Source: Methanosalsum zhilinae DSM 4017
GTDB taxonomy: Archaea > Halobacteriota > Methanosarcinia > Methanosarcinales > Methanosarcinaceae
NCBI RefSeq assembly: GCF_000217995.1
Contig: NC_015676.1
Span: 1-64,000, forward strand
Direction of reading: 5' to 3'
Length of the DNA stretch: 64,000 nt
The stretch's first letter is position 1. Each line of letters opens with the position of its first letter. Below, in pieces: positions 1-64,000 of the stretch. The translations under genes were made by a program, and so were the position numbers. Below the pieces are notes generated by a model. That model did not search any database, was not told the origin of the DNA, and was given only the letters and a program-made list of their open reading frames with translations.

Positions 1-32
1 TTTAAACTATTGCCAGATCATTTTTTTGTTTA

Positions 33-56
33 TTTCCAGTAGAAATACAGGGGTGT
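33..56 (+). other. ORB-like origin recognition box upstream of cdc6
   Basis: The sequence TTTCCAGTAGAAA, six bases after which comes GGGGTGT, matches the layout of archaeal origin recognition boxes: a TTCCAnTnGAAA dyad followed by a G-string. It lies about 200 bp upstream of the cdc6 start, the usual place for an archaeal origin. A weaker TTCCAATG...TTTACG stretch near 81-100 may be a second, degenerate copy. Bases 57-259 are otherwise AT-rich and non-coding. More boxes could lie to the left of the window. The match was made by eye to the known consensus. Confidence 0.6.
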
Positions 57-259
57 TTACCAAATCATTAATAACCTATACTTCCAATGCAATGTTTACG
101 TCTAATTGGTGTAATTCTGACCTATCACAAGGGAATGTGACTCAAGAGCCGCATTTCATATTATATTTGTTAATCGTTGCTGCAAAAATTCAGCAGATAT
201 GATGGTCGGATTATCATTATCATTGGTGTAATAAATAGTCAGGAAGGGTTGATCAAAGA

Positions 260-1495
260 ATGAATAATAAATCTCTGGATGGTTTGTTCAAAAAATTACT
301 GGAGGGAGAATCTATCTTTAAGAATAAAGAAGTTTTAAGACCCTCCTATACACCTGATTCCCTTCTCCATCGTGATGAACAGATAAATAATCTTGCCACA
401 ATCCTGGTCTCTGCGCTCAGGGGCCATACACCTTCCAATATTTTGATATATGGCAAGACAGGGACTGGAAAAACTGCCAGTACCCGTCACGTTGGGATTG
501 AGCTGGAAAGAATGAGTGAAAATCTGAATGTTTCATGCTCTGTACTGTACATAAACTGTGAGGTCATTGATACCCAGTACAGGCTTCTTGCCAATCTGGC
601 AAGACATTTTGGTGAGGATATTCCTATGACCGGATGGCCTACAGACCAGGTTTTTACTAAATTCAAGGAAGCAGTTAATTCAAAGGAGCAGGTTGTTATT
701 ATTGTACTGGATGAAATTGATAAACTGGTAAAGAAGGGTGATGATGTACTCTATAATCTTTCCAGAATCAATATTGAACTTACCAGAGCTAAGGTTAGTA
801 TGATTGGTGTTTCCAATGATCTCAAATTCACAGAGTTCCTGGATCCCAGAGTAAAAAGTTCACTTGGAGAGGAGGAAATTATCTTTCCGCCTTATGATGC
901 TGAGCAGATTAGTGACATCCTGAGGGAAAGGGCGGAGATAGCCTATAAAGGAGATGTGCTTGATTCCATGGTTATACCTCTCTGTTCAGCCTTCGCAGCC
1001 CAGGAACACGGAGATGCAAGAAGGGCTCTTGATCTGTTAAGGGTTGCCGGTGAATTGGCTGAACGTGAAAATAAACCAAAGGTCGAGGAAGATCATGTAC
1101 GAAGCGCCCAGGAGAGGATCGAGATCGATAGGGTTGTTGAGGTTGTGAGAACACTGCCAACCCAGTCCAAGCTTGTTCTGTACAGTATAATCCTGCTTCG
1201 CAAGAACGGTTATCATAATGTTACAACAGGTGAGGTATACAATGTGTACAGACAACTGTGTCATAATATAGATATGGATATATTGACACAAAGGCGTGTA
1301 ACTGATCTGATGTCAGAACTTGATATGCTGGGTATCCTGAACGCTGTTGTTGTAAGCAAGGGCAGATATGGCCGGACCAAGGAAATATCATTGAGTGTAC
1401 CAATTGATAGCACACTTGATGTTCTGCTAGATGATTACAGGCTAAAACCCCTTTCTGGTTTTAAACCTGTGATAACATCCCAGATGAGATTATGA
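260..1495 (+). CDS. cdc6: Orc1/Cdc6 replication initiator
   Basis: AAA+ ATPase that recognises origin recognition boxes and helps load the MCM helicase. Walker A is YGKTGTGKT at residues 64-72 and Walker B is IIVLDEID at 147-154. Sensor 1 (GVSND) and the sensor 2 region (GDARRALDLLR) follow. The last 120 or so residues form the winged-helix DNA-binding domain. At 411 aa it is the normal family length. It follows an ORB-like element, as at many archaeal origins. The ATG at 260 is the first start codon in the open frame. Whether it is the Orc1-1 or Orc1-2 type cannot be decided by eye. Confidence 0.95.
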   Translation: MNNKSLDGLFKKLLEGESIFKNKEVLRPSYTPDSLLHRDEQINNLATILVSALRGHTPSNILIYGKTGTGKTASTRHVGIELERMSENLNVSCSVLYINCEVIDTQYRLLANLARHFGEDIPMTGWPTDQVFTKFKEAVNSKEQVVIIVLDEIDKLVKKGDDVLYNLSRINIELTRAKVSMIGVSNDLKFTEFLDPRVKSSLGEEEIIFPPYDAEQISDILRERAEIAYKGDVLDSMVIPLCSAFAAQEHGDARRALDLLRVAGELAERENKPKVEEDHVRSAQERIEIDRVVEVVRTLPTQSKLVLYSIILLRKNGYHNVTTGEVYNVYRQLCHNIDMDILTQRRVTDLMSELDMLGILNAVVVSKGRYGRTKEISLSVPIDSTLDVLLDDYRLKPLSGFKPVITSQMRL

Positions 1496-1514
1496 ATTTC
1501 CTTTAATTTATTTT

Positions 1515-2069
1515 TCAATTGAATAGCAATCTCACATGTCCTATGTAGGGTATTCGGTATTTTGCTATTCCTATGACCCACTCCTCCCTGACGGGCTGAA
1601 GATAGCTGATTCGACCCTGCTGATCAAAATGCCTGTTGGTCACAGGATTATCGCCTTTTGTGATGTATCCATTGTGTGGAGCAGGAGGTCCTCCTTCCCA
1701 CATTGGTTCACCTTCTTCTACATGGTACATTGAACGATGTATTATAGGTGTTGCATCCTCATCTCCCAGGGGCCTGTAAAGAATAACATCTCCATAATCT
1801 CCAAATGAAACATAATCTCCCTCTCCCTGGGAATGGGTGATCACATCAACACGGTCAATACTCTTGATAAAAACAATATCCCCTATATTCATATTTGGCT
1901 CCATGCTTCCGGATTCAATAACAACCATTGGTGTCCACATCCCAAATATAATCTGGGAGAGCAGGAGAAATATACCTACCAGTAATAGTACTGAAAGAAT
2001 ATCCCTGGTAAGAGATATCCAGAAACTGTCACTGGTTCGAAGGGTATTTAGTAAATCTTTGAAATTCAT
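1515..2069 (-). CDS. Signal peptidase I, archaeal/SEC11 type
   Basis: Membrane-bound serine protease (family S26) that removes signal peptides from exported preproteins. There is one N-terminal membrane segment at about residues 23-46. The catalytic serine lies in ESGSMEP just after it, followed by GDIVF. A conserved HR (PIIHRS) stands where bacterial enzymes have the catalytic lysine, which is the archaeal/ER Ser-His form. YITKGDNP carries the conserved aspartate. The length of 184 aa is typical. It is convergent with cdc6 and divergent from the PolD small subunit gene, with AT-rich promoters between 2070 and 2219. Confidence 0.9.
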   Translation of the reverse strand: MNFKDLLNTLRTSDSFWISLTRDILSVLLLVGIFLLLSQIIFGMWTPMVVIESGSMEPNMNIGDIVFIKSIDRVDVITHSQGEGDYVSFGDYGDVILYRPLGDEDATPIIHRSMYHVEEGEPMWEGGPPAPHNGYITKGDNPVTNRHFDQQGRISYLQPVREEWVIGIAKYRIPYIGHVRLLFN

Positions 2070-2219
2070 AAAATGTCTCAGATAAATGATTGAATATATA
2101 TGTATATGGTAATAAAATTTTTAAACGTATTGGTGAACAAAAACTATTATTATCCGTAAGATCTGTATTACATACTGCGGTCCATATCCACATAATATAC
2201 AATATATCCCTGATCCTCT

Positions 2220-3761
2220 ATGCTGAAAAATGATGTTGTAACTGAATTTGTTGAAGCCGGATATCAGATAAGTCCTGATGCACTTGAGATGATAACTTCT
2301 CATAAAATGCCGGAAAAACTTGCCAGATATGTTCTCTCAGTGGTTGATGAATCTATTCTTGTGATTGATGCAGAACATATTGATATTGATGGCTTTGAAA
2401 AAAATGGCAGATATACAAGGTCTGTAAATGATGGTGACTTCGGGGTGTCGATAGCATCTGTGGATTCACAGACTCCTATGTCCAGGAATATGAAATTACC
2501 CTTATCTTCAGAATCATGTAAAAATCATGTTGATATTCTTTTTGATATCACTGACAGATCCACCTGTGTAGGAGAATATATGGAATTTGTCCAGTATTTC
2601 AGGGATAGGTATAGCAGATTGAGCGAGATCATAAGAAGCAGGATCAATGCAAGGCCTATAGAGAGTCTTCGAAGGAACAGTTCCGGCTTTGGCAGGAACG
2701 AGAGATATGAAGAGGTTTCTATTATTGGGATGGTATCTGATCTAAAGACAACAACAAATGGCCACAGACTGATTGAACTGGAGGACCCCACAGGTTCATT
2801 TTCAGCCCTTGTGAGGGTAAATGATAAGGAACTGTTTGAGCAGGCGTCCAGGCTCATTCTGGACGAAGTGATAGGTATTGGCGGAGTACTGACAAATGAC
2901 AGCAAGCTCCTGATAGCCAATAAGATAACCTTTCCTGAACTGCCAAATTCAGTTTCGTGCAGAAACTGGACTAAGGGAAAGGCTGTCTTTATCTCGGATA
3001 TTCATATTGGAAGTTCTACATTTCTTGAGGATGCCTGGGAGAGGTTTATTGATTTCCTCAATGGAAAGTCTGATAATGAGAAACTTTCTGAGATGTCAAG
3101 AGATATCAGGTATCTTCTGGTTGCAGGAGATGTAGTGGATGGTATTGGTATTTTCCCGGGCCAGGAAAATGAACTATCAATAAAAGATGTATATGAGCAG
3201 TACAGGGTGGCAGGAAAATATTTCAGCCAGATACCTGAGAACATACAGGTAGTGATAAGTCCTGGTAACCATGATGCAGTACGCCAGGCAGAACCCCAGC
3301 CAAAATTGCCTGAAAGGATTAGGTCCTTTTTCCCTGACCATATAACATTTGTTGGTAATCCTGCACTCCTGAATCTGGAAGGGGTGAAGGTGTTGATGTA
3401 TCATGGCAGGTCAATTGATGATATGGTGGCTGCAGTTCCTGGAGTATCCTATCAGAATCCAACAACAGCAATGGTTGAAATGATGCGCAGGCGGCATATT
3501 TCGCCCATATACGGAAGCCGGGTTTCAATTGCACCTGAGAAGAATGACCACTTTGTAATAGAACAGGTACCTGACATAGTGCATTGTGGACATGTGCATA
3601 CCGTTGGAGCTGAAAGGTATCGAAATGTGGTACTGATCAATTCAGGAACATGGCAGGCACAGACCGAATTCCAGAAAAGGGTGAATCTTATACCCAATCC
3701 TGCAAGGGTTCCTGTGGTGGATCTCTCGGACTTTAAAACAAGTATACTCAAATTCAACTGA
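2220..3761 (+). CDS. polB: DNA polymerase II (PolD) small subunit DP1
   Basis: Small subunit of the archaeal replicative D-family polymerase, carrying the Mre11-like 3'-5' proofreading nuclease. An OB fold lies near residues 160-240, followed by a calcineurin-like phosphoesterase domain. Metal ligands are visible in SDIHIGSS, GDVVDG, PGNHDA, YHGRS and CGHVHT. The last of these is close to the C-terminus, so the nuclease appears complete. At 513 aa it is normal in size. The large subunit is not in the window. A TATA-like stretch at about 2192-2206 ends only 14 bases before the ATG, so a leaderless or very short-leader mRNA is likely. Confidence 0.95.
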   Translation: MLKNDVVTEFVEAGYQISPDALEMITSHKMPEKLARYVLSVVDESILVIDAEHIDIDGFEKNGRYTRSVNDGDFGVSIASVDSQTPMSRNMKLPLSSESCKNHVDILFDITDRSTCVGEYMEFVQYFRDRYSRLSEIIRSRINARPIESLRRNSSGFGRNERYEEVSIIGMVSDLKTTTNGHRLIELEDPTGSFSALVRVNDKELFEQASRLILDEVIGIGGVLTNDSKLLIANKITFPELPNSVSCRNWTKGKAVFISDIHIGSSTFLEDAWERFIDFLNGKSDNEKLSEMSRDIRYLLVAGDVVDGIGIFPGQENELSIKDVYEQYRVAGKYFSQIPENIQVVISPGNHDAVRQAEPQPKLPERIRSFFPDHITFVGNPALLNLEGVKVLMYHGRSIDDMVAAVPGVSYQNPTTAMVEMMRRRHISPIYGSRVSIAPEKNDHFVIEQVPDIVHCGHVHTVGAERYRNVVLINSGTWQAQTEFQKRVNLIPNPARVPVVDLSDFKTSILKFN

Positions 3762-3795
3762 TAGATCGATTTTTATATATATCTCGGCTATCTAC

Positions 3796-4743
3796 ATGGA
3801 ACAGAAAATGAATTATAAAGAACAGATATTCAATATTCCCGACTTTGAGACATTGCTGAAAAAACAGGGTTATCGTTCTGCAGGTAATCATTCAGCAGTC
3901 AAGACATGCCTCTGGCTTGGTCGAAGTGTGAAGGGAGAGGGATCCTGCTACAAATCAAAATTTTATGGTATAAATTCTCATCAGTGCATGCAGATGACCC
4001 CTACAATGATGTGCAATCAAAAATGTCTTCATTGCTGGAGACCGGTGGAAGTTGATGTCAGACCGCCTGAGAAATGGGATTCTCCAGTGGAAATAGTGGG
4101 GTCAGCAATCAAATCTCATAAGAAACTCATCTCAGGATTTGGAGATTCTGGAAAAAGGGAACTATGGATGCAGGCAAATCAGCCCAAACATGCTGCAATT
4201 TCTCTTGCAGGGGAACCCACATTGTATCCCTATCTTCCAGAACTTGTTGATGAATTTTCAAGAAATGGTATTACGACCTTTGTGGTGACCAATGGAACAA
4301 ATCCTGAAATGGTTGAAAGAATCAATCCAACCCAGCTGTATATGAGCCTGGATGCACCTGATAGAGAAACATATAATTCAGTTTGTTCTCCTAGATCATC
4401 AGATTACTGGGAAAATATCAAGATGTCACTTGAGATTCTTGGAAGAAAAACTGAAAGAACTGCCGTTCGTGTAACCCTGATAAAGGGAGTGAACATGTTC
4501 GATCCTGCAGGATATGCCCGTCTTCTTGAAATGGCAGATCCTGATTTTGTTGAACTTAAGGCCTATATGCATCTTGGTTTTTCCAGAAGGCGCCTTCCAA
4601 GGGATGCAATGCCCTCACATGATGAAGTATTTTCCTTTGCACACAAGGTTGCAAATGAAATGGGATATGAGATAATAGATGATGTGGAAACAAGCAGGGT
4701 CGTACTTCTGTCAAAATCCGAACAAGAAAGTTATCTTTTCTAA
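3796..4743 (+). CDS. taw1: tRNA 4-demethylwyosine synthase Taw1/TYW1
   Basis: Radical SAM enzyme that makes the tricyclic wyosine base at G37 of tRNA(Phe) from N1-methylguanosine and pyruvate. The radical SAM motif is C-x3-C-x2-C in CNQKCLHC (Cys73, 77, 80). A second trio, Cys38, Cys51 and Cys64, is spaced 13/13, the same spacing as the extra [4Fe-4S] cluster ligands of the Methanocaldococcus enzyme. SLAGEPT and FVVTNGT are further family motifs. The length of 315 aa fits archaeal Taw1, which lacks the flavodoxin domain of eukaryotic TYW1. The TATA-like TTTTATATATATC at about 3770 is about 26 bp from the ATG, suggesting a leaderless transcript. Confidence 0.95.
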   Translation: MEQKMNYKEQIFNIPDFETLLKKQGYRSAGNHSAVKTCLWLGRSVKGEGSCYKSKFYGINSHQCMQMTPTMMCNQKCLHCWRPVEVDVRPPEKWDSPVEIVGSAIKSHKKLISGFGDSGKRELWMQANQPKHAAISLAGEPTLYPYLPELVDEFSRNGITTFVVTNGTNPEMVERINPTQLYMSLDAPDRETYNSVCSPRSSDYWENIKMSLEILGRKTERTAVRVTLIKGVNMFDPAGYARLLEMADPDFVELKAYMHLGFSRRRLPRDAMPSHDEVFSFAHKVANEMGYEIIDDVETSRVVLLSKSEQESYLF

Positions 4744-4945
4744 CAATATTTTTTGATCATAATCTATATTTACCACGACAGCTACATAACCTAGGAATTA
4801 GCATGTATAGATAGTACCATAGATAGTATCCTGGTTGACATTCTGTTAAATTTACAGAATTATTGGTCGCAGTATAGCCGATAACTGCATCTGTTATTCA
4901 AAAATTTATCATACTGAATTACTTTTATCACGGAGCATCATTAAA
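4744..4945. other. Intergenic region upstream of prf1 with a short direct repeat
   Basis: Two hundred bases with no gene. They contain two copies of ATAGATAGTA at 4807-4816 and 4819-4828, 12 bp apart, roughly one helical turn. This could be an operator or mere simple sequence. Near the start codon at 4946 the sequence CACGGAGCATC may serve as a weak ribosome binding site. Confidence 0.35.
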
Positions 4946-6205
4946 ATGTCAGAACAATCTGCACATAAAAAATATGAATTTAAAAGAAAACTTGAACAAC
5001 TGAAGAGCAAGAAGGGACGGGGTACTGAACTGGTTTCCCTTTATATTCCACCAGACAAACAGATATCAGATGTTGTATCCCAGCTTAAAGTGGAACACGG
5101 ACAGGCATCAAACATCAAGTCAAAGGTTACAAGAAGCAATGTTCAGGGGGCACTTGATTCCCTGTTATCCCGACTGAAGTATCTGGAAGAGGTACCTGAG
5201 AATGGAATAATATATTTTACCGGTGCTGTGGATGTAGGAGCAAATAAGACCAGCATGGAAACAACAATAATTGAACCCCCCCAGCCAATTATTACATACA
5301 GGTATCACTGTGATTCAAGGTTCTACCTTGAACCTCTTGAGTCAATGCTTAAAGAAACCAAGACTTACGGGTTACTGGTTCTTGATAGACGTGAGGCCAC
5401 AATAGGATTGCTTGTTGGAAAGCGTATAGAATCATACCGTCACCTGACCTCCACCGTTCCAGGTAAACAGAGAAAAGGAGGACAGAGTGCACAGAGATTC
5501 CAGCAGCTCAGGCTTATTGCCATACATGATTTCTACAAGAAGGTGGGAGAGGCTGCTAACGAAGTCTTTATGTCGGTAGATATGAATGATCTTGCAGGTG
5601 TACTTATAGGAGGACCATCGCCTACAAAGGAAGAATTTGATTCTGGAGAGTACCTGCATCATGAACTTGAAAAGAAAAAGGTAGGTCTTTTTGATGTTGC
5701 ATATACTGATGAATCTGGATTGTCGGAATTGGTCAATGCAGCCAGTGAAAGACTCTATGACATTGATCTGATGGAAGAAAAAAGGGCTATGGAAAGGTTC
5801 TTTACAGAGCTGATATCAGAATCTGAAAAAGCAGCCTATGGAGAGGAAAATGTAAGAAAGAACCTTGAAATAGGTTCTGTTGAGGTCCTTCTCATATCTG
5901 AAGATCTAAGAGCTGAAAAAACAGTTATTGGATGCAGCTCATGTGGATATGAAAAGAAGTATACCATGCAGCTAAGGGCAGGTGAGATGACATCACAGAG
6001 TTCTGATTCAATTGGGAACTGCCCTGAATGTGGTTCACCGCTTGAGATAAAAGAAAAGGTTGATATTGTGGATGAACTATCAGATCTGGCTGATCAGATG
6101 GGTACAGAGGTGAAGTTCATATCCACGGAATTTGAAGAAGGTTCCCAGCTTATGAATGCCTTTGGAGGACTGGCTGCAATTTTAAGGTTTAGCACAGGTA
6201 TCTGA
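4946..6205 (+). CDS. prf1: Peptide chain release factor aRF1
   Basis: Archaeal class-I release factor that reads all three stop codons and triggers peptide release. The stop-codon recognition motif NIKS is at residues 56-59, and the catalytic GGQ is at 178-180 in KGGQSAQRF. The C-terminal domain carries a zinc ribbon, CSSCGY followed by CPECGS. The length of 419 aa is standard. It is followed 23 bp later by argS in the same direction, so the two may be cotranscribed. In a pyrrolysine-using methanogen this factor would compete with the amber suppressor tRNA; no Pyl gene is in the window. Confidence 0.97.
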   Translation: MSEQSAHKKYEFKRKLEQLKSKKGRGTELVSLYIPPDKQISDVVSQLKVEHGQASNIKSKVTRSNVQGALDSLLSRLKYLEEVPENGIIYFTGAVDVGANKTSMETTIIEPPQPIITYRYHCDSRFYLEPLESMLKETKTYGLLVLDRREATIGLLVGKRIESYRHLTSTVPGKQRKGGQSAQRFQQLRLIAIHDFYKKVGEAANEVFMSVDMNDLAGVLIGGPSPTKEEFDSGEYLHHELEKKKVGLFDVAYTDESGLSELVNAASERLYDIDLMEEKRAMERFFTELISESEKAAYGEENVRKNLEIGSVEVLLISEDLRAEKTVIGCSSCGYEKKYTMQLRAGEMTSQSSDSIGNCPECGSPLEIKEKVDIVDELSDLADQMGTEVKFISTEFEEGSQLMNAFGGLAAILRFSTGI

Positions 6206-6228
6206 AATATGGATTATCAGGTGATTTT

Positions 6229-7932
6229 TTGTTTTTAGAATTCAGAACAGAGGTAAAGTCAGTAATTGAAAAATCGCTGGATAAGTGTGGATTCAGGGCT
6301 GAAAACCTGGATCTTTCTCCATCCCAGCACGCCGATATTTCTTCAAGAGTTGCCTTCAGACTGGCATCTGCTGAGCGCAAGAATCCAAAAGAGATAGCAG
6401 AGAAGATCGTTGAAATGTGTGAGATTCCTGAGAATTCTTATATAGATCGAATAATATCGACAGGACCTTACATAAATATTTTTGCAAAACACAGGTACCT
6501 TGAAGACACCCTTGTCAGAATAAGGCAAGATCAAGGTCGGTTTGGTGGAGGCTTCTGTCAGGGCAGGATCATACTGGAGCACACGTCGGCAAATCCAAAT
6601 GGGCCACTCCATGTGGGCCATATCAGAAATTCTGTTATAGGGGATACTCTGTACCGGATACTTAAACATGCAGGATATGATGTTGAAACACATTATTATG
6701 TAAATGATATGGGCAGGCAGATAGCAATTGTTTCATGGGCTCTGGCCAATTTTGATCTGGATGGGTCGAAGAAATCAGATCATGCTATTGCTGATGTATA
6801 TATTCGTGCCAATGCTGAGCTTGAAAAGGATCCGGATAAAAAAATAGAAATCGATCGGCTTATGCAGCTTGTTGAGAGCGGTGATGTTGATACCATCAAT
6901 CGCTTTGACAGAGCTGTGGATCATGCGATTGAGGGTATCAGAGAAACACTTTCAGTCATGAACATATATCATGATCAGTATGTCAGAGAATCTGACTTTG
7001 TTCGCTCCGGAGCAGTTTCAGATATTATTGAACAGCTAAAGTTACAGGGCAGAACAAAATTGAACGATGGTGCACTGGTAGTTGATCTTGAGGACCATGG
7101 TTTTGAAAAGAATCTGGTCATCCAGCGTTCAGATGGTACATCACTCTATACCACCCGTGATCTTGCATATCATGAATGGAAGGCCAGGCAGGCAGATAGG
7201 GTGATCGATGTGCTTGGAGCAGATCATAAACTGATATCCTCCCAGCTAAAGACTGTACTCAGTATCATCGGCAAACCTGAGCCCGAGATAATTATATTTG
7301 AATTTGTTTCCCTTCCGGAAGGCTCTATGAGTACCAGAAGAGGTAAATTTATCACAGCAGATGACCTGCTGGAACAGGTTGAAAGGCAGGCATTCTCAGA
7401 GGTTGACAGACGGCGTCCTGAAATGGGAGAAGGTTTCAAAAAAGAAGTTTCCAGGATGGTTGGAATGGCTGCGGTGAGATACGATATTGTCAAGGTATCT
7501 CCTGAAAAGTCTACTGTATTTGACTGGAAACAGGCCCTTGACTTTGAAAAGCAGGGCGGGCCATATATACAGTATTCACATGCACGTGCCTGCAGTATAC
7601 TGAGAAAGGCAGAAGAGGAAGGTATATGGAATGCTGGAAATGCCTTTGATGGCTCTGTTCTTGTAGAGGATACAGAGATCGAACTTATCAGAAAAATGGC
7701 TGGTCTGGACCATGCAGTAGAAACTGCGTCACAGGAACTCAAACCAAATATAATTGCAATATATGCCCGGGAACTTGCTGATGCCTTTAATCAGTTCTAC
7801 AGGTTTGTCCCTGTTCTCAGTTCAGAAGATGAGCAGTTGTGTAAAAGCAGACTTGCACTGGTTGATTGTTCTCGTATAGTTCTTTCAGAAATTCTGGATA
7901 TTCTTGGTCTTGAAGCACCGGATTCAATGTAA
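6229..7932 (+). CDS. argS: Arginyl-tRNA synthetase
   Basis: Class Ia synthetase that charges tRNA(Arg). An N-terminal Arg-tRNA additional domain (residues 1-85) is followed by HTSANPNGPLHVGH, whose HVGH at 128-131 is the HIGH signature. GSMSTRRGK stands in the KMSKS position, the usual divergent form for ArgRS. The C-terminal DALR anticodon-binding domain ends in GLEAPDSM. The start is a TTG at 6229, preceded by GGTGAT at a spacing of three bases; there is no better in-frame ATG upstream. At 567 aa it is complete. Confidence 0.95.
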   Translation: MFLEFRTEVKSVIEKSLDKCGFRAENLDLSPSQHADISSRVAFRLASAERKNPKEIAEKIVEMCEIPENSYIDRIISTGPYINIFAKHRYLEDTLVRIRQDQGRFGGGFCQGRIILEHTSANPNGPLHVGHIRNSVIGDTLYRILKHAGYDVETHYYVNDMGRQIAIVSWALANFDLDGSKKSDHAIADVYIRANAELEKDPDKKIEIDRLMQLVESGDVDTINRFDRAVDHAIEGIRETLSVMNIYHDQYVRESDFVRSGAVSDIIEQLKLQGRTKLNDGALVVDLEDHGFEKNLVIQRSDGTSLYTTRDLAYHEWKARQADRVIDVLGADHKLISSQLKTVLSIIGKPEPEIIIFEFVSLPEGSMSTRRGKFITADDLLEQVERQAFSEVDRRRPEMGEGFKKEVSRMVGMAAVRYDIVKVSPEKSTVFDWKQALDFEKQGGPYIQYSHARACSILRKAEEEGIWNAGNAFDGSVLVEDTEIELIRKMAGLDHAVETASQELKPNIIAIYARELADAFNQFYRFVPVLSSEDEQLCKSRLALVDCSRIVLSEILDILGLEAPDSM

Positions 7933-7971
7933 AATAGAGATATCAGGCATTTTTTGCCTGATATACAGATT

Positions 7972-8481
7972 TTATCTGGCCATAATATCAAGTGCAATTT
8001 CAAGTACTCCATTTTTGCATGTTGATCTTGCACTGCTGGGATCTACCTTTACAGGAAGTTCCACGGTTTTTGCATATCGCATTCCATGGGCAAATGAAGC
8101 AATTTCCACACTATCATCTGAGATATAATATTCGATGTTCTCTTCATCGGTACCCATATCAGCTATCAGATATAGGGTATCTTCTGCTTCCAGTATATCG
8201 ACGAATGGCTCTTTCTGGCCAACCAAAATCTGCTGATTGTTAAAAATTTTTGAAATATCAGGTACTGGCCCCTTAAATCCAAGAATCTCGGGTTTCTTTC
8301 CAGGATTCTGGATTATTGTAAAACCATATACAAGCGGTTTGTCAGGTGGCCTACTGGAGTTGTTTTCAAACATGCTGGTTATGTAGTTTATCAGCTGTTC
8401 GATATTTTCTATATGTTCTCCACCAAAATTATTTTCCTTATCATCAAAGGAGCGGCGTCTTTTATCTACCATGATCATCAT
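7972..8481 (-). CDS. Hsp20/alpha-crystallin family small heat shock protein
   Basis: ATP-independent chaperone-like protein. Residues 85-169 form an alpha-crystallin-type beta sandwich: a stretch starting EPFVDILEAEDTLYLIADMG, and the end KNGVLEIALD resembles the C-terminal strand of archaeal Hsp20 domains. The N-terminal 80 residues are variable and charged. Start candidates are ATGs at 8481, 8478 and 8472; AAGGA lies just upstream and best fits the inner two. The minus strand at about 8530-8575 carries two TATA-like blocks (TTTATATAC and CGTATATAAT). It is convergent with argS. Confidence 0.75.
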   Translation of the reverse strand: MMIMVDKRRRSFDDKENNFGGEHIENIEQLINYITSMFENNSSRPPDKPLVYGFTIIQNPGKKPEILGFKGPVPDISKIFNNQQILVGQKEPFVDILEAEDTLYLIADMGTDEENIEYYISDDSVEIASFAHGMRYAKTVELPVKVDPSSARSTCKNGVLEIALDIMAR

Positions 8482-8693
8482 TTCCTTCTGTAAGGATGAT
8501 TCCGATCATTTTCTCTACGAATTTCAGAATCCCCGTTTGTTTTATTATATACGAACTAATTGTATATAAATCCCGCGTTACCGTTTAAGCTGTGCCTGAT
8601 CCCTTATTGATTATGCTTTCCCACCTCACTACTATTATTTTTCTTTCATAATTTAAACATCTTTTGTTGGAGGCAGATAGAAACTTTTCAGGA

Positions 8694-10019
8694 TCATTTT
8701 ATTAATAATAGATATATGTCCATAACATTGGTACCTGTAGGGCCTGTTATCAACAGATTCCCGGTCTGTTTGAAATAATGATACGAATTGTTCTCAGCCA
8801 GATACTTTCCTGCATTAAGTCCTAATTTTTCCCCCTTCCCAATTGTCTGACCATCTGCAAAGGCACCGGCAGCATCTGTTGGTCCATCGGTTCCGTCAGT
8901 ACCTGCACACAGCATCATAACGTTATTCATTCCTGCACATTCCATTGAAAAGGACAGGGCAAATTCCTGGCACCTTCCACCTTTACCATTCCCGGATACA
9001 GTTACAGTAGTTTCACCTCCGGCTATTATGCATGCAGGTAATGTTACGGGTCTGCTATGTTGTTCTTCCCTTGCGATTGCTGCAAAGACCCTGGCTACCT
9101 CTCTGGCTTCACCGGTAATAGTGGATGTAAGAACAATTGAATTATATCCAAGGTCAACTGCTACATCCACAGCACGGGATATTGCCAGTCTGTTGTTTGC
9201 AATGATATAATTATGGCATCTTTTAAATATAGCATCTTCTGGCTTTGGTGTTTCCCTGATAAGGCCGTCAGCACCTTCTTCAATAAACTTTTGTACAGCT
9301 AGAGGCAGCTGAATATTGTATCGTTCGATTATTTCCTTGCACTGGCTGAAAGTGGAAGTATCAGGAGCTGTGGGACCTGATGCAATAACATCCAGAGTAT
9401 CTCCCACCACATCAGAGAGTATGAGGCTGATTGATTGTGCAGGATAACTCATTCTTGCAAGTCCACCACCTTTGATTGCTGAGAGATGCTTTCTGATAGC
9501 ATTGAGCTCGCCAATAGTGGCTCCTGCCCTCAAAATAGTTTCTGTTGTGATCATCATGTCTTCAAGTGATATTCTTTCGTGAGGTAATGTAAGCAGTGCT
9601 GAACCACCACCTGATATCAGGTATATAACCAGATCCTTTTCACCGACTTTATCCAGCATGCTTCTCACTTTTCTGGCTGCAGATAATCCGTTCTGGTCAG
9701 GTACAGGATGTCCAGCCTCAAAAACAGGTATAAAATTTAAATTTGAGCCATAACCGTATTTGGTTATTGCAATCCCTTCAGAAATTCTATCTCCAAGTAT
9801 TTTTTCTATAGCCTCTGCCATAGATACAGCAGCTTTTCCAAAAGCAATCACATAGATATTATTGAAGGAATCCAGATCATATCTTTTGCCTTCAATGCTA
9901 AGGATTTCTCCAGTCCTTTCAATGGCCCTAGTCACAGACCTACCCGGTTCAACAGATTTGATAGCTTCTGTAATTATCTGAGTGGCATCACTTTTAAGTG
10001 CCTCTGAATCACTATCCAT
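8694..10019 (-). CDS. Glycerate kinase, MOFRL/DUF4147 family (glycerate 2-kinase)
   Basis: Phosphorylates D-glycerate with ATP; archaeal members of this family produce 2-phosphoglycerate. The N-terminal DUF4147 domain contains VIAFGKAA, GHPVPD and LISGGGSALL, and the C-terminal MOFRL domain contains AGGETTVTV, GKGGRCQEFAL and AGTDGTDGPTDAAGA. The length of 441 aa is normal. A strong AGGAGG is six bases before the ATG. It follows gpgS by 15 bp on the same strand, so the two form an operon. From this I infer a role in recycling glycerate released from glucosylglycerate, feeding it back to glycolysis/gluconeogenesis. Confidence 0.9.
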   Translation of the reverse strand: MDSDSEALKSDATQIITEAIKSVEPGRSVTRAIERTGEILSIEGKRYDLDSFNNIYVIAFGKAAVSMAEAIEKILGDRISEGIAITKYGYGSNLNFIPVFEAGHPVPDQNGLSAARKVRSMLDKVGEKDLVIYLISGGGSALLTLPHERISLEDMMITTETILRAGATIGELNAIRKHLSAIKGGGLARMSYPAQSISLILSDVVGDTLDVIASGPTAPDTSTFSQCKEIIERYNIQLPLAVQKFIEEGADGLIRETPKPEDAIFKRCHNYIIANNRLAISRAVDVAVDLGYNSIVLTSTITGEAREVARVFAAIAREEQHSRPVTLPACIIAGGETTVTVSGNGKGGRCQEFALSFSMECAGMNNVMMLCAGTDGTDGPTDAAGAFADGQTIGKGEKLGLNAGKYLAENNSYHYFKQTGNLLITGPTGTNVMDIYLLLIK

Positions 10020-10034
10020 AGCAAATCCTCCTGA

Positions 10035-11231
10035 TCAGTCAGATGGAAGGATCTCTGTCATAACATCTCTAAATATTCTTGCGTTTTTCTTTATCTCACT
10101 CTCAGCTTCTGTAAGATTCATATCCTTACATTCTTCATAGAATGCAATAAATCTGGTAAGCCATAAAACCCTCAATGCGTCAATGATGACCGTGTTTTTC
10201 TCATCGCAATATCTGTTGAACATATGCCACACACAGCGAGCCCAATTATCGGCATCCAGAGGTTTGTTCTCTCTGATGGTGGCGCAGATATGATTCATTA
10301 ATTCAGAGGGAAATGTTCCTTTGTAGATATCAGAGTATTCACCAAACCTGAGATTGACGGTTTCTTTCATTTTCTCTATATCCATTGTGATAGGTACCGG
10401 TGAAGGTCCGAAATACTCTGATGTTTCAATAAGGTCTCCACCTCTGTACCTGAAATTTCGGTCTGAATAATAGATTGCCAGATCAAACATCTCCCTTACG
10501 ACCTGCCTGAACATTGGTATGATTGAAGATTCAGGTTCAACATATTTTGAGGTGGACTCATGAAGTTTAAGGCCAAGCATAGCTTCCCTGATCCTGTGAT
10601 TTTCAGCAGCTGCAACACTTGTAATAAAAATATCTATTCCAAAGTCCGGAGGGAATAGCGGGTGCTGCCTGAGGGATTCAGCAAGTCTTTTTGAAATGCA
10701 GAACTCACCACCAATAGGCTGTCTAACATCAATTCCGTAATAGGCCATTGTGAATGGATACCCCAGGTTATTTGTAATCACACCATCGAATTTATCCCTT
10801 ACATAGAATGGGACAACAAGACCCGTCCGTCCGTACAGTACAGGTCTTACCAGTTCCTGTATCCATTCACTTTTAATGGAAAGAAGGTCCCCATCTACAA
10901 ATGCTACAGCCTTTGCATCCAGATGATGGGCAATCTCTATAACGGTACGCATACCATTTCCTTTACCCGGATCTCCCATCTGCTCTACTACCATCTTCTG
11001 TACCGGAGAGATATCAAACATCTCAGCCAGTTCTGCTGTTCTGTCAGTTGAGAAACCGTCCGAGACCACAACAAGTGTTCTGTATGGAGAGAGGTACTGC
11101 ATCACCCCCTCACGAACAACGTTCATTACATGAAGTATTGTTGGTTCAACATTTTTGGTCTGTATTCCGATTACCACATCGACTTTTCCCACATTTTCCA
11201 GCTTATCTGAAATCCCCGCATTAAGTTCCAT
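10035..11231 (-). CDS. gpgS: Glucosyl-3-phosphoglycerate synthase
   Basis: GT-A fold glycosyltransferase (GT81-like) that transfers glucose from an NDP-glucose donor to 3-phosphoglycerate, the first step to the compatible solute glucosylglycerate. DVVIGIQTKN, VVVSDGFSTDRT and the metal-binding AFVDGDLLS follow in family order. The length of 398 aa is close to the characterised Methanococcoides burtonii enzyme. A related mannosyl-3-phosphoglycerate synthase cannot be fully excluded. The phosphatase (GpgP) that normally completes the pathway is not adjacent; a glycerate kinase is there instead. A TATA-like ATTATATAATTA lies at about 11250-11275 on the minus strand. Confidence 0.85.
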   Translation of the reverse strand: MELNAGISDKLENVGKVDVVIGIQTKNVEPTILHVMNVVREGVMQYLSPYRTLVVVSDGFSTDRTAELAEMFDISPVQKMVVEQMGDPGKGNGMRTVIEIAHHLDAKAVAFVDGDLLSIKSEWIQELVRPVLYGRTGLVVPFYVRDKFDGVITNNLGYPFTMAYYGIDVRQPIGGEFCISKRLAESLRQHPLFPPDFGIDIFITSVAAAENHRIREAMLGLKLHESTSKYVEPESSIIPMFRQVVREMFDLAIYYSDRNFRYRGGDLIETSEYFGPSPVPITMDIEKMKETVNLRFGEYSDIYKGTFPSELMNHICATIRENKPLDADNWARCVWHMFNRYCDEKNTVIIDALRVLWLTRFIAFYEECKDMNLTEAESEIKKNARIFRDVMTEILPSD

Positions 11232-11380
11232 GCAGTTGTATTTGTTCTGAGATCATTTATAATTAATTATATAATATTTTTTTTCTGAAATATTAATAAA
11301 TGTAAAACTCAATGACACAAAATTGATCCGGTGTTATTTTCAACAGTAATGCAGATATGAGCAATGGAGGACCTGGGATA

Positions 11381-12439
11381 TCATTTGGCTGACAGGTCTG
11401 AAAGGGAGATAAAATCCTTTGTCTTGCAGATACTATCCAGTTTTTTGAGCTGGATATTTTCGGATTCAAACACGTTTTCTACTGTCCTTTCCACAGTATA
11501 TGTAAGCTCATCAGGCTCCACTCCGGTTACAGCAGTCAGTAATTTCAGACCAGCCCCGTTATTTTCAGACTTTTCAAAGATATCAGATGCCGGTAAATCC
11601 TCAAAGGAAGTAAGACTTGTCTTTACCATATTTCCTGGAATATCAATAATAGCCTTCATATGGCCGATAAATAGAGGACTCTTGTTCATTACTTCTTCCT
11701 TGAGTTTGAGGAGAAGCTTTTCAGAAACAGATCTGGCTGTATCCAGATCAATCTCAGGCAGGAGCTCGAATTCTGCAGAGTATGTGGATATTTCTGACAT
11801 CTCTATCGAATCCAGTCTGGATGCATTTTTCTGGGTATGACTGTCCCGGAAAATATTGCTGAACAGTTTCTGGAACCTTTCATCACTGATTCTGGCTGAG
11901 AATTGCATTATCTGTGCATCTTCATTGATCTCACGGAGTCTGTTGATAACTTCAGGTATTCTCTCAGGTGGGGCGATATCTATTTTGTTTATACCAATGA
12001 TTTCTGCTTCTTCTATCTGTGTGACAATGAACTTAGGGATCTGCTTGAATTCAGTACTGAACCTTTTCCCATCTACAAGACAGATGATGGGTGCAAAGGT
12101 GATACCGGGAATGCCTATTGTTGCAAGATCGTCCCTTATCTGGGCAGGGAAAGCAATTCCCGTAGGTTCTATCAGCACAATATCGGGATCAAATTCTTCT
12201 TTAAGGGCCCTTAACGTATTTTCCACATCAATCCTGAGAGAGCAGCAGATACATCCGCTTGTAAGTTCACTTGTTCTGATTCCGGAACTGGATATGGTAT
12301 CTCCGTCAATTCCGATTTCACCTATTTCGTTTACAATTATGGCTACTTTCTGATCATTTGTGCTTAACTGTCTTCCTAGATTGAGTATAGCTGTAGTCTT
12401 TCCACTTCCAAGAAATCCACCAATTATTGCTACTTTCAC
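11381..12439 (-). CDS. CobW/COG0523-family G3E GTPase, putative metallochaperone
   Basis: G3E-class GTPase thought to deliver zinc or cobalt to client proteins. Walker A is GGFLGSGKTT at residues 7-16. The hallmark metal site GCICC is at about 62-66. INKID is the NKxD-type guanine motif. A C-terminal CobW domain occupies roughly residues 215-345. The start is GTG at 12439, with AGGTGA five bases upstream. It lies 56 bp downstream of a zinc-dependent UroD-type methyltransferase on the same strand, and a MetE-like gene is divergent from that. A metal-supply role for these zinc enzymes is inference from context. Confidence 0.85.
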   Translation of the reverse strand: MKVAIIGGFLGSGKTTAILNLGRQLSTNDQKVAIIVNEIGEIGIDGDTISSSGIRTSELTSGCICCSLRIDVENTLRALKEEFDPDIVLIEPTGIAFPAQIRDDLATIGIPGITFAPIICLVDGKRFSTEFKQIPKFIVTQIEEAEIIGINKIDIAPPERIPEVINRLREINEDAQIMQFSARISDERFQKLFSNIFRDSHTQKNASRLDSIEMSEISTYSAEFELLPEIDLDTARSVSEKLLLKLKEEVMNKSPLFIGHMKAIIDIPGNMVKTSLTSFEDLPASDIFEKSENNGAGLKLLTAVTGVEPDELTYTVERTVENVFESENIQLKKLDSICKTKDFISLSDLSAK

Positions 12440-12495
12440 AAAATCACCTATTAATTATATATCGGTATTTTCTAATTATCAAATGGTACAGAAGC

Positions 12496-13506
12496 TTAAT
12501 TCATACAATATTCATCCCTTGCCCTGACCAATGCCTTCAGATTTTTAATCGGGCTTCTGGGTGCTATTCCGCAGGAAGGGGCCAGTATATCCACATCTTT
12601 TTCCAGGCATTGCCTGGACTCCTTTATTACATTTTCAGGGGATGTGCTTAGGAGTGTCCTGTATGCAGATACATTTCCTGCTATTATTGCCCTGCCTGAT
12701 ATGATTTCACTGGCCTGTGACAGATCAATTGATTCCTCCAGGCTGATCCCATCAAACCCACACTCTGAGATAGCATCCAGAATAGGGAGAGCAGTTCCGC
12801 ACATATGAATGATCTTTCTTCCCTTTATTCTATCTGCAAGCCTTTTATGCAGTGGCTGAACCAGTGATTCATACATGCCAGGATCCAGCAGATCAGGCCC
12901 GGCAATACCGTCTGCAACTGAAATGATATCTGCTCCACAGTCCAGTAATGCATCTGCATACTCTATGCATACATCAGTTGCAATCTGCATAATACTGTCA
13001 ATATTTTCAGGGTTTAGTACAGACCATGTAAGAAAATTATACATACCAGTAAGATGGGCTGTGAGTGTGGCAGGCCCCTCCATTCCGGCAATAAGGGGTA
13101 CATTGCCATCTGTTCTTTCTTCGAGAATACGGGTAGCTTCCAGTACTGAAGGAACTCTTTTTGCATTAAGGAGACCATCCGGATATATGACCTCATTTTT
13201 TTTATCAGAAAGAGGATGTGTTATCACAGAGGGCTGTACATCAATTCTTCCCATGTTCACATCACATCCCATTGCCTCTGCAAGAACTGTCAGACAGTAT
13301 GGGTAGCGTACTGCCTCAAAACCTGCTATTGTATGCCCGGCCAGGGCAAGTGATGCCATCAATTCAGGATTTATGTGGGATTCTGGCCAGAAAGAGTCTG
13401 TCATCTGCATCTGATATACAGTGGCTGTCTGGGTCACTGAAACCACAGGGACAATATCTGGCTTTCCAGAATTCAGGACAGTGAATAACCTCTGTTTTAA
13501 ATCCAT
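12496..13506 (-). CDS. MtaA/CmuA-family (UroD-fold) methylcobamide methyltransferase
   Basis: Uroporphyrinogen-decarboxylase-fold protein of the branch that includes methylcobamide:CoM methyltransferases MtaA and MtbA. The zinc ligands of that branch are visible as H-x-C in IIHMCGT and a distant cysteine in APSCGIAP, which true decarboxylases lack. At 336 aa it matches MtaA/MtbA length. A TTG six bases upstream is possible, but the ATG of MDLKQ is preferred. No corrinoid protein or substrate methyltransferase is adjacent, so the methyl donor and acceptor (coenzyme M or another thiol) are unknown. CobW follows in the same direction. Confidence 0.8.
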   Translation of the reverse strand: MDLKQRLFTVLNSGKPDIVPVVSVTQTATVYQMQMTDSFWPESHINPELMASLALAGHTIAGFEAVRYPYCLTVLAEAMGCDVNMGRIDVQPSVITHPLSDKKNEVIYPDGLLNAKRVPSVLEATRILEERTDGNVPLIAGMEGPATLTAHLTGMYNFLTWSVLNPENIDSIMQIATDVCIEYADALLDCGADIISVADGIAGPDLLDPGMYESLVQPLHKRLADRIKGRKIIHMCGTALPILDAISECGFDGISLEESIDLSQASEIISGRAIIAGNVSAYRTLLSTSPENVIKESRQCLEKDVDILAPSCGIAPRSPIKNLKALVRARDEYCMN

Positions 13507-13630
13507 GATCAATTCTGAATATGGTGCTGGTTAATAAAACAGTTTACGGTAAGATCTGTTATATTGTTCAGGTCGGTGGAAAAACTTTATGGAACAAAGA
13601 TATAAATGATATCCAGTCAAACTTTGTACC

Positions 13631-14668
13631 ATGAGCAGCATAATCTATGATGATATTGGAAGTTATCCTCTTCCTGAAGGAGTTAGCAGAGACTGGCTAC
13701 AGGTCCAATTTGAAAATGATCCGGATAATGAAAAGCTAAAATCTGTTGTCAGTGATGTTTTCAGGCAGAAGATTGATGCCGGAGTGGAGGTACCCACATA
13801 TCCTCAGCTAAGGGATATGAATAATCAATTCCTCTCAATTATCAAAGATCCCGGATGCTGTGATGAACCGTTCAGGGTGCGTGAGGAGGCAGCGGTTATA
13901 GCTGAACTGGAAATGATAGAACAGGCAGCTTTACTTTATTATCAGCAGACAGGAGAAAGACCTGATATCCGTATCTGTGTTACTGGACCTGTTGAACTGT
14001 ATCTTCAGGAATTTGGAAGCAGTGAGTATACCGATATTCTAAACCAGCTGGCTGAAAGTGTTAACCTTTTTGTAAAGAATGCTGTACGATCCGCAAGGAA
14101 CTTCAGGGTGAGAACTGTTTCAATTGATGAGCCGAGCATAGGAATAAATTCCCAGATCATGTTTGATAATCCACATATAATCGATGCACTGACAGCTTCA
14201 GGAGATTATGCAAGCAGAAACAATATTGATGTGGAGATTCACCTGCACTCTCCCCTGCACTATGAACTTGCCTGCCAGGCAGAAAGCATAAATGTGATAG
14301 GCATCGAATCTGCTGCAAGTCCGTCTTATTTCGAACTGATCGACAAAAACATTCTTGAGAAATGGGATTCCTTTTTGAGGGTTGGTATTGCAAGAACAGA
14401 TATTTCCAATCTGGGTGCGATCCTTAATGAAAAGCACAGTATGAATGTATGGAAGAACCCTTCAATGCTGCAGGAGATTGTGACTGGTATGGAAACTCCG
14501 TCTGTTATTGCAAAGAGACTCGAGCGGGCATATTCTCTGTTTGATGAAAGAATAAAATATGCAGGTCCAGACTGTGGACTTGGTTCATGGCCCTCGCAGG
14601 AAATTGCATTTAATCTTCTCTCAAATGTAGCAAAAGGTATTACGGAATTTAGAAAAACAATGAAATGA
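13631..14668 (+). CDS. Short MetE-like (core) methionine synthase homologue
   Basis: Corresponds to the C-terminal catalytic half of cobalamin-independent methionine synthase, as in archaeal core-MetE proteins that use a methylcorrinoid rather than methyl-folate. VSIDEPSI, IGIES and PDCGLGSWP match MetE landmarks; the last holds the C-terminal zinc cysteine, and IES the zinc glutamate. The usual H-x-C zinc pair reads HSP here (EIHLHSPLHY), so one cysteine is missing. At 345 aa it is slightly long for a core MetE. It is divergent from the UroD-type methyltransferase. TATAAATG at 13601-13608 is about 23 bases before the ATG, pointing to a leaderless mRNA. Confidence 0.75.
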   Translation: MSSIIYDDIGSYPLPEGVSRDWLQVQFENDPDNEKLKSVVSDVFRQKIDAGVEVPTYPQLRDMNNQFLSIIKDPGCCDEPFRVREEAAVIAELEMIEQAALLYYQQTGERPDIRICVTGPVELYLQEFGSSEYTDILNQLAESVNLFVKNAVRSARNFRVRTVSIDEPSIGINSQIMFDNPHIIDALTASGDYASRNNIDVEIHLHSPLHYELACQAESINVIGIESAASPSYFELIDKNILEKWDSFLRVGIARTDISNLGAILNEKHSMNVWKNPSMLQEIVTGMETPSVIAKRLERAYSLFDERIKYAGPDCGLGSWPSQEIAFNLLSNVAKGITEFRKTMK

Positions 14669-14722
14669 GGATAGCTGAAATAATTTTCTGAGTATGTGCA
14701 GTTATGAATGTATCTTTGCATT

Positions 14723-15721
14723 TCAGAGCATAAAGCCCTCTATTGCCTGCATTGATCTTTCCATTATCACGGGTGTTATATTGACCTCGATATATGCTGC
14801 GATCAGCAGTAATATGATTGAAATCAGCAAAAATTGCCAGAGATATCTGGAACTCAAATATTCTCTGGTAACAGAATTTATCTTTTCAACATCATTTTTC
14901 AATTCATCTACATTATCACCAGTAAACAGTTCATTATCAGTGATCATTCCTGACTGTATTCTGGCAAATCTGTATCCAAGTGCTGCAGAGACCAGGATAA
15001 CTGGAATTTCAATGATCCCATGGGGTAACACAGAGACTGTAAAATAAACCCATGAATAGAGTATACCAATAATTATTCCCGGATTCCCCATTAATTGGTA
15101 TGCGATCAGTGCACTGTTGAAATTAACAAAAGCAAGCAGTATTCCAATAAGAATGCCATTCACCATTATGATCAGTACAGGTACAGTATAGGGCATGATC
15201 CAGGAAAATGTACGGTATTCATTCTTTGTATATCCGCATAGATCCCATATGGATCCTTCATTTGTGGAAGGCACCTCTCTGTGAGTTTCAGATACTGATG
15301 TATTGAATCTGGATACAGTATAATGAATTAGCCTGTATACCGGCCAGAGAAGGCGTTCAATTCTGCTGGAGATATTGCTGTATGTTGAATGTTGCTTTCT
15401 GATTCCAAGTTCACCTATCATGAGACTGTGCATATACACAAATATACCTGTACCAGCGCAGGCTGTCAGAACAGCAACTGTATTGTGAATAAAGATTGAC
15501 CACATGAGAGGTATGTATCCGGCAGTGACCTCAACTTTTGTCATGGCAGTTTCTGCAGTAGTGGCTATTGCGTGATTTACAGGTTCAGGCTGTGCAAATA
15601 CCACCATAACCATATATATGAAGGTACTAAAAAAAAATGAAATAACTGCAAACCCCATGAACACTTTGACTGTCCATAGGAATTCCAGATAACCAATACT
15701 GAATCGGGACGTTTTTTTCAT
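14723..15721 (-). CDS. SpoIIM/DUF95-like integral membrane protein
   Basis: Polytopic membrane protein with about five or six predicted helices: residues 15-40, 75-100, 175-200, 205-230, 235-265 and 300-325. The layout of a short cytoplasmic start, a helix, an extracytoplasmic stretch, and then HGIIEIPVILVSAALGYRFA is characteristic of the stage-II-sporulation-M family, widely found in archaea that do not sporulate. The function in archaea is unknown. It is convergent with the MetE-like gene and divergent from the KaiC-like gene. Confidence 0.7.
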   Translation of the reverse strand: MKKTSRFSIGYLEFLWTVKVFMGFAVISFFFSTFIYMVMVVFAQPEPVNHAIATTAETAMTKVEVTAGYIPLMWSIFIHNTVAVLTACAGTGIFVYMHSLMIGELGIRKQHSTYSNISSRIERLLWPVYRLIHYTVSRFNTSVSETHREVPSTNEGSIWDLCGYTKNEYRTFSWIMPYTVPVLIIMVNGILIGILLAFVNFNSALIAYQLMGNPGIIIGILYSWVYFTVSVLPHGIIEIPVILVSAALGYRFARIQSGMITDNELFTGDNVDELKNDVEKINSVTREYLSSRYLWQFLLISIILLLIAAYIEVNITPVIMERSMQAIEGFML

Positions 15722-15889
15722 ATACTGTGAATAGTTGTTTTTTTTCTATATCAATATTTACAGTTCACAGGAATTAAATCGATGGGTTAAAGTATCTCTA
15801 TTCTGGATACAATAATTAGAAACTAACTTATCTGATGTATAACTTTGGAATTGCAACCTGAATGATAAATTGATATGAGGACACACATC

Positions 15890-16633
15890 ATGAGAATACC
15901 TACCGGAATTGAGGGACTTGACGAACTGATTGAGGGTGGTTTGCTATCTGAAAGAGTCTATCTGGTAAGTGGTCCACCGGGTTGTGGCAAAACCACATTT
16001 GGTATGCAGTTTTTGATACAGGGTGCCTCGCAAGGAGAGGTTGGATTATATGTAACACTGCTGGAGAGTCCGCAGAACATAATTGATGATATCTCCAACT
16101 ATGCTATAAACCTGCCTTCACTGATAAAATCAAGAAAGGTCCTTTTTGCTGATCTTGGACCAAGACTTGAATATGGGTATATGGATGAGATGCATGACAT
16201 TATAACACCGGAATACGAGGTTGGTCATGCATCTCTTGAAACTGATGCACCCTCACCTGCAATGGTCTACAAGGAAATTTCAAACTATGTCAGGGAATAT
16301 AATGTAAAAAGGCTTGTGATAGATTCACTGTCTGCCATACGTTTTACAACTAAGGATACCTCTCTGGAAGAAAAGGAAATGAGCAGGTTTATCCGACACC
16401 TGAAAAAACTGGGATGCACCACTGTCCTGATCTCAGAGATGACCGATCCACAGGCATATACAACTGAACAGTTTGCATCGCACGGAGTAATATTTTTACA
16501 TAATTTCCTGTATGATAAAAGTATGATACGAGCCCTTCAGATAATTAAAATGCGAGGCACGATGCACGATTGCGATATGCGCCGTATGGACTTTACAGGC
16601 AGGGGTTTGAAAATTTTTGACCTGCTTAAATAA
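15890..16633 (+). CDS. KaiC-like RecA-superfamily ATPase
   Basis: Single-domain KaiC/RadA-type P-loop ATPase. PTGIEGLDELIEGGL is the typical KaiC opening, Walker A is GPPGCGKTT, and Walker B is RLVIDSLS. The C-terminal end (MRGTMHD, GLKIFD) is as in archaeal KaiC homologues, which act in signalling or gene regulation rather than a clock. GAGG is nine bases upstream of the ATG at 15890; an in-frame ATG at 15875 would add five residues. The following gene starts 17 bp after the stop, so they probably form a two-gene operon. Confidence 0.85.
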   Translation: MRIPTGIEGLDELIEGGLLSERVYLVSGPPGCGKTTFGMQFLIQGASQGEVGLYVTLLESPQNIIDDISNYAINLPSLIKSRKVLFADLGPRLEYGYMDEMHDIITPEYEVGHASLETDAPSPAMVYKEISNYVREYNVKRLVIDSLSAIRFTTKDTSLEEKEMSRFIRHLKKLGCTTVLISEMTDPQAYTTEQFASHGVIFLHNFLYDKSMIRALQIIKMRGTMHDCDMRRMDFTGRGLKIFDLLK

Positions 16634-16650
16634 AAATTAGGGGGCCTGGA

Positions 16651-17151
16651 ATGGTAAGGATTTTTCGCAAAAAAAATGAAAGAAAGTCCATAAGTGATGA
16701 TGAAAAGGACAAGCTTGTAAAGAAAGCATATGAACTTGGATTTGAGGTTGGCTATCACAGACATTCAGAAATAGGATGGGTCAATCAAAGCCTTGTTACC
16801 CTTTATAATTTCAGCAGGGAATATGGCCTAGAGGAGATTGTAAGGGACAGTTATCACCAGGGCAAAAAAAAAGGCTCTGTTAGCAGGGACAAGGATTTGA
16901 AGAAGGATCTTTCTCCTACCAGAGTTTCACAATATGAAAACATTCATGTAAGTGCTGTCCTGAACCCTTCTGGAATCAGTTCAGGATACAGCAAACAGTA
17001 TAAGGCTGTTCATTCACACTCTCCTGTAAACAGGCCGACCATGATGGATCTTCCTGAAAACACATCGATTGCTGGAATGATCCAGAGACCATCACAGATA
17101 AAGGGTTTTCTTCCATTAATCCATGAAGAAGAGATTACAGAATCTCATTAA
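16651..17151 (+). CDS. Conserved-looking hypothetical protein, putative KaiC partner
   Basis: Not recognised. The 166-residue product is hydrophilic, with no membrane segment or metal motif. Two stretches share the pattern Y-x2-G-x3-G: AYELGFEVG and SYHQGKKKG, each in a predicted helix. The C-terminal half is Ser/Pro rich and looks disordered. GGGGCC precedes the ATG. Tight coupling to the upstream KaiC-like ATPase suggests a regulator or partner of it; this is inference. The 3' end overlaps the convergent GTPase gene by four bases. Confidence 0.7.
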   Translation: MVRIFRKKNERKSISDDEKDKLVKKAYELGFEVGYHRHSEIGWVNQSLVTLYNFSREYGLEEIVRDSYHQGKKKGSVSRDKDLKKDLSPTRVSQYENIHVSAVLNPSGISSGYSKQYKAVHSHSPVNRPTMMDLPENTSIAGMIQRPSQIKGFLPLIHEEEITESH

Positions 17152-18182
17152 GGGAATCCGTAACCTGAAAATCTCTGCTTTTCATCCAGGTTGACAATTA
17201 TGAATCTGTCCTGAGTGCTGTATGCAATCTCTTTTTCACCTGCAAGGTGGAGAGTGCATTCACTTCCAGGATCTGCACTGTCAACTTCTGTATCATTGAT
17301 CTCAATTCTTTCAACTCTTACAGGAGATGATTGGATCCCACTGAACAGATGTAATACATCGAAAAGATTGATTTTCTTTGAAAAACGAGAGATACGGCAT
17401 TTCAGATTGAATCCAGTATCAACGAGTTCTTTTTCTGATATTATGTATCCTCGCTCAATTTCCTTGGATTGAATATTTTTTAGAGCAAGTCCTACCCTAT
17501 CTCCTGTAAAAGCCTGCTTTTTGTCCTCGTCATGTATCTGGATGGAACGTATTTCAATTTCTTTGCTGGTCGGAAATACACTGAGTTTATCTTTAATATT
17601 GATCGAGCCCTGCTTTACAACTCCCAGAGCAACACATCCTATTCCTGTAACATTGAATACCTGGTCAATGACCACCCTGGGGCTTTGGGAATCCAGTTCT
17701 CTGTGCTCGGAATCAACTTTTTTACCAATAGTGAATATCATATCTCTTAGTTCGTTCATTCCTTCATGTTCTGTGGCTGATACTTCAATATAGTCCCATT
17801 CTTCAAGAGTGGTTCCTGCAACTATTTTCTTTATTTTGTCCTTCAGCTCATCCTGGGCATAAGAATAGGTGGTATCAGATTTTGTCAGCACGAAGATACC
17901 ATGTCTGTAATTTAGCAGGTCAAGACTCAGTATACACTCGCCTGCATATATATCCGGGCCTTCCGGTGGAATGCATACTAGGGCAATATCTGATAGGTGA
18001 AGGGCTGTTAGCAGTGGTTTGATGGATTTTGGATATCCCGCAGGGTCTATTATTGTAAGCACTTCACCGCTTTTACTGAACTCATATGTGACAATATCAG
18101 AAACAGCTCCCTTCTTTCCAAGTTTTGAGGCAAGTGTGGTCTTCCCACTTCCTTCATTACCAATAACAGTTATTTTTGTCAT
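17148..18182 (-). CDS. SelB/EF-Tu-related translation GTPase homologue, degenerate G domain
   Basis: Has the three-domain layout of an elongation factor: G domain (1-155), domain 2 beta barrel (about 165-250, VFNVTGIGCVALGVV as in SelB/EF-Tu), and domain 3 (to 344). Walker A GNEGSGKTT and TKSD (the NKxD position) are present. The effector loop (RGIT region) is missing, and the DxPGH motif reads DPAGY, so the catalytic histidine of EF-Tu-type factors is replaced by tyrosine. It is therefore unlikely to be a normal decoding GTPase. It is shorter than true archaeal SelB. Its role is unknown. Confidence 0.7.
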   Translation of the reverse strand: MTKITVIGNEGSGKTTLASKLGKKGAVSDIVTYEFSKSGEVLTIIDPAGYPKSIKPLLTALHLSDIALVCIPPEGPDIYAGECILSLDLLNYRHGIFVLTKSDTTYSYAQDELKDKIKKIVAGTTLEEWDYIEVSATEHEGMNELRDMIFTIGKKVDSEHRELDSQSPRVVIDQVFNVTGIGCVALGVVKQGSINIKDKLSVFPTSKEIEIRSIQIHDEDKKQAFTGDRVGLALKNIQSKEIERGYIISEKELVDTGFNLKCRISRFSKKINLFDVLHLFSGIQSSPVRVERIEINDTEVDSADPGSECTLHLAGEKEIAYSTQDRFIIVNLDEKQRFSGYGFP

Positions 18183-18284
18183 ATTATCTGATTACTCCGC
18201 ATCGATTTGATGGAATAATTCTTTCACAGCAATATATCTTTTTTGAAAAATTAACTGTCTCTGAGAATAGATGGATGAGGATTT

Positions 18285-19453
18285 TTACCAGTAGTCTCCT
18301 TTCCATATGGATTCTGTCTTGTCATTTGTGCTCTTGTTGAGTTTTTTTATTCTGACTAGATATTGATCATCTTCTTTTACAGGCTCTTCAAAAACTGCTT
18401 CAACTCCAAGTCTTTGAAGATAATTTTTGAATTTACCTGCAGTATGTAAACTTTTTACCCGGATCTGAACATCATCTGTGATTCTTTCACCGCAGCCAAC
18501 TTTATTTATTGTTTCAACCATTGGAATGAGAATGCTTTGGCCAAGCTGAATACATCGTTTCTGAAGTTCTTCATCATTTTCATTCCATTCAACTGACTGG
18601 AATCCCTCTCTTACAATTCGAGAGAATAGATAATCTCTTCCAGTATCATTATAGAATTTGAAGGCATGTTCCAGATCTGCACAGTTACTCTGGGAGGTTG
18701 TGTATTTCATTGGCTGCAATACCATCTCAGGGTCCTTGACCACTACACCTTCACGTTTGTCTTTCCCCAGTTCCTCTATAATTTTCATTATTTTCTGGGA
18801 AGCATCCCTGACAGGATATTCTCCGAAAAATTTTACCTGAGCAAGTCCGTATTCATCTGCAAGCTTTCTTTTTTCATCAATGGAATAGGGTTTTCCTGTA
18901 TTTTTTTTCGAATATCAAACACAAAAAACTGAAGTGAATCAATATTGTAGATGTCCTTTGGAACATAGGGATTATCAGGACCTACCATCTCTGCACACAG
19001 TACCAGATCAGGATGGTCTCTGAAAAAGTCCAGATTAATAAGTTCCCGGACCTTTTCAGTGGTATAGGGGCACACAAGTCCTCCTCTGGTAAATGCCAGG
19101 ACCTCTCCATTGATTTCTGCGGCCCGGACATTGTATCCATTCATCTTTTCTTCAATTGCCACACTATCTGCAGTTTCAAAGTTCTTAATGATGGCAGATT
19201 CAAGAAGCAGTGCTCTTCTAATCTTTGGAAAGCCACGAACCAGCTCAAGCTCATTGCTTTGCTGGTTCAATACGCTTCCCTCTTCTATGTGAGATACCTT
19301 CTTGTCAAAGCGCAGCAATTGTCTGTACTTTCCCCAGTTGGCTGTCAATATTCTTCTTTCAATCAGCTTTTCCAGTCTCTTTTCAGAGATATCCAGATAA
19401 CTGGCGGTTTTATTTATGTCCAGTGGTATTTTCTGATCAGTTTTTTTACTCAT
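18285..19453 (-). pseudogene. ATP-dependent RNA ligase (Rnl3/Pab1020 family), split by a -1 base frameshift
   Basis: The 5' part (19453 to about 18900) has an N-terminal domain, the nucleotidyl-lysine motif EEKMNGYN and EMVGPDNPYVPK. The frame then leaves at a run of eight A (T8 at 18901-18908 on the plus strand). One extra A continues the protein as RKKNTGKPYSIDEKRKLADE through to the stop at 18285, which includes EGVVVKDPE and PMKYTT. The joined product would be about 389 aa, the size of archaeal Rnl3 ligases. It is either a sequencing error, transcriptional slippage on A8, or a fresh pseudogene; the undamaged reading on both sides favours the first two. Confidence 0.85.
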
Positions 19454-19484
19454 AGTTCTGAAAATCCATTTTTACCCTTAATAT

Positions 19485-20261
19485 TTATTTAACAAGGGTA
19501 TTGACTATATTCCTGCGTGTGATGAAACCTACGAACTCATTTTCCAGATTCAGTACTGGCAGTCCTCCAATATTCTCTTCAAGCATAAGATCTACCACAT
19601 CCTGCAGAGGAGTGTTTGTATAGACTGTTTTTACACCTATAGTCATAATATCTTCAACAATGAGATTTTTTATACGTGAATCCTGCTGATTGCCTGCAAC
19701 AAGATCTCTGAATGCACGCATAGCTTTTGCAATATCCCTTTCGGTAACAATACCCACAAGTTCACCATTTTCAACAACCGGCAATCTTCCAATATCATTA
19801 TCAAGGATCAATCTCCTGATATGGACCACCCTGTCACTTGGAGTTGCAAGTATAGGATCTGCTTCCATCACTTCAGCTGCATATCCCTCAAAATATCCAT
19901 TCTTTAATAGCTCAACCGGTGTGATCCAGCCCAGGATATTTTCCTGATCAGCAACTATGATTATGCCTTTATTCTTTGCCATAAGGGTGACAGCATCATC
20001 AAGTTCAGTGTCAGGGAATACCTTAACAAAATTATCCGAAACTGCTGTTGCTACATGAAGTGCAGATGCAGGCAGACCGTATTTTTTACGTGTACCCAGC
20101 TCCTTTGTAAGATTGCGCATTGTCAGTATGCCGACGATTTCACTGTTATGGGTAACAAGCAGACGACGACTTTTTTTCTTTTCCATCATATCAAGAGCAT
20201 AGGACACAGTGTCAGCCTTATCGATGGTTGACGGCTCTACCATAACTTCTTTGACTTGCAT
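19485..20261 (-). CDS. Four-CBS-domain protein (CBS cluster gene 5)
   Basis: Built only of CBS domains: two Bateman pairs, with repeats opening at [35 protein letters not shown] and [15 protein letters not shown] pairs bind adenosyl ligands (AMP, ATP, SAM, MTA) and report energy or methylation state. There is no effector domain. The ATG at 20261 has AGGAG seven bases upstream; a GTG nine bases before it is less likely. It is last in a run of five CBS genes on this strand. Confidence 0.9.
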
Positions 20262-20325
20262 ATTTTTCACTCCTATATTTCAGCAACTAATGTTTGTCTA
20301 TGAATATCCTCATCCACACCTGATA

Positions 20326-21180
20326 TTATTCGTTTTTTTGATCCAGAATAACTTTTATTACATCGCTTCTGCTCAGTATCCCAACTATTTCTCCATCATC
20401 CTCTACAGGCAATCCTGTTATATCATGCTCAAGCATGATTTGGGCTGCGTCCACAACTTTATCATTCAGATTGACTGTGGTCAGTGGTTCTGTCATGATA
20501 TCTTCTGCTAGTAGAGGCACTTCCTTGACATACCGGTAAACTTTATCACCCCCGGCAACTGGCCGCCTGCCCATTTTAATGTTTTTGGTAGATAGCTTTC
20601 CCTCATTATCTGTCATCGGATTCAATGCCAGATTTGTGGTTGAGATCATGCCAACTGCATCCCCTGTATTGTTCATGACAATTACCCTGCTTATATTGTT
20701 CTTGTTCATGACATCTACAACATGGTTGACAGTGTGGTGGCGATGGACCATATGGGCCTCACCTGTTATGATGGTTGAAACATTGATATTGAGGTCCAGT
20801 TTGCTTATATGGCCAACAATGTCCGTTCTGGTAATAATTCCAACAACTTTGTTGTTGACCACAGGAAGATTGTTTATATCATTCTCAATCATAAGCTCAA
20901 CTGCCTGGGTAATGGAAGCTTCAGGATATATCGTAACAGGTGACTCCCTCATAACCAGATTCACAGGTATTCTGTCTATTGGTCTGCGTCTCCATAATGG
21001 CCCTGCCTGAGCCAATCTTCTGCTCATATCAGATTTGCTGACAATTCCCACCATCTCATCTTCATCAATAACTACAAGAGTGCTAATCTTATGTTTGAGC
21101 ATCAGGTTCCGGGCATGGGAGAGTGGTTCATCCGGAGATATTACATATACAGGTGAACTCATTATATCTTCTACTTTCAT
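20326..21180 (-). CDS. Four-CBS-domain protein (CBS cluster gene 4)
   Basis: 284 residues with four CBS repeats, opening at [42 protein letters not shown] and [15 protein letters not shown]. Each repeat ends in the typical GIVSKSD/GIITRTD/GILSRSD strand-helix. AGGAGG stands six bases before the ATG. A linker between repeats three and four (about residues 195-220) is rich in basic residues. Ligand and partner are unknown; position in the cluster suggests heteromeric assembly or shared regulation. Confidence 0.9.
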
Positions 21181-21225
21181 ACAATTCCTCCTCAGGTCTG
21201 TTTTTTTAGACAGAGAACATTTTTT

Positions 21226-22227
21226 TTATTCTATTATTGCTCTCAGAAAATCTCTTTCAGTGATTATTCCACAAAGTTTTCCATCGTCAAACACAGGCAG
21301 TGAACCTACATTTTTCTCAATCATAAGGCTTGCTGCCTCTCCCAGGTCCATATCAGATGATATCCAGACCACATCTTTGGAGACCAGAGAACTTACAGGC
21401 TCATTAAATGCTTCGTGGATGTTACCTGTTATAAGTTTCTGGAATGCTTCCCCGTTACCCAGGAAATGGACTATATTGGATGCTGTAATGATACCTATAA
21501 GCACACTATCTCTTACAAGGGGTAATCTCCTGAACCCTTTGCTAACCATGATCTTTGCAGCATCTCCAATGGATGTATCAGGAGTTACGGTTGTTACATT
21601 GGTGCTCATGTACTCTCCAGTAGATTTGTTGGTGAGAACACCTGCTATGAATTTGAGAAAATCCTTTTCAGTACATATTCCTATAACCCTATTATTGTCA
21701 TCTACAATAGGCAACCCCCCGGTTTTTTTCTCAAGCATGATCCTTAGAACATCGTCTATCTTTGCATCACTTTTTACGTAAGCTACGTTGTGCTGCATTA
21801 TTTCACGCACTTCTGCATTGATAGCTGCAAGCAGGTTTCCATTATAGTGTTTTTCCACAAGCAGATTCCGGTCCCCACCTCCAAGAAAATCCACGATATC
21901 CACAGAGGTAACGATTCCTTCCAGTCTTTTTGTACCTGCATCTGTAACCGGAACCCTCCTGAATCCCCTGGCTGTCATTGTCTTGATAGATCCCATTATT
22001 GTGGTGGTGGGTGGCACGGTTACAACATCACTGGTAGCAACAGCCATTATGTCTCCAACATACTCAGCTTCCCTTGCATCAAAATCCACAGGTCCCACAT
22101 CAAGTAACCCATTGCTGCTAAACATCTTAGGGTCTTTTCTCTGAATTGTTTTATCCTGTGAGTTCAGTTTTTCCCTGATCTTCACTTTTTCTTCTGAAAT
22201 CTTGTTTTTTCTATTTTGTGTGCTCAA
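21226..22227 (-). CDS. Four-CBS-domain protein with basic N-terminal tail (CBS cluster gene 3)
   Basis: The longest of the five at 333 aa. A strongly charged tail (residues 1-50, many Lys/Arg/Gln) precedes four CBS repeats, opening at VGDIMAVATSDVVTVPP, VREIMQHNVAYV, TGEYMSTNVTTVTPD and VSSLVSKDVVWISSD. The start is TTG at 22227, with GGTGAT upstream. The basic tail might contact nucleic acid or membrane; this is speculation from composition only. Confidence 0.85.
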   Translation of the reverse strand: MSTQNRKNKISEEKVKIREKLNSQDKTIQRKDPKMFSSNGLLDVGPVDFDAREAEYVGDIMAVATSDVVTVPPTTTIMGSIKTMTARGFRRVPVTDAGTKRLEGIVTSVDIVDFLGGGDRNLLVEKHYNGNLLAAINAEVREIMQHNVAYVKSDAKIDDVLRIMLEKKTGGLPIVDDNNRVIGICTEKDFLKFIAGVLTNKSTGEYMSTNVTTVTPDTSIGDAAKIMVSKGFRRLPLVRDSVLIGIITASNIVHFLGNGEAFQKLITGNIHEAFNEPVSSLVSKDVVWISSDMDLGEAASLMIEKNVGSLPVFDDGKLCGIITERDFLRAIIE

Positions 22228-22282
22228 TTAAATCACCATTGTCTGGATTCATTCAAAAATGATAATATTCGGCTTTGCAGTT

Positions 22283-23065
22283 TTACCTGTTAAGACATGC
22301 CTTTAAAAGGTCGTGTCTGTCCACAATCCCAACAAGCTTTTTTCCGTTTGAGACGCAGATTCTGCCTATATTATACCTGGATAATTTACCAATCGCCTCC
22401 TCTATTTTTGCGTCAGGAGGTATTGTATACAATGGGGTGGACATAATCTTTTCAACTCTTGGAGAATTTTTTGCTCCTTTCCCATCAATGTCACTGGCAC
22501 CTATTCTCGCATGACCTGATTTTATTATATCCCTTCTGGTAACAATTCCCATGATCTCCTCTTTATCATTTACTACCGGAACACCGGTATAGTCCCAGTC
22601 AATCATGTTTGACCAGATCTTTGCAACAGTTTCATCCGGATGTACTGTTGCAACTCGGGTTGTCATAATACTGGATACATCCACTGAAGGAATTCTTGAT
22701 TCAGGAATATTTTGCAGAATGTCCACATCACTGATCACCCCGGTGAGTGTATAATCTGTTGTGGATTTTACCACAGGTGCTCTGTTCTCTTTTGATTCTA
22801 TAAGCAGTTCTGCAGCTTTTAAGAGATCCATATCCGGTGTAATGGTTGGCGTCTCTCTCACATACCCTCCTACAGTTACATTTGACTTGTTGGTTCTTAT
22901 GTTGAGTATATCCTGATCTGTTATAATTCCCATCACTCTGTTTGAATCGTCAACTACAGGAAGTCCTCTTAAGAAGTAGTCCCGCATGATCTGGCGGGCA
23001 TGGGTTACATACTCATGGTCCTTTACAAATAAAGGATCTTTTGACATAATATCCTCAACTTTCAT
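22283..23065 (-). CDS. Four-CBS-domain protein (CBS cluster gene 2)
   Basis: 260 residues from the ATG at 23065, which has GGAGTG seven bases upstream. An upstream in-frame start at 23098 lacks a ribosome binding site. The four CBS repeats open at VEDIMSKDPLFVKD, VGGYVRETPTITPD, VSSIMTTRVATVHPD and VEKIMSTPLYTIPPD. Similarity to gene 4 in repeat layout suggests the cluster arose by tandem duplication. Confidence 0.9.
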   Translation of the reverse strand: MKVEDIMSKDPLFVKDHEYVTHARQIMRDYFLRGLPVVDDSNRVMGIITDQDILNIRTNKSNVTVGGYVRETPTITPDMDLLKAAELLIESKENRAPVVKSTTDYTLTGVISDVDILQNIPESRIPSVDVSSIMTTRVATVHPDETVAKIWSNMIDWDYTGVPVVNDKEEIMGIVTRRDIIKSGHARIGASDIDGKGAKNSPRVEKIMSTPLYTIPPDAKIEEAIGKLSRYNIGRICVSNGKKLVGIVDRHDLLKACLNR

Positions 23066-23114
23066 AGTTTTCACTCCTATCAATCTAATAAAAAACAAAA
23101 CTCAAAGACAGGTT

Positions 23115-23729
23115 TCAATCATAGTAACCTTCACTGTCTCTGCAGCTTTCACAGAGCATCATCCCATTGACAAGCTGGAGATCCCTTGAAAATGATCCAC
23201 AGTTTGTACATATACCGGTATCCATCTCTTCCCTTTCTTCAAATGCTGGTTCACGGTTCATTTCGATAAGGTTTGTAAGGATGGTATCAAGGCCTGGTGA
23301 TATTGCCATTATATCCCGGTCTGTGATCAGGCCAACAATATTTCCGTTATCCATAACTGCAAGCCTTCTTATATTGGATTTTACCATTAATTTGGCTGCG
23401 TCTATTGTGCTTGCCGATGGTTTTATCGTAATAATGGGCGAGGACATAATTTCTCCAGCATTAATAGCTGCAGGATCGATCTCTGCAGCTAACACTTTTA
23501 TGACCAGGTCTCTTTCTGTTATGATTCCCACCACTTCATCGGTATCAGTTACTATTATGCTTCCAATGCTGTTTGCTTTCATCTCCTGGGCCACTTTCAG
23601 AGAGCTCTCATTGATATCGATTGTAAAAACCTGCTTTGACATCATCGAGTGAACCGAAACCTCGGTCTCTATATCTCGAATAGAATAAATCTCATCCTCT
23701 CTATCATCATCATCTGTTCCAAGAAGCAT
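23115..23729 (-). CDS. Two-CBS-domain protein with C-terminal zinc ribbon (CBS cluster gene 1)
   Basis: Two CBS repeats (VHSMMSKQVFTIDIN and AGEIMSSPIITIKPS) followed by a treble-clef/zinc-ribbon tail with CTNCGS and CESCRD at about residues 170-200. CBS plus zinc ribbon is a known archaeal combination whose members can bind nucleotides or nucleic acid. The ATG at 23729 is preceded by ATAGGGA; a GTG 18 bases upstream is an alternative. It is the first gene of the five-gene run, so its promoter region (23730-23900) probably drives the cluster. Confidence 0.88.
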   Translation of the reverse strand: MLLGTDDDDREDEIYSIRDIETEVSVHSMMSKQVFTIDINESSLKVAQEMKANSIGSIIVTDTDEVVGIITERDLVIKVLAAEIDPAAINAGEIMSSPIITIKPSASTIDAAKLMVKSNIRRLAVMDNGNIVGLITDRDIMAISPGLDTILTNLIEMNREPAFEEREEMDTGICTNCGSFSRDLQLVNGMMLCESCRDSEGYYD

Positions 23730-23919
23730 ATGAATCCCTATTTCCACATGTAAATATTGTTTTCAACAGCTACACTGATCCCACTACTGCAGGAGTTTCC
23801 CACATAATAAAATTGGGCTTTTATGTTATATATACCTTCTTTTTTTTGTAAAAAGGGTCAAAAAAATGTTGTGCCTGCATGGTCAAAAATACCGGGAAAC
23901 AAAATGCTCAGGAACTTTA

Positions 23920-25053
23920 TCACATAACTATGATTTTGCTTCTGTTTCCGACATTAAGTTCGATTTCATCTTTGAGACCATACTTGGAATAAGCATCAAT
24001 TACCTCTATTCTGGAATCAATATCTATGTCGTTTACAGTGTTTGCATGCTCTCCCCACAGAGCAAGGCGGATCCTGCCGGTTTCATCGGACACATAGATA
24101 TTTGCAACCATATCCTGAGTTCCGTCCTGCCGGCTGAACTCCTTTATCTCATCAATTCCAGAAACATGGCCTTTTATTGAAAATAGGTCCCCTGCAACAA
24201 TATCTGCAATCGGAGTAAAACTTTCTCTAAATTCTACATTTCTATCACTCTTTTTGATCAATCCATATGATCCTATCTGGATTTCAACTTCCTGATTGAA
24301 GTTGTTTTCCCGAGCATATCCATTGATTATCTCTACAGTATCACCTGCTTTTATCTTCTCTGCAAAATCGGCTTTTTCATCCCACAGTGTCAAACGTATC
24401 TTTCCACTGCTGTCACCTATGAGGATGTTGCATACACGTCCCTTTGACCCGTCTCTGCGATTGAATTCTCGTATATCCCATTTATCCAGGACTTTTCCGT
24501 AAAGGTTAATGTCCCCCATCCCGTCCTTGATATCACTGATGCTGGTTGAACTCAGTTTGATATCGACCATCTCATCACTTTCTGATATCATGTTATTATC
24601 CCCGATGTTCACTTCCAGTCCTGTATACCCTTCTTTGACATAGCCACTGATCTTGAGGCATTGTCCGATTTCAATATTTCCTGAATTTATAAGTTCTGCA
24701 CGATCATCCCAGAGGGTAAGCCGGATGGTGCCTGTTTCATCGCCAACGACAATGTTGCCTACCTTGCCGGTTGTCCCATCATTTCTTTTGAATTCTCTGC
24801 TGTCAAAAACTGAGATAACTTTTCCAATAAAATTGACGATACCACTATCAGGGGTTATTTCTGCAATTTTGACTGTATTCTGGCCTGCATCAGAAGCTCC
24901 CAGATCATGTGCAACAAGCATAGCAGCAGTCTTCTCATCACATAGGCCACTCATCTGCTCTACCTTTTCATTTACCCTTTCTATATATTCATCCCTGCTG
25001 ATAACTTTACTAACCTTTTCGTAGATACTGTTGATTTCGTCCATATTTTCCAT
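23920..25053 (-). CDS. Replication protein A-like ssDNA-binding protein with three OB folds
   Basis: After an acidic N-terminal helical region (1-60), three OB folds follow at about residues 65-165, 170-270 and 275-370. Each carries the same signature: EF(K/N/S)R(N/R/Q)DG(T/S), then NI(V/L/Y), then GxIRLxLW. This is the RPA type of Methanosarcinales. The ATG at 25053 (MENMDEI) has AGGTG seven bases upstream; an ATG 48 bases further up lacks one. No C-terminal zinc finger is seen. It is likely to act in replication and repair alongside the PolD and Cdc6 genes of this window. Confidence 0.88.
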   Translation of the reverse strand: MENMDEINSIYEKVSKVISRDEYIERVNEKVEQMSGLCDEKTAAMLVAHDLGASDAGQNTVKIAEITPDSGIVNFIGKVISVFDSREFKRNDGTTGKVGNIVVGDETGTIRLTLWDDRAELINSGNIEIGQCLKISGYVKEGYTGLEVNIGDNNMISESDEMVDIKLSSTSISDIKDGMGDINLYGKVLDKWDIREFNRRDGSKGRVCNILIGDSSGKIRLTLWDEKADFAEKIKAGDTVEIINGYARENNFNQEVEIQIGSYGLIKKSDRNVEFRESFTPIADIVAGDLFSIKGHVSGIDEIKEFSRQDGTQDMVANIYVSDETGRIRLALWGEHANTVNDIDIDSRIEVIDAYSKYGLKDEIELNVGNRSKIIVM

Positions 25054-25266
25054 ATATAACACCTGCTGATGATCGCAAAAAGCATCATGTGGCAGCTTCA
25101 TGTTTGAATCATGTTTATGATGATTTCGTTCATATATCTGATATATTACTTAATGCTGTCTCTAGTAAGGTGAATGTGATAGGACCAGGGAAAGATTATT
25201 TGAATAATACTATTATATCCATTGAGAAAGTATATTAACAATCAGCTATATCGGATATCGGATATC

Positions 25267-25893
25267 ATGATTCGCAAGTGCTCAAAACATGGTTATTTTA
25301 GAGGTGAGGAATGTCCTCAGTGCGGAATTAAAGGTAGATATGTGCTGGACAGTGAACGTGAGGAACGTCTTGGCAGATTCATTTCTGGAGTTTTGAGGCA
25401 TTTTCCCAGAGAAGTGGGCCTTAAAATGGATGATGAAGGATGGGTGGATTTTGAACTGCTGTGCTCTTTGTTGAAGAGCAGATATAAATGGGCAACCAGG
25501 GAACGTCTGATATCTCTTGTGGAGTCAGATGAAAAACAGAGATATGAGATCGATGATTCCAGAATAAGAGCTCGCTATGGGCATTCTGTGGATGTTGACC
25601 TGGATTATCCTGACAATGAACTTCCTTCCCTGTACTACGGGGTGAGCCAGGAAGAGGTTGATATGCTTCTTGAAAATGGGATTTCTCCAATAAGGCAGAC
25701 ATATGTGCATCTTAGTACTTCCTATGGTAAGGCCGTTGAGGTAGCCCAGATACACACTGAAAATCCTGTGATTCTGGAAATTGATGCAGAAAAAGCCAGG
25801 AGGGATGGAATGTCGATTATGGATGCCAATGAAGATATTGCGTTGATGGAATATGTTCCTTCAGATTATGTCTGCATATTTGATGGCCGGTAA
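25267..25893 (+). CDS. kptA: RNA 2'-phosphotransferase Tpt1/KptA family
   Basis: Transfers an internal RNA 2'-phosphate to NAD+, releasing ADP-ribose 1'',2''-cyclic phosphate and nicotinamide. An N-terminal zinc-knuckle-like stretch (CSKHG, CPQCG) precedes the winged-helix domain (LGRFISGVLRHFPREVGL), and the ADP-ribosyl-transferase-like lobe contains RARYGHS, YYGVS and HLSTSYGKAVEV. An in-frame TTG at 25222 is an alternative start. It is convergent with rtcA, separated by five bases. In archaea the natural substrate is unclear because tRNA splicing leaves no 2'-phosphate. Confidence 0.9.
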   Translation: MIRKCSKHGYFRGEECPQCGIKGRYVLDSEREERLGRFISGVLRHFPREVGLKMDDEGWVDFELLCSLLKSRYKWATRERLISLVESDEKQRYEIDDSRIRARYGHSVDVDLDYPDNELPSLYYGVSQEEVDMLLENGISPIRQTYVHLSTSYGKAVEVAQIHTENPVILEIDAEKARRDGMSIMDANEDIALMEYVPSDYVCIFDGR

Positions 25894-25898
25894 TTGTA

Positions 25899-26894
25899 TT
25901 AGTCCGCACTGACCTCAAATAGCTGGCCAATTCTATTGATTGTGAAATGTACGTCCAGGAACTGTTCTGTGACCCATATATTTGTCCTGGTGTGTTCTGT
26001 GATCTCACGTGCTGTATAAGAACCGCCTCTGCACAGGCCCATGTAAGGAATCAGCTGATCTGCAAGATGTACATCCACACTGGCTCCAGAATCCAGTTCA
26101 GTAATTATGTTCTTTGCAGCATTTTTTCCAACGGTTTCTGCAGGCAGTCCTCTTCTGCCAAGTGCACTTGATCCTATGGAAGGGCACCAGAGGGTTATTC
26201 CACTTCCGGTTGAGACATGACTCTTACCGAATACATCCACTTCTGCTTCATATCCATGTTCTCTTATCATGCTGATGGCAGTCTCTGCCTGACGGACAGG
26301 AACATGTTCTGGCAAATTTGAGCAGTGGGATACCCCCCTGACAGTACATTTATCAGGCAGGTAATCAGTGGGTTTAATTTTTGATGGAAATATTGTGGCC
26401 TTCACACTGCCTCCTCCACGGGGATAATATCCTCTGGTATTGATCTGCATATTACACTGATATCCCATTTTTGAAAGTGATCCCAAAGTTACATGTTTCA
26501 GATAATCGGCTGTGGGAGACCATGCAACATCTGTCCCCCCGATTACCGTAAGCTCTATCCTTTCTTTTGAAAAAATGGCTGCAGGCATGAGGCACTGTAA
26601 TAATAATGGAATGCTTCCGGCTGTCTGGATATCAATCTTAAAGGATCCCCCCTCCATTTCCATTGGAGAGAATCGTATCAACTCTGAACCCAGGTTCAGG
26701 CCTTCAACATCTGCATTACATATCCGTGAAAGTGATTCAATAGCCTTTACGTGCTGTGTCTTGAGACCGGGATCTGGTCGGTTTCTACGTATATTGGTTA
26801 TTTTTGTATCCAATCCAGTTACTGCAGAAAGGGCAACAGCAGTTCTAATGATCTGGCCTCCCCCTTCTCCATATGATCCATCGATTTCTATCAT
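25899..26894 (-). CDS. rtcA: RNA 3'-terminal phosphate cyclase
   Basis: Converts RNA 3'-phosphate ends to 2',3'-cyclic phosphates through a covalent enzyme-AMP intermediate. IEIDGSYGEGGGQIIRT is the family opening, RGYYPRGGG is the class signature, and VDVHLADQL holds the histidine that becomes adenylylated. The length of 331 aa is normal. Tpt1 next to it and the Rnl3-type ligase 6.5 kb away make an unusual local concentration of RNA end-processing enzymes. Confidence 0.95.
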   Translation of the reverse strand: MIEIDGSYGEGGGQIIRTAVALSAVTGLDTKITNIRRNRPDPGLKTQHVKAIESLSRICNADVEGLNLGSELIRFSPMEMEGGSFKIDIQTAGSIPLLLQCLMPAAIFSKERIELTVIGGTDVAWSPTADYLKHVTLGSLSKMGYQCNMQINTRGYYPRGGGSVKATIFPSKIKPTDYLPDKCTVRGVSHCSNLPEHVPVRQAETAISMIREHGYEAEVDVFGKSHVSTGSGITLWCPSIGSSALGRRGLPAETVGKNAAKNIITELDSGASVDVHLADQLIPYMGLCRGGSYTAREITEHTRTNIWVTEQFLDVHFTINRIGQLFEVSAD

Positions 26895-27609
26895 ATATGC
26901 CTCGCTGGTTTGTTAAGTAGATAAGTTAACTATCTCTCTTTGTACTAAAATTGTTTATCCCTGATTTTTTATATTGCATAGGCTCAAATATCCGCTTATT
27001 CTGATTATTCGATATTTTGAGGAAACCATAAGGTTATTAAATAACTATTTCCAATATAGCATTGTAATTGTAATCATATGCAAATGGTTGCATTAATAAT
27101 CTAAATGGATATAATAATCCTTACTGCCAAGAGCAATATAAAAATGCAAATACAATCAAAATTATCATATAGCTAATTTACAACATTCAACAGGAGACTG
27201 AGGTTAATAATTTTATAAAAAAAGAGTAACATATAAGATCCAGCATCTGGAAGGGTAATGGACATGAAATTAAGAGAAATGTCAGCTGTATCCTTTGGAT
27301 GTACCTGAACCCGGAAATATAGAAAACTTGAACTGATAAGCAGTAGTGAGAGTGGTGACAGGTCAATATTATGTATCAAGTAAATATGCCCGTACGTAAT
27401 AGTACCAGTGCACAAATATATGATCTGTGGGAAATCTTAGATGAAGGCTATTTGTAAAAGTTTCAGCGGTTTAATTCACTGCTGAATCCGGAATACATTA
27501 TGACTCAGGACGTTGTAAATTGCCTTTTTAGTTTTGCATTTTTTTAAAATCTCTTCGCAGTAAAGGATTCAAAAATAATGAAATATAAATACAGTGGAGA
27601 GAACCACAA
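26895..27609. other. Long AT-rich intergenic region upstream of dnaG
   Basis: Over 700 bases without a secure gene. The left half (26930-27200) is very AT-rich with several TATA-like motifs. The right half holds short open frames with ribosome-binding-site-like sequences, listed separately. No tRNA or other recognised RNA was found by eye. The first 100 bases contain the rtcA promoter; GGAGAG nine bases before 27610 is the dnaG ribosome binding site. Confidence 0.5.
27258..27457 (+). pseudogene. Possible decayed small gene or pair of short ORFs
   Basis: GGAAGGG precedes an ATG at 27258 that reads 16 codons (including KLREMSAVSFGCT), then TGA at 27306, then 24 more codons in the same frame (TRKYRKLELISS...). 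In another frame an ATG at 27371, with AGGT upstream, opens a 28-codon ORF ending WEILDEGYL. The composition looks protein-like, but nothing is recognised. A small gene broken by a stop and a frameshift, or two very small proteins, are both possible; chance is also possible. Confidence 0.25.
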
Positions 27610-28962
27610 ATGCAAAACACTGATACTACAAAATATATTATTCATGCAAAAATAAATGCTGATGGGGTTATTGAAAAACCTGATATTGTGGGTGCTATAT
27701 TCGGCCAGACCGAAGGACTGCTTGGAGCAGATCTCGACCTTCGTGATCTGCAGAAAACCGGAAGAATAGGCAGAATCGAGGTTGTTGTCAATTCCAAGGC
27801 AGGTAAGACCAAGGGCAATATATTCATTCCTTCCAGTCTGGACAGGGTCGAAACTTCGATCCTTGCAGCTGCCATGGAAACAATAGACAGGGTAGGTCCA
27901 TGTAATGCAAAAATAGAGATTACCCAGATAGAAGATGTCCGTGCCACAAAAAGGAAACATATTGTGGATCGGGCAAAGCTGATTCTGACTACAATGTTCG
28001 ATGAGAATATCCCCGAATCCCAGGAGATAACCGATGAGGTAAGGGAATCTGTCAGGATAGAAGAGATGCAGTATTACGGGAAAAACAAGATTCCATGTGG
28101 TCCAAATGTGATCGGTTCAGATGCTATCATTCTGGTGGAAGGAAGGGCTGATGTTCTCAATCTTTTAAGATATGGTATAAAGAATGCCATCTGTGTGGGA
28201 GGTACAAATATCCCTCCTGAGGTCAGTGAACTAACCCGCAAAAAAACAGTAACTGCATTTACAGACGGAGATCGTGGAGGAGAACTCATTATCAAGGAAC
28301 TCCTTCAGGTAGCCGATATAGACTATGTAGCCCGTGCTCCGGATGGCAAGACTGTGGAAGATCTTGTCCAGCGTGAAATTGTCAGGTCCTTAAGGCAGAA
28401 AGTTCCCATCGAGCAGGCGATTGATATGTATGCCCTTCGAGAAGAGCCTGCCAGAGGCACCCAGGCGGCACACCTGTCCAAAAGAAAGGATAAAAAGCAG
28501 ACAGACCTGAAAAGGACTGCTCCAGCAAAAGTGCATAAAAGGCCTGCACATGAACCAGCTGCTGTAAAAAAGACCATTAAATCACCAATAAAACCTGCAA
28601 CAAAGAAAGCTATTACTGAAAGAAGAAAATCAAAGGAGGAAAAGCCTAAACCATTATCTCAGGTTCCATCCTATGATCAGAAATTCAAAGATCACATCAA
28701 TGCCCTCACAGGTACTCTGGGTGCACGTCTTCTCGATGAGAATGAAAACATTGTTATGGAAACTCCGGTTCGGGATCTGGTAAGTACTCTCAAGGATTAC
28801 AGCGGGAACATAAATAGTGTTGTTTTTGATGGTGTCATTACTCAGAGAATACTTGATATAGCTGCCGATAAGGGAATTGAAAACCTTGTTGGTATGAAGG
28901 TAGGCAATGTTACAAAAAGTCCTGTAGGGGTAAATATTGTGGCAGCAGGCAGCTCGAGTTGA
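27610..28962 (+). CDS. dnaG: Archaeal DnaG primase-like protein
   Basis: TOPRIM-domain protein of the archaeal DnaG family, reported both as a primase and as an exosome subunit. An N-terminal domain with [32 protein letters not shown] leads to the TOPRIM domain, with [10 protein letters not shown] and AFTDGDRGG supplying the catalytic glutamate and DxD. Residues 275-345 are a low-complexity Lys/Pro/Ala linker, unusually long and basic, before a conserved C-terminal domain. The length of 450 aa is usual for Methanosarcinales. Confidence 0.95.
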
Positions 28963-29181
28963 AATTCTGTTCAAATAGATGGAGAGTTTGTGACTCTCCG
29001 TCTTTTTTGGCACATTATTTATCATCATTTTTAATAAAAAATAAATAACAAATTATATATTTGATAGGGAGGAAACTAATTTCCTCTAATAATTGTTTTA
29101 TTTGATTTCAATAAGTAATCTATAATTAACAACCGCCATGCATTCTAATATACTTCACAAAAAAAGGATATGTTGGTTACC

Positions 29182-29466
29182 ATGCACAAGGATGAATTGA
29201 TTCAATTGCACACACTGATGGCCCAGATCAAGAGATACTTTGAAAGCCAGGGAATAGAACACGATTTTGAAGAATATCAGTCACTCTCTATCAGCCCCAT
29301 GCACATTCACCGCAGTAAGGCAGAGCACAAACACGCGATTTTTGTACTAGGCAACCATCTTGCTTCAATAATTTCAGAAGATGAGAACTCCAGCATTGCC
29401 CAGACCACATCACGCATGCAGGAACTTGCAGCCAAATCCGGGAATGAGATCGCACATAGTAATTGA
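29182..29466 (+). CDS. UPF0058 family protein
   Basis: Small helical protein of about 94 residues matching the archaeal UPF0058 family, opening MHKDELIQLHTLM and with SPMHIHRSKAEHKHAIFVLG in the centre. The several conserved histidines suggest metal binding, but the function is unknown. An ATG 12 bases upstream (29170) is also possible; the family consensus opening favours 29182. Confidence 0.85.
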   Translation: MHKDELIQLHTLMAQIKRYFESQGIEHDFEEYQSLSISPMHIHRSKAEHKHAIFVLGNHLASIISEDENSSIAQTTSRMQELAAKSGNEIAHSN

Positions 29467-29512
29467 TGTTTTCGATTCATTCTACTGTATTTTTAATATT
29501 TATTTCCAGATT

Positions 29513-29974
29513 TTACGACAGTAAAACTGAATCTGATGGAGGCAATATCTTTTTCATGAAGATAGCATCCTCACCATCTGGATAGTAATTCTTTTCAGTC
29601 CAGCACGGTATAAATCCAAGTCTACGGTATAATCTCCTGGCACGGTGATTATCTGCTCTCACTTCCAGACTTACATACCGTATTAGATTTCTGTAAAAAA
29701 GATTAATCAGTGAACAGATGAGATGTGTGCCTATACCCTGACCCTGATAGTCAGACCGGACTGCAATGGAAAATATCCTGCACTCACTGTCACTGACCGG
29801 ATAACCTGCAGCAAAACCCACGGTCTTTTTTTCAACCTCTGCTACAAGAAACCCTTCTCTGCTAATCTCATAGAGTGAAATATAATTCAGAGGATCAGAT
29901 TTTTGAAATAGGCCGGTCTCAATCGAAACTATTTCTTCAAAATCACTGGGCTGAAACTGGCGTATGATCATCAT
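29513..29974 (-). CDS. rimI: RimI-type GNAT N-acetyltransferase
   Basis: GNAT-fold acetyltransferase; archaeal members acetylate protein N-termini. The acetyl-CoA motif is RSDYQGQGIGTHL (Q/RxxGxG/A), followed by LEVRADNHRARRLYRRLGF, the usual RimI C-terminal motif. At 153 aa it is complete. It lies 22 bp downstream of arcS in the same direction. Confidence 0.88.
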   Translation of the reverse strand: MMIIRQFQPSDFEEIVSIETGLFQKSDPLNYISLYEISREGFLVAEVEKKTVGFAAGYPVSDSECRIFSIAVRSDYQGQGIGTHLICSLINLFYRNLIRYVSLEVRADNHRARRLYRRLGFIPCWTEKNYYPDGEDAIFMKKILPPSDSVLLS

Positions 29975-29996
29975 TAAAGAATGGTCATTCCCAACC

Positions 29997-31835
29997 TTAA
30001 TACTTTCTTACATGCCTGAGGTCCACTGCAATCCCCCGTGTTGACTGTGTCATTTGTTTTCCTCCCATAAGTGCACGTCCAACGCCAATTATCCGGGGTC
30101 CCTGTACGATTACCTCATCCATTGGCCTTATGCGTGTATCTGCCTTTATTACTCCTGGTGAAAGAATAGAACCTCTGGGTATGAAGTCATCAATTGTCAC
30201 AATATAGCTGTTTGAAGGAAGAATCAGATCTGCTCCTTTGAGTGTCAGTGCAAGCATCCCGTACTGAGGTACCAGAGTTGCTACCTGGCTTTTGTCCACG
30301 TATATCTGATATTTTGGATAGGGACCCTTTATAACAGCACCATCAGGTAACAGCATTTTTCCTGCACCTTTTCCAAACTGAAAATCTGCAATTGATCTAA
30401 GCATTTCCTCGGTTTTTTTAATTCCAGTTACTGATTCATCTTTGAGCAACGAAGATACAGTACCTTTTAGATTTGAAAGTGACTCCTTGGATGTTGCATT
30501 TCCATTGCTGGTACATATAATCCTGATCCCCAGCTTCTGAGCTACTGTTTCACAAATTTTGCGATAGGGTCCGTCAACATGGGCAACAACACTTCCATAA
30601 TCGTTGCTGCAAAGATAGCTGTACAGGCGGCTGGATACCCATTCAAATTCATCTGCACTCCACTGGCCAGTCACTGAAATATCATAGTGAGCGGCAGGGT
30701 ATGCTATTTCCAGTTCCCTGGGAACAATTCCAAGGGGTGAGGTGAGTATCAGCTCATTTACATACTTTCTGTGTTTTCCAAGAGCCCTGATGAACTGCTG
30801 ATGTGAAGGAGAGATTGAATAAGGTTTTTTTGCAGAACATGGCAGAATTACAAGTACATCTGCTAAAGGAGGCGCATAACGATCCACAACCCTGTCGGCA
30901 AATCTGACAACTTCAGGTCTTGTGAGTGATTCTGAAGTATTTGCGATCATCTCCACAGAGCGGACTACCTGAGTATTGCTCTCAGCATAGCTGCATTCCC
31001 TATCAGAGAGGCGAAGTAGTGCAGTAAGCCATGGACGTGCTCTGCACTGCCCTTCAATATATTCCCTTAGTGTTTCCTCCCGTATCCTTTCTCTGACGTA
31101 TGCCATTTCAGCTTCCAGGACATTCAGGTTGTGTTGCTTGAGGAATTCCTGGCGATCAGGTCCTGCCATTGAGACAATATCTGAAATATCTGCGCCATTG
31201 CATGCACTGCATCTGCATGGAAACTCTGATAATCTGTCAAGATATTGCATTCCCTCTGATGTGAGGTACAGGTCTCTGTATGAGGCAAGGATGGTTTTTG
31301 TGGAATCCATCAGATCAATTCCCAGATATGCAAGCATGGCCACGTTCTCAGGCAGAGCTATTGCTGGTGCATACAGTGCAGTATCAAATGGTATGGTATT
31401 TCTGATCTCTACAATCTTTTCAAAAAATTTCTTTGCGTTGTTATCAAAAGCACCTGCTGCTTCCATGATGTACAGATCGATATTGTCTGATGTCCAACCC
31501 CTGTAAAGGCAGCCATATGCACCGCTGTCTTCAGGCATCATCTCATTTACGTCACTATTTTCATGCAAAATCACAGGAGGGATTGCCTGGTGGGGGAGTA
31601 TGATCAAAGTATCATCTCCTGTGGATGTACGTAGATCTTTAACATTAGCATCTGCATCTTCCGGAGAAATGTTCCAGAGAGATCCTGCATCAACTATGGG
31701 GTTTTCCGGGTCCCTAAAGTAAGATACATCAATGATCGAAGGTGTCTGGATCTTTCTTTTCAGGATCATTTCCCCTATCCTGGCAGCACCGTCACTTTGG
31801 AGCACTTCAAAATATCTTGTCATTGGATTGTACAT
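29997..31835 (-). CDS. arcS: Archaeosine synthase ArcS (TgtA2)
   Basis: Completes archaeosine at position 15 of archaeal tRNAs by acting on the preQ0 base inserted by TGT. A degenerate TGT-like domain is followed by a CxC-type zinc region (CRCSACNG), the ArcS-specific motif LPCSAKKPYSxSxxH, and a C-terminal PUA domain. The open frame reaches 32141, but that extension overlaps the divergent GlcD gene and is not family-like, so I start at MYNPM (31835) or MTRYF (31823). There is no ribosome binding site, so the mRNA may be leaderless. The catalytic lysine/PUA parts appear complete. Confidence 0.9.
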   Translation of the reverse strand: MYNPMTRYFEVLQSDGAARIGEMILKRKIQTPSIIDVSYFRDPENPIVDAGSLWNISPEDADANVKDLRTSTGDDTLIILPHQAIPPVILHENSDVNEMMPEDSGAYGCLYRGWTSDNIDLYIMEAAGAFDNNAKKFFEKIVEIRNTIPFDTALYAPAIALPENVAMLAYLGIDLMDSTKTILASYRDLYLTSEGMQYLDRLSEFPCRCSACNGADISDIVSMAGPDRQEFLKQHNLNVLEAEMAYVRERIREETLREYIEGQCRARPWLTALLRLSDRECSYAESNTQVVRSVEMIANTSESLTRPEVVRFADRVVDRYAPPLADVLVILPCSAKKPYSISPSHQQFIRALGKHRKYVNELILTSPLGIVPRELEIAYPAAHYDISVTGQWSADEFEWVSSRLYSYLCSNDYGSVVAHVDGPYRKICETVAQKLGIRIICTSNGNATSKESLSNLKGTVSSLLKDESVTGIKKTEEMLRSIADFQFGKGAGKMLLPDGAVIKGPYPKYQIYVDKSQVATLVPQYGMLALTLKGADLILPSNSYIVTIDDFIPRGSILSPGVIKADTRIRPMDEVIVQGPRIIGVGRALMGGKQMTQSTRGIAVDLRHVRKY

Positions 31836-31909
31836 GTTGCTGTTTGAATGTAAAATGTTCGGTCCACAGGCGCAAACTATAAAAATAACTTTCTGCACAA
31901 TGATGTGAG

Positions 31910-33280
31910 ATGGATCTTGCTGAACAACTTCGAAATATAGGAATTGAAAATATTTCTTCATCCCCCTCACAAATGTACTGCTACTGTACCGATGCATCCC
32001 AGATAAGAGGTATGCCCGAGTGTGTGGTAAGACCCCAGAATACGGAGCAGGTATCTGACATTGTAAAGTTTGCAAATGATAATGGAATCCCTCTTGTGGC
32101 AAGAGGGGCAGGTACAGGAATGGCCGGAGGGGCTGTTGCAATTAAAGGTGGCATTGTCCTGGATATGTCCGGTATGGACCGGATTATTTCAGTGGAGGTT
32201 GAGAATTTGCAGGTTCTGGTTGAACCTGGTGTTGTGCACTCAAAACTCAACGAGGTACTGAAACCACATGGATTCTTCTTTCCGCCAGATCCTGGAAGTT
32301 CAGAGATGTGCACTCTTGGAGGATTGATCGGGAACAACGGAAGTGGTATGCGTTCTGTAAAATATGGCACCACAAGACATTATGTTCTTGATCTTGAGGT
32401 TGTGATGGCCGATGGAAGTATCATACATACAGGATCGAAGACGCTAAAATCCATTACAGGATATGATCTCACAGGTCTTATGGTAGGTTCTGAGGGTACT
32501 CTTGGTATTATTACAAAAGCTCTCCTAAAGATCCACCCCCTTCCAAAGGCACGATCAGTGATGCTTGCATCCTTTGAAACTGCAGAGATGGCAGGGGAAG
32601 CTGTTGTGAGGACACTGGCAAGTGGAATAGTACCTTCTGCGTGCGAAATACTGGACAGTACTACCATTCAGGCACTGAAGTCATATGATCCTCAGCTTGA
32701 TCTGAGTAACGCAGGTGCTATTCTGCTGTTTGAAGTGGATGGGACCTCAGGTGCTGTAAGAGAAGGAATAGAGACCATAAAGGAAGTATGCTCTTCCCTT
32801 TCTTTTCACACAAAGGCAGCTGAAGATACGGCTGAAGCTGAAAGAATCTGGAGTGCCCGCAGAATGGTGGGTGCTGCCATATCAAGGATAGATCCCAAAC
32901 GTACACGTGTATATGTGGGTGAGGATATCGGTGTCCCTATAAAGGAGATTCCTGTAATGCTATCACACATTCACAAAATATCCGAGGAATCAGGAATTCC
33001 CATAATGATCTATGGACATATTGGCGATGGAAATCTTCATACAGGAATGGCCATTGATCTTCTGGATTCTGCACAGATGGAGACTGTCAATAAGATAGCT
33101 GACAGGATACACAGGACCGCCATCATGCTTGGAGGAACTGTAAGCGCAGAACATGGAATTGGTGCTGCCAGGGCAGAATATGTCAGAATGGAGAAAGGAA
33201 ATGCACTGGATGTGATGAGTGCTATCAAGAAAGCTCTGGATCCCAAAGGTATACTCAATCCAGGCAAAATGGGGGTCTGA
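31910..33280 (+). CDS. FAD-linked oxidoreductase, GlcD/D-lactate dehydrogenase type
   Basis: PCMH-type FAD-binding oxidase domain (VARGAGTGMAGGAVA near residues 58-72; GLIGNNGSGMRSVKYGTT) plus a GlcD C-terminal domain ending HGIGAARAEYV and LNPGKM. It oxidises a 2-hydroxy acid such as D-lactate or glycolate. At 456 aa it is complete. It is followed two bases after the stop by a GlcF/HdrD-like iron-sulfur protein, so the two form an operon and probably a complex. The natural substrate and electron acceptor in this organism are not shown by the sequence. Confidence 0.9.
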   Translation: MDLAEQLRNIGIENISSSPSQMYCYCTDASQIRGMPECVVRPQNTEQVSDIVKFANDNGIPLVARGAGTGMAGGAVAIKGGIVLDMSGMDRIISVEVENLQVLVEPGVVHSKLNEVLKPHGFFFPPDPGSSEMCTLGGLIGNNGSGMRSVKYGTTRHYVLDLEVVMADGSIIHTGSKTLKSITGYDLTGLMVGSEGTLGIITKALLKIHPLPKARSVMLASFETAEMAGEAVVRTLASGIVPSACEILDSTTIQALKSYDPQLDLSNAGAILLFEVDGTSGAVREGIETIKEVCSSLSFHTKAAEDTAEAERIWSARRMVGAAISRIDPKRTRVYVGEDIGVPIKEIPVMLSHIHKISEESGIPIMIYGHIGDGNLHTGMAIDLLDSAQMETVNKIADRIHRTAIMLGGTVSAEHGIGAARAEYVRMEKGNALDVMSAIKKALDPKGILNPGKMGV

Positions 33281-33282
33281 AG

Positions 33283-34353
33283 ATGGTATCATCTGATCAA
33301 TTCTCTGAGCTTGGTTCAGTACTAAAATGTGTCAGATGCGGAACATGCCGGTCGGTATGTCCTGTCTTTGAGGAATCTGGCTGGGAATCCAAGACTGCCC
33401 GGGGTCGCATGCTCCTGGCACAGGGTCTTATCAGAGGAGAGCTTGAACCTGATCCGGAGATGATCGAAAGTCTGAGCATGTGTACCACATGTGGTATCTG
33501 TGAGCAGAAATGCCCTGCAGGCGCAACTCCTCCCAGAGTGGTGCAGAGTGCCAGACAGCAGCTTGTGCAGAAGGGTAATGCAACCCGTGCCCAGCTTCAG
33601 ATGTATACCAGAGCTGCAGAGACCGGCAATCCTCTGGGAGAAACAGCAAACAGAATGCAATGGATTGGCGAAGAACCTGAAGAACAGAGCAAATCCGATT
33701 ATGTATATTTCGTTGGATGCCTTGGATCATACAGGTATCCTGATCTGGCAAGAAAGACTTTCAGGATTCTTGAAAAGCTCGAAGTAGCACTGCTGGAGGA
33801 TGAGAAATGCTGCGGATCCCCCATAATGAGAACGGGATTTGACGCAGGGGAGCTTGTTTCCCATAATCTGGACCAGATCAGAAAGTCTGGAGCACATACC
33901 GTGATAACCAGCTGTGCCGGATGTTACAATACTCTCAAAAAAGATTATCCTGATGAATTCAATGTGATGCATGTATCTGAATTTCTTGCAGAGCATATTG
34001 ATGAACTGGGCCTGAAACGTCTTGATTTGACGGTAACTTTCCATGATTCATGCCATCTTGGTAGATCCCATGGAGTATACGATGCTCCACGCAGGATAAT
34101 AGAGGCAATCTGTGATCTTAAAGAGATGAAATCAATAAGGGAAAATGCCAGATGCTGTGGTGGTGGCGGGGGTGTTCGTACAGGATACCCTGAACTATCC
34201 ATGAAACTTTCAAAAAAGAGACTGGCAGAGGTGCCTGATGATGTGGATTACATTGTTACTGCATGTCACCTCTGCCGCAACAACCTGATAGAGGGCGGCA
34301 GTGAACATGAGGTGATTGATCTGGTGGATCTGGTATGCCTTGCAATTGATTGA
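33283..34353 (+). CDS. GlcF/HdrD-like [4Fe-4S] and CCG-domain protein
   Basis: Two [4Fe-4S] motifs near the N-terminus (CVRCGTCRSVCP, CTTCGICEQKCP) are followed by two CCG domains (CCGSP ... CAGC, and CCGGGGG ... CHLC), which bind the non-cubane or catalytic cluster in heterodisulfide reductase HdrB/HdrD. At 356 aa it matches GlcF rather than the longer HdrD. It probably passes electrons from the upstream flavoprotein to a membrane or heterodisulfide acceptor; this is inference from family and context. Confidence 0.9.
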   Translation: MVSSDQFSELGSVLKCVRCGTCRSVCPVFEESGWESKTARGRMLLAQGLIRGELEPDPEMIESLSMCTTCGICEQKCPAGATPPRVVQSARQQLVQKGNATRAQLQMYTRAAETGNPLGETANRMQWIGEEPEEQSKSDYVYFVGCLGSYRYPDLARKTFRILEKLEVALLEDEKCCGSPIMRTGFDAGELVSHNLDQIRKSGAHTVITSCAGCYNTLKKDYPDEFNVMHVSEFLAEHIDELGLKRLDLTVTFHDSCHLGRSHGVYDAPRRIIEAICDLKEMKSIRENARCCGGGGGVRTGYPELSMKLSKKRLAEVPDDVDYIVTACHLCRNNLIEGGSEHEVIDLVDLVCLAID

Positions 34354-34371
34354 TGAATGGCAATCCAGATC

Positions 34372-36194
34372 TTATGTTCTTTTTTTTCTGGATATAAGGC
34401 ATTTCCAGGCATTTCCTATCAGATCAAGGCGATCAGCCTGCTTTAGCCCCTCATATACTGCACTCCTGTTTTTTGGATTCCTGTAGTGAAGCATGGCTCT
34501 CTGAATTCTTTTTTCCTTTCTGGAACGTGGTACATGCATCTTTTCTTTTGTGAAGGGATCAAGTCCTGTATGATACATACATGTGGAAACTGTCATAGGG
34601 GTTGGGGTAAATTCCTGTACCTGTTCTGTATACCTGCCGGTGTCACGGATATATTCAGCAGTATTCACCATATCCACAATGGTGCAGCCGGGGTGTCCTG
34701 ACATAAGGTATGTAATAAGGTATTGCTCCTTACCCAGCTCTCTATTAATCTGCTCAAATTCATCGGCAAATCTTTCAAAAACTTTCCTTTCCGGTTTTCT
34801 CATGATGGAAGTTACATTATCTGAATAATGTTCAGGAGCAACCAGCAGCTGTCCGCTCACATGATCTTTGCACAGCTGATACATGTACTCCCTGTCACCT
34901 GCAGCAAGGTCATACCGGATACCATATCCCACAAAAACCTTTGATATACCCGGGATTTCTTTCAGTTTTTTAAACATCTCAAGCATCTGACTGGAATCTT
35001 TATCCAGAGAGTGACAGGGTTCGGGATATAGGCAGAGCTTATCGGTACATGTTCCACTCTTTTCCCATTTCTTGCATTTCATTGAATACATATTGGCAGT
35101 TGGTCCTCCAACTCCACTGATCACTCCCCTGAATTCCCTCATCTCTGTAAATCCCCGAGCTTCCTGCAGTATGGATTCTATGCTTCGGCTGGAAACAATC
35201 CGCCCCTGATGCATGCCTATTGCACAGAATGAACAGCTACCAAAGCATCCCCTGTGTGTGGTAATTGAGAATCTGACAGTTTCTAGAGCCGGAACCGGCT
35301 CTTTGCAGGACGGATGCTCTTTTCTTGTAAAGGGTAACTCATATACATGGTCAAGCTCCTGCTGATCAAGTGGTCTCATGGGCCTGTTCTGGATGATTAT
35401 GGTTTTTGGATGTCTCTGGACTATATTCCTGCCTCTGATCGGATCCTGTTCCCTGCAGATTGTAGAGAAGGCATCACAGTATTTTTCTCTGTCAGATGAA
35501 ACCTCATCAAAAGAAGGAATCTGGATATAGTCGCCTGAAAGTGCATCTCCTCCATTTTTCCAGTTTCTTATTCTCATCTTCCAGACAGTTCCATCTATAT
35601 CAGTGATGTCACCGGCGGCAATTCCTTTATCCATACGCTCTGCAATTTCAAGCATCTGCAGTTCCCCCATCCCATAAACCAGAAGATCTGCAGGTGCATC
35701 TGCAAGTATTGATTTTCTCACAGAATCAGACCAGTAATCATAATGAGCAAATCTGCGAAGTGATGCTTCAATTCCACCTATGATGATTGGGGTGTCTGGA
35801 TATGCTTCTTTTATTCGGTTGGAATAGACAATAACAGCCCTGTCAGGTCTTTTTCCGGACTTGCCTCCCGGGGAGTAGGAATCGTGTTTTCTGGGTTTCA
35901 GGGCTGGTGTATAATTGCTTACCATTGAATCGGTATTGCCTGCAGTAACTGCAAAGAACAGCCTGGGCTGACCAAATTTTGTAAAATCATCTGTACTGTC
36001 CCACCTGGGCTGGGATATGATGGCAACTCTGAATCCCCTGTCTTCCAGTACTCTTCCAATTATTGCAGCCCCAAATCCCGGGTGATCCACATAGGCATCC
36101 CCGGTTACAATTACAATATCTGGCCTGTTCCATTTGAGTTTTTTAAGTTCATTCTGGGTTGCAGGCAAAAATGATGTGGTATTTTTTTTGACAT
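34372..36194 (-). CDS. YgiQ-family (UPF0313) radical SAM protein; start possibly frameshifted
   Basis: Radical SAM protein with an N-terminal cobalamin-binding-like domain (IVTGDAYVDHPGFG) and the cluster motif CFGSCSFC. Its substrate is unknown for the family. The frame is open from a TTG at 36168. Upstream, an ATG at 36194 is out of frame by one base across a run of eight A (T8 at 36182-36189 on the plus strand). With one A added it would read MSKKNTTSFLPATQNE, which resembles the conserved YgiQ opening (FLPxT). So either TTG is used or the sequence lacks one base. It follows the MBL gene by about 10 bp. Confidence 0.85.
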
Positions 36195-36204
36195 ATTAGG
36201 TTGA

Positions 36205-36834
36205 TTATATGGTCTTTGCCATCTGAAGTGAAAGATTTATCTGTCTGTTGACATTTTCATCTGTAACAGGCCCGTGTCCAGGATAGAGCCTTTCAACATC
36301 AAGTTCTGTAACCTTTTCAATTGAAGTGATCATTTTCTGGGATGAACCACCGGTAAAATCAGTTCTTCCAATACTTCCGCTTGCAAATATGGTATCCCCT
36401 GAGAAAAGTGACCTGGATCCAGGTTCATACAGGCAGATACTGCCAGGGGTATGACCGGGTGTGTGTATAACCTGCAGACTCAAACTGTTTATAGATATCA
36501 GGTCACCTTCAGTGTAGGTGATATCAGGTGTTAGTCCTGGCGCACTCTGGCCGAATACACTGGCTGCACTTGCCCTATCATCCATAAGGCCTGCAACATC
36601 ATCTGTGTGTATGCCAACCTTTGCATTGCTCTTTTCAACCAGTGCCTTTGCAGCTCCTGTATGGTCAAAGTGGCAATGTGTGAGTACAATAAGCTCAATG
36701 TTCTTCGCAGAGGTATATTTCTCCAGTTCTTTTATTAAGATATCCGGATTCATTCCAGGATCTATCACTATTTTTTTGTTGATAAGGTAGGTGTTTGAAC
36801 TGTACATTGACGTATTTAACATATCAACTATCAT
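36205..36834 (-). CDS. MBL-fold metallo-hydrolase (glyoxalase II-like)
   Basis: Metallo-beta-lactamase-fold hydrolase of 209 aa. The metal motif is THCHFDHTGA, later ligands are HTPGHTPGS and SGDTIF, and GHGP is near the end. It resembles short hydroxyacylglutathione-hydrolase-like proteins of archaea; the thioester or other substrate is unknown. It lies 20 bp downstream of tatD and 10 bp upstream of the ygiQ-like gene, all on the minus strand. Confidence 0.85.
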   Translation of the reverse strand: MIVDMLNTSMYSSNTYLINKKIVIDPGMNPDILIKELEKYTSAKNIELIVLTHCHFDHTGAAKALVEKSNAKVGIHTDDVAGLMDDRASAASVFGQSAPGLTPDITYTEGDLISINSLSLQVIHTPGHTPGSICLYEPGSRSLFSGDTIFASGSIGRTDFTGGSSQKMITSIEKVTELDVERLYPGHGPVTDENVNRQINLSLQMAKTI

Positions 36835-36854
36835 TGATTTCGTGCTCCTTATAT

Positions 36855-37616
36855 TCAGATTCCAAATATCTGTTTTGCATTCTTTGCTGTTTTATGTGCC
36901 ACTCTTTTCTCATCAGTATCGTGCAGCTGTGAAATTACAGGTAGTGAATCTACTAGATGGGATGGTTCGTTTCGCTTGTTTTTTCTGGGTGACAGATATG
37001 GACTGTCTGTTTCTAATACCATCCGGTCAAGGGGTGTATTCCAGGCTATTTCTCTGTGGTGGTTTGAATAACAGACCAGGCTTGGAATTGAAATATAATG
37101 TCCTGCACTGATGATTTTATCCAGGGTTTCAAGAGAGCCGCTGTAACAGTGAAAAACAACACATCTTAGTCCCTCAACAATATTTAAGACATCCTCCTCT
37201 CCTTTTCTTGCATGGACTACAAGGGGAATGTCTGCAGTTTCCGCGATCTCAACCACTCTGTGAAAAACATCTATCTGGTTTTGACGCAGGTGGGAATCTG
37301 TATAGTGATGATAATCCAGTCCTGCTTCTCCGATACCTACAGCATGGTCCATATTTTCTTCAATCTGGGACAGAATTGCATCAATATCGTATCTATCTTT
37401 CCTGGCAGCTACCATGGGGCTTAGACCCAGGGTTGGATAGATGTTTTCAAACTCATCTGCCAGTCTGAGGGTTGAGATATTTGTCCTGTAGTCGATGCCG
37501 GAATTTATCATGCATTCGACATTTGCATTCAAGGCTCTCTGTATTATCTCTTCACGGTCCCGGTTGAATTTAGGAAAGTCCAGATGACAGTGTGAATCAA
37601 TTATATGATATGTCAT
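36855..37616 (-). CDS. TatD-family metal-dependent hydrolase
   Basis: TIM-barrel metal-dependent hydrolase of the TatD DNase family. The metal ligands are DSHCHLDF at the N-terminus, GEAGLDYHH, PLVVHARKGE, VVFHCYSG and LETDSPYL. The length of 253 aa is normal. It starts two bases after the stop of the LeuA/CimA-type gene. Its role could be DNA end trimming or, as in some archaea, an unknown hydrolysis. Confidence 0.9.
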   Translation of the reverse strand: MTYHIIDSHCHLDFPKFNRDREEIIQRALNANVECMINSGIDYRTNISTLRLADEFENIYPTLGLSPMVAARKDRYDIDAILSQIEENMDHAVGIGEAGLDYHHYTDSHLRQNQIDVFHRVVEIAETADIPLVVHARKGEEDVLNIVEGLRCVVFHCYSGSLETLDKIISAGHYISIPSLVCYSNHHREIAWNTPLDRMVLETDSPYLSPRKNKRNEPSHLVDSLPVISQLHDTDEKRVAHKTAKNAKQIFGI

Positions 37617-37618
37617 GT

Positions 37619-39158
37619 TTATTTTCTAAGCATTGTGTTGATTGCTGTTATCAGTGCATCAACAGATGCTATAACGATATCGGCACTGGCTGATCTGGCA
37701 GTTACGATTCTGCCGTTCTCATCTTCTACTCCGATGATAACTTCTGCCAGTGCATCCGAACCCCCGGAAATGGCCTCTATCCTGAAGTCATGAATTTTGA
37801 CCCTGGCATGCTCTCCTATCATCTCTTCAACGGCTTTAAGGGCAGCATCCACGGGGCCAACACCGGTGTTTGATATAATCATTTCCTCATTATCCATGAC
37901 GGCTTTTACAACTGCAGTAGGAGTAATGATGTTTCCTGTCATTACTGAGAGCTCTTTCAGCCTGATCAGTTCTTCTCCTGCAGGTTTTCCCATGACCGCC
38001 AGGGCCACAGCATTAAGATCAGCATCTGTGATTCTCTTACCCTTATCCGCAATCGACTTTATTCTGGTTATGATCTCTGTGAGCTGCTCATCTGTTGGAC
38101 TGAGTCCTGCAGATTCCAGTGATTTTTTGATTGCATGTCTTCCTGCATGCTTTCCAAGAACGATCCTTCTGGTATGGCCTACCATTTCAGGTGTCATTAT
38201 TCCCGGTTCAAAGGTATCCGATTTCTCAAGGACTCCATGGGTATGTATTCCCGATTCATGGGCAAATGCATTTTCACCAACAATTGGCATTGTTGGTGAT
38301 ATTTTGATGCCTGTGTACCTTTCAACCATCCTTGAAGTTTCAATTATATGCTGTGTATGAATATTTGTCATGGCACCATAGATTGACTGCAGGCTCATTA
38401 CAGTCTCTGCAAGATCTGCATTCCCTGCCCGTTCTCCAAGTCCGTTGACTGTTACCTGGATCTGGGATGCTCCTGCTTCAAATGCCATAAGGCTGTTTGC
38501 AACTGCCAGTCCGAAATCATTGTGGCAGTGAACATCGATTGGTATGTTGATTTCCTGGTCAATCTGAGTTATAAGATTGTACATTCTGGAAGGAGACATC
38601 ACACCAACTGTGTCAGGAACGTTTATGATATCGCACCCATTATCTTCCACGCTACGATAGATGTCCAGAAGATAGTCCATGTCTGTACGGGTTGCATCCA
38701 TTGCGGAAAACATACATTTCATCCCATGATCCTTTATATAGGATACAGCATCACCTGCCATTTCAAGAACTTCTTCTCTGCTCTTTTTGATTGTATGTAT
38801 TCTCTGTACGTCTGAGGTTGATACAAAAGTATGTATCATATCCACACCTGCATCAATACAGGCATCAATGTCCTTTCTCAGCACTCTTGCAAGTCCACAT
38901 ACATCTGTTGACAGTCCAGCAGAAGCAATTGAGCGCACAGACTCCAGGTCCCCCTTTGAGGATATGGGGAATCCGGATTCGATTGCGTCCACTCCCAGCT
39001 TGTCCAGCTGATGCGCAATATCCATTTTCTGGTGTGTGGTAAGCGATACACCCGGGGTCTGTTCCCCGTCTCTCAGGGTGGTATCAAAAATACTTACCCG
39101 TCTGTTCCTGTGAATTTCAGTGTCGTAAAAAACGATCCCTCTGTTCTGTGATATTCAT
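37619..39158 (-). CDS. 2-isopropylmalate / (R)-citramalate synthase family; 5' end frameshifted
   Basis: HMGL-type TIM barrel (metal HCHND in [20 protein letters not shown]) with a C-terminal LeuA allosteric domain; it condenses acetyl-CoA with 2-oxoisovalerate or pyruvate. The open frame has its first ATG at 39025, which would drop the essential [13 protein letters not shown] motif. That motif is encoded in the same frame just upstream, but no start codon lies between it and an upstream stop. Removing one base from the A6 run at 39127-39132 joins it to an ATG at 39158, giving [14 protein letters not shown]. LeuA versus CimA cannot be settled by eye. Confidence 0.85.
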
Positions 39159-39167
39159 AATTATCAT

Positions 39168-39431
39168 CTAAAAATATTCATTATACTATAAAAATAAAAC
39201 GTTTTACAGAATTTATTTTATGTATATGGATTAATTTATGCAATGCGTTTGACTACGCCAGTTTCATAAAGATTAATATTTTTTAACATGTGGTCCGCAT
39301 GAGTTAATTATATATAGATGAAGGTTGTTGTAGGGATGCTTCGATGAGATGCATAATGCATGCATCACAGCATCGGATTAACTATCATTCATTAAAATGG
39401 AGACAGGAGTTTTTTCCTGTCTGACGCTGGA
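39168..39431. other. rRNA operon upstream region
   Basis: Non-coding AT-rich stretch between the LeuA/CimA-type gene and the rRNA leader. It holds promoters for both directions. Around 39341-39375 there is a self-complementary GATG...GCATAATGCATGCAT...GCATC sequence just after the first TATA box, which may fold in the leader RNA. Confidence 0.5.
39308..39317 (+). promoter_or_regulatory. TATA box P1 of the rRNA operon
   Basis: TTATATATAG, a strong archaeal TATA box. A start about 25 bases downstream, near 39335-39340, would give a pre-rRNA containing both strands of the 16S processing stem. It is identical over 10 bases to the second box at 39472. Confidence 0.6.
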
Positions 39432-39463
39432 TCTGGCAGTTCAGTTAATTTCGGCTGGTGGTT
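39432..39463 (+). other. 5' strand of the pre-16S bulge-helix-bulge processing stem
   Basis: Pairs with 41095-41125. The nine bases at 39432-39440 pair with 41117-41125. TCAGT (39441-39445) pairs with GCTGA (41109-41113) using one G-U. The outer three bases TAA (39446-39448) and ATG (41114-41116) are bulged. TTTCGG (39449-39454) pairs with CCGAAA (41103-41108), and after one bulged C eight further pairs follow. Two 3-nt bulges around a short helix are the substrate of the archaeal tRNA-splicing endonuclease. Confidence 0.75.
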
Positions 39464-39471
39464 GTATTATC

Positions 39472-39481
39472 TTATATATAG
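39472..39481 (+). promoter_or_regulatory. Second TATA-like box (P2) in the rRNA leader
   Basis: TTATATATAG, identical to the P1 box 164 bp upstream. It lies downstream of the 5' strand of the 16S processing stem. A near-perfect hairpin (39485-39517, arms CCAGTTTCCGTC and GACGGAAGTTAACTGG) follows right after. Confidence 0.4.
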
Positions 39482-39607
39482 CTTACCAGTTTCCGTCTAT
39501 GTGACGGAAGTTAACTGGATTGTGCATTGAACTCAAGTGATTGAGTTCTCCCACCAATATTCTAATAAATTCAAGATAGTGTGGTATGCAACAAAAGTGT
39601 GCATATA

Positions 39608-41085
<1,478 letters not shown>

Positions 41086-41094
41086 AAGCAAAAA

Positions 41095-41125
41095 AACCAC
41101 CACCGAAAGCTGAATGACTGCCAGA
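41095..41125 (+). other. 3' strand of the pre-16S bulge-helix-bulge processing stem
   Basis: Partner of 39432-39463, described there. It begins ten bases after the 16S 3' end and carries the ATG bulge at 41114-41116. Confidence 0.75.
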
Positions 41126-41167
41126 CCAGTACAAAAGGACACACAGCTGGGCAGTAAAGATCCAGGA

Positions 41168-41240
41168 GGGCTTGTAGATCAGCTGGAAGATCGCTGCCTT
41201 TGCAAGGCAGAGGCCCTGGGTTCGAGTCCCAGCAAGTCCA
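41168..41240 (+). tRNA. tRNA-Ala(TGC) in the 16S-23S spacer
   Basis: 73-nt cloverleaf without encoded CCA. The acceptor GGGCTTG/CAAGTCC has the G3-U70 pair that identifies alanine tRNA. The anticodon stem CTGCC/GGCAG encloses the loop TTTGCAA with anticodon TGC. The T loop is TTCGAGT. It is the usual spacer tRNA of archaeal rRNA operons. Confidence 0.97.
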
Positions 41241-41355
41241 TTCATTAAGTGCACCGGGTAAGTGATGTTATCCGGGAAGGACGGAAGTGTTCTTATCTAA
41301 CCTGTAAGAACGCGGTGAAGTCGTGTATAGGATTGTATGGTATAAATTACAAAGT

Positions 41356-41383
41356 ATACCAGACGCTTACTGGAATGTGTAAG
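41356..41383 (+). other. 5' strand of the pre-23S processing stem
   Basis: ATACCAGA (41356-41363) pairs with TCTGGTAT (44353-44360). CGC (41364-41366) pairs with GCG (44347-44349), flanked by bulges TTA (41367-41369) and AAA (44350-44352). CTGGAATGTGTAAG (41370-41383) pairs with CTTGCACATTCCAG (44333-44346). This is a bulge-helix-bulge form with a three-pair centre. Confidence 0.7.
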
Positions 41384-41384
41384 C

Positions 41385-44330
<2,946 letters not shown>

Positions 44331-44332
44331 CA

Positions 44333-44360
44333 CTTGCACATTCCAGGCGAAATCTGGTAT
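44333..44360 (+). other. 3' strand of the pre-23S processing stem
   Basis: Partner of 41356-41383, described there. It starts a few bases after the terminal 23S helix. Confidence 0.7.
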
Positions 44361-44408
44361 GCTTCAAGTAATTTATACCCGCAATCCCCTACACGACTGA
44401 AAGGAAAG

Positions 44409-44418
44409 TTTATATCGA
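44409..44418 (+). promoter_or_regulatory. TATA-like box upstream of tRNA-Cys
   Basis: TTTATATCGA lies about 40 bp before tRNA-Cys and outside the 23S processing stem. A start near 44437 would allow tRNA-Cys and 5S rRNA to be transcribed independently of 16S and 23S. This is based on sequence only. Confidence 0.4.
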
Positions 44419-44453
44419 TTGCGTACCAATACACCAACCCGGTACACTAGTGC

Positions 44454-44525
44454 GCCAAGGTGGCGGAACGGCTACGCAATCGCCTGCAGAGCGATACCAT
44501 TCCGGTTCGAATCCGGACCTTGGCT
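44454..44525 (+). tRNA. tRNA-Cys(GCA) between 23S and 5S
   Basis: 72-nt cloverleaf with acceptor GCCAAGG/CCTTGGC and discriminator T, the cysteine identity base. The anticodon stem ATCGC/GCGAT encloses CTGCAGA with anticodon GCA, and the T arm is TCCGG-TTCGAAT-CCGGA. In many haloarchaea the Cys gene follows 5S; here it precedes 5S. Confidence 0.95.
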
Positions 44526-44573
44526 CTATAACACATCCATCCACTTTCGTCTAAACTTATACATACACACTGA

Positions 44574-44588
44574 CCGGTTCGAATCTGG
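44574..44588 (+). repeat. T-arm-like sequence copied from tRNA-Cys at the 5S start
   Basis: CCGGTTCGAATCTGG matches the T arm of the tRNA-Cys just upstream at 14 of 15 bases and folds as a four-pair stem with the canonical loop TTCGAAT. It overlaps the predicted 5S 5' end by two or three bases. Confidence 0.6.
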
Positions 44589-44703
44589 CGGCCATAGCGG
44601 CAGGGTAACTCCTGTACCCATCCCGAACACAGAAGATAAGACTGCCAGCGTTTCACCCTGTACTGCGGTGCGAGAGCCCACGGGAACGGTGAATCGCTGC
44701 CAG
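44586..44703 (+). rRNA. 5S ribosomal RNA
   Basis: About 118 nt, opening TGGCGGCCATAGCGGCAGGG, with the internal CCCATCCCGAACAC loop, and closing GCTGCCA, which pairs with the 5' end. A T-rich stretch (ATTACTAATTTTTG) follows and may terminate transcription. Ends are approximate. Confidence 0.95.
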
Positions 44704-44800
44704 GTTCAACCTAAATTACTAATTTTTGATCCAATTAATGGCAACCTTAAAATTTATGGTATAGATGATAATAATATACAATATATCATTGTCATTTAAG

Positions 44801-44806
44801 ATGTAG
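44801..44806 (+). repeat. Left target-site duplication ATGTAG
   Basis: ATGTAG directly abuts the left inverted repeat and is repeated at 46409-46414 on the other side of the element. Confidence 0.85.
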
Positions 44807-46408
44807 CCCAAGTTTGACAGTTTTGACTCCTTGGAGAAGATAATGTATTCTCTTTCAACCCAAAATTCTCGTTTTTTGTCAGGAAAAGCTATTTGACAGT
44901 TCAAATTATTTCATGCTAAGTACTACGATTTTGTCCATTTTGCCTTAAAATCAGCGTGTTCATGGTATCAAAGTTTGCGTAAATGTACCTTTTTGCTCGA
45001 CTTTTCGTGCAATCAACGGTTACTGTCAAATTCAATAGGCTATTTTTGATGAATTTTGTTGACTTGTGCTTGAGTTCGTTGAACTCATATCGCATCAACG
45101 ATATGAACAGTTGTGCAATGAACCCAATGATCACAGCACCATAAATGCTAGCATCCGTCCATACTCGTAGTGGTTTAATCTCTATCTCATTTTTCAGCGA
45201 ATTAATAATTTTCTCGATACTATCCTTTTTTCTGTATGTTTGAAGAGCTTCTATTAGTGTCAAATTCTCGCTTGATTTCAGGCAGAAAAATCCTTCTCTG
45301 CCTGTAATAAGATGTTCTTCAAGAAGTTTTGTAGCTTCCTGTTCATCAAGCTCCATCAGTTTTGTCTGCAGAGAATAAGTCACATCAACAAGGACATTGT
45401 TGATCCTGAATCTTTTAGGAATTTTTTGTTCTTGTCAATAGATTCCTGTATTACCTTTGCTTCCTTTATTTGTCTCATAACTTTTCTTGCTTTTGAATCA
45501 AGTTGTTCTTTCTGAAGTTTCTTTGAAAAATAGAAGTAGTTTACACTACTTGTTTTAACGATCTTAAGACCATAGATTCCATTTTCTGGATCTATCAGTT
45601 CAGGAGAAGATTCCCAGAACGTTGCTATTTTCTTATCATCGCTTCTATTGAGTTTCCTTGCAGTCAAATAATGCATCTCATCTGCCCTTATCATGGCAGT
45701 ATTATCTACACTATGAGCTCCTTTATCAAAAACAACAAGTGATCCTTGTTTCAATCTTCTATTAACTTGCTGATAAGTTCTCTTGAAATGTGTCTGGTCC
45801 GACAGGTTACCCTGTTCAACTGTGATACCTATAGGGACATTAATAGGATCTGCAAGTTCACTTATTCCCAATGTAATCTGTTTTTTATCTGGCCTGTGGT
45901 CACGACTATAGCCATACTTACCTAGTGGCGATTTATCGCCATACAACACAAGACTAGACCAGTCCATGTTGATATTAGTATGTTCGAAGTCATATCTCGT
46001 AAACAGTCTGTCCTGGATATCAGAAATAATCGTTTCACGATTATTTCCTAGGGTTTCAAGAACCCTGTAGAGAGTTCTTTCACTGAATTCAGGAAGATTG
46101 AAGATATCAAGAACTTCATCTCGATTAATCCATTCATGGGCTTTACTTATGCTGAAATTATCTGTAAGCTTGTAGCTTACAAGAGCTTTCAGCAGGTTGT
46201 TGATATCGATACCGTTCTTTTTGTGTTTGCCAAAAACAGTAAGAAAAGTCAAGGATATCATAAAGTTGATTTACAGTCAGAATAGTTCCGATGGGAAAGC
46301 ATATATTCTCATTGGGAACAATATCATATGTTCTTAGTTTTGTTTGCATTTTGATCGAATACAACAAAGCTAAGAACACTTTTATTACTTTTGACTGTCA
46401 AAGTTGGG
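44807..46408 (-). mobile_element. IS element, probably IS1634 family, 1602 bp
   Basis: Bounded by terminal inverted repeats CCCAAGTTTGACAGT (44807-44821) and ACTGTCAAAGTTGGG (46394-46408), which match at 14 of 15 positions, and flanked by a perfect 6-bp duplication ATGTAG. Length, repeat size and a DDE-type transposase of this kind fit IS1634, which makes 5-6 bp duplications. It sits about 100 bp downstream of the 5S rRNA. The perfect duplication implies recent insertion, although the transposase frame is broken. The family name is by recognition of the transposase and needs an ISfinder search. Confidence 0.88.
44916..46349 (-). pseudogene. IS1634-type transposase split over three frames
   Basis: Piece 1 (ATG at 46349, MQTKLRTYDIVPNENICFP...YDILDF) ends near 46240. 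Piece 2 (from about 46250, LTVFGKHKKNGIDIN) runs to the stop near 45380 and contains MDWSSLVLYGDKS, GISELADPINVPIGI, VFDKGAHSV (DDE-type acidic residues) and LTARKLNRSDD. Piece 3 (45383-44916, VTYSLQTKLMELDE and ILRQNGQ) is in a further frame. The joins are a single-base excess near TCTTACTG (piece 1/2) and a -1 shift at CTAAAAG (piece 2/3). One or both may be errors; a programmed -1 shift at AAAAG is possible but unusual for this family. Confidence 0.85.
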
Positions 46409-46414
46409 ATGTAG
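46409..46414 (+). repeat. Right target-site duplication ATGTAG
   Basis: Second copy of the duplicated target, directly after the right inverted repeat. Confidence 0.85.
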
Positions 46415-46514
46415 TTTTGATATCCAAATGAGACCCGGCTTGCCAGCTTAAATTGTATGATTTATCCGAAAGTATTACTATTAAAAGTGATATTTTTAAT
46501 CATGTATTGTACAT

Positions 46515-47375
46515 TTGTGGGGAATGCTTTTGAATCTTGAAATTGTAGGAAAACAGATTAAATATGAATCTTTGTTGATAGATATTTTCATTTTTCTGGT
46601 GTTTATTCCTGCTTTCTTAAGTATTGTGTTCTATTCACACCTAAATGAGAGATTTGTTCTTTATCTGGCAGATCCCACATTATTTACTTTATATTTTTCA
46701 AATTTTGCTCACTCAGGCTTTTTACATTTTTTTGATAATATACTGGCGTACGTTGTAATAATTCCTATTATATTCTTACTTCGAACTAACAGAAAGAGAT
46801 TTTACGTGGATATGGTGCTGATATTTTCCCTCACTCCTTTCATGGTATCTTTTTTTACTGTCATGTTCGTACCTGCCAGAACATCGCTTGGATTTTCCGG
46901 AATAGTTGCTGCCCTGATTGCATATTATCTTTTTTCAGTCTATGAGTTCACTCAGAAACAGCTAAGAGTATGCTTGAATTATTCTGTACTTATTTTGATA
47001 TTTGGGTTCAGTTTTCTCTTTGTTTTGATACAGTACGCTCTTGCAGGATATGCTGTGATAGACTACATCATTCTGTTGAGTTTTCTTTTGCTTCTACTTT
47101 TGCCTGATTCTCTTAAGGAGATGGCCAGAGCTTACAGAAGTATGAAAAAAATGTCACATCAAAAAAAGGGAAAAATAACTGTTATTATGATCTCGGTGTT
47201 TATGTTTGTTTCATATTCACTTGCCATCATTTTGTTTTTGATACTGTTCCCACTTGAACTGGCAACTCCTACAGGACAAACCAATATACTGGGTCATCTT
47301 ATTGGTTACTGTGCGGGACTGATTCTCCCGATACTCTATAGAAGAACAACTGCCTGTGAGTACCAGAACTATTGA
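46515..47375 (+). CDS. Rhomboid-like intramembrane serine protease
   Basis: Integral membrane protein of about 286 aa with seven or so hydrophobic helices. NFAHSGFLHFFDN resembles the rhomboid H-x2-x-H...N region. LGFSGIVAAL holds the catalytic serine in a G-x-S-G motif, and LGHLIGYCAGL in the last helix holds the histidine. Both catalytic residues are present, so it should be active. The true start may be a few codons downstream (MLLNLEIV). Substrates are unknown. It is transcribed away from the IS. Confidence 0.8.
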   Translation: MWGMLLNLEIVGKQIKYESLLIDIFIFLVFIPAFLSIVFYSHLNERFVLYLADPTLFTLYFSNFAHSGFLHFFDNILAYVVIIPIIFLLRTNRKRFYVDMVLIFSLTPFMVSFFTVMFVPARTSLGFSGIVAALIAYYLFSVYEFTQKQLRVCLNYSVLILIFGFSFLFVLIQYALAGYAVIDYIILLSFLLLLLLPDSLKEMARAYRSMKKMSHQKKGKITVIMISVFMFVSYSLAIILFLILFPLELATPTGQTNILGHLIGYCAGLILPILYRRTTACEYQNY

Positions 47376-47434
47376 ATAATCGCAATTATTAAAAATGTAT
47401 GGGAGAATGAAGTGTTATCAGATTCTTAGCTTAT

Positions 47435-47785
47435 TTATTCTGATAAGGTCATGATGGCCTCTGCCAGATCCCCATTGGCATTTTTAAGAGCTTCACGTGC
47501 TTCTTCTTCTGAGACTCCTGTCTGCTCAACTACCAGTCTGATATCATCATCAGGGATTTCAAGTTCTCTGGTAACTTCTTCTGGCGTACCAACAATCTGA
47601 TATGTATCAACACCCTGAGCAGTCATTATTGAAACTTTTGCATTGTTGAAGATTATATCTTTTTCTGATGTTCTTATAATTACCTGTTCAACATCATCTA
47701 CATCTTCAATATTGATTCCCATCTGCTTCATCATCTGCTTCATCTTGGCCGGGTTCATTCCCCGACCACCCATGCCTGGAATCAT
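47435..47785 (-). CDS. nac: Nascent polypeptide-associated complex protein (aNAC)
   Basis: Ribosome-associated chaperone. Residues 1-25 are Gly/Met/Lys rich, the NAC beta barrel spans about 32-85 (VEQVIIRTSEKDIIF, YQIVGTPEEV), and the C-terminal UBA domain spans 95-116 (GVSEEEAREALKNANGDLAEAI). At 116 aa it is standard for archaea. Confidence 0.95.
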   Translation of the reverse strand: MIPGMGGRGMNPAKMKQMMKQMGINIEDVDDVEQVIIRTSEKDIIFNNAKVSIMTAQGVDTYQIVGTPEEVTRELEIPDDDIRLVVEQTGVSEEEAREALKNANGDLAEAIMTLSE

Positions 47786-47809
47786 GTGATCATCCCCTTA
47801 ACTTATTTA

Positions 47810-48133
47810 TCACTGGCAACCCTGGCATCCGGATCCACATTCACTGGCTGCTTTTGGATTATCAATCACAAAACCCTTTCCCTGTGGAGTATCGATAAAA
47901 TCGATCTTTGCTTCTGTAAGTCCACCGACTATATCAGAATCCATAACTATTTTAATATCTTTACTTTCAACAGTTACATCTTCTTCTTTGACATCGTCAT
48001 CAAGGGCAAGGCCATACTGTATTCCGCTGCATCCCATACCTGCAACAAATATTCGCAGAGCATGATCCTTTTTTTCTTCTTTATCTATTATGGATTTAAG
48101 TTCAGTTGCCGCATTATCGGTTAATTCTATCAT
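47810..48133 (-). CDS. HesB/IscA-family iron-sulfur carrier-like protein
   Basis: A-type carrier fold: TDNAATELKSIID, then LRIFVAGMGCSGIQYGLALDD and FVIDNPKAASECGSGCQGCQ. The C-terminal ligand motif is CGSGCQGC rather than the usual CGCG, giving extra cysteines. The ATG at 48133 (MIELTD) has AAAGG upstream and is preferred to the ATG at 48154. It is 24 bp upstream of aNAC on the same strand. Confidence 0.88.
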   Translation of the reverse strand: MIELTDNAATELKSIIDKEEKKDHALRIFVAGMGCSGIQYGLALDDDVKEEDVTVESKDIKIVMDSDIVGGLTEAKIDFIDTPQGKGFVIDNPKAASECGSGCQGCQ

Positions 48134-48247
48134 TGTCATCATCCTTTGAGTCACGTTATTGTACCCAGTTATTCTGGGTACTTAGTGTTATTGTATTTTA
48201 TATAGGTTTATTGGTATATATCTTTCGCATAAAGGCGAACAAAAATA

Positions 48248-49351
48248 TCACATGAACTCAACATCATCCCCTACAGGATTGTTGAGCACCTCACCATTGT
48301 AGGCATTGATCTCTATGGAGTTTCTTCTTCCCTTAAACTCCCATATAGGTACATATATCATCTCCATATTGAGTTCAATGTCATCAGGACCAGGCCTGAA
48401 TCGTTTGTGTTCAGATATAATTGCTTCTCCAATCGTATTATCAAAACGTACATCCTTTGTATGTTCATCGATGATCATTTTGATGAGCTGTCTGTATGCT
48501 TCGTCCTGTTTAATGATTGGGGATTCCAGTTTATAGGATGTGTCAGGTACCGGGATCTGGTCATTGACCTGGTATACGGATAATGGTTCATTGTTGCCAT
48601 TGATCGCATTCAGGCATCCATCACCATCACCGGATATGTCTATTATCTTTGATTTGTATCTCTTTTCTACACTGAGCATGTATGTATATTTCCAGAAGGG
48701 AACAAACTTGAGAACAGTTTTTTCTATATTTCCGATATGTGGTTTTGCAACAGCCAGTGCATGCTCTTTTGACGTATTTACTGACAATGCCCTCAGCTTA
48801 AGGTTTTCCCTGGACTCTGAGGTGTTTTTCTGATTCATATAGGCAGTTGATATATCACTTACCAGCTGTTCACCTTCCTGGGACATTCTGTTATTTTTCT
48901 GGGGGATTTTCTGAATATGAATTTCAGCATTTTCAGATCGGGACCCACCTGAGCTAGCATTTATCTGCATGGTTGATGTTGAAGCTGATATGTTACCATT
49001 AACTGGTTCCTGAACAAAATCGATATCTGCATTTTTATCTTCAATGTCACAGAGAACGGCCTTACCTATCTGGAATGCCAGCTCATTACGATCCCAGATC
49101 ATTATTCCGTGTTCCAGTGCATAGTGATACATATCATCACTGACTTCATCTGTAACTATAAGCAGGCCTTTCTGACCCTGAATCTGATCTGCAAAATTTA
49201 TTATCCCATCGTATTCTGGTCTGGTTGTGAACTTGATATAGGTTTTGCTATCATTTTTTTCTGCGATCAGGTCATACTGGCAGGAATCAGTAATCCGGTA
49301 TCCTGCAGATGCAAATATATCTTTGAGAATTTCCATAATACCCTGTTTCAT
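48248..49351 (-). CDS. Uncharacterised archaeal protein with PD-(D/E)xK nuclease-like N-terminus
   Basis: Residues 1-100 (GYRITDSCQYDLIAEKNDSKTYIKFT, then GLLIVTD and HGIMIWDRNEL) have the beta-alpha layout and D...K spacing of restriction-endonuclease-like folds, with the acidic residue before the lysine uncertain. The middle (125-200) is low complexity and probably disordered. The C-terminal 200 residues contain WKYTYMLSVEKRYK and end in YVPIWEFKGRRNSIEINAYNGE, resembling membrane-associated or DNA-bound archaeal hypotheticals. The start at 49351 is chosen because the upstream extension is not family-like. Function is unknown. Confidence 0.6.
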   Translation of the reverse strand: MKQGIMEILKDIFASAGYRITDSCQYDLIAEKNDSKTYIKFTTRPEYDGIINFADQIQGQKGLLIVTDEVSDDMYHYALEHGIMIWDRNELAFQIGKAVLCDIEDKNADIDFVQEPVNGNISASTSTMQINASSGGSRSENAEIHIQKIPQKNNRMSQEGEQLVSDISTAYMNQKNTSESRENLKLRALSVNTSKEHALAVAKPHIGNIEKTVLKFVPFWKYTYMLSVEKRYKSKIIDISGDGDGCLNAINGNNEPLSVYQVNDQIPVPDTSYKLESPIIKQDEAYRQLIKMIIDEHTKDVRFDNTIGEAIISEHKRFRPGPDDIELNMEMIYVPIWEFKGRRNSIEINAYNGEVLNNPVGDDVEFM

Positions 49352-49494
49352 GAATATCAACCATTCATCTGTTCTATGTATAAAATAGGTTTCCTTTAAT
49401 ATTATCCTGTTCTTTCTGAGAGATGTGGACATATAATAATGACCTTCTCAGATCAACTATAATTTTTATGGCTATCAATTATAATATTTATATC

Positions 49495-50253
49495 TTAAAG
49501 TACACGCTTTGTAGTTTCGGGTTCAATGCCTTTATTTGTAACTTTATAAGGCAGTATCTGGTTTGGAATAAGCATTCCTCTCATTTTGCGAATAAACATT
49601 GAACGCTCAATTTCAGAACCCCTCTCATTTAATCTAAACTCAATAACACCATCACAGGCATGTTTCATTGTGTTTTCTATGAGTATTTCATGCATCCCGC
49701 TTTTCATTGTCAGAAGGTTTATGGATTGGTTGATCTTGCTCACAGATGACATCATTTCGATCATGTTGACAATCTCATTGATTTCATATGATCGCAGAAA
49801 GTAGGACATGGAGTCAATAACCATCCGGTATTTGGTCTGCCTTTCTTCAAGTATTGTGGACTTTAGCAGGTTCAGTATATCAACACTTCTTTTAAGGTAA
49901 TCCTTTGCTTCCATTTCAGCACGTAAGCCTCTTGGAAGCAGATTATAAAATCTGGGTGTATAAGCATCTACAAATTCAAGCCTATCTATCAGTTCCTCTG
50001 TATTCATTCCAAAAGAATCCATTTCAGAAATAATCTCTTCAATAGGCTGATCCGTAGTAAAATATATCACATGATCATCGTTCTTCAATCCGCCATAGGA
50101 AAACTGCTGGGCAAAGGTAGATGAGCCAGCTCCGGGTTCGGCCAGAATTAGTATTGTACTTCCAGGTGGAACCCCCCCACCCAGATGTACATCCAGGCCA
50201 TGGATTCCTGTAGGGATCAGGAATGCATCTTTTTTTTGATTTCTTATTTCCAT
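49495..50253 (-). CDS. KaiC/RAD55-like ATPase homologue with altered Walker A
   Basis: RecA-superfamily domain: IPTGIHGLDVHLGGGVPPGSTILI, Walker A region AEPGAGSST, DHVIYFTTDQPIEEI, and Walker B RMVIDSMS. The canonical lysine of Walker A (GKT/GKS) is serine here, so ATP hydrolysis is doubtful. The ATG at 50253 has AGGTGG five bases upstream; the ATG at 50289 lacks a site. It lies downstream of hisI, divergently. Archaeal members act as regulatory or signalling proteins. Confidence 0.75.
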   Translation of the reverse strand: MEIRNQKKDAFLIPTGIHGLDVHLGGGVPPGSTILILAEPGAGSSTFAQQFSYGGLKNDDHVIYFTTDQPIEEIISEMDSFGMNTEELIDRLEFVDAYTPRFYNLLPRGLRAEMEAKDYLKRSVDILNLLKSTILEERQTKYRMVIDSMSYFLRSYEINEIVNMIEMMSSVSKINQSINLLTMKSGMHEILIENTMKHACDGVIEFRLNERGSEIERSMFIRKMRGMLIPNQILPYKVTNKGIEPETTKRVL

Positions 50254-50349
50254 ATATCCACCTGCCTGTATTATTTCAGGCATCTGCATAGATATGATTC
50301 TTAAGCTTTCCTTTTAATTTTTATAGTATATGATTTTAATACCATTCAT

Positions 50350-50715
50350 ATGACTTTAAAACTTGACGATATCAGGTATACAGACGGACTGGTTCAGGCC
50401 GTTGCACAGGATATAAACACCGGTGAAGTTTTGATGTGTGCCTATATGAACAAAACCGCCCTTGATAAAACTATTGTAAGCGGCTATGCACATTACTGGA
50501 GCAGAAGCAGAAAAAGTCTATGGAAAAAAGGCGAAAGTTCCGGCCATCTTCAGAAGGTCCATGAGATCCTTGTTGATTGTGACATGGATGCTATCCTCCT
50601 GAAGGTTGAACAGGTAGGGGGAGCATGCCATACGGGGTTTAGATCCTGTTTTTATAGGACAATCGATGGTGAGGTTGTCGGTGAAAAAGTGTTTGAGCCC
50701 GAGGATGTGTATTGA
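50350..50715 (+). CDS. hisI: Phosphoribosyl-AMP cyclohydrolase
   Basis: Third step of histidine biosynthesis; opens the purine ring of [37 protein letters not shown] and the metal-binding DCDMDA with CHTGFRSCF are all present. At 121 aa it is the stand-alone archaeal form without HisE. TTTATAGTATATG at about 50319 is 25-30 bp before the ATG, so the mRNA is probably leaderless. hisH lies 5 kb away, so histidine genes are scattered. Confidence 0.97.
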
Positions 50716-50808
50716 AAATATTTAAGATATGCAGATTATACAGGTATTATCTGAAATTGAATAGTGTTGCAATTGAATTATATATTTTTGAGTTATAAAC
50801 ATATGTAT

Positions 50809-52644
50809 ATGAATGAAGAAGTTTCTGAAATGAAAATCGTGCCCGATACAAGTGTTATAATAGATGGACGCGTTTCTGCAAAGATTAAGAGTGGAGAATA
50901 CAGTGGCGCTAACATCTATGTTCCAGAGGCAGTTATCTCTGAACTGGAAGCACAGGCAAACAAAGGGATCGAAATAGGTTACCGTGGACTTGATGAACTT
51001 AAAGAGTTGCGAAAACTTGCAGACAGCGGGGAAGTGAATATATTTTTTGTAGGAGATCGCCCTACCCTTGAACAGATCAGGCTTGCAAAGAGCGGCGAGA
51101 TCGATGCAATCATACGTTCTGTTGCAATTGAGCTTGATGCAATGTTTGTGACCGGAGACCGGGTGCAGGCCCAGGTTGCTATCGCAAAAGGTCTCAATGT
51201 TGACTGGATCTTCCCCCAGATGGCAGATTTTGGACCACTTCTCATTGATCGTTACTTTACTGATGATACAATGTCTGTCCACCTTAAAAAAGGTGTATTC
51301 CCGATGGCCAAAAGAGGAACGGTTGGAGATGTAAGGTTCATACGTATCGGTGATGAGCCATGCAGTCACAAAGAGCTCAAGGATATATCCAGGGAACTTA
51401 TTGAAAGAGCAAGGGCTGATCCTGAATCTTTTCTGGAGATGTCCTACAGCGGAGTTTCCATACTTCAGATACGCAACATGCGTATTGCAATATCCAATCC
51501 TCCATTTTCCGATGATACTGAAATTACTGCTGTAAGACCAATAGCTTCTGTGAGTCTTGATGAGTATCGCCTAAACGCTCAGCTCAAGGAAAGGATCCTT
51601 TCCCAGAGGGGAATACTGATATCCGGTCCGCCGGGATCTGGAAAATCCACATTTGCTGCAGGTATTGCCACCTATCTTGGAGATCATGATTTTGTGGTAA
51701 AGACAATGGAATCCCCCAGGGATCTCCAGGTTCCAAAGTCAATTACCCAGTATGCTCCACTGGATGGGGACATGGAAAACACTGCAGATGTTCTCCTACT
51801 TGTCAGACCGGACTATACTATATATGATGAGGTCCGCAAGACCCGGGACTTTCTGATTTTTGCTGATATGAGGTTGGCTGGTGTTGGAATGATCGGTGTG
51901 GTTCATGCAAACCGTGCAATAGATGCAATACAGCGTCTTATAGGAAGACTGGAACTGGGTGTCATACCTCAGGTCGTGGATACTGTGATCTTCCTTGAGA
52001 AAGGAGAGATTGTAAGTGTGTATATCCTTGAGTTCACGGTTAAGGTTCCCTTTGGAATGACCGAGGATGACCTGGCAAGACCTGTTATCACAGTTTCCGA
52101 TTTTGAGACTGGCGCAACTGAGTATGAAATATATACCTACGGAGAACAGGTTGTTGTTATGCCTGTTGGAGAGGAATCAAAGAAACCTTCATGGAAACTG
52201 GCAGAGATGGAAATAAGGGATGTAATGCGAAATTATGTCAGAGGGTCTGTGAATGTGGAAATGGTTTCAGATCAAAAGGCTGTTGTCAGAGTTTCAGATG
52301 CAGATATTCCCCGGGTGATTGGAAAGGGTGGTGCTGTGGTTGCCGAGATCGAAAAAGCTCTTGGGATCCATATTGATGTCCGGAAACTGGAAGAGAAGAA
52401 AAAAATCTCAAAAGGTTCGGCCAGGGAATACTATCCCGTTGTGGAACGTACGAAAAAACATGTAATAATCAATGTCCCTGAGCTTTCTTCCCAGGATGTG
52501 GAGATATACGCAAATAACAATTACCTCTTTACAGCTACCATCAGCAGGCACGGAGACATCAAAATAAGGATGAGTTCCACCCTTGCTCAGACTATACTGG
52601 ATGCCCTTGATGAAGGTGAACAGATTCTTGTAAAGGAGCTATGA
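50809..52644 (+). CDS. PIN-domain / PilT-VirB11-like ATPase / KH-domain protein
   Basis: Three-part archaeal protein. A PINc domain (VPDTSVIIDGRV, ELEAQA, EIDAIIRSV, TGDRVQAQVA) is followed by a secretion-type ATPase (Walker A SGPPGSGKST at about 270-280, VHANRAIDAIQRL) and a KH domain with ADIPRVIGKGGAVVAEIE near residue 490. The composition suggests RNA binding and cleavage coupled to ATP. TTATATATTTT at 50778 suggests a leaderless start near 50809; ATG 50803 and 50830 are alternatives. The natural role is unknown. Confidence 0.85.
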   Translation: MNEEVSEMKIVPDTSVIIDGRVSAKIKSGEYSGANIYVPEAVISELEAQANKGIEIGYRGLDELKELRKLADSGEVNIFFVGDRPTLEQIRLAKSGEIDAIIRSVAIELDAMFVTGDRVQAQVAIAKGLNVDWIFPQMADFGPLLIDRYFTDDTMSVHLKKGVFPMAKRGTVGDVRFIRIGDEPCSHKELKDISRELIERARADPESFLEMSYSGVSILQIRNMRIAISNPPFSDDTEITAVRPIASVSLDEYRLNAQLKERILSQRGILISGPPGSGKSTFAAGIATYLGDHDFVVKTMESPRDLQVPKSITQYAPLDGDMENTADVLLLVRPDYTIYDEVRKTRDFLIFADMRLAGVGMIGVVHANRAIDAIQRLIGRLELGVIPQVVDTVIFLEKGEIVSVYILEFTVKVPFGMTEDDLARPVITVSDFETGATEYEIYTYGEQVVVMPVGEESKKPSWKLAEMEIRDVMRNYVRGSVNVEMVSDQKAVVRVSDADIPRVIGKGGAVVAEIEKALGIHIDVRKLEEKKKISKGSAREYYPVVERTKKHVIINVPELSSQDVEIYANNNYLFTATISRHGDIKIRMSSTLAQTILDALDEGEQILVKEL

Positions 52645-52733
52645 GGTCAGCAGAAAAGTTTTCATAAAATTTAAATATTTTTACGATGTGTACATCACGA
52701 CGTCATAAAAAATTATACTTCAAAGGAATTATC

Positions 52734-54029
52734 ATGAAAATATCTGTTGTTGGCACTGGATATGTAGGATCTGTAACTGCTGCATGCTTTGCAGAACTTG
52801 GACATGAGGTGATCTGTATTGATATAGATGAAGAAAAGGTTCAAAAGATCAATGATGGCATATCACCGATACATGAAAACGGCCTTGGGGAACTCCTCAG
52901 AAAACATACAGGCAGATCACTTTATGCAACCACTGATTATCAGCATGCAATCATGAATTCAGATATTTCTTTCATTTGTGTGGGTACTCCATGTGATGAA
53001 GATGGAAAGATCGACCTGACGGTATTAAAAAAGTCATGCAAAAGCCTTGGATCAGGAATCGGGAAAAAAGACCGGTATCATGTGGCTGTAGTTAAAAGTA
53101 CAGTGGTGCCTATGACAACTGAAAATGTGGTGATTCCCCTACTTGAAAAATACTCAGGAAAACAAGCAGGTAAGGATTTTGGAGTTGCCATGAACCCCGA
53201 GTTTCTACGTGAAGGCATGGCAGTTTATGATTTCATGCACCCTGATAAGATTGTTGTCGGTGCACATGATCAGAGGTCTGGTTCCATAGTTTCAGACCTG
53301 TATAAGGGAATTGAATGTGAGGTAACACGTACCAATCTCAGGACTGCAGAAATGATCAAATACGCAAACAACTCTTTTCTTGCAACAAAAATTTCCTTTT
53401 CGAATGAAATCGGGAACATCTGCAAGAAGATGGGAATTGACTGCTATGATGTGATGAGAGAGGTGGGAAAGGACTTTCGCATATCTCCTCATTTTCTCAA
53501 CAGTGGCGCAGGGTTTGGAGGTTCGTGTTTTCCCAAGGATGTCCAGGCTCTTGTGAACAGATCAATGGAAATTGGGTATGAACCTTCCCTATTAAGATCC
53601 GTAATTGAACTCAATGACAGGCAACCTCTAAAAATGATAGAGTTGCTTGAAAAAAAGATCGGAGACCCTGCGAATAAACGTATTGCTGTACTGGGACTTG
53701 CATTCAAGAACGGAACCGATGATATACGTGAATCCAGATCCATACCTGTAATTGATTGTCTTATTAGAAAAGGAGCTCATGTAGTAGCATATGATCCAAT
53801 GGCCTCTGATAATATGAAAAGGCTGTTTGATAATATTGAATATGCTTCCAGTGCAGCCAGGGCCCTTGAGAATGCTCATGCATGTCTGCTGATGACAGAA
53901 TGGGATGAATTCAGAAACCTTGATTCTGAACTGGCTGGAATGCATCGAAGGCTTGTAATCGATGGCAGGCATCTTATAGATCCTCACAGCATTGAAAATG
54001 AGATTGAATATGAAGGTATCTGCTGGTAA
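52734..54029 (+). CDS. UDP-glucose/UDP-sugar 6-dehydrogenase
   Basis: NAD-dependent sugar-nucleotide dehydrogenase. The N-terminal Rossmann fold opens VVGTGYVGSVTAACFAELGH, and the catalytic cysteine is in GAGFGGSCFPKD. A second Rossmann-like domain follows (VLGLAFKNGTDDIRES). The length of 431 aa from the ATG at 52734, which has AAAGGA upstream, is normal. It makes UDP-glucuronate or a related acid for surface glycans. Its stop overlaps the next start (TAATG). Confidence 0.92.
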   Translation: MKISVVGTGYVGSVTAACFAELGHEVICIDIDEEKVQKINDGISPIHENGLGELLRKHTGRSLYATTDYQHAIMNSDISFICVGTPCDEDGKIDLTVLKKSCKSLGSGIGKKDRYHVAVVKSTVVPMTTENVVIPLLEKYSGKQAGKDFGVAMNPEFLREGMAVYDFMHPDKIVVGAHDQRSGSIVSDLYKGIECEVTRTNLRTAEMIKYANNSFLATKISFSNEIGNICKKMGIDCYDVMREVGKDFRISPHFLNSGAGFGGSCFPKDVQALVNRSMEIGYEPSLLRSVIELNDRQPLKMIELLEKKIGDPANKRIAVLGLAFKNGTDDIRESRSIPVIDCLIRKGAHVVAYDPMASDNMKRLFDNIEYASSAARALENAHACLLMTEWDEFRNLDSELAGMHRRLVIDGRHLIDPHSIENEIEYEGICW

Positions 54030-54595
54030 TGGAGGCAATTATGGATCCCTGCGATACTACCCCCGGTGGAAAGGGATACCTGGAATCGGTAGCCCAGAAT
54101 GTGAGAAGTATTGAAAAACGTCTTCGTGCAGTGGAACGAAGATTATCGATGAAAGATCATTCATCCTCTTCTGGAGAATATAATGACATTTGTCTGGAGA
54201 CATGTGGACAGTGTACCAACATTGTCTCTGTGGATGAGGTGAAACATGAAATTGATGCTCTAAGAAACGAAATTGTTTCTGTCAGGGATCAAATTCCGGA
54301 TACAGAACAATCGGATGAATTCCAGGAATTCTGGAGTGATGGTGCCAGGGAACATATAGATAGTCTTGAAAAAAGAGTTTCTCAGATTGAAGATGGTAAT
54401 AAGGTTAAAATTGGATCTTTCAAGATTCCTTTTGAGCTGTCTGGTCTGATAGCAGCTATATTTCTCTTTATAACCGGTGTGCTCATATATTCGCAGAGAT
54501 GGGATGTAATAAGATCTCCTTATTTTTCACTTACTCTGTCTTTTGCCCTTGTTATGAGCGTACTGATGAAAATTTATCTGGTGCGCAGAAGTTAA
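54029..54595 (+). CDS. Hypothetical membrane protein with coiled coil
   Basis: Not recognised. Residues 15-45 and 75-135 have heptad-like charged patterns (SIEKRLRAVERRL, EHIDSLEKRVSQIED), suggesting coiled coils. Two C-terminal membrane segments lie at about 140-160 and 167-185, with positive residues at the end. CLETCGQC gives a possible metal site. It is translationally coupled to the UDP-sugar dehydrogenase, so a cell-surface polysaccharide link is possible. Confidence 0.7.
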   Translation: MEAIMDPCDTTPGGKGYLESVAQNVRSIEKRLRAVERRLSMKDHSSSSGEYNDICLETCGQCTNIVSVDEVKHEIDALRNEIVSVRDQIPDTEQSDEFQEFWSDGAREHIDSLEKRVSQIEDGNKVKIGSFKIPFELSGLIAAIFLFITGVLIYSQRWDVIRSPYFSLTLSFALVMSVLMKIYLVRRS

Positions 54596-54600
54596 AGCCT

Positions 54601-55041
54601 TCATTCCCTTTGATCCAATACTTTAACAAAATACTTATCCTCAAAGGTGACATATCCGTCTGCCATAACCTTTATTGAAATGTATCCCTGATTGTTTCCG
54701 ATTGCCGGCATGACGCTGTTCATACTGATATGTGCTTTTCCATCATGACAGGTAACATCAGTATATGCATTCTCCTTTGAAGGATCCCATACAACAACAC
54801 TTGCACCGGATACCGGGATATCGTCGTAACCATATACATGTATTACCAGTTCAGGATCCTGCATGCCTTCCTGCAGTTCAATATAACTCGTATCTGCAAT
54901 TGCATACATTGGCTGTGGTGGCACAGGCATTTGATTGATAGTTCCTATTATTGCAAATAGGCCTATAAGACCAATGGTGGTAAGGACCACCATTCTCATG
55001 GGAAGTCCAATACTTGCTCTGTCATCTCTGAGTATTGACAT
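54601..55041 (-). CDS. Membrane-anchored pilin-like/secreted protein, copy B
   Basis: 146 aa with a short charged head, then a hydrophobic stretch LPMRMVVLTTIGLIGLFAII, and an extracellular beta-sandwich domain (VIHVYGYDDIPVSGASVVVWD) like CarboxypepD-regulatory or Ig-like folds. The layout resembles archaeal type-IV-pilin-like proteins. It lies 15 bp downstream of a paralogue on the same strand and is convergent with the coiled-coil membrane protein. Confidence 0.7.
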   Translation of the reverse strand: MSILRDDRASIGLPMRMVVLTTIGLIGLFAIIGTINQMPVPPQPMYAIADTSYIELQEGMQDPELVIHVYGYDDIPVSGASVVVWDPSKENAYTDVTCHDGKAHISMNSVMPAIGNNQGYISIKVMADGYVTFEDKYFVKVLDQRE

Positions 55042-55056
55042 CTTACCTGTCCTGAC

Positions 55057-55539
55057 TTAACGTGTCTTGACAACCATAACTGCATCTTTTTTTTCGTAAT
55101 CATAGAACCCATTTGCAGATATTTTCAGGTCCATGGTACCTTCGTTCTGATTTGCTCCAAGTTTCACTCTAGCAGGATCCGTAACCAGAGTGGCTGTACC
55201 ATGCATGTCTGTTGTACCTGTGGCAACTCCTCCCATTCCCCGCAAAACCACATTTGCATCTCTTACGGGATTTCCATCAGGATCTGTTGCTGTGATCCTT
55301 ACAATAATCTCCAGGGGATCCTCTGCGGTTGATGCATCAACTATAATCGTATTTCCAGGACTCATATCACTGTGACCTAATCCCGATTCGTCAATGTTCA
55401 CAGACATATTCTTTGTAGGCGGTGGAATTATTGCAATAAGTGCAGCCAGTGCAACCATGCCTATTACAAGCATGACAACAATATTGATCGGTAGTTCAAT
55501 TGCATTATCATTTGAAAGCAGACTGGTGTTTTTCTTCAT
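55057..55539 (-). CDS. Membrane-anchored pilin-like/secreted protein, copy A
   Basis: 160 aa with the same plan as the neighbour: a charged head (SLLSNDNAIE), the hydrophobic LPINIVVMLVIGMVALAALIAII, and an Ig-like domain with DPDGNPVRDANVVLRGMGG and GTATLVTD. GAGGGA precedes the ATG. Tandem duplication with copy B is likely. Both may be surface or pilus-related; no processing peptidase gene is nearby. Confidence 0.72.
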   Translation of the reverse strand: MKKNTSLLSNDNAIELPINIVVMLVIGMVALAALIAIIPPPTKNMSVNIDESGLGHSDMSPGNTIIVDASTAEDPLEIIVRITATDPDGNPVRDANVVLRGMGGVATGTTDMHGTATLVTDPARVKLGANQNEGTMDLKISANGFYDYEKKDAVMVVKTR

Positions 55540-55679
55540 TCAATCCCTCTATCTTTTTACAATGATATATCAACATTATATATAAATTTATACAATAACT
55601 AAAAAATAGTTCACAGATGAATGAGTTAAATAAATAGCAATGCATTAAGTTGATGTAATACAATGGACTTTTACTAACC

Positions 55680-56288
55680 ATGAAAAAGATAGTCATCATT
55701 GATTATGGACTGGGCAATCTACGAAGTGTCAGAAAAGGTCTGGAATATGTAGGAGCAGTGCCCATAATATCAAGCAGGGATGCAGATATACAGGACGCTG
55801 ATGGCCTAATACTCCCTGGTGTTGGAGCTTTTTCTGATGCAATGAAGAACATTGAAGTACTGAGGCAATCCATTGGAAGATATATGGAGATGGGAAAACC
55901 CATGCTTGGCATCTGTCTGGGTCAGCAGATAATCATGAGCGAATCTGAAGAAGGCAAGCTGACTAAAGGCCTGGATATTATTCCAGGACGGGTGATCCGA
56001 TTTGGGGGACAGGGTCTTAAAGTACCTCATATGGGATGGAATTCAATAAAGACCACAAAAAAACATCCTCTGTTTGAAAATATTGAAGATGATGCCTATC
56101 TTTATTTTGTTCATTCCTATTATGTTCAAACTGATGCAGAGCATACCCTTGCCATGTGTGATTATGGTGTAGAGTTTGCTGCAGCTGTTACCAATCGAGA
56201 AGGAAATGTTGTAGGCACACAGTTCCATCCTGAAAAAAGTGGTAAGACAGGATTGAAGATATTAGATAATTTTGTAAATATGTGCTAA
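55680..56288 (+). CDS. hisH: Imidazole glycerol phosphate synthase subunit HisH
   Basis: Glutaminase subunit supplying ammonia to HisF. DYGLGNLRSV opens the protein, GICLGQQ carries the nucleophilic cysteine, and GTQFHPEKSG the histidine and glutamate of the triad. The length of 202 aa is normal. Stop at 56288; the next gene starts 33 bp later. Confidence 0.97.
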   Translation: MKKIVIIDYGLGNLRSVRKGLEYVGAVPIISSRDADIQDADGLILPGVGAFSDAMKNIEVLRQSIGRYMEMGKPMLGICLGQQIIMSESEEGKLTKGLDIIPGRVIRFGGQGLKVPHMGWNSIKTTKKHPLFENIEDDAYLYFVHSYYVQTDAEHTLAMCDYGVEFAAAVTNREGNVVGTQFHPEKSGKTGLKILDNFVNMC

Positions 56289-56320
56289 TTTATCAAATTC
56301 AGAAGATTCAGGAGATTTAT

Positions 56321-57640
56321 ATGGATATTGAAGGTTATGCAAGACAGGGCCTTATAAGAAGTGACCCCGAAATTGAAGAAAAGCTTGCCATCAGGATAAC
56401 TGAGATTAAGCAGGTGGATATGACAACTGCAAGAAAGATTGCACAGGCTGCTGTCAGTGAAGCCAGGGCAACATTGAATGTATCTGGTGATATTCTGACC
56501 TCGACCAGATCAGGCGTTACAATGGGTCAGTTCGGAGTTGGATCCAGGGGGAGCGGTGATTTCTATGCTCATGAAAAGATAGCAGAGGTTATTGGAAGTA
56601 CTGCGGCTGTAGTTGATTCTTCTCATCTGGATGACTCAGGGGTGGTAAGGACCCAAAGCGGTGAGTACATAGTACTGACTGTAGACGGGATACATTCACG
56701 TCTGAGTGATTTTCCCTTTCTTGCAGGTTTTCATGTTGCCAGGGCATCATTGAGGGATGTCTATGTAATGGGAGCACGACCAATAGCACTTTTTTCCGAT
56801 ATCCATGTTGCAGACGATGGAGATGTTGCAAAGATATTTGATCATATTGCAGGAATTACCACAGTTTCTCAGGTTACTGGTGTTCCCCTTATAACCGGAA
56901 GCACTCTCAGAATCGGAGGGGATATGGTAATAGGAGATCGGATGACAGGTGGTGTAGGTGCAGTCGGAGTTACTGAAAATCTCACATCAAGAAACCTTAC
57001 ACAACCTGGTGACCTGATACTTATGACCGAAGGGGCAGGAGGGGGTACCATTTCAACCACTGCTCTTTACTATGGTATGCATGATGTGGTGGATGAGACG
57101 ATCAATGTAAAATTTATCAGGGCATGTGAGGCTTTGCTGGAATCAAATGTAATCAAACATGTACATTCGATGACAGATGTAACAAATGGTGGTATTAGGG
57201 GCGATGCAAAAGAGATATGTAAAACCGCAGGTGTTGGTATGGAATTTAATGAAGCATCTATACGGCCACTGGTAAATCCAAGAGTATTTGATATGCTGGA
57301 TTCGCTTGACATTGATTATCTGGGAGTTTCACTGGATTCTCTTCTGGTCACAGTACCGCAGGAATATGCAGATGAGGTCATTGGTGTAGTTCGAAGTTCA
57401 GGTGTTGCAATTGATGTAATAGGAAAAGTGGTTAAGGGCCATGGTGCAAAGATAAAGGTTGGAGATGAACTGAGAGATTTTTCACCATCCTTCAGGGAAT
57501 CTGCATACACTCCCATAAAGAAAATGATAGGTGAGGATAACCCCCGTGACTTTGATGATATGAAAAAAGCAATTGACAGGGCTGCAGAGAAGGCTATTGA
57601 GAAAAAAAGAAGGGTCATAGAGATTCTGAACAAAAAATAA
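56321..57640 (+). CDS. AIR-synthase-related (PurM/HypE-like) protein
   Basis: PurM-like ATP-binding fold with GQFGVGSRGSGDFYAHEKIAEVIG, VVDSSHLDDSGVV, TGGVGAVGVTENL and GEGAGGG-type (TEGAGGGTIS) turns. Archaeal methanogen homologues are annotated AIR-synthase related and their substrate is unknown; relatives are PurM, HypE, ThiL and SelD. The ATG at 56321 has AGGAG six bases upstream. A C-terminal Lys/Arg-rich helix (AIDRAAEKAIEKKRR) may contact RNA or partners. Confidence 0.82.
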   Translation: MDIEGYARQGLIRSDPEIEEKLAIRITEIKQVDMTTARKIAQAAVSEARATLNVSGDILTSTRSGVTMGQFGVGSRGSGDFYAHEKIAEVIGSTAAVVDSSHLDDSGVVRTQSGEYIVLTVDGIHSRLSDFPFLAGFHVARASLRDVYVMGARPIALFSDIHVADDGDVAKIFDHIAGITTVSQVTGVPLITGSTLRIGGDMVIGDRMTGGVGAVGVTENLTSRNLTQPGDLILMTEGAGGGTISTTALYYGMHDVVDETINVKFIRACEALLESNVIKHVHSMTDVTNGGIRGDAKEICKTAGVGMEFNEASIRPLVNPRVFDMLDSLDIDYLGVSLDSLLVTVPQEYADEVIGVVRSSGVAIDVIGKVVKGHGAKIKVGDELRDFSPSFRESAYTPIKKMIGEDNPRDFDDMKKAIDRAAEKAIEKKRRVIEILNKK

Positions 57641-57659
57641 GTATATGTAACCTTCTGTA

Positions 57660-58973
57660 TCACTCAGGGTTCACGGTTTCAGTCTCATCAATTTTCTTTT
57701 TTACAATAAGTAAAGGTCCCTCTTTTTTAACAATCTCCACCTTTTCTCCCTTCTCAATTGTTCCTTCCTGTGTACGTGCTTTCCAGTATTCTCCGTGATA
57801 TTTTACATACCCTTCCTGAGTGGCTGTTATATTATCATTTGCCTCGGCTGTATCCCCAATCATCTCACCTATAACCGGCTTTCTTTTTCTCACATCAAGC
57901 ACCTTGTAGATGGCTATCACCGTAAGAAATATTACAACTACACTTGGTATTACTACTGCGATGATCATATTGATCTGAAATTCGGCAGGTACAAAAAAAT
58001 CAGGATAATTCATTGGTATCAACAGAATACTTCCTATAATCACACATATCACTCCGGCAAATCCAAATACCCCAAATCCAGGCTCCTGTAATTCCAGGAT
58101 TAACAACCCGGCACCTACAAGCACCAGGAACACTGCTGCAATATTCACATCAAACCCCATACCAATAAGTCCCAGTGTGATAGCAATTACACCAAATATC
58201 TCAGGACCGTATCCGGGATTGGAAATTCCGAAAATAATTCCGTATATTCCCAGAAGGAGAAGAAGGGATGATATAAGCGGATTTGATATTATATTCATAA
58301 ATACAAGCTGGAGAGGTGGCTGATAGGTTTCAATTTCTGCACCTGCAGTCCTGAGCTCATGTCCCTTGACAGATATACCATCGATCTGCATTAGCAGATC
58401 GTCTATGTCAGCTGCTACATACTCTATAATTCCCACTTCAAGAGCCTGTTCTGCGTTAAGGTTCAGGTTTCTGGTAATGAATTCTTCTGCAATGGTCTCA
58501 TTTCTATCATGCATGCTTGCCTTTTCACGTGCAAAGGCAACAAGTGCATTGATGATCTTTGGATCATCAACAGGCTGCGAGAGCTGTACTGGCTGGGCAG
58601 AACCAATTATCGTGTGAGGTGCCATTGCAGCAATATCAGTGCTGATAAGTATCAATGTACCTGCAGACCATGCCTTTGCTCCCGGAGGATGGACATAACC
58701 GATCACCGGCACATCTGTACCTTCTATCAGCTCTATGATTCTGAATGTCTCATCAAGCCCGCCACCCGGGGTATCCAGCCTGATTATCAGTGCCTCAAAA
58801 TTTTCAGTTTCGGCTTTATGTATTGCATCTTCCACTATATTATCTGATGCAGGGGTGATGACATCTGATATCTCCAGTACCAGTACTCTGCTATTTTCGT
58901 CTGCTGCAGCGGGTATCAGGATAAAAAATAAAAAAAGAAATATGAGCAGAAGATACAGTTTGCTGTGTTTCAT
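57660..58973 (-). CDS. NfeD-type membrane serine protease (ClpP class)
   Basis: Signal peptide at residues 1-25, then a ClpP/SppA-like domain with RLDTPGGG, AWSAGTLIL (catalytic Ser region) and APHTIIGSAQPV. Four or five membrane helices lie at about 225-345, and a C-terminal NfeD OB fold follows (VGMI...YVKYHGEYWKAR). Long-form NfeD proteins act with stomatin-like proteins, and indeed a slipin gene lies 12 bp upstream on the same strand. The pair probably handles membrane-bound protein quality. Confidence 0.9.
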   Translation of the reverse strand: MKHSKLYLLLIFLFLFFILIPAAADENSRVLVLEISDVITPASDNIVEDAIHKAETENFEALIIRLDTPGGGLDETFRIIELIEGTDVPVIGYVHPPGAKAWSAGTLILISTDIAAMAPHTIIGSAQPVQLSQPVDDPKIINALVAFAREKASMHDRNETIAEEFITRNLNLNAEQALEVGIIEYVAADIDDLLMQIDGISVKGHELRTAGAEIETYQPPLQLVFMNIISNPLISSLLLLLGIYGIIFGISNPGYGPEIFGVIAITLGLIGMGFDVNIAAVFLVLVGAGLLILELQEPGFGVFGFAGVICVIIGSILLIPMNYPDFFVPAEFQINMIIAVVIPSVVVIFLTVIAIYKVLDVRKRKPVIGEMIGDTAEANDNITATQEGYVKYHGEYWKARTQEGTIEKGEKVEIVKKEGPLLIVKKKIDETETVNPE

Positions 58974-58984
58974 AGTCCCTGTAA

Positions 58985-59767
58985 TTATTTTTTGCTGCTG
59001 CCCTTTAGTTTTTTCTGAGCAACAGCCTCTGTTATCCCTGCGATTTCTCCTGCACTGGTAGTGTTGGTAATTATTATCAGATTCTGTTCCCTTGAAACTT
59101 CTGCAATTGTCTGCAATTCACGAAGCTTGATACCAACCGGCATATCCTGATATAGCATTGCAGCATCCTTCATCTTTTCAGCTGCCATGTATTCTCCTTC
59201 AGAGAGAATTATTCTTGAACGTTTTTCACGCTCTGCTTCAGCCTGCTTTGCAATTGCCCTGTGCATGGTTGTTGGTAGATTTACATCCCTGATGGTTACA
59301 GAAGTTACTTTTATACCCCAGGGATCTGTTGAAGTGTCCAGCATAGTCTGGATATCTTTATTGATCTCCTCTCTCTGAGATAGGACATCATCAAGTTCGA
59401 TTCTTCCCATAACATCCCTTAGTGTTGTCTGAGAGAGCATTGCAGTTGCATATTTATAATCCTCCACAGCAGTTACAGCTGCTCCCGGTTCCACAACCTT
59501 GTAGTATACAATAGCATCTACATCAACAGTCACATTATCCTTTGTGATCACGTTCTGCTTTGGAACATCAATTGTAACAACTCTAAGATCAACTTTAACT
59601 GTTTTATCTATAATTGGAATTATAAAGAACAGACCTGGGCCTTTAACCCCTTCAAATCGTCCTAACCTGAATATAACGACTCTTTCATATTCATTTACTA
59701 TCTTGATACTCTGTGATAGAATAATCACAACAATAATCAATGTGGGTACTATAAATTCACTGACCAT
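58985..59767 (-). CDS. Slipin / SPFH-domain stomatin-like protein
   Basis: One N-terminal membrane segment (VPTLIIVVIILSQSI), then the SPFH/band-7 domain (VNEYERVVIFRLGRFEGVKGPGLFF, VTIDVPKQNVITKDNVTV), and a C-terminal helical region (EREKRSRIILSEGE). The ATG at 59767 has AGGTGA five bases upstream; a GTG at 59776 is less likely. It is the operon partner of nfeD. Confidence 0.92.
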   Translation of the reverse strand: MVSEFIVPTLIIVVIILSQSIKIVNEYERVVIFRLGRFEGVKGPGLFFIIPIIDKTVKVDLRVVTIDVPKQNVITKDNVTVDVDAIVYYKVVEPGAAVTAVEDYKYATAMLSQTTLRDVMGRIELDDVLSQREEINKDIQTMLDTSTDPWGIKVTSVTIRDVNLPTTMHRAIAKQAEAEREKRSRIILSEGEYMAAEKMKDAAMLYQDMPVGIKLRELQTIAEVSREQNLIIITNTTSAGEIAGITEAVAQKKLKGSSKK

Positions 59768-60087
59768 ATGGTTCACCTGCTAAAGAGCTGTTTATAAGAT
59801 CTGGATACAAATTAGTTATGTTAAGTTCATAAAGCTGCAGGTCTGAATAGATATAATCTTAATCTGAATAATCCCTAAAGTATTTCCAGACCCACCAATG
59901 AAGATATTACTCATTCATTCTTTATTAAATTGATTGGTGAACCACACATGAGCTAAAGACACCGGGTTTTACGCTTTGTCTATAAAATAACAGATAAAGG
60001 TAACTATGTTGATGTGGCTGGATTTATAAGGGATAAGATCTCTATACCAAAAAATAAATCATAGATAAATGACTATCGAAGGATAAA
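59768..60087. other. Intergenic region between slipin and RecJ-like gene
   Basis: About 320 bases with promoters in both directions and no gene. AAAGACA...TGTCTAT near 59955-59991 can pair as a weak hairpin. GGATTTATAAG at about 60020 is a TATA-like box some 70 bp before the next start. GAAGGA stands just before the ATG at 60088. Confidence 0.5.
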
Positions 60088-62214
60088 ATGAAAGATAAGT
60101 GTAAAAAGTGTGAAGGGCAGGGTTTTAAAGTATTATCTAGAGAAAAATGTCCTGAATGCAAGGGGTCTGGTAAATCTAAATCAGTTGATCTCATGAAATT
60201 GTCCCAGGAGGACCTGGACACCTTTTTAAAAGAAGGATCTGTGTGTGGAAAGTGTGAGGGTACCGGAGAGGTAAAGAACAAACTGAAATGTGAATCCTGC
60301 AAAGGAGAGGGATTTTTCTATTTCTGTGACAGGTGTGAAAAACCTATTGAAAAGCCTTCTGAGGGCATGGAGATATGTGATATCTGCAGAAAGAAGGAGA
60401 CTGTACACCTTCTGGATGATTCCTGTACTCTGGATGAGGTAGAAGTTGGAAAGCTCTACCATGGTACAGTGAACAGCCTAGCACCTTTTGGTGCTTTTGT
60501 GGATCTAAATTCCAGGGTTAGGGGACTTGTGCATACCAGCAACATCTCACACCCACTTGAGGAAAGAGATGAAGTCATTGTATTTGTAAAGGAAATAAAA
60601 CAGAATGGCAATATGGATCTGGTACCAAGAAAAATTGAATCATATCAGACTGTGGAAGTGGAAAAGGAACTTCCTCTGGTAACAGCGTCTGATCTTTCGG
60701 GTTATGTGGGGCGGTTTGTAAGAATTGAAGGGGAGGTAATTCAGGTAAAACAGACCGCAGGGCCTACTATATTTACGGTTTCTGATGAATCCGGTCTGAT
60801 CTCAGGTGCTGCCTTTGTACGGGCAGGTGAGAGGGCATATCCTCATATAGATTCTGATATGATCGTAACCATGACTGGAGAGGTTACTGCCAGGGGGGAT
60901 GATCTGCAGGTCGAAGTAATGAGCATGAAACGGCTTTCAGGTGAGATGGAGAAAACAGTATGGGAGAGGATAGAAAGTGCCATTGATAATAGAGCCGCTC
61001 CCTCTGAGATAGAATTTCTGGTAAAGAGTAATATCCTGGAAAACCTGCTTCCTTCCATGAAAGATGTTGCAAGGATCATCAAGAAGGCAGTAATTAAATC
61101 CAGGCCGATAATCCTGAGACATCATGCCGATGCAGACGGGATGACTGCAGCTCTTGCCATAGAGAAGGCCATTCTTCCTCTTATAAGAGAGGTCGGAGGC
61201 CAGGACGCAGAATACTTTTTCTATAAACGCTCGCCTTCAAAGGCCCCCTTCTATGAGCTTCTGGATGTTATACGGGATATTTCGTTTGCACTGGAAGATG
61301 CAAGCCGCCACGGGCAGAAAATGCCGCTGGTTATCCTTGTGGACAATGGTTCAACAGAAGAGGATGTGCCTGCAATGAAACAGGCTATGATCTATGACAT
61401 TGATATGGTAGTTGTCGATCATCATCATCCGGATGAAATTGTGGATCAGTATCTGCTGGCTCATGTAAATCCCGCCCATGTGGGAGGAGACTTCGGAGTG
61501 ACTACAGGTATGATGTGTACTGAAATTGCAAGAATGATCAATCCTTCAGTTGTAAATGACATCAGACACCTGCCTGCCATTTCTGCAGTAGGTGATCGTT
61601 CAACCGCTCCTGAAGCTGAAAAATATATTGATCTTGTATCTGAAAAATACTCGCTGGAAAGATTAGGTGATATAGCTCTTGCTCTTGATTTCTCTGCATT
61701 CTGGCTAAAGTTTAGCAGTGGTAAGGGAATTGTGGATGATATTACAAACTTTGGCAGTGAGACACGTCATAACAGGATCGTATCTCTGCTCTGTGAGCAG
61801 GCAAATGAAATGATATCCGAACAGATGGAGGCCTGTATTCCAAACGTCAAATCCAGAAAACTCCCAAACGGAGCTATGCTCAATGTTCTGGATGTGGAGA
61901 ATTATGCTCACAAGTTTACTTTTCCACCGCCTGGAAAAACGGCAGGAGAGGTTCATGATCGGCTGATCCGCAAGTTTGGTGACATTCCCATCATTACGAT
62001 TGGATATGGTCCAGACTTTGCGGTCATAAGATCAAAAAAAGTGAAGATGAACATTCCCCGTCTTGTAAAGGAACTTCATCAGGAAGTGACAGGGGCCGGT
62101 GTCAGTGGCGGTGGTCACCTTGTGGTAGGTAGTATTAAATTTGTGGAAGGTAAACGTACAGAGGTTCTTGCATGCCTTGCCCAGAAACTTGGTGAAACAG
62201 AGGTTGAGGATTGA
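60088..62214 (+). CDS. RecJ-like DHH-family phosphoesterase with DnaJ-type zinc, S1 and OB domains
   Basis: Multi-domain nuclease of 708 aa. Four CxxCxGxG motifs (residues 6-75: CKKCEGQG, CPECKGSG, CGKCEGTG, CESCKGEG) form a DnaJ-type zinc domain, and CDRC/CDIC follow. Next come an S1 RNA/DNA-binding fold (VGKLYHGTVNSLAPFGAFVD) and an OB fold (about 200-280). The DHH core has HHADADG, VDNGS and DHHHPD, and the DHHA1 end has GGGHLVVG. It is likely a 5' exonuclease on DNA or RNA, related to the archaeal RecJ/GAN proteins. Confidence 0.88.
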   Translation: MKDKCKKCEGQGFKVLSREKCPECKGSGKSKSVDLMKLSQEDLDTFLKEGSVCGKCEGTGEVKNKLKCESCKGEGFFYFCDRCEKPIEKPSEGMEICDICRKKETVHLLDDSCTLDEVEVGKLYHGTVNSLAPFGAFVDLNSRVRGLVHTSNISHPLEERDEVIVFVKEIKQNGNMDLVPRKIESYQTVEVEKELPLVTASDLSGYVGRFVRIEGEVIQVKQTAGPTIFTVSDESGLISGAAFVRAGERAYPHIDSDMIVTMTGEVTARGDDLQVEVMSMKRLSGEMEKTVWERIESAIDNRAAPSEIEFLVKSNILENLLPSMKDVARIIKKAVIKSRPIILRHHADADGMTAALAIEKAILPLIREVGGQDAEYFFYKRSPSKAPFYELLDVIRDISFALEDASRHGQKMPLVILVDNGSTEEDVPAMKQAMIYDIDMVVVDHHHPDEIVDQYLLAHVNPAHVGGDFGVTTGMMCTEIARMINPSVVNDIRHLPAISAVGDRSTAPEAEKYIDLVSEKYSLERLGDIALALDFSAFWLKFSSGKGIVDDITNFGSETRHNRIVSLLCEQANEMISEQMEACIPNVKSRKLPNGAMLNVLDVENYAHKFTFPPPGKTAGEVHDRLIRKFGDIPIITIGYGPDFAVIRSKKVKMNIPRLVKELHQEVTGAGVSGGGHLVVGSIKFVEGKRTEVLACLAQKLGETEVED

Positions 62215-62247
62215 TTTTTCAACTTCTGCTGTGATTATTTTTGATGT

Positions 62248-62859
62248 TCAATCCATTCTCATAATACGTATCATTGCCCTTACCGGCACACCAGAGATCG
62301 TTTCTGCTCCTTTTTTATCTATAATAACTGCTGCGCCTACCGGAATTGCCCCAAATTCCCTGATCTGCTTTATTACCTGGGAAATAGTTGATCCTGAAGT
62401 TATTACATCATCAACAATAATGCATTTCTTTCCATCCACACTTCCAAAATTTCTGCTGATAATTCCGCCTGGGTGGGTGTTATCCACTCTCTGGCCCAGA
62501 ACGTGGAACAGTGCAAATTCTGTTCCCAGCTCATCTGCCATCAGGCTTGCAATGGGCACTCCACTTGATGTGGTACCAACGATTGTATCTATTTCTTCGT
62601 CTGTCTGCACCAGCAGGTCAAGGACCATATCTGACAGAACTCTGGAAATATAACGCAGGCGGAAAGAACTTTTTCCGATACTGCTCCAGTCAACAGAAAT
62701 ATCCTTTGGGGCCTGTATTTCCTCTCCTCTCCTGGCCCGTGATAATAGCCAGGTTGCAGTTTCCCTTGAGACATTAAGTTCATCTGCTATCTGGCCTGTG
62801 ACAAGTCCTTTTGACTGTAGCTCAACGGCTTTATTGATCAAATCCTCGATATTTCTCAT
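62248..62859 (-). CDS. GfcR-type orotate phosphoribosyltransferase-like regulator
   Basis: An N-terminal helix-turn-helix ([28 protein letters not shown]) is fused to a PRTase fold with the PRPP loop [13 protein letters not shown]. This is the arrangement of GfcR, a sugar-pathway regulator in haloarchaea. An enzyme of pyrimidine synthesis would lack the HTH. The length of 203 aa is as expected. The effector in a methanogen is unknown. It is convergent with the RecJ-like gene. Confidence 0.85.
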
Positions 62860-62931
62860 ATGTTATCCCCTTCCTGTAATGGCTTCACCTGAATATAATG
62901 TGTAATACTTATATATTGCTCTTTCCTGCTG

Positions 62932-63420
62932 TTATACCTTTCTTTTTCGCACCTTTTTAAGAGCTGAGCCACAGACCGGGCATATATCGCCTCCATCAAA
63001 ACGCTTTTTGCACCCAGTGCATTTTTTACCCCAGACCAGCACGTCAGATATCTTTTTCTGGGATACGGGTTTTACATTTATTTTCAACAATACTGCAACA
63101 TTCTGGACTGCATAATCATCACTAAACAGGACAGAACTCTCTTTATATTCCAGTGCCTTTGCCAGTATATCCACATCTGTTTGAGAAAGTTCCTCTATAT
63201 CACTGCTGTATCTGGCAACCTTGAGCACTTCTTTGACCAGTCCCGGATCTGGAGACTCCACTCTGGCTCCTTCTTCAGCAGCAAGCTGGAATCTCATATT
63301 TGCCTGACTGCTTTTCAGCTCATCTATTACAGAGGGTACAGTGATCAGACTTTTGCTGTTTATATCCTTTCCCATTATAAATACTGCAGAATCTGCAACA
63401 ATATGTTCCATATCTATCAT
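62932..63420 (-). CDS. nob1: rRNA maturation endonuclease Nob1
   Basis: Cleaves the 3' end of 16S rRNA. A PIN domain is present (ADSAVF, PSVIDELKS, TDVDILAKALE, LFSDDYAVQNVA), with a C-terminal zinc ribbon CTGCKKRF ... CPVCGSALKK and basic tail. The length of 162 aa is normal. The ATG at 63420 overlaps the stop of the upstream gene (ATGA) and has AGGAG five bases before it, so translational coupling is likely. Confidence 0.95.
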   Translation of the reverse strand: MIDMEHIVADSAVFIMGKDINSKSLITVPSVIDELKSSQANMRFQLAAEEGARVESPDPGLVKEVLKVARYSSDIEELSQTDVDILAKALEYKESSVLFSDDYAVQNVAVLLKINVKPVSQKKISDVLVWGKKCTGCKKRFDGGDICPVCGSALKKVRKRKV

Positions 63421-63719
63421 CTAAGCTCCTTTATAAGCCATCCCCAGTATTTAATAGTGGTCAGCAGTGCAATGGTCATGCCAATGGCCATAAGAAGATT
63501 CGAAATCAGAATTGCCATATCAGATCCGATCCCTGTAATAGGATAGAGCAGCATATTAAGAACTCCTGATGCCATGAATAATATTGATGCATAATAGGCA
63601 TAGTAATAGGGTTTTAGACGCATTGCCTCTCCCAGCCTTCTGCTCAGACCTGCCATTATGTATATCACACCGGCAAAGGATATTACTGCAATAATCCATG
63701 CATAATAGGGTGGCTGAAT
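63417..63719 (-). CDS. Small membrane protein, probable ATT start
   Basis: Not recognised. Three or so hydrophobic helices; ends YWGWLIKELR. The only standard start in frame is a GTG at 63668 without a ribosome binding site, which would cut into the first helix. Upstream, the frame reads IQPPYYAWIIAVISFAGVIYIM, beginning with ATT seven bases after a perfect GGAGGT (63727-63732). An ATT start giving 100 aa is therefore likely. It resembles the next gene in layout, so the two may be tandem paralogues. Confidence 0.6.
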   Translation of the reverse strand: MQPPYYAWIIAVISFAGVIYIMAGLSRRLGEAMRLKPYYYAYYASILFMASGVLNMLLYPITGIGSDMAILISNLLMAIGMTIALLTTIKYWGWLIKELR

Positions 63720-63720
63720 T

Positions 63721-64000
63721 TTATTTACCTCCTTTTGTCATCTGAAGGTGAAGCTTTATGGCAAGTAAGAGTGATATGATTCCTGCTGCAGCTTCAACTA
63801 TTTTTCCTGCAGCTATAGTAAACACAACTATTTGAAAGATTGCCAGCATCAGTATAAGAAAAGGGATCAAAAACAGGAAATAATGTGTATCTATTCCAAA
63901 CTTCCTCTGATAGAACAGGCTTATAGCCCCTCCAAAGACCACAATGATAGCCCCTGCAAACCATGCATAGATCTCAATGACTGTGGATATAGCTGTATAA
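63721..64000 (-). CDS. Small membrane protein, 5' part outside the window
   Basis: The frame is open from the stop at 63721 to the window edge, reading YAWFAGAIIVVFGGAISLFYQRKFG and ending LHLQMTKGGK. It has three hydrophobic helices and shares the AW...GG..S/LxRR/QRK plan with the next gene downstream. The GTG at 63942 is internal, not the start. Not recognised; the neighbour suggests a multi-subunit membrane complex. Confidence 0.6.
   Translation of the reverse strand, partial: YTAISTVIEIYAWFAGAIIVVFGGAISLFYQRKFGIDTHYFLFLIPFLILMLAIFQIVVFTIAAGKIVEAAAGIISLLLAIKLHLQMTKGGK

Follow-up and report, generated by a model that had tools for sequence, protein, structure and literature searches.

The cobW-mtaA-mesC locus of Methanosalsum zhilinae: a candidate folate-free core methionine synthase in a lineage-specific gene neighbourhood

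The window analysed here is a 64-kb stretch of DNA that constitutes the first 64 kb of the 2,138,444-base single-contig genome of Methanosalsum zhilinae DSM 4017, and three adjacent genes within it are the subject of this report. The leftmost, cobW (11381-12439, minus strand, GTG start), encodes a 352-residue G3E GTPase of the COG0523/CobW family (PF02492, E 1.4e-40); it lies downstream of mtaA (12496-13512, minus strand), from which it is separated by a 56-bp gap, and which is predicted to encode a paralogue of MtaA, the methylcobamide:coenzyme M methyltransferase, a zinc enzyme of UroD fold (NF040654). A divergent intergenic region of 118 bp (13513-13630) separates mtaA from mesC (13631-14668, plus strand), whose 345-residue predicted product is a core methionine synthase of the MesC family that has no folate domain (NF004712). 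Inspection of the open reading frames shows that all three are intact and lie where the original prediction had placed them. No corrinoid-protein gene is present at the locus. The host is a salt-loving methanogen whose sole recognisable methionine synthase gene has as neighbours one gene that belongs to methanol metabolism and another that probably serves zinc delivery. Directly downstream of cobW (8694-11231) are a glycerate 2-kinase-like gene and a glucosyl-3-phosphoglycerate-synthase-like gene, which possibly have a role in compatible solutes; this pair is missing at the corresponding place in M. natronophilum (L067).

The mesC gene product scores 527.9 bits against the NCBIfam model NF004712, 'methionine synthase' (cut-off 387). 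We used this model because the Pfam MetE search, which we had tried as a means of finding core MetE copies and then dropped, misses MesC entirely, and a Pfam search of the protein itself gave no matches. Members of the MesC family are recognised by the zinc ligands His, His (replacing Cys643), Glu and Cys together with the homocysteine-binding residues Ser, Gln and Asp, and these correspond here to H204/H206/E226/C315 and S11/Q59/D166 respectively; the SQDHHEC residues are invariant in all 126 of the 126 MesC sequences aligned, and agree with the sites listed in PMC7857596, where E226 and C315 are numbered 225 and 314. As a search of PDB sequences with a MesC profile returned no matches, the fold was compared instead, and with an AlphaFold model (pLDDT 92.7) the best Foldseek matches are to the MetE structure 1t7l (E 1.2e-11) and the MesD structure 3rpd (E 9.7e-10). 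The MtaA structure 4ay8 appears lower in the list (E 1.5e-5), as expected from the fold that UroD and MetE have in common. The model consists of a single MetE-type barrel without the folate-binding N-terminal domain.

Our scans of the genome, which were family searches, gave no match to PF01717 (MetE) and none to PF02574 (the MetH/BHMT homocysteine domain), so that MesC is the only recognisable methionine synthase. Its family is near-universal in Methanosarcinales, with members in 177 of 186 genomes, and the closest comparisons are with a Methanosalsum metagenome-assembled genome (MAG; 96% identity) and M. natronophilum (63%). The original prediction that this MetE-like gene is a candidate for a core methionine synthase independent of folate is thus supported by the family model, the zinc and homocysteine residues and the predicted MetE fold, and we regard MesC as this organism's candidate folate-free core methionine synthase.

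Price, Deutschbauer and Arkin (2021; PMC7857596) proposed MesC, by prediction, as the methionine synthase of Methanosarcinales, predicted that its methyl donor is the corrinoid iron-sulfur protein (CoFeSP), and suggested that different corrinoid proteins might serve the extra MesC copies of Methanosarcina. On the source of methyl groups for methionine in this order, comparative evidence that bears on the CoFeSP prediction is available from two genera of the family (g6 and g8) with reduced genomes of 1.3-1.8 Mb (n=8; G084-G089, G101 and G102, with loci L264-L270), most of them 57-81% complete. The genes for CdhD and CdhE, which make up CoFeSP, are present in the M. zhilinae genome at 1.24 Mb. 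No CdhA above cut-off was found in the eight reduced genomes, all of which retain MesC and six of which retain a diverged CdhC (34-46% identical to that of M. zhilinae). Survival of MesC without CoFeSP in these genera would have favoured MtaC as the donor, and this was rejected, as CdhD/CdhE are kept in seven of the eight, the eighth being a 57%-complete assembly. Retention of CdhDE after the loss of CO dehydrogenase is the pattern expected if CdhDE feeds methionine synthesis, and it suggests that CoFeSP is kept for this purpose in the reduced genera; on these gene distributions CoFeSP is likelier than MtaC as the methyl donor of MesC. This retention is not proof of a donor role: the reduced genomes are mostly incomplete, and CdhC has persisted as well, so that CdhCDE could be maintained there for another reason. 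We have not found this argument, from retention of MesC and CdhD/CdhE with loss of CdhA, stated in the literature consulted. We also note that a cdhC-cdhD-cdhE remnant occurs alongside MesC in the reduced genomes, and that the two genera appear to resemble the Methanimicrococcus/Methanolapillus gut clade, for which loss of CdhA and CdhB is reported, with retention of two or three Cdh subunits (PMC11362671).

The UroD-fold gene matches the MtaA model NF040654 over its full length at 494.7 bits (cut-off 400), but reaches only 253.7 bits against the MtbA model (cut-off 600), which supports its assignment as the coenzyme M (CoM) methyltransferase MtaA and not as MtbA. The true start is probably the ATG at 13506 (MDLKQR). 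The HxC motif (H236, C238) and C314 are kept and align with the HICG and PGCG sites of 4AY7, in agreement with the earlier description of this gene as encoding a zinc methyltransferase. The genome encodes four proteins that match the MtaA model and one MtbA, and the canonical MtaA gene is at 2068185-2069204, where it forms a block with ramA and cobW that adjoins two mtaCB pairs; the window protein is placed in a second branch of the MtaA tree.

A cluster at L157:3580-10964 (1906580-1913964 in the genome) encodes a methyltransferase in which corrinoid and UroD parts are fused, a HyuA-like and a chaperonin-like protein, a short CobW/HypB-like GTPase, and an MtaA-like protein that scores 411 bits, barely above the cut-off. 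The chaperonin-like protein, of about 535 residues, adjoins genes for MtaA, CobW, RamA or HyuA in several genera (L157:7708-9315, L225:2507-4117, L230:7964-9598, L239:6329-7936, L240:5293-6897 and L246:6604-8223). A Methanohalophilus MtaA paralogue (L261; G108:C1:1474201-1475400) contains an in-frame TAG close to its C-terminal end and no longer has the third zinc cysteine (LSPRSEINP), and is therefore probably decaying; a match containing TAG is also listed in G109.

We compared the neighbourhoods of 100 mesC loci. Apart from the window, the complete cobW, mtaA and mesC triple is present in a single Methanosalsum MAG (L042/L062). The neighbour of mesC is cobW without mtaA in M. natronophilum and Methanococcoides, and mtaA without cobW in Methanohalophilus, whereas a Methanohalobium-like genus has two genes of mtaA type there; the loci sampled from Methanolobus, Methanomethylovorans, Methanosarcina and ANME-type groups all include mesC but have neither gene beside it. 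In Methanoperedens (ANME-2d) we looked for a corrinoid protein beside mesC and found none, the conserved downstream genes encoding an AAA ATPase-like protein and an unrelated small protein. The linkage across Methanosarcinales that the original prediction proposed as a check is thus restricted to M. zhilinae-type Methanosalsum, with pairs recurring in four related genera, and because the triple is so confined the three genes are for the most part not linked in relatives.

These comparisons raise the question as to whether the adjacency is simply coincidental, with mesC lying in an old conserved gene order whose upstream slot is a variable insertion point for unrelated genes, those for CobW and MtaA included. 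The order downstream of mesC (kaiC-like, EF-Tu-like and CBS genes) is indeed conserved in many genera of Methanosarcinaceae, though not in Methanosarcina, whereas the slot upstream varies by genus and is filled elsewhere by genes for hsp20, glycerate kinase, a glycosyltransferase, an FKBP-like protein and others. Nonetheless, random insertion would not readily bring two families associated with zinc methyltransferases to one and the same slot in four genera, although this is a post hoc observation that may reflect only two events, and the placement of cobW next to mtaA fits a pattern seen across the genome. We consider coincidence a serious contender at somewhat less than even odds; it concerns the adjacency only, and is compatible with the gene functions that we favour below.

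The CobW protein has a Walker A motif (GGFLGSGKTT) and a CXCC metal motif (GCICC, residues 62-66), and its nearest solved relative is YjiA (1nij, E 9.4e-16). The genome has four genes of the CobW/HypB family, of which three have an MtaA-family gene at a distance of about 2 kb or less, and among 53 listed CobW genes from 20 genomes of the family, 23 are no more than 8 kb from an MtaA or MtbA gene where about 1.3 would be expected by random placement, although many of these loci are related and so are not independent events. What bears on the role of the many CobW-like GTPases of methylotrophic methanogens is that their genes are near those for CoM methyltransferases far more often than random placement predicts. 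The clustering is real, but was already known from the work of Haas et al. (2009; PMC2770081), who described a COG0523 subfamily (subfamily 13) that clusters with mtaA, mtaB, mtaC and ramM, noted MtaA and MtaB as zinc enzymes, and predicted that a COG0523 gene of M. acetivorans is co-regulated with znuABC. Taken together, these observations make zinc delivery to MtaA the best reading, and the window CobW most plausibly serves the zinc of MtaA; delivery to MesC is possible. The metallochaperone role suggested originally is therefore reasonable and has precedent, in keeping with the PF02492 match and the CXCC motif. When 36 CobW proteins are compared in a tree, however, the members encoded in mtaA-ramA-cobW operons form their own clade (100/100) with the window CobW outside it, so that its client could be another metalloprotein. 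In Methanosarcina-type genomes (L238, L243 and L245) genes of the window CobW group adjoin those for small ArsR-like or HTH-like proteins, and are also near an aspartate-semialdehyde dehydrogenase-like gene.

The same clustering admits a different reading, in which CobW is a G3E GTPase related to cobalt or corrinoids, acting as a chaperone of corrinoid enzymes much as MeaB does for methylmalonyl-CoA mutase, and not as a zinc chaperone. This would account for the proximity of CobW genes, both here and in PMC2770081, to the corrinoid-related mtaC and ramA in addition to mtaA and mtaB, but it sits poorly with a locus that has two predicted zinc enzymes as neighbours and no gene for a corrinoid protein, and with the predicted znuABC co-regulation in M. 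acetivorans; we think it unlikely.

A TATA-box-like sequence, ATATAAAT (13600-13607, plus strand), is located 24-31 bp upstream of the mesC ATG, from which the transcript would be short-leader or leaderless. Alignment of ten mesC upstream regions shows the box to be conserved in Methanosalsum, Methanococcoides, Methanohalophilus and the Methanohalobium-like genus, but no conserved operator is found across the same ten regions, nor any Rfam match or riboswitch in the mtaA-mesC divergent region. A sigma-70 promoter scan was disregarded as not meaningful in an archaeal host. Of the divergent promoter that mtaA and mesC had been supposed to share, the 118-bp divergent geometry stands, but only the TATA box of mesC itself is clearly conserved across genera, and with neither a shared operator nor an RNA family co-regulation is unsupported here.

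All three genes come from described families and are found together in the closest relatives only, which argues for an ordinary gene neighbourhood rather than a new pathway. The reading that we favour, to which we assign a probability of about 0.7, is of three enzymes, each already known, in a neighbourhood specific to the lineage, with MesC as a methionine synthase fed most likely by CdhDE, MtaA as a parallel methyl acceptor, and CobW most plausibly as a provider of zinc. Building on the observed gene identities, residues, predicted fold, distribution and synteny, we would assign the enzyme activities, donor protein and zinc transfer as follows. The MetE-type barrel of MesC would bind homocysteine through zinc (held by His/His/Glu/Cys) and accept the methyl group that a methylated corrinoid protein, in all likelihood the corrinoid iron-sulfur protein CdhDE, carries; the divergent MtaA paralogue would serve methanogenesis by passing to coenzyme M the methyl groups of MtaC-type methylotrophic corrinoid proteins; and the CobW GTPase would load zinc most plausibly into enzymes of the MtaA type and possibly into MesC. 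MtaA and MesC would then be parallel methyl acceptors and not consecutive steps.

This differs from the original proposal that the three genes form one methyl-transfer module, which is not supported, given the confinement of the triple to two Methanosalsum genomes and the use of CoM as acceptor by MtaA enzymes, a specificity that removes MtaA as a step towards methionine. A module in which CobW, MtaA and MesC cooperate, with MtaA or its corrinoid partner giving MesC its methyl group and CobW giving both their zinc, could draw on the repeated filling of the argS-mesC slot by the cobW and mtaA families (in M. natronophilum, Methanococcoides, Methanohalophilus, the Methanohalobium-like genus and Methanosalsum), on a single-clade origin of the mesC-adjacent MtaA proteins that is not rejected (p-AU 0.23), and on the alternative donors suggested for the additional Methanosarcina copies (PMC7857596), but it is improbable given the absence of the triple from the other sampled genera, of a corrinoid-protein gene and of a conserved shared operator, and a window MtaA that scores with CoM-specific enzymes. 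A functional partnership of some kind among the three genes is possible, but beyond the recurrent adjacency it is unsupported. In its fullest form, which we regard as quite unlikely, a real partnership in halophilic Methanosarcinaceae would have this CobW group loading zinc into both zinc-thiolate methyltransferases, the divergent layout balancing the methyl supply of CoM (energy) against that of homocysteine (biosynthesis), and MesC accepting methyl groups from methylotrophic corrinoid proteins as well.

Returning to the preferred reading of three known enzymes, each has a counterpart among characterised or described systems. The window MesC is an ordinary single-copy member of a family already described (PMC7857596; NF004712/PRK06052), and we find no difference from that family: its length, zinc and homocysteine residues, taxonomic range and predicted MetE fold are alike, as is its standing as the sole recognisable methionine synthase of its genome, and its copy number is one where Methanosarcina has 2-3. 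CobW resembles COG0523 subfamily 13 (PMC2770081) in being a CobW-type GTPase whose gene adjoins mtaA in a genome of Methanosarcinales, but it belongs to a different clade from the CobW proteins of the mtaA-ramA-cobW operons, and the likeness is one of co-localisation. The window MtaA is a second-type paralogue, 48% identical to the canonical MtaA of the same genome, and has its zinc ligands in common with the M. mazei MtaA structures 4AY7 and 4AY8.
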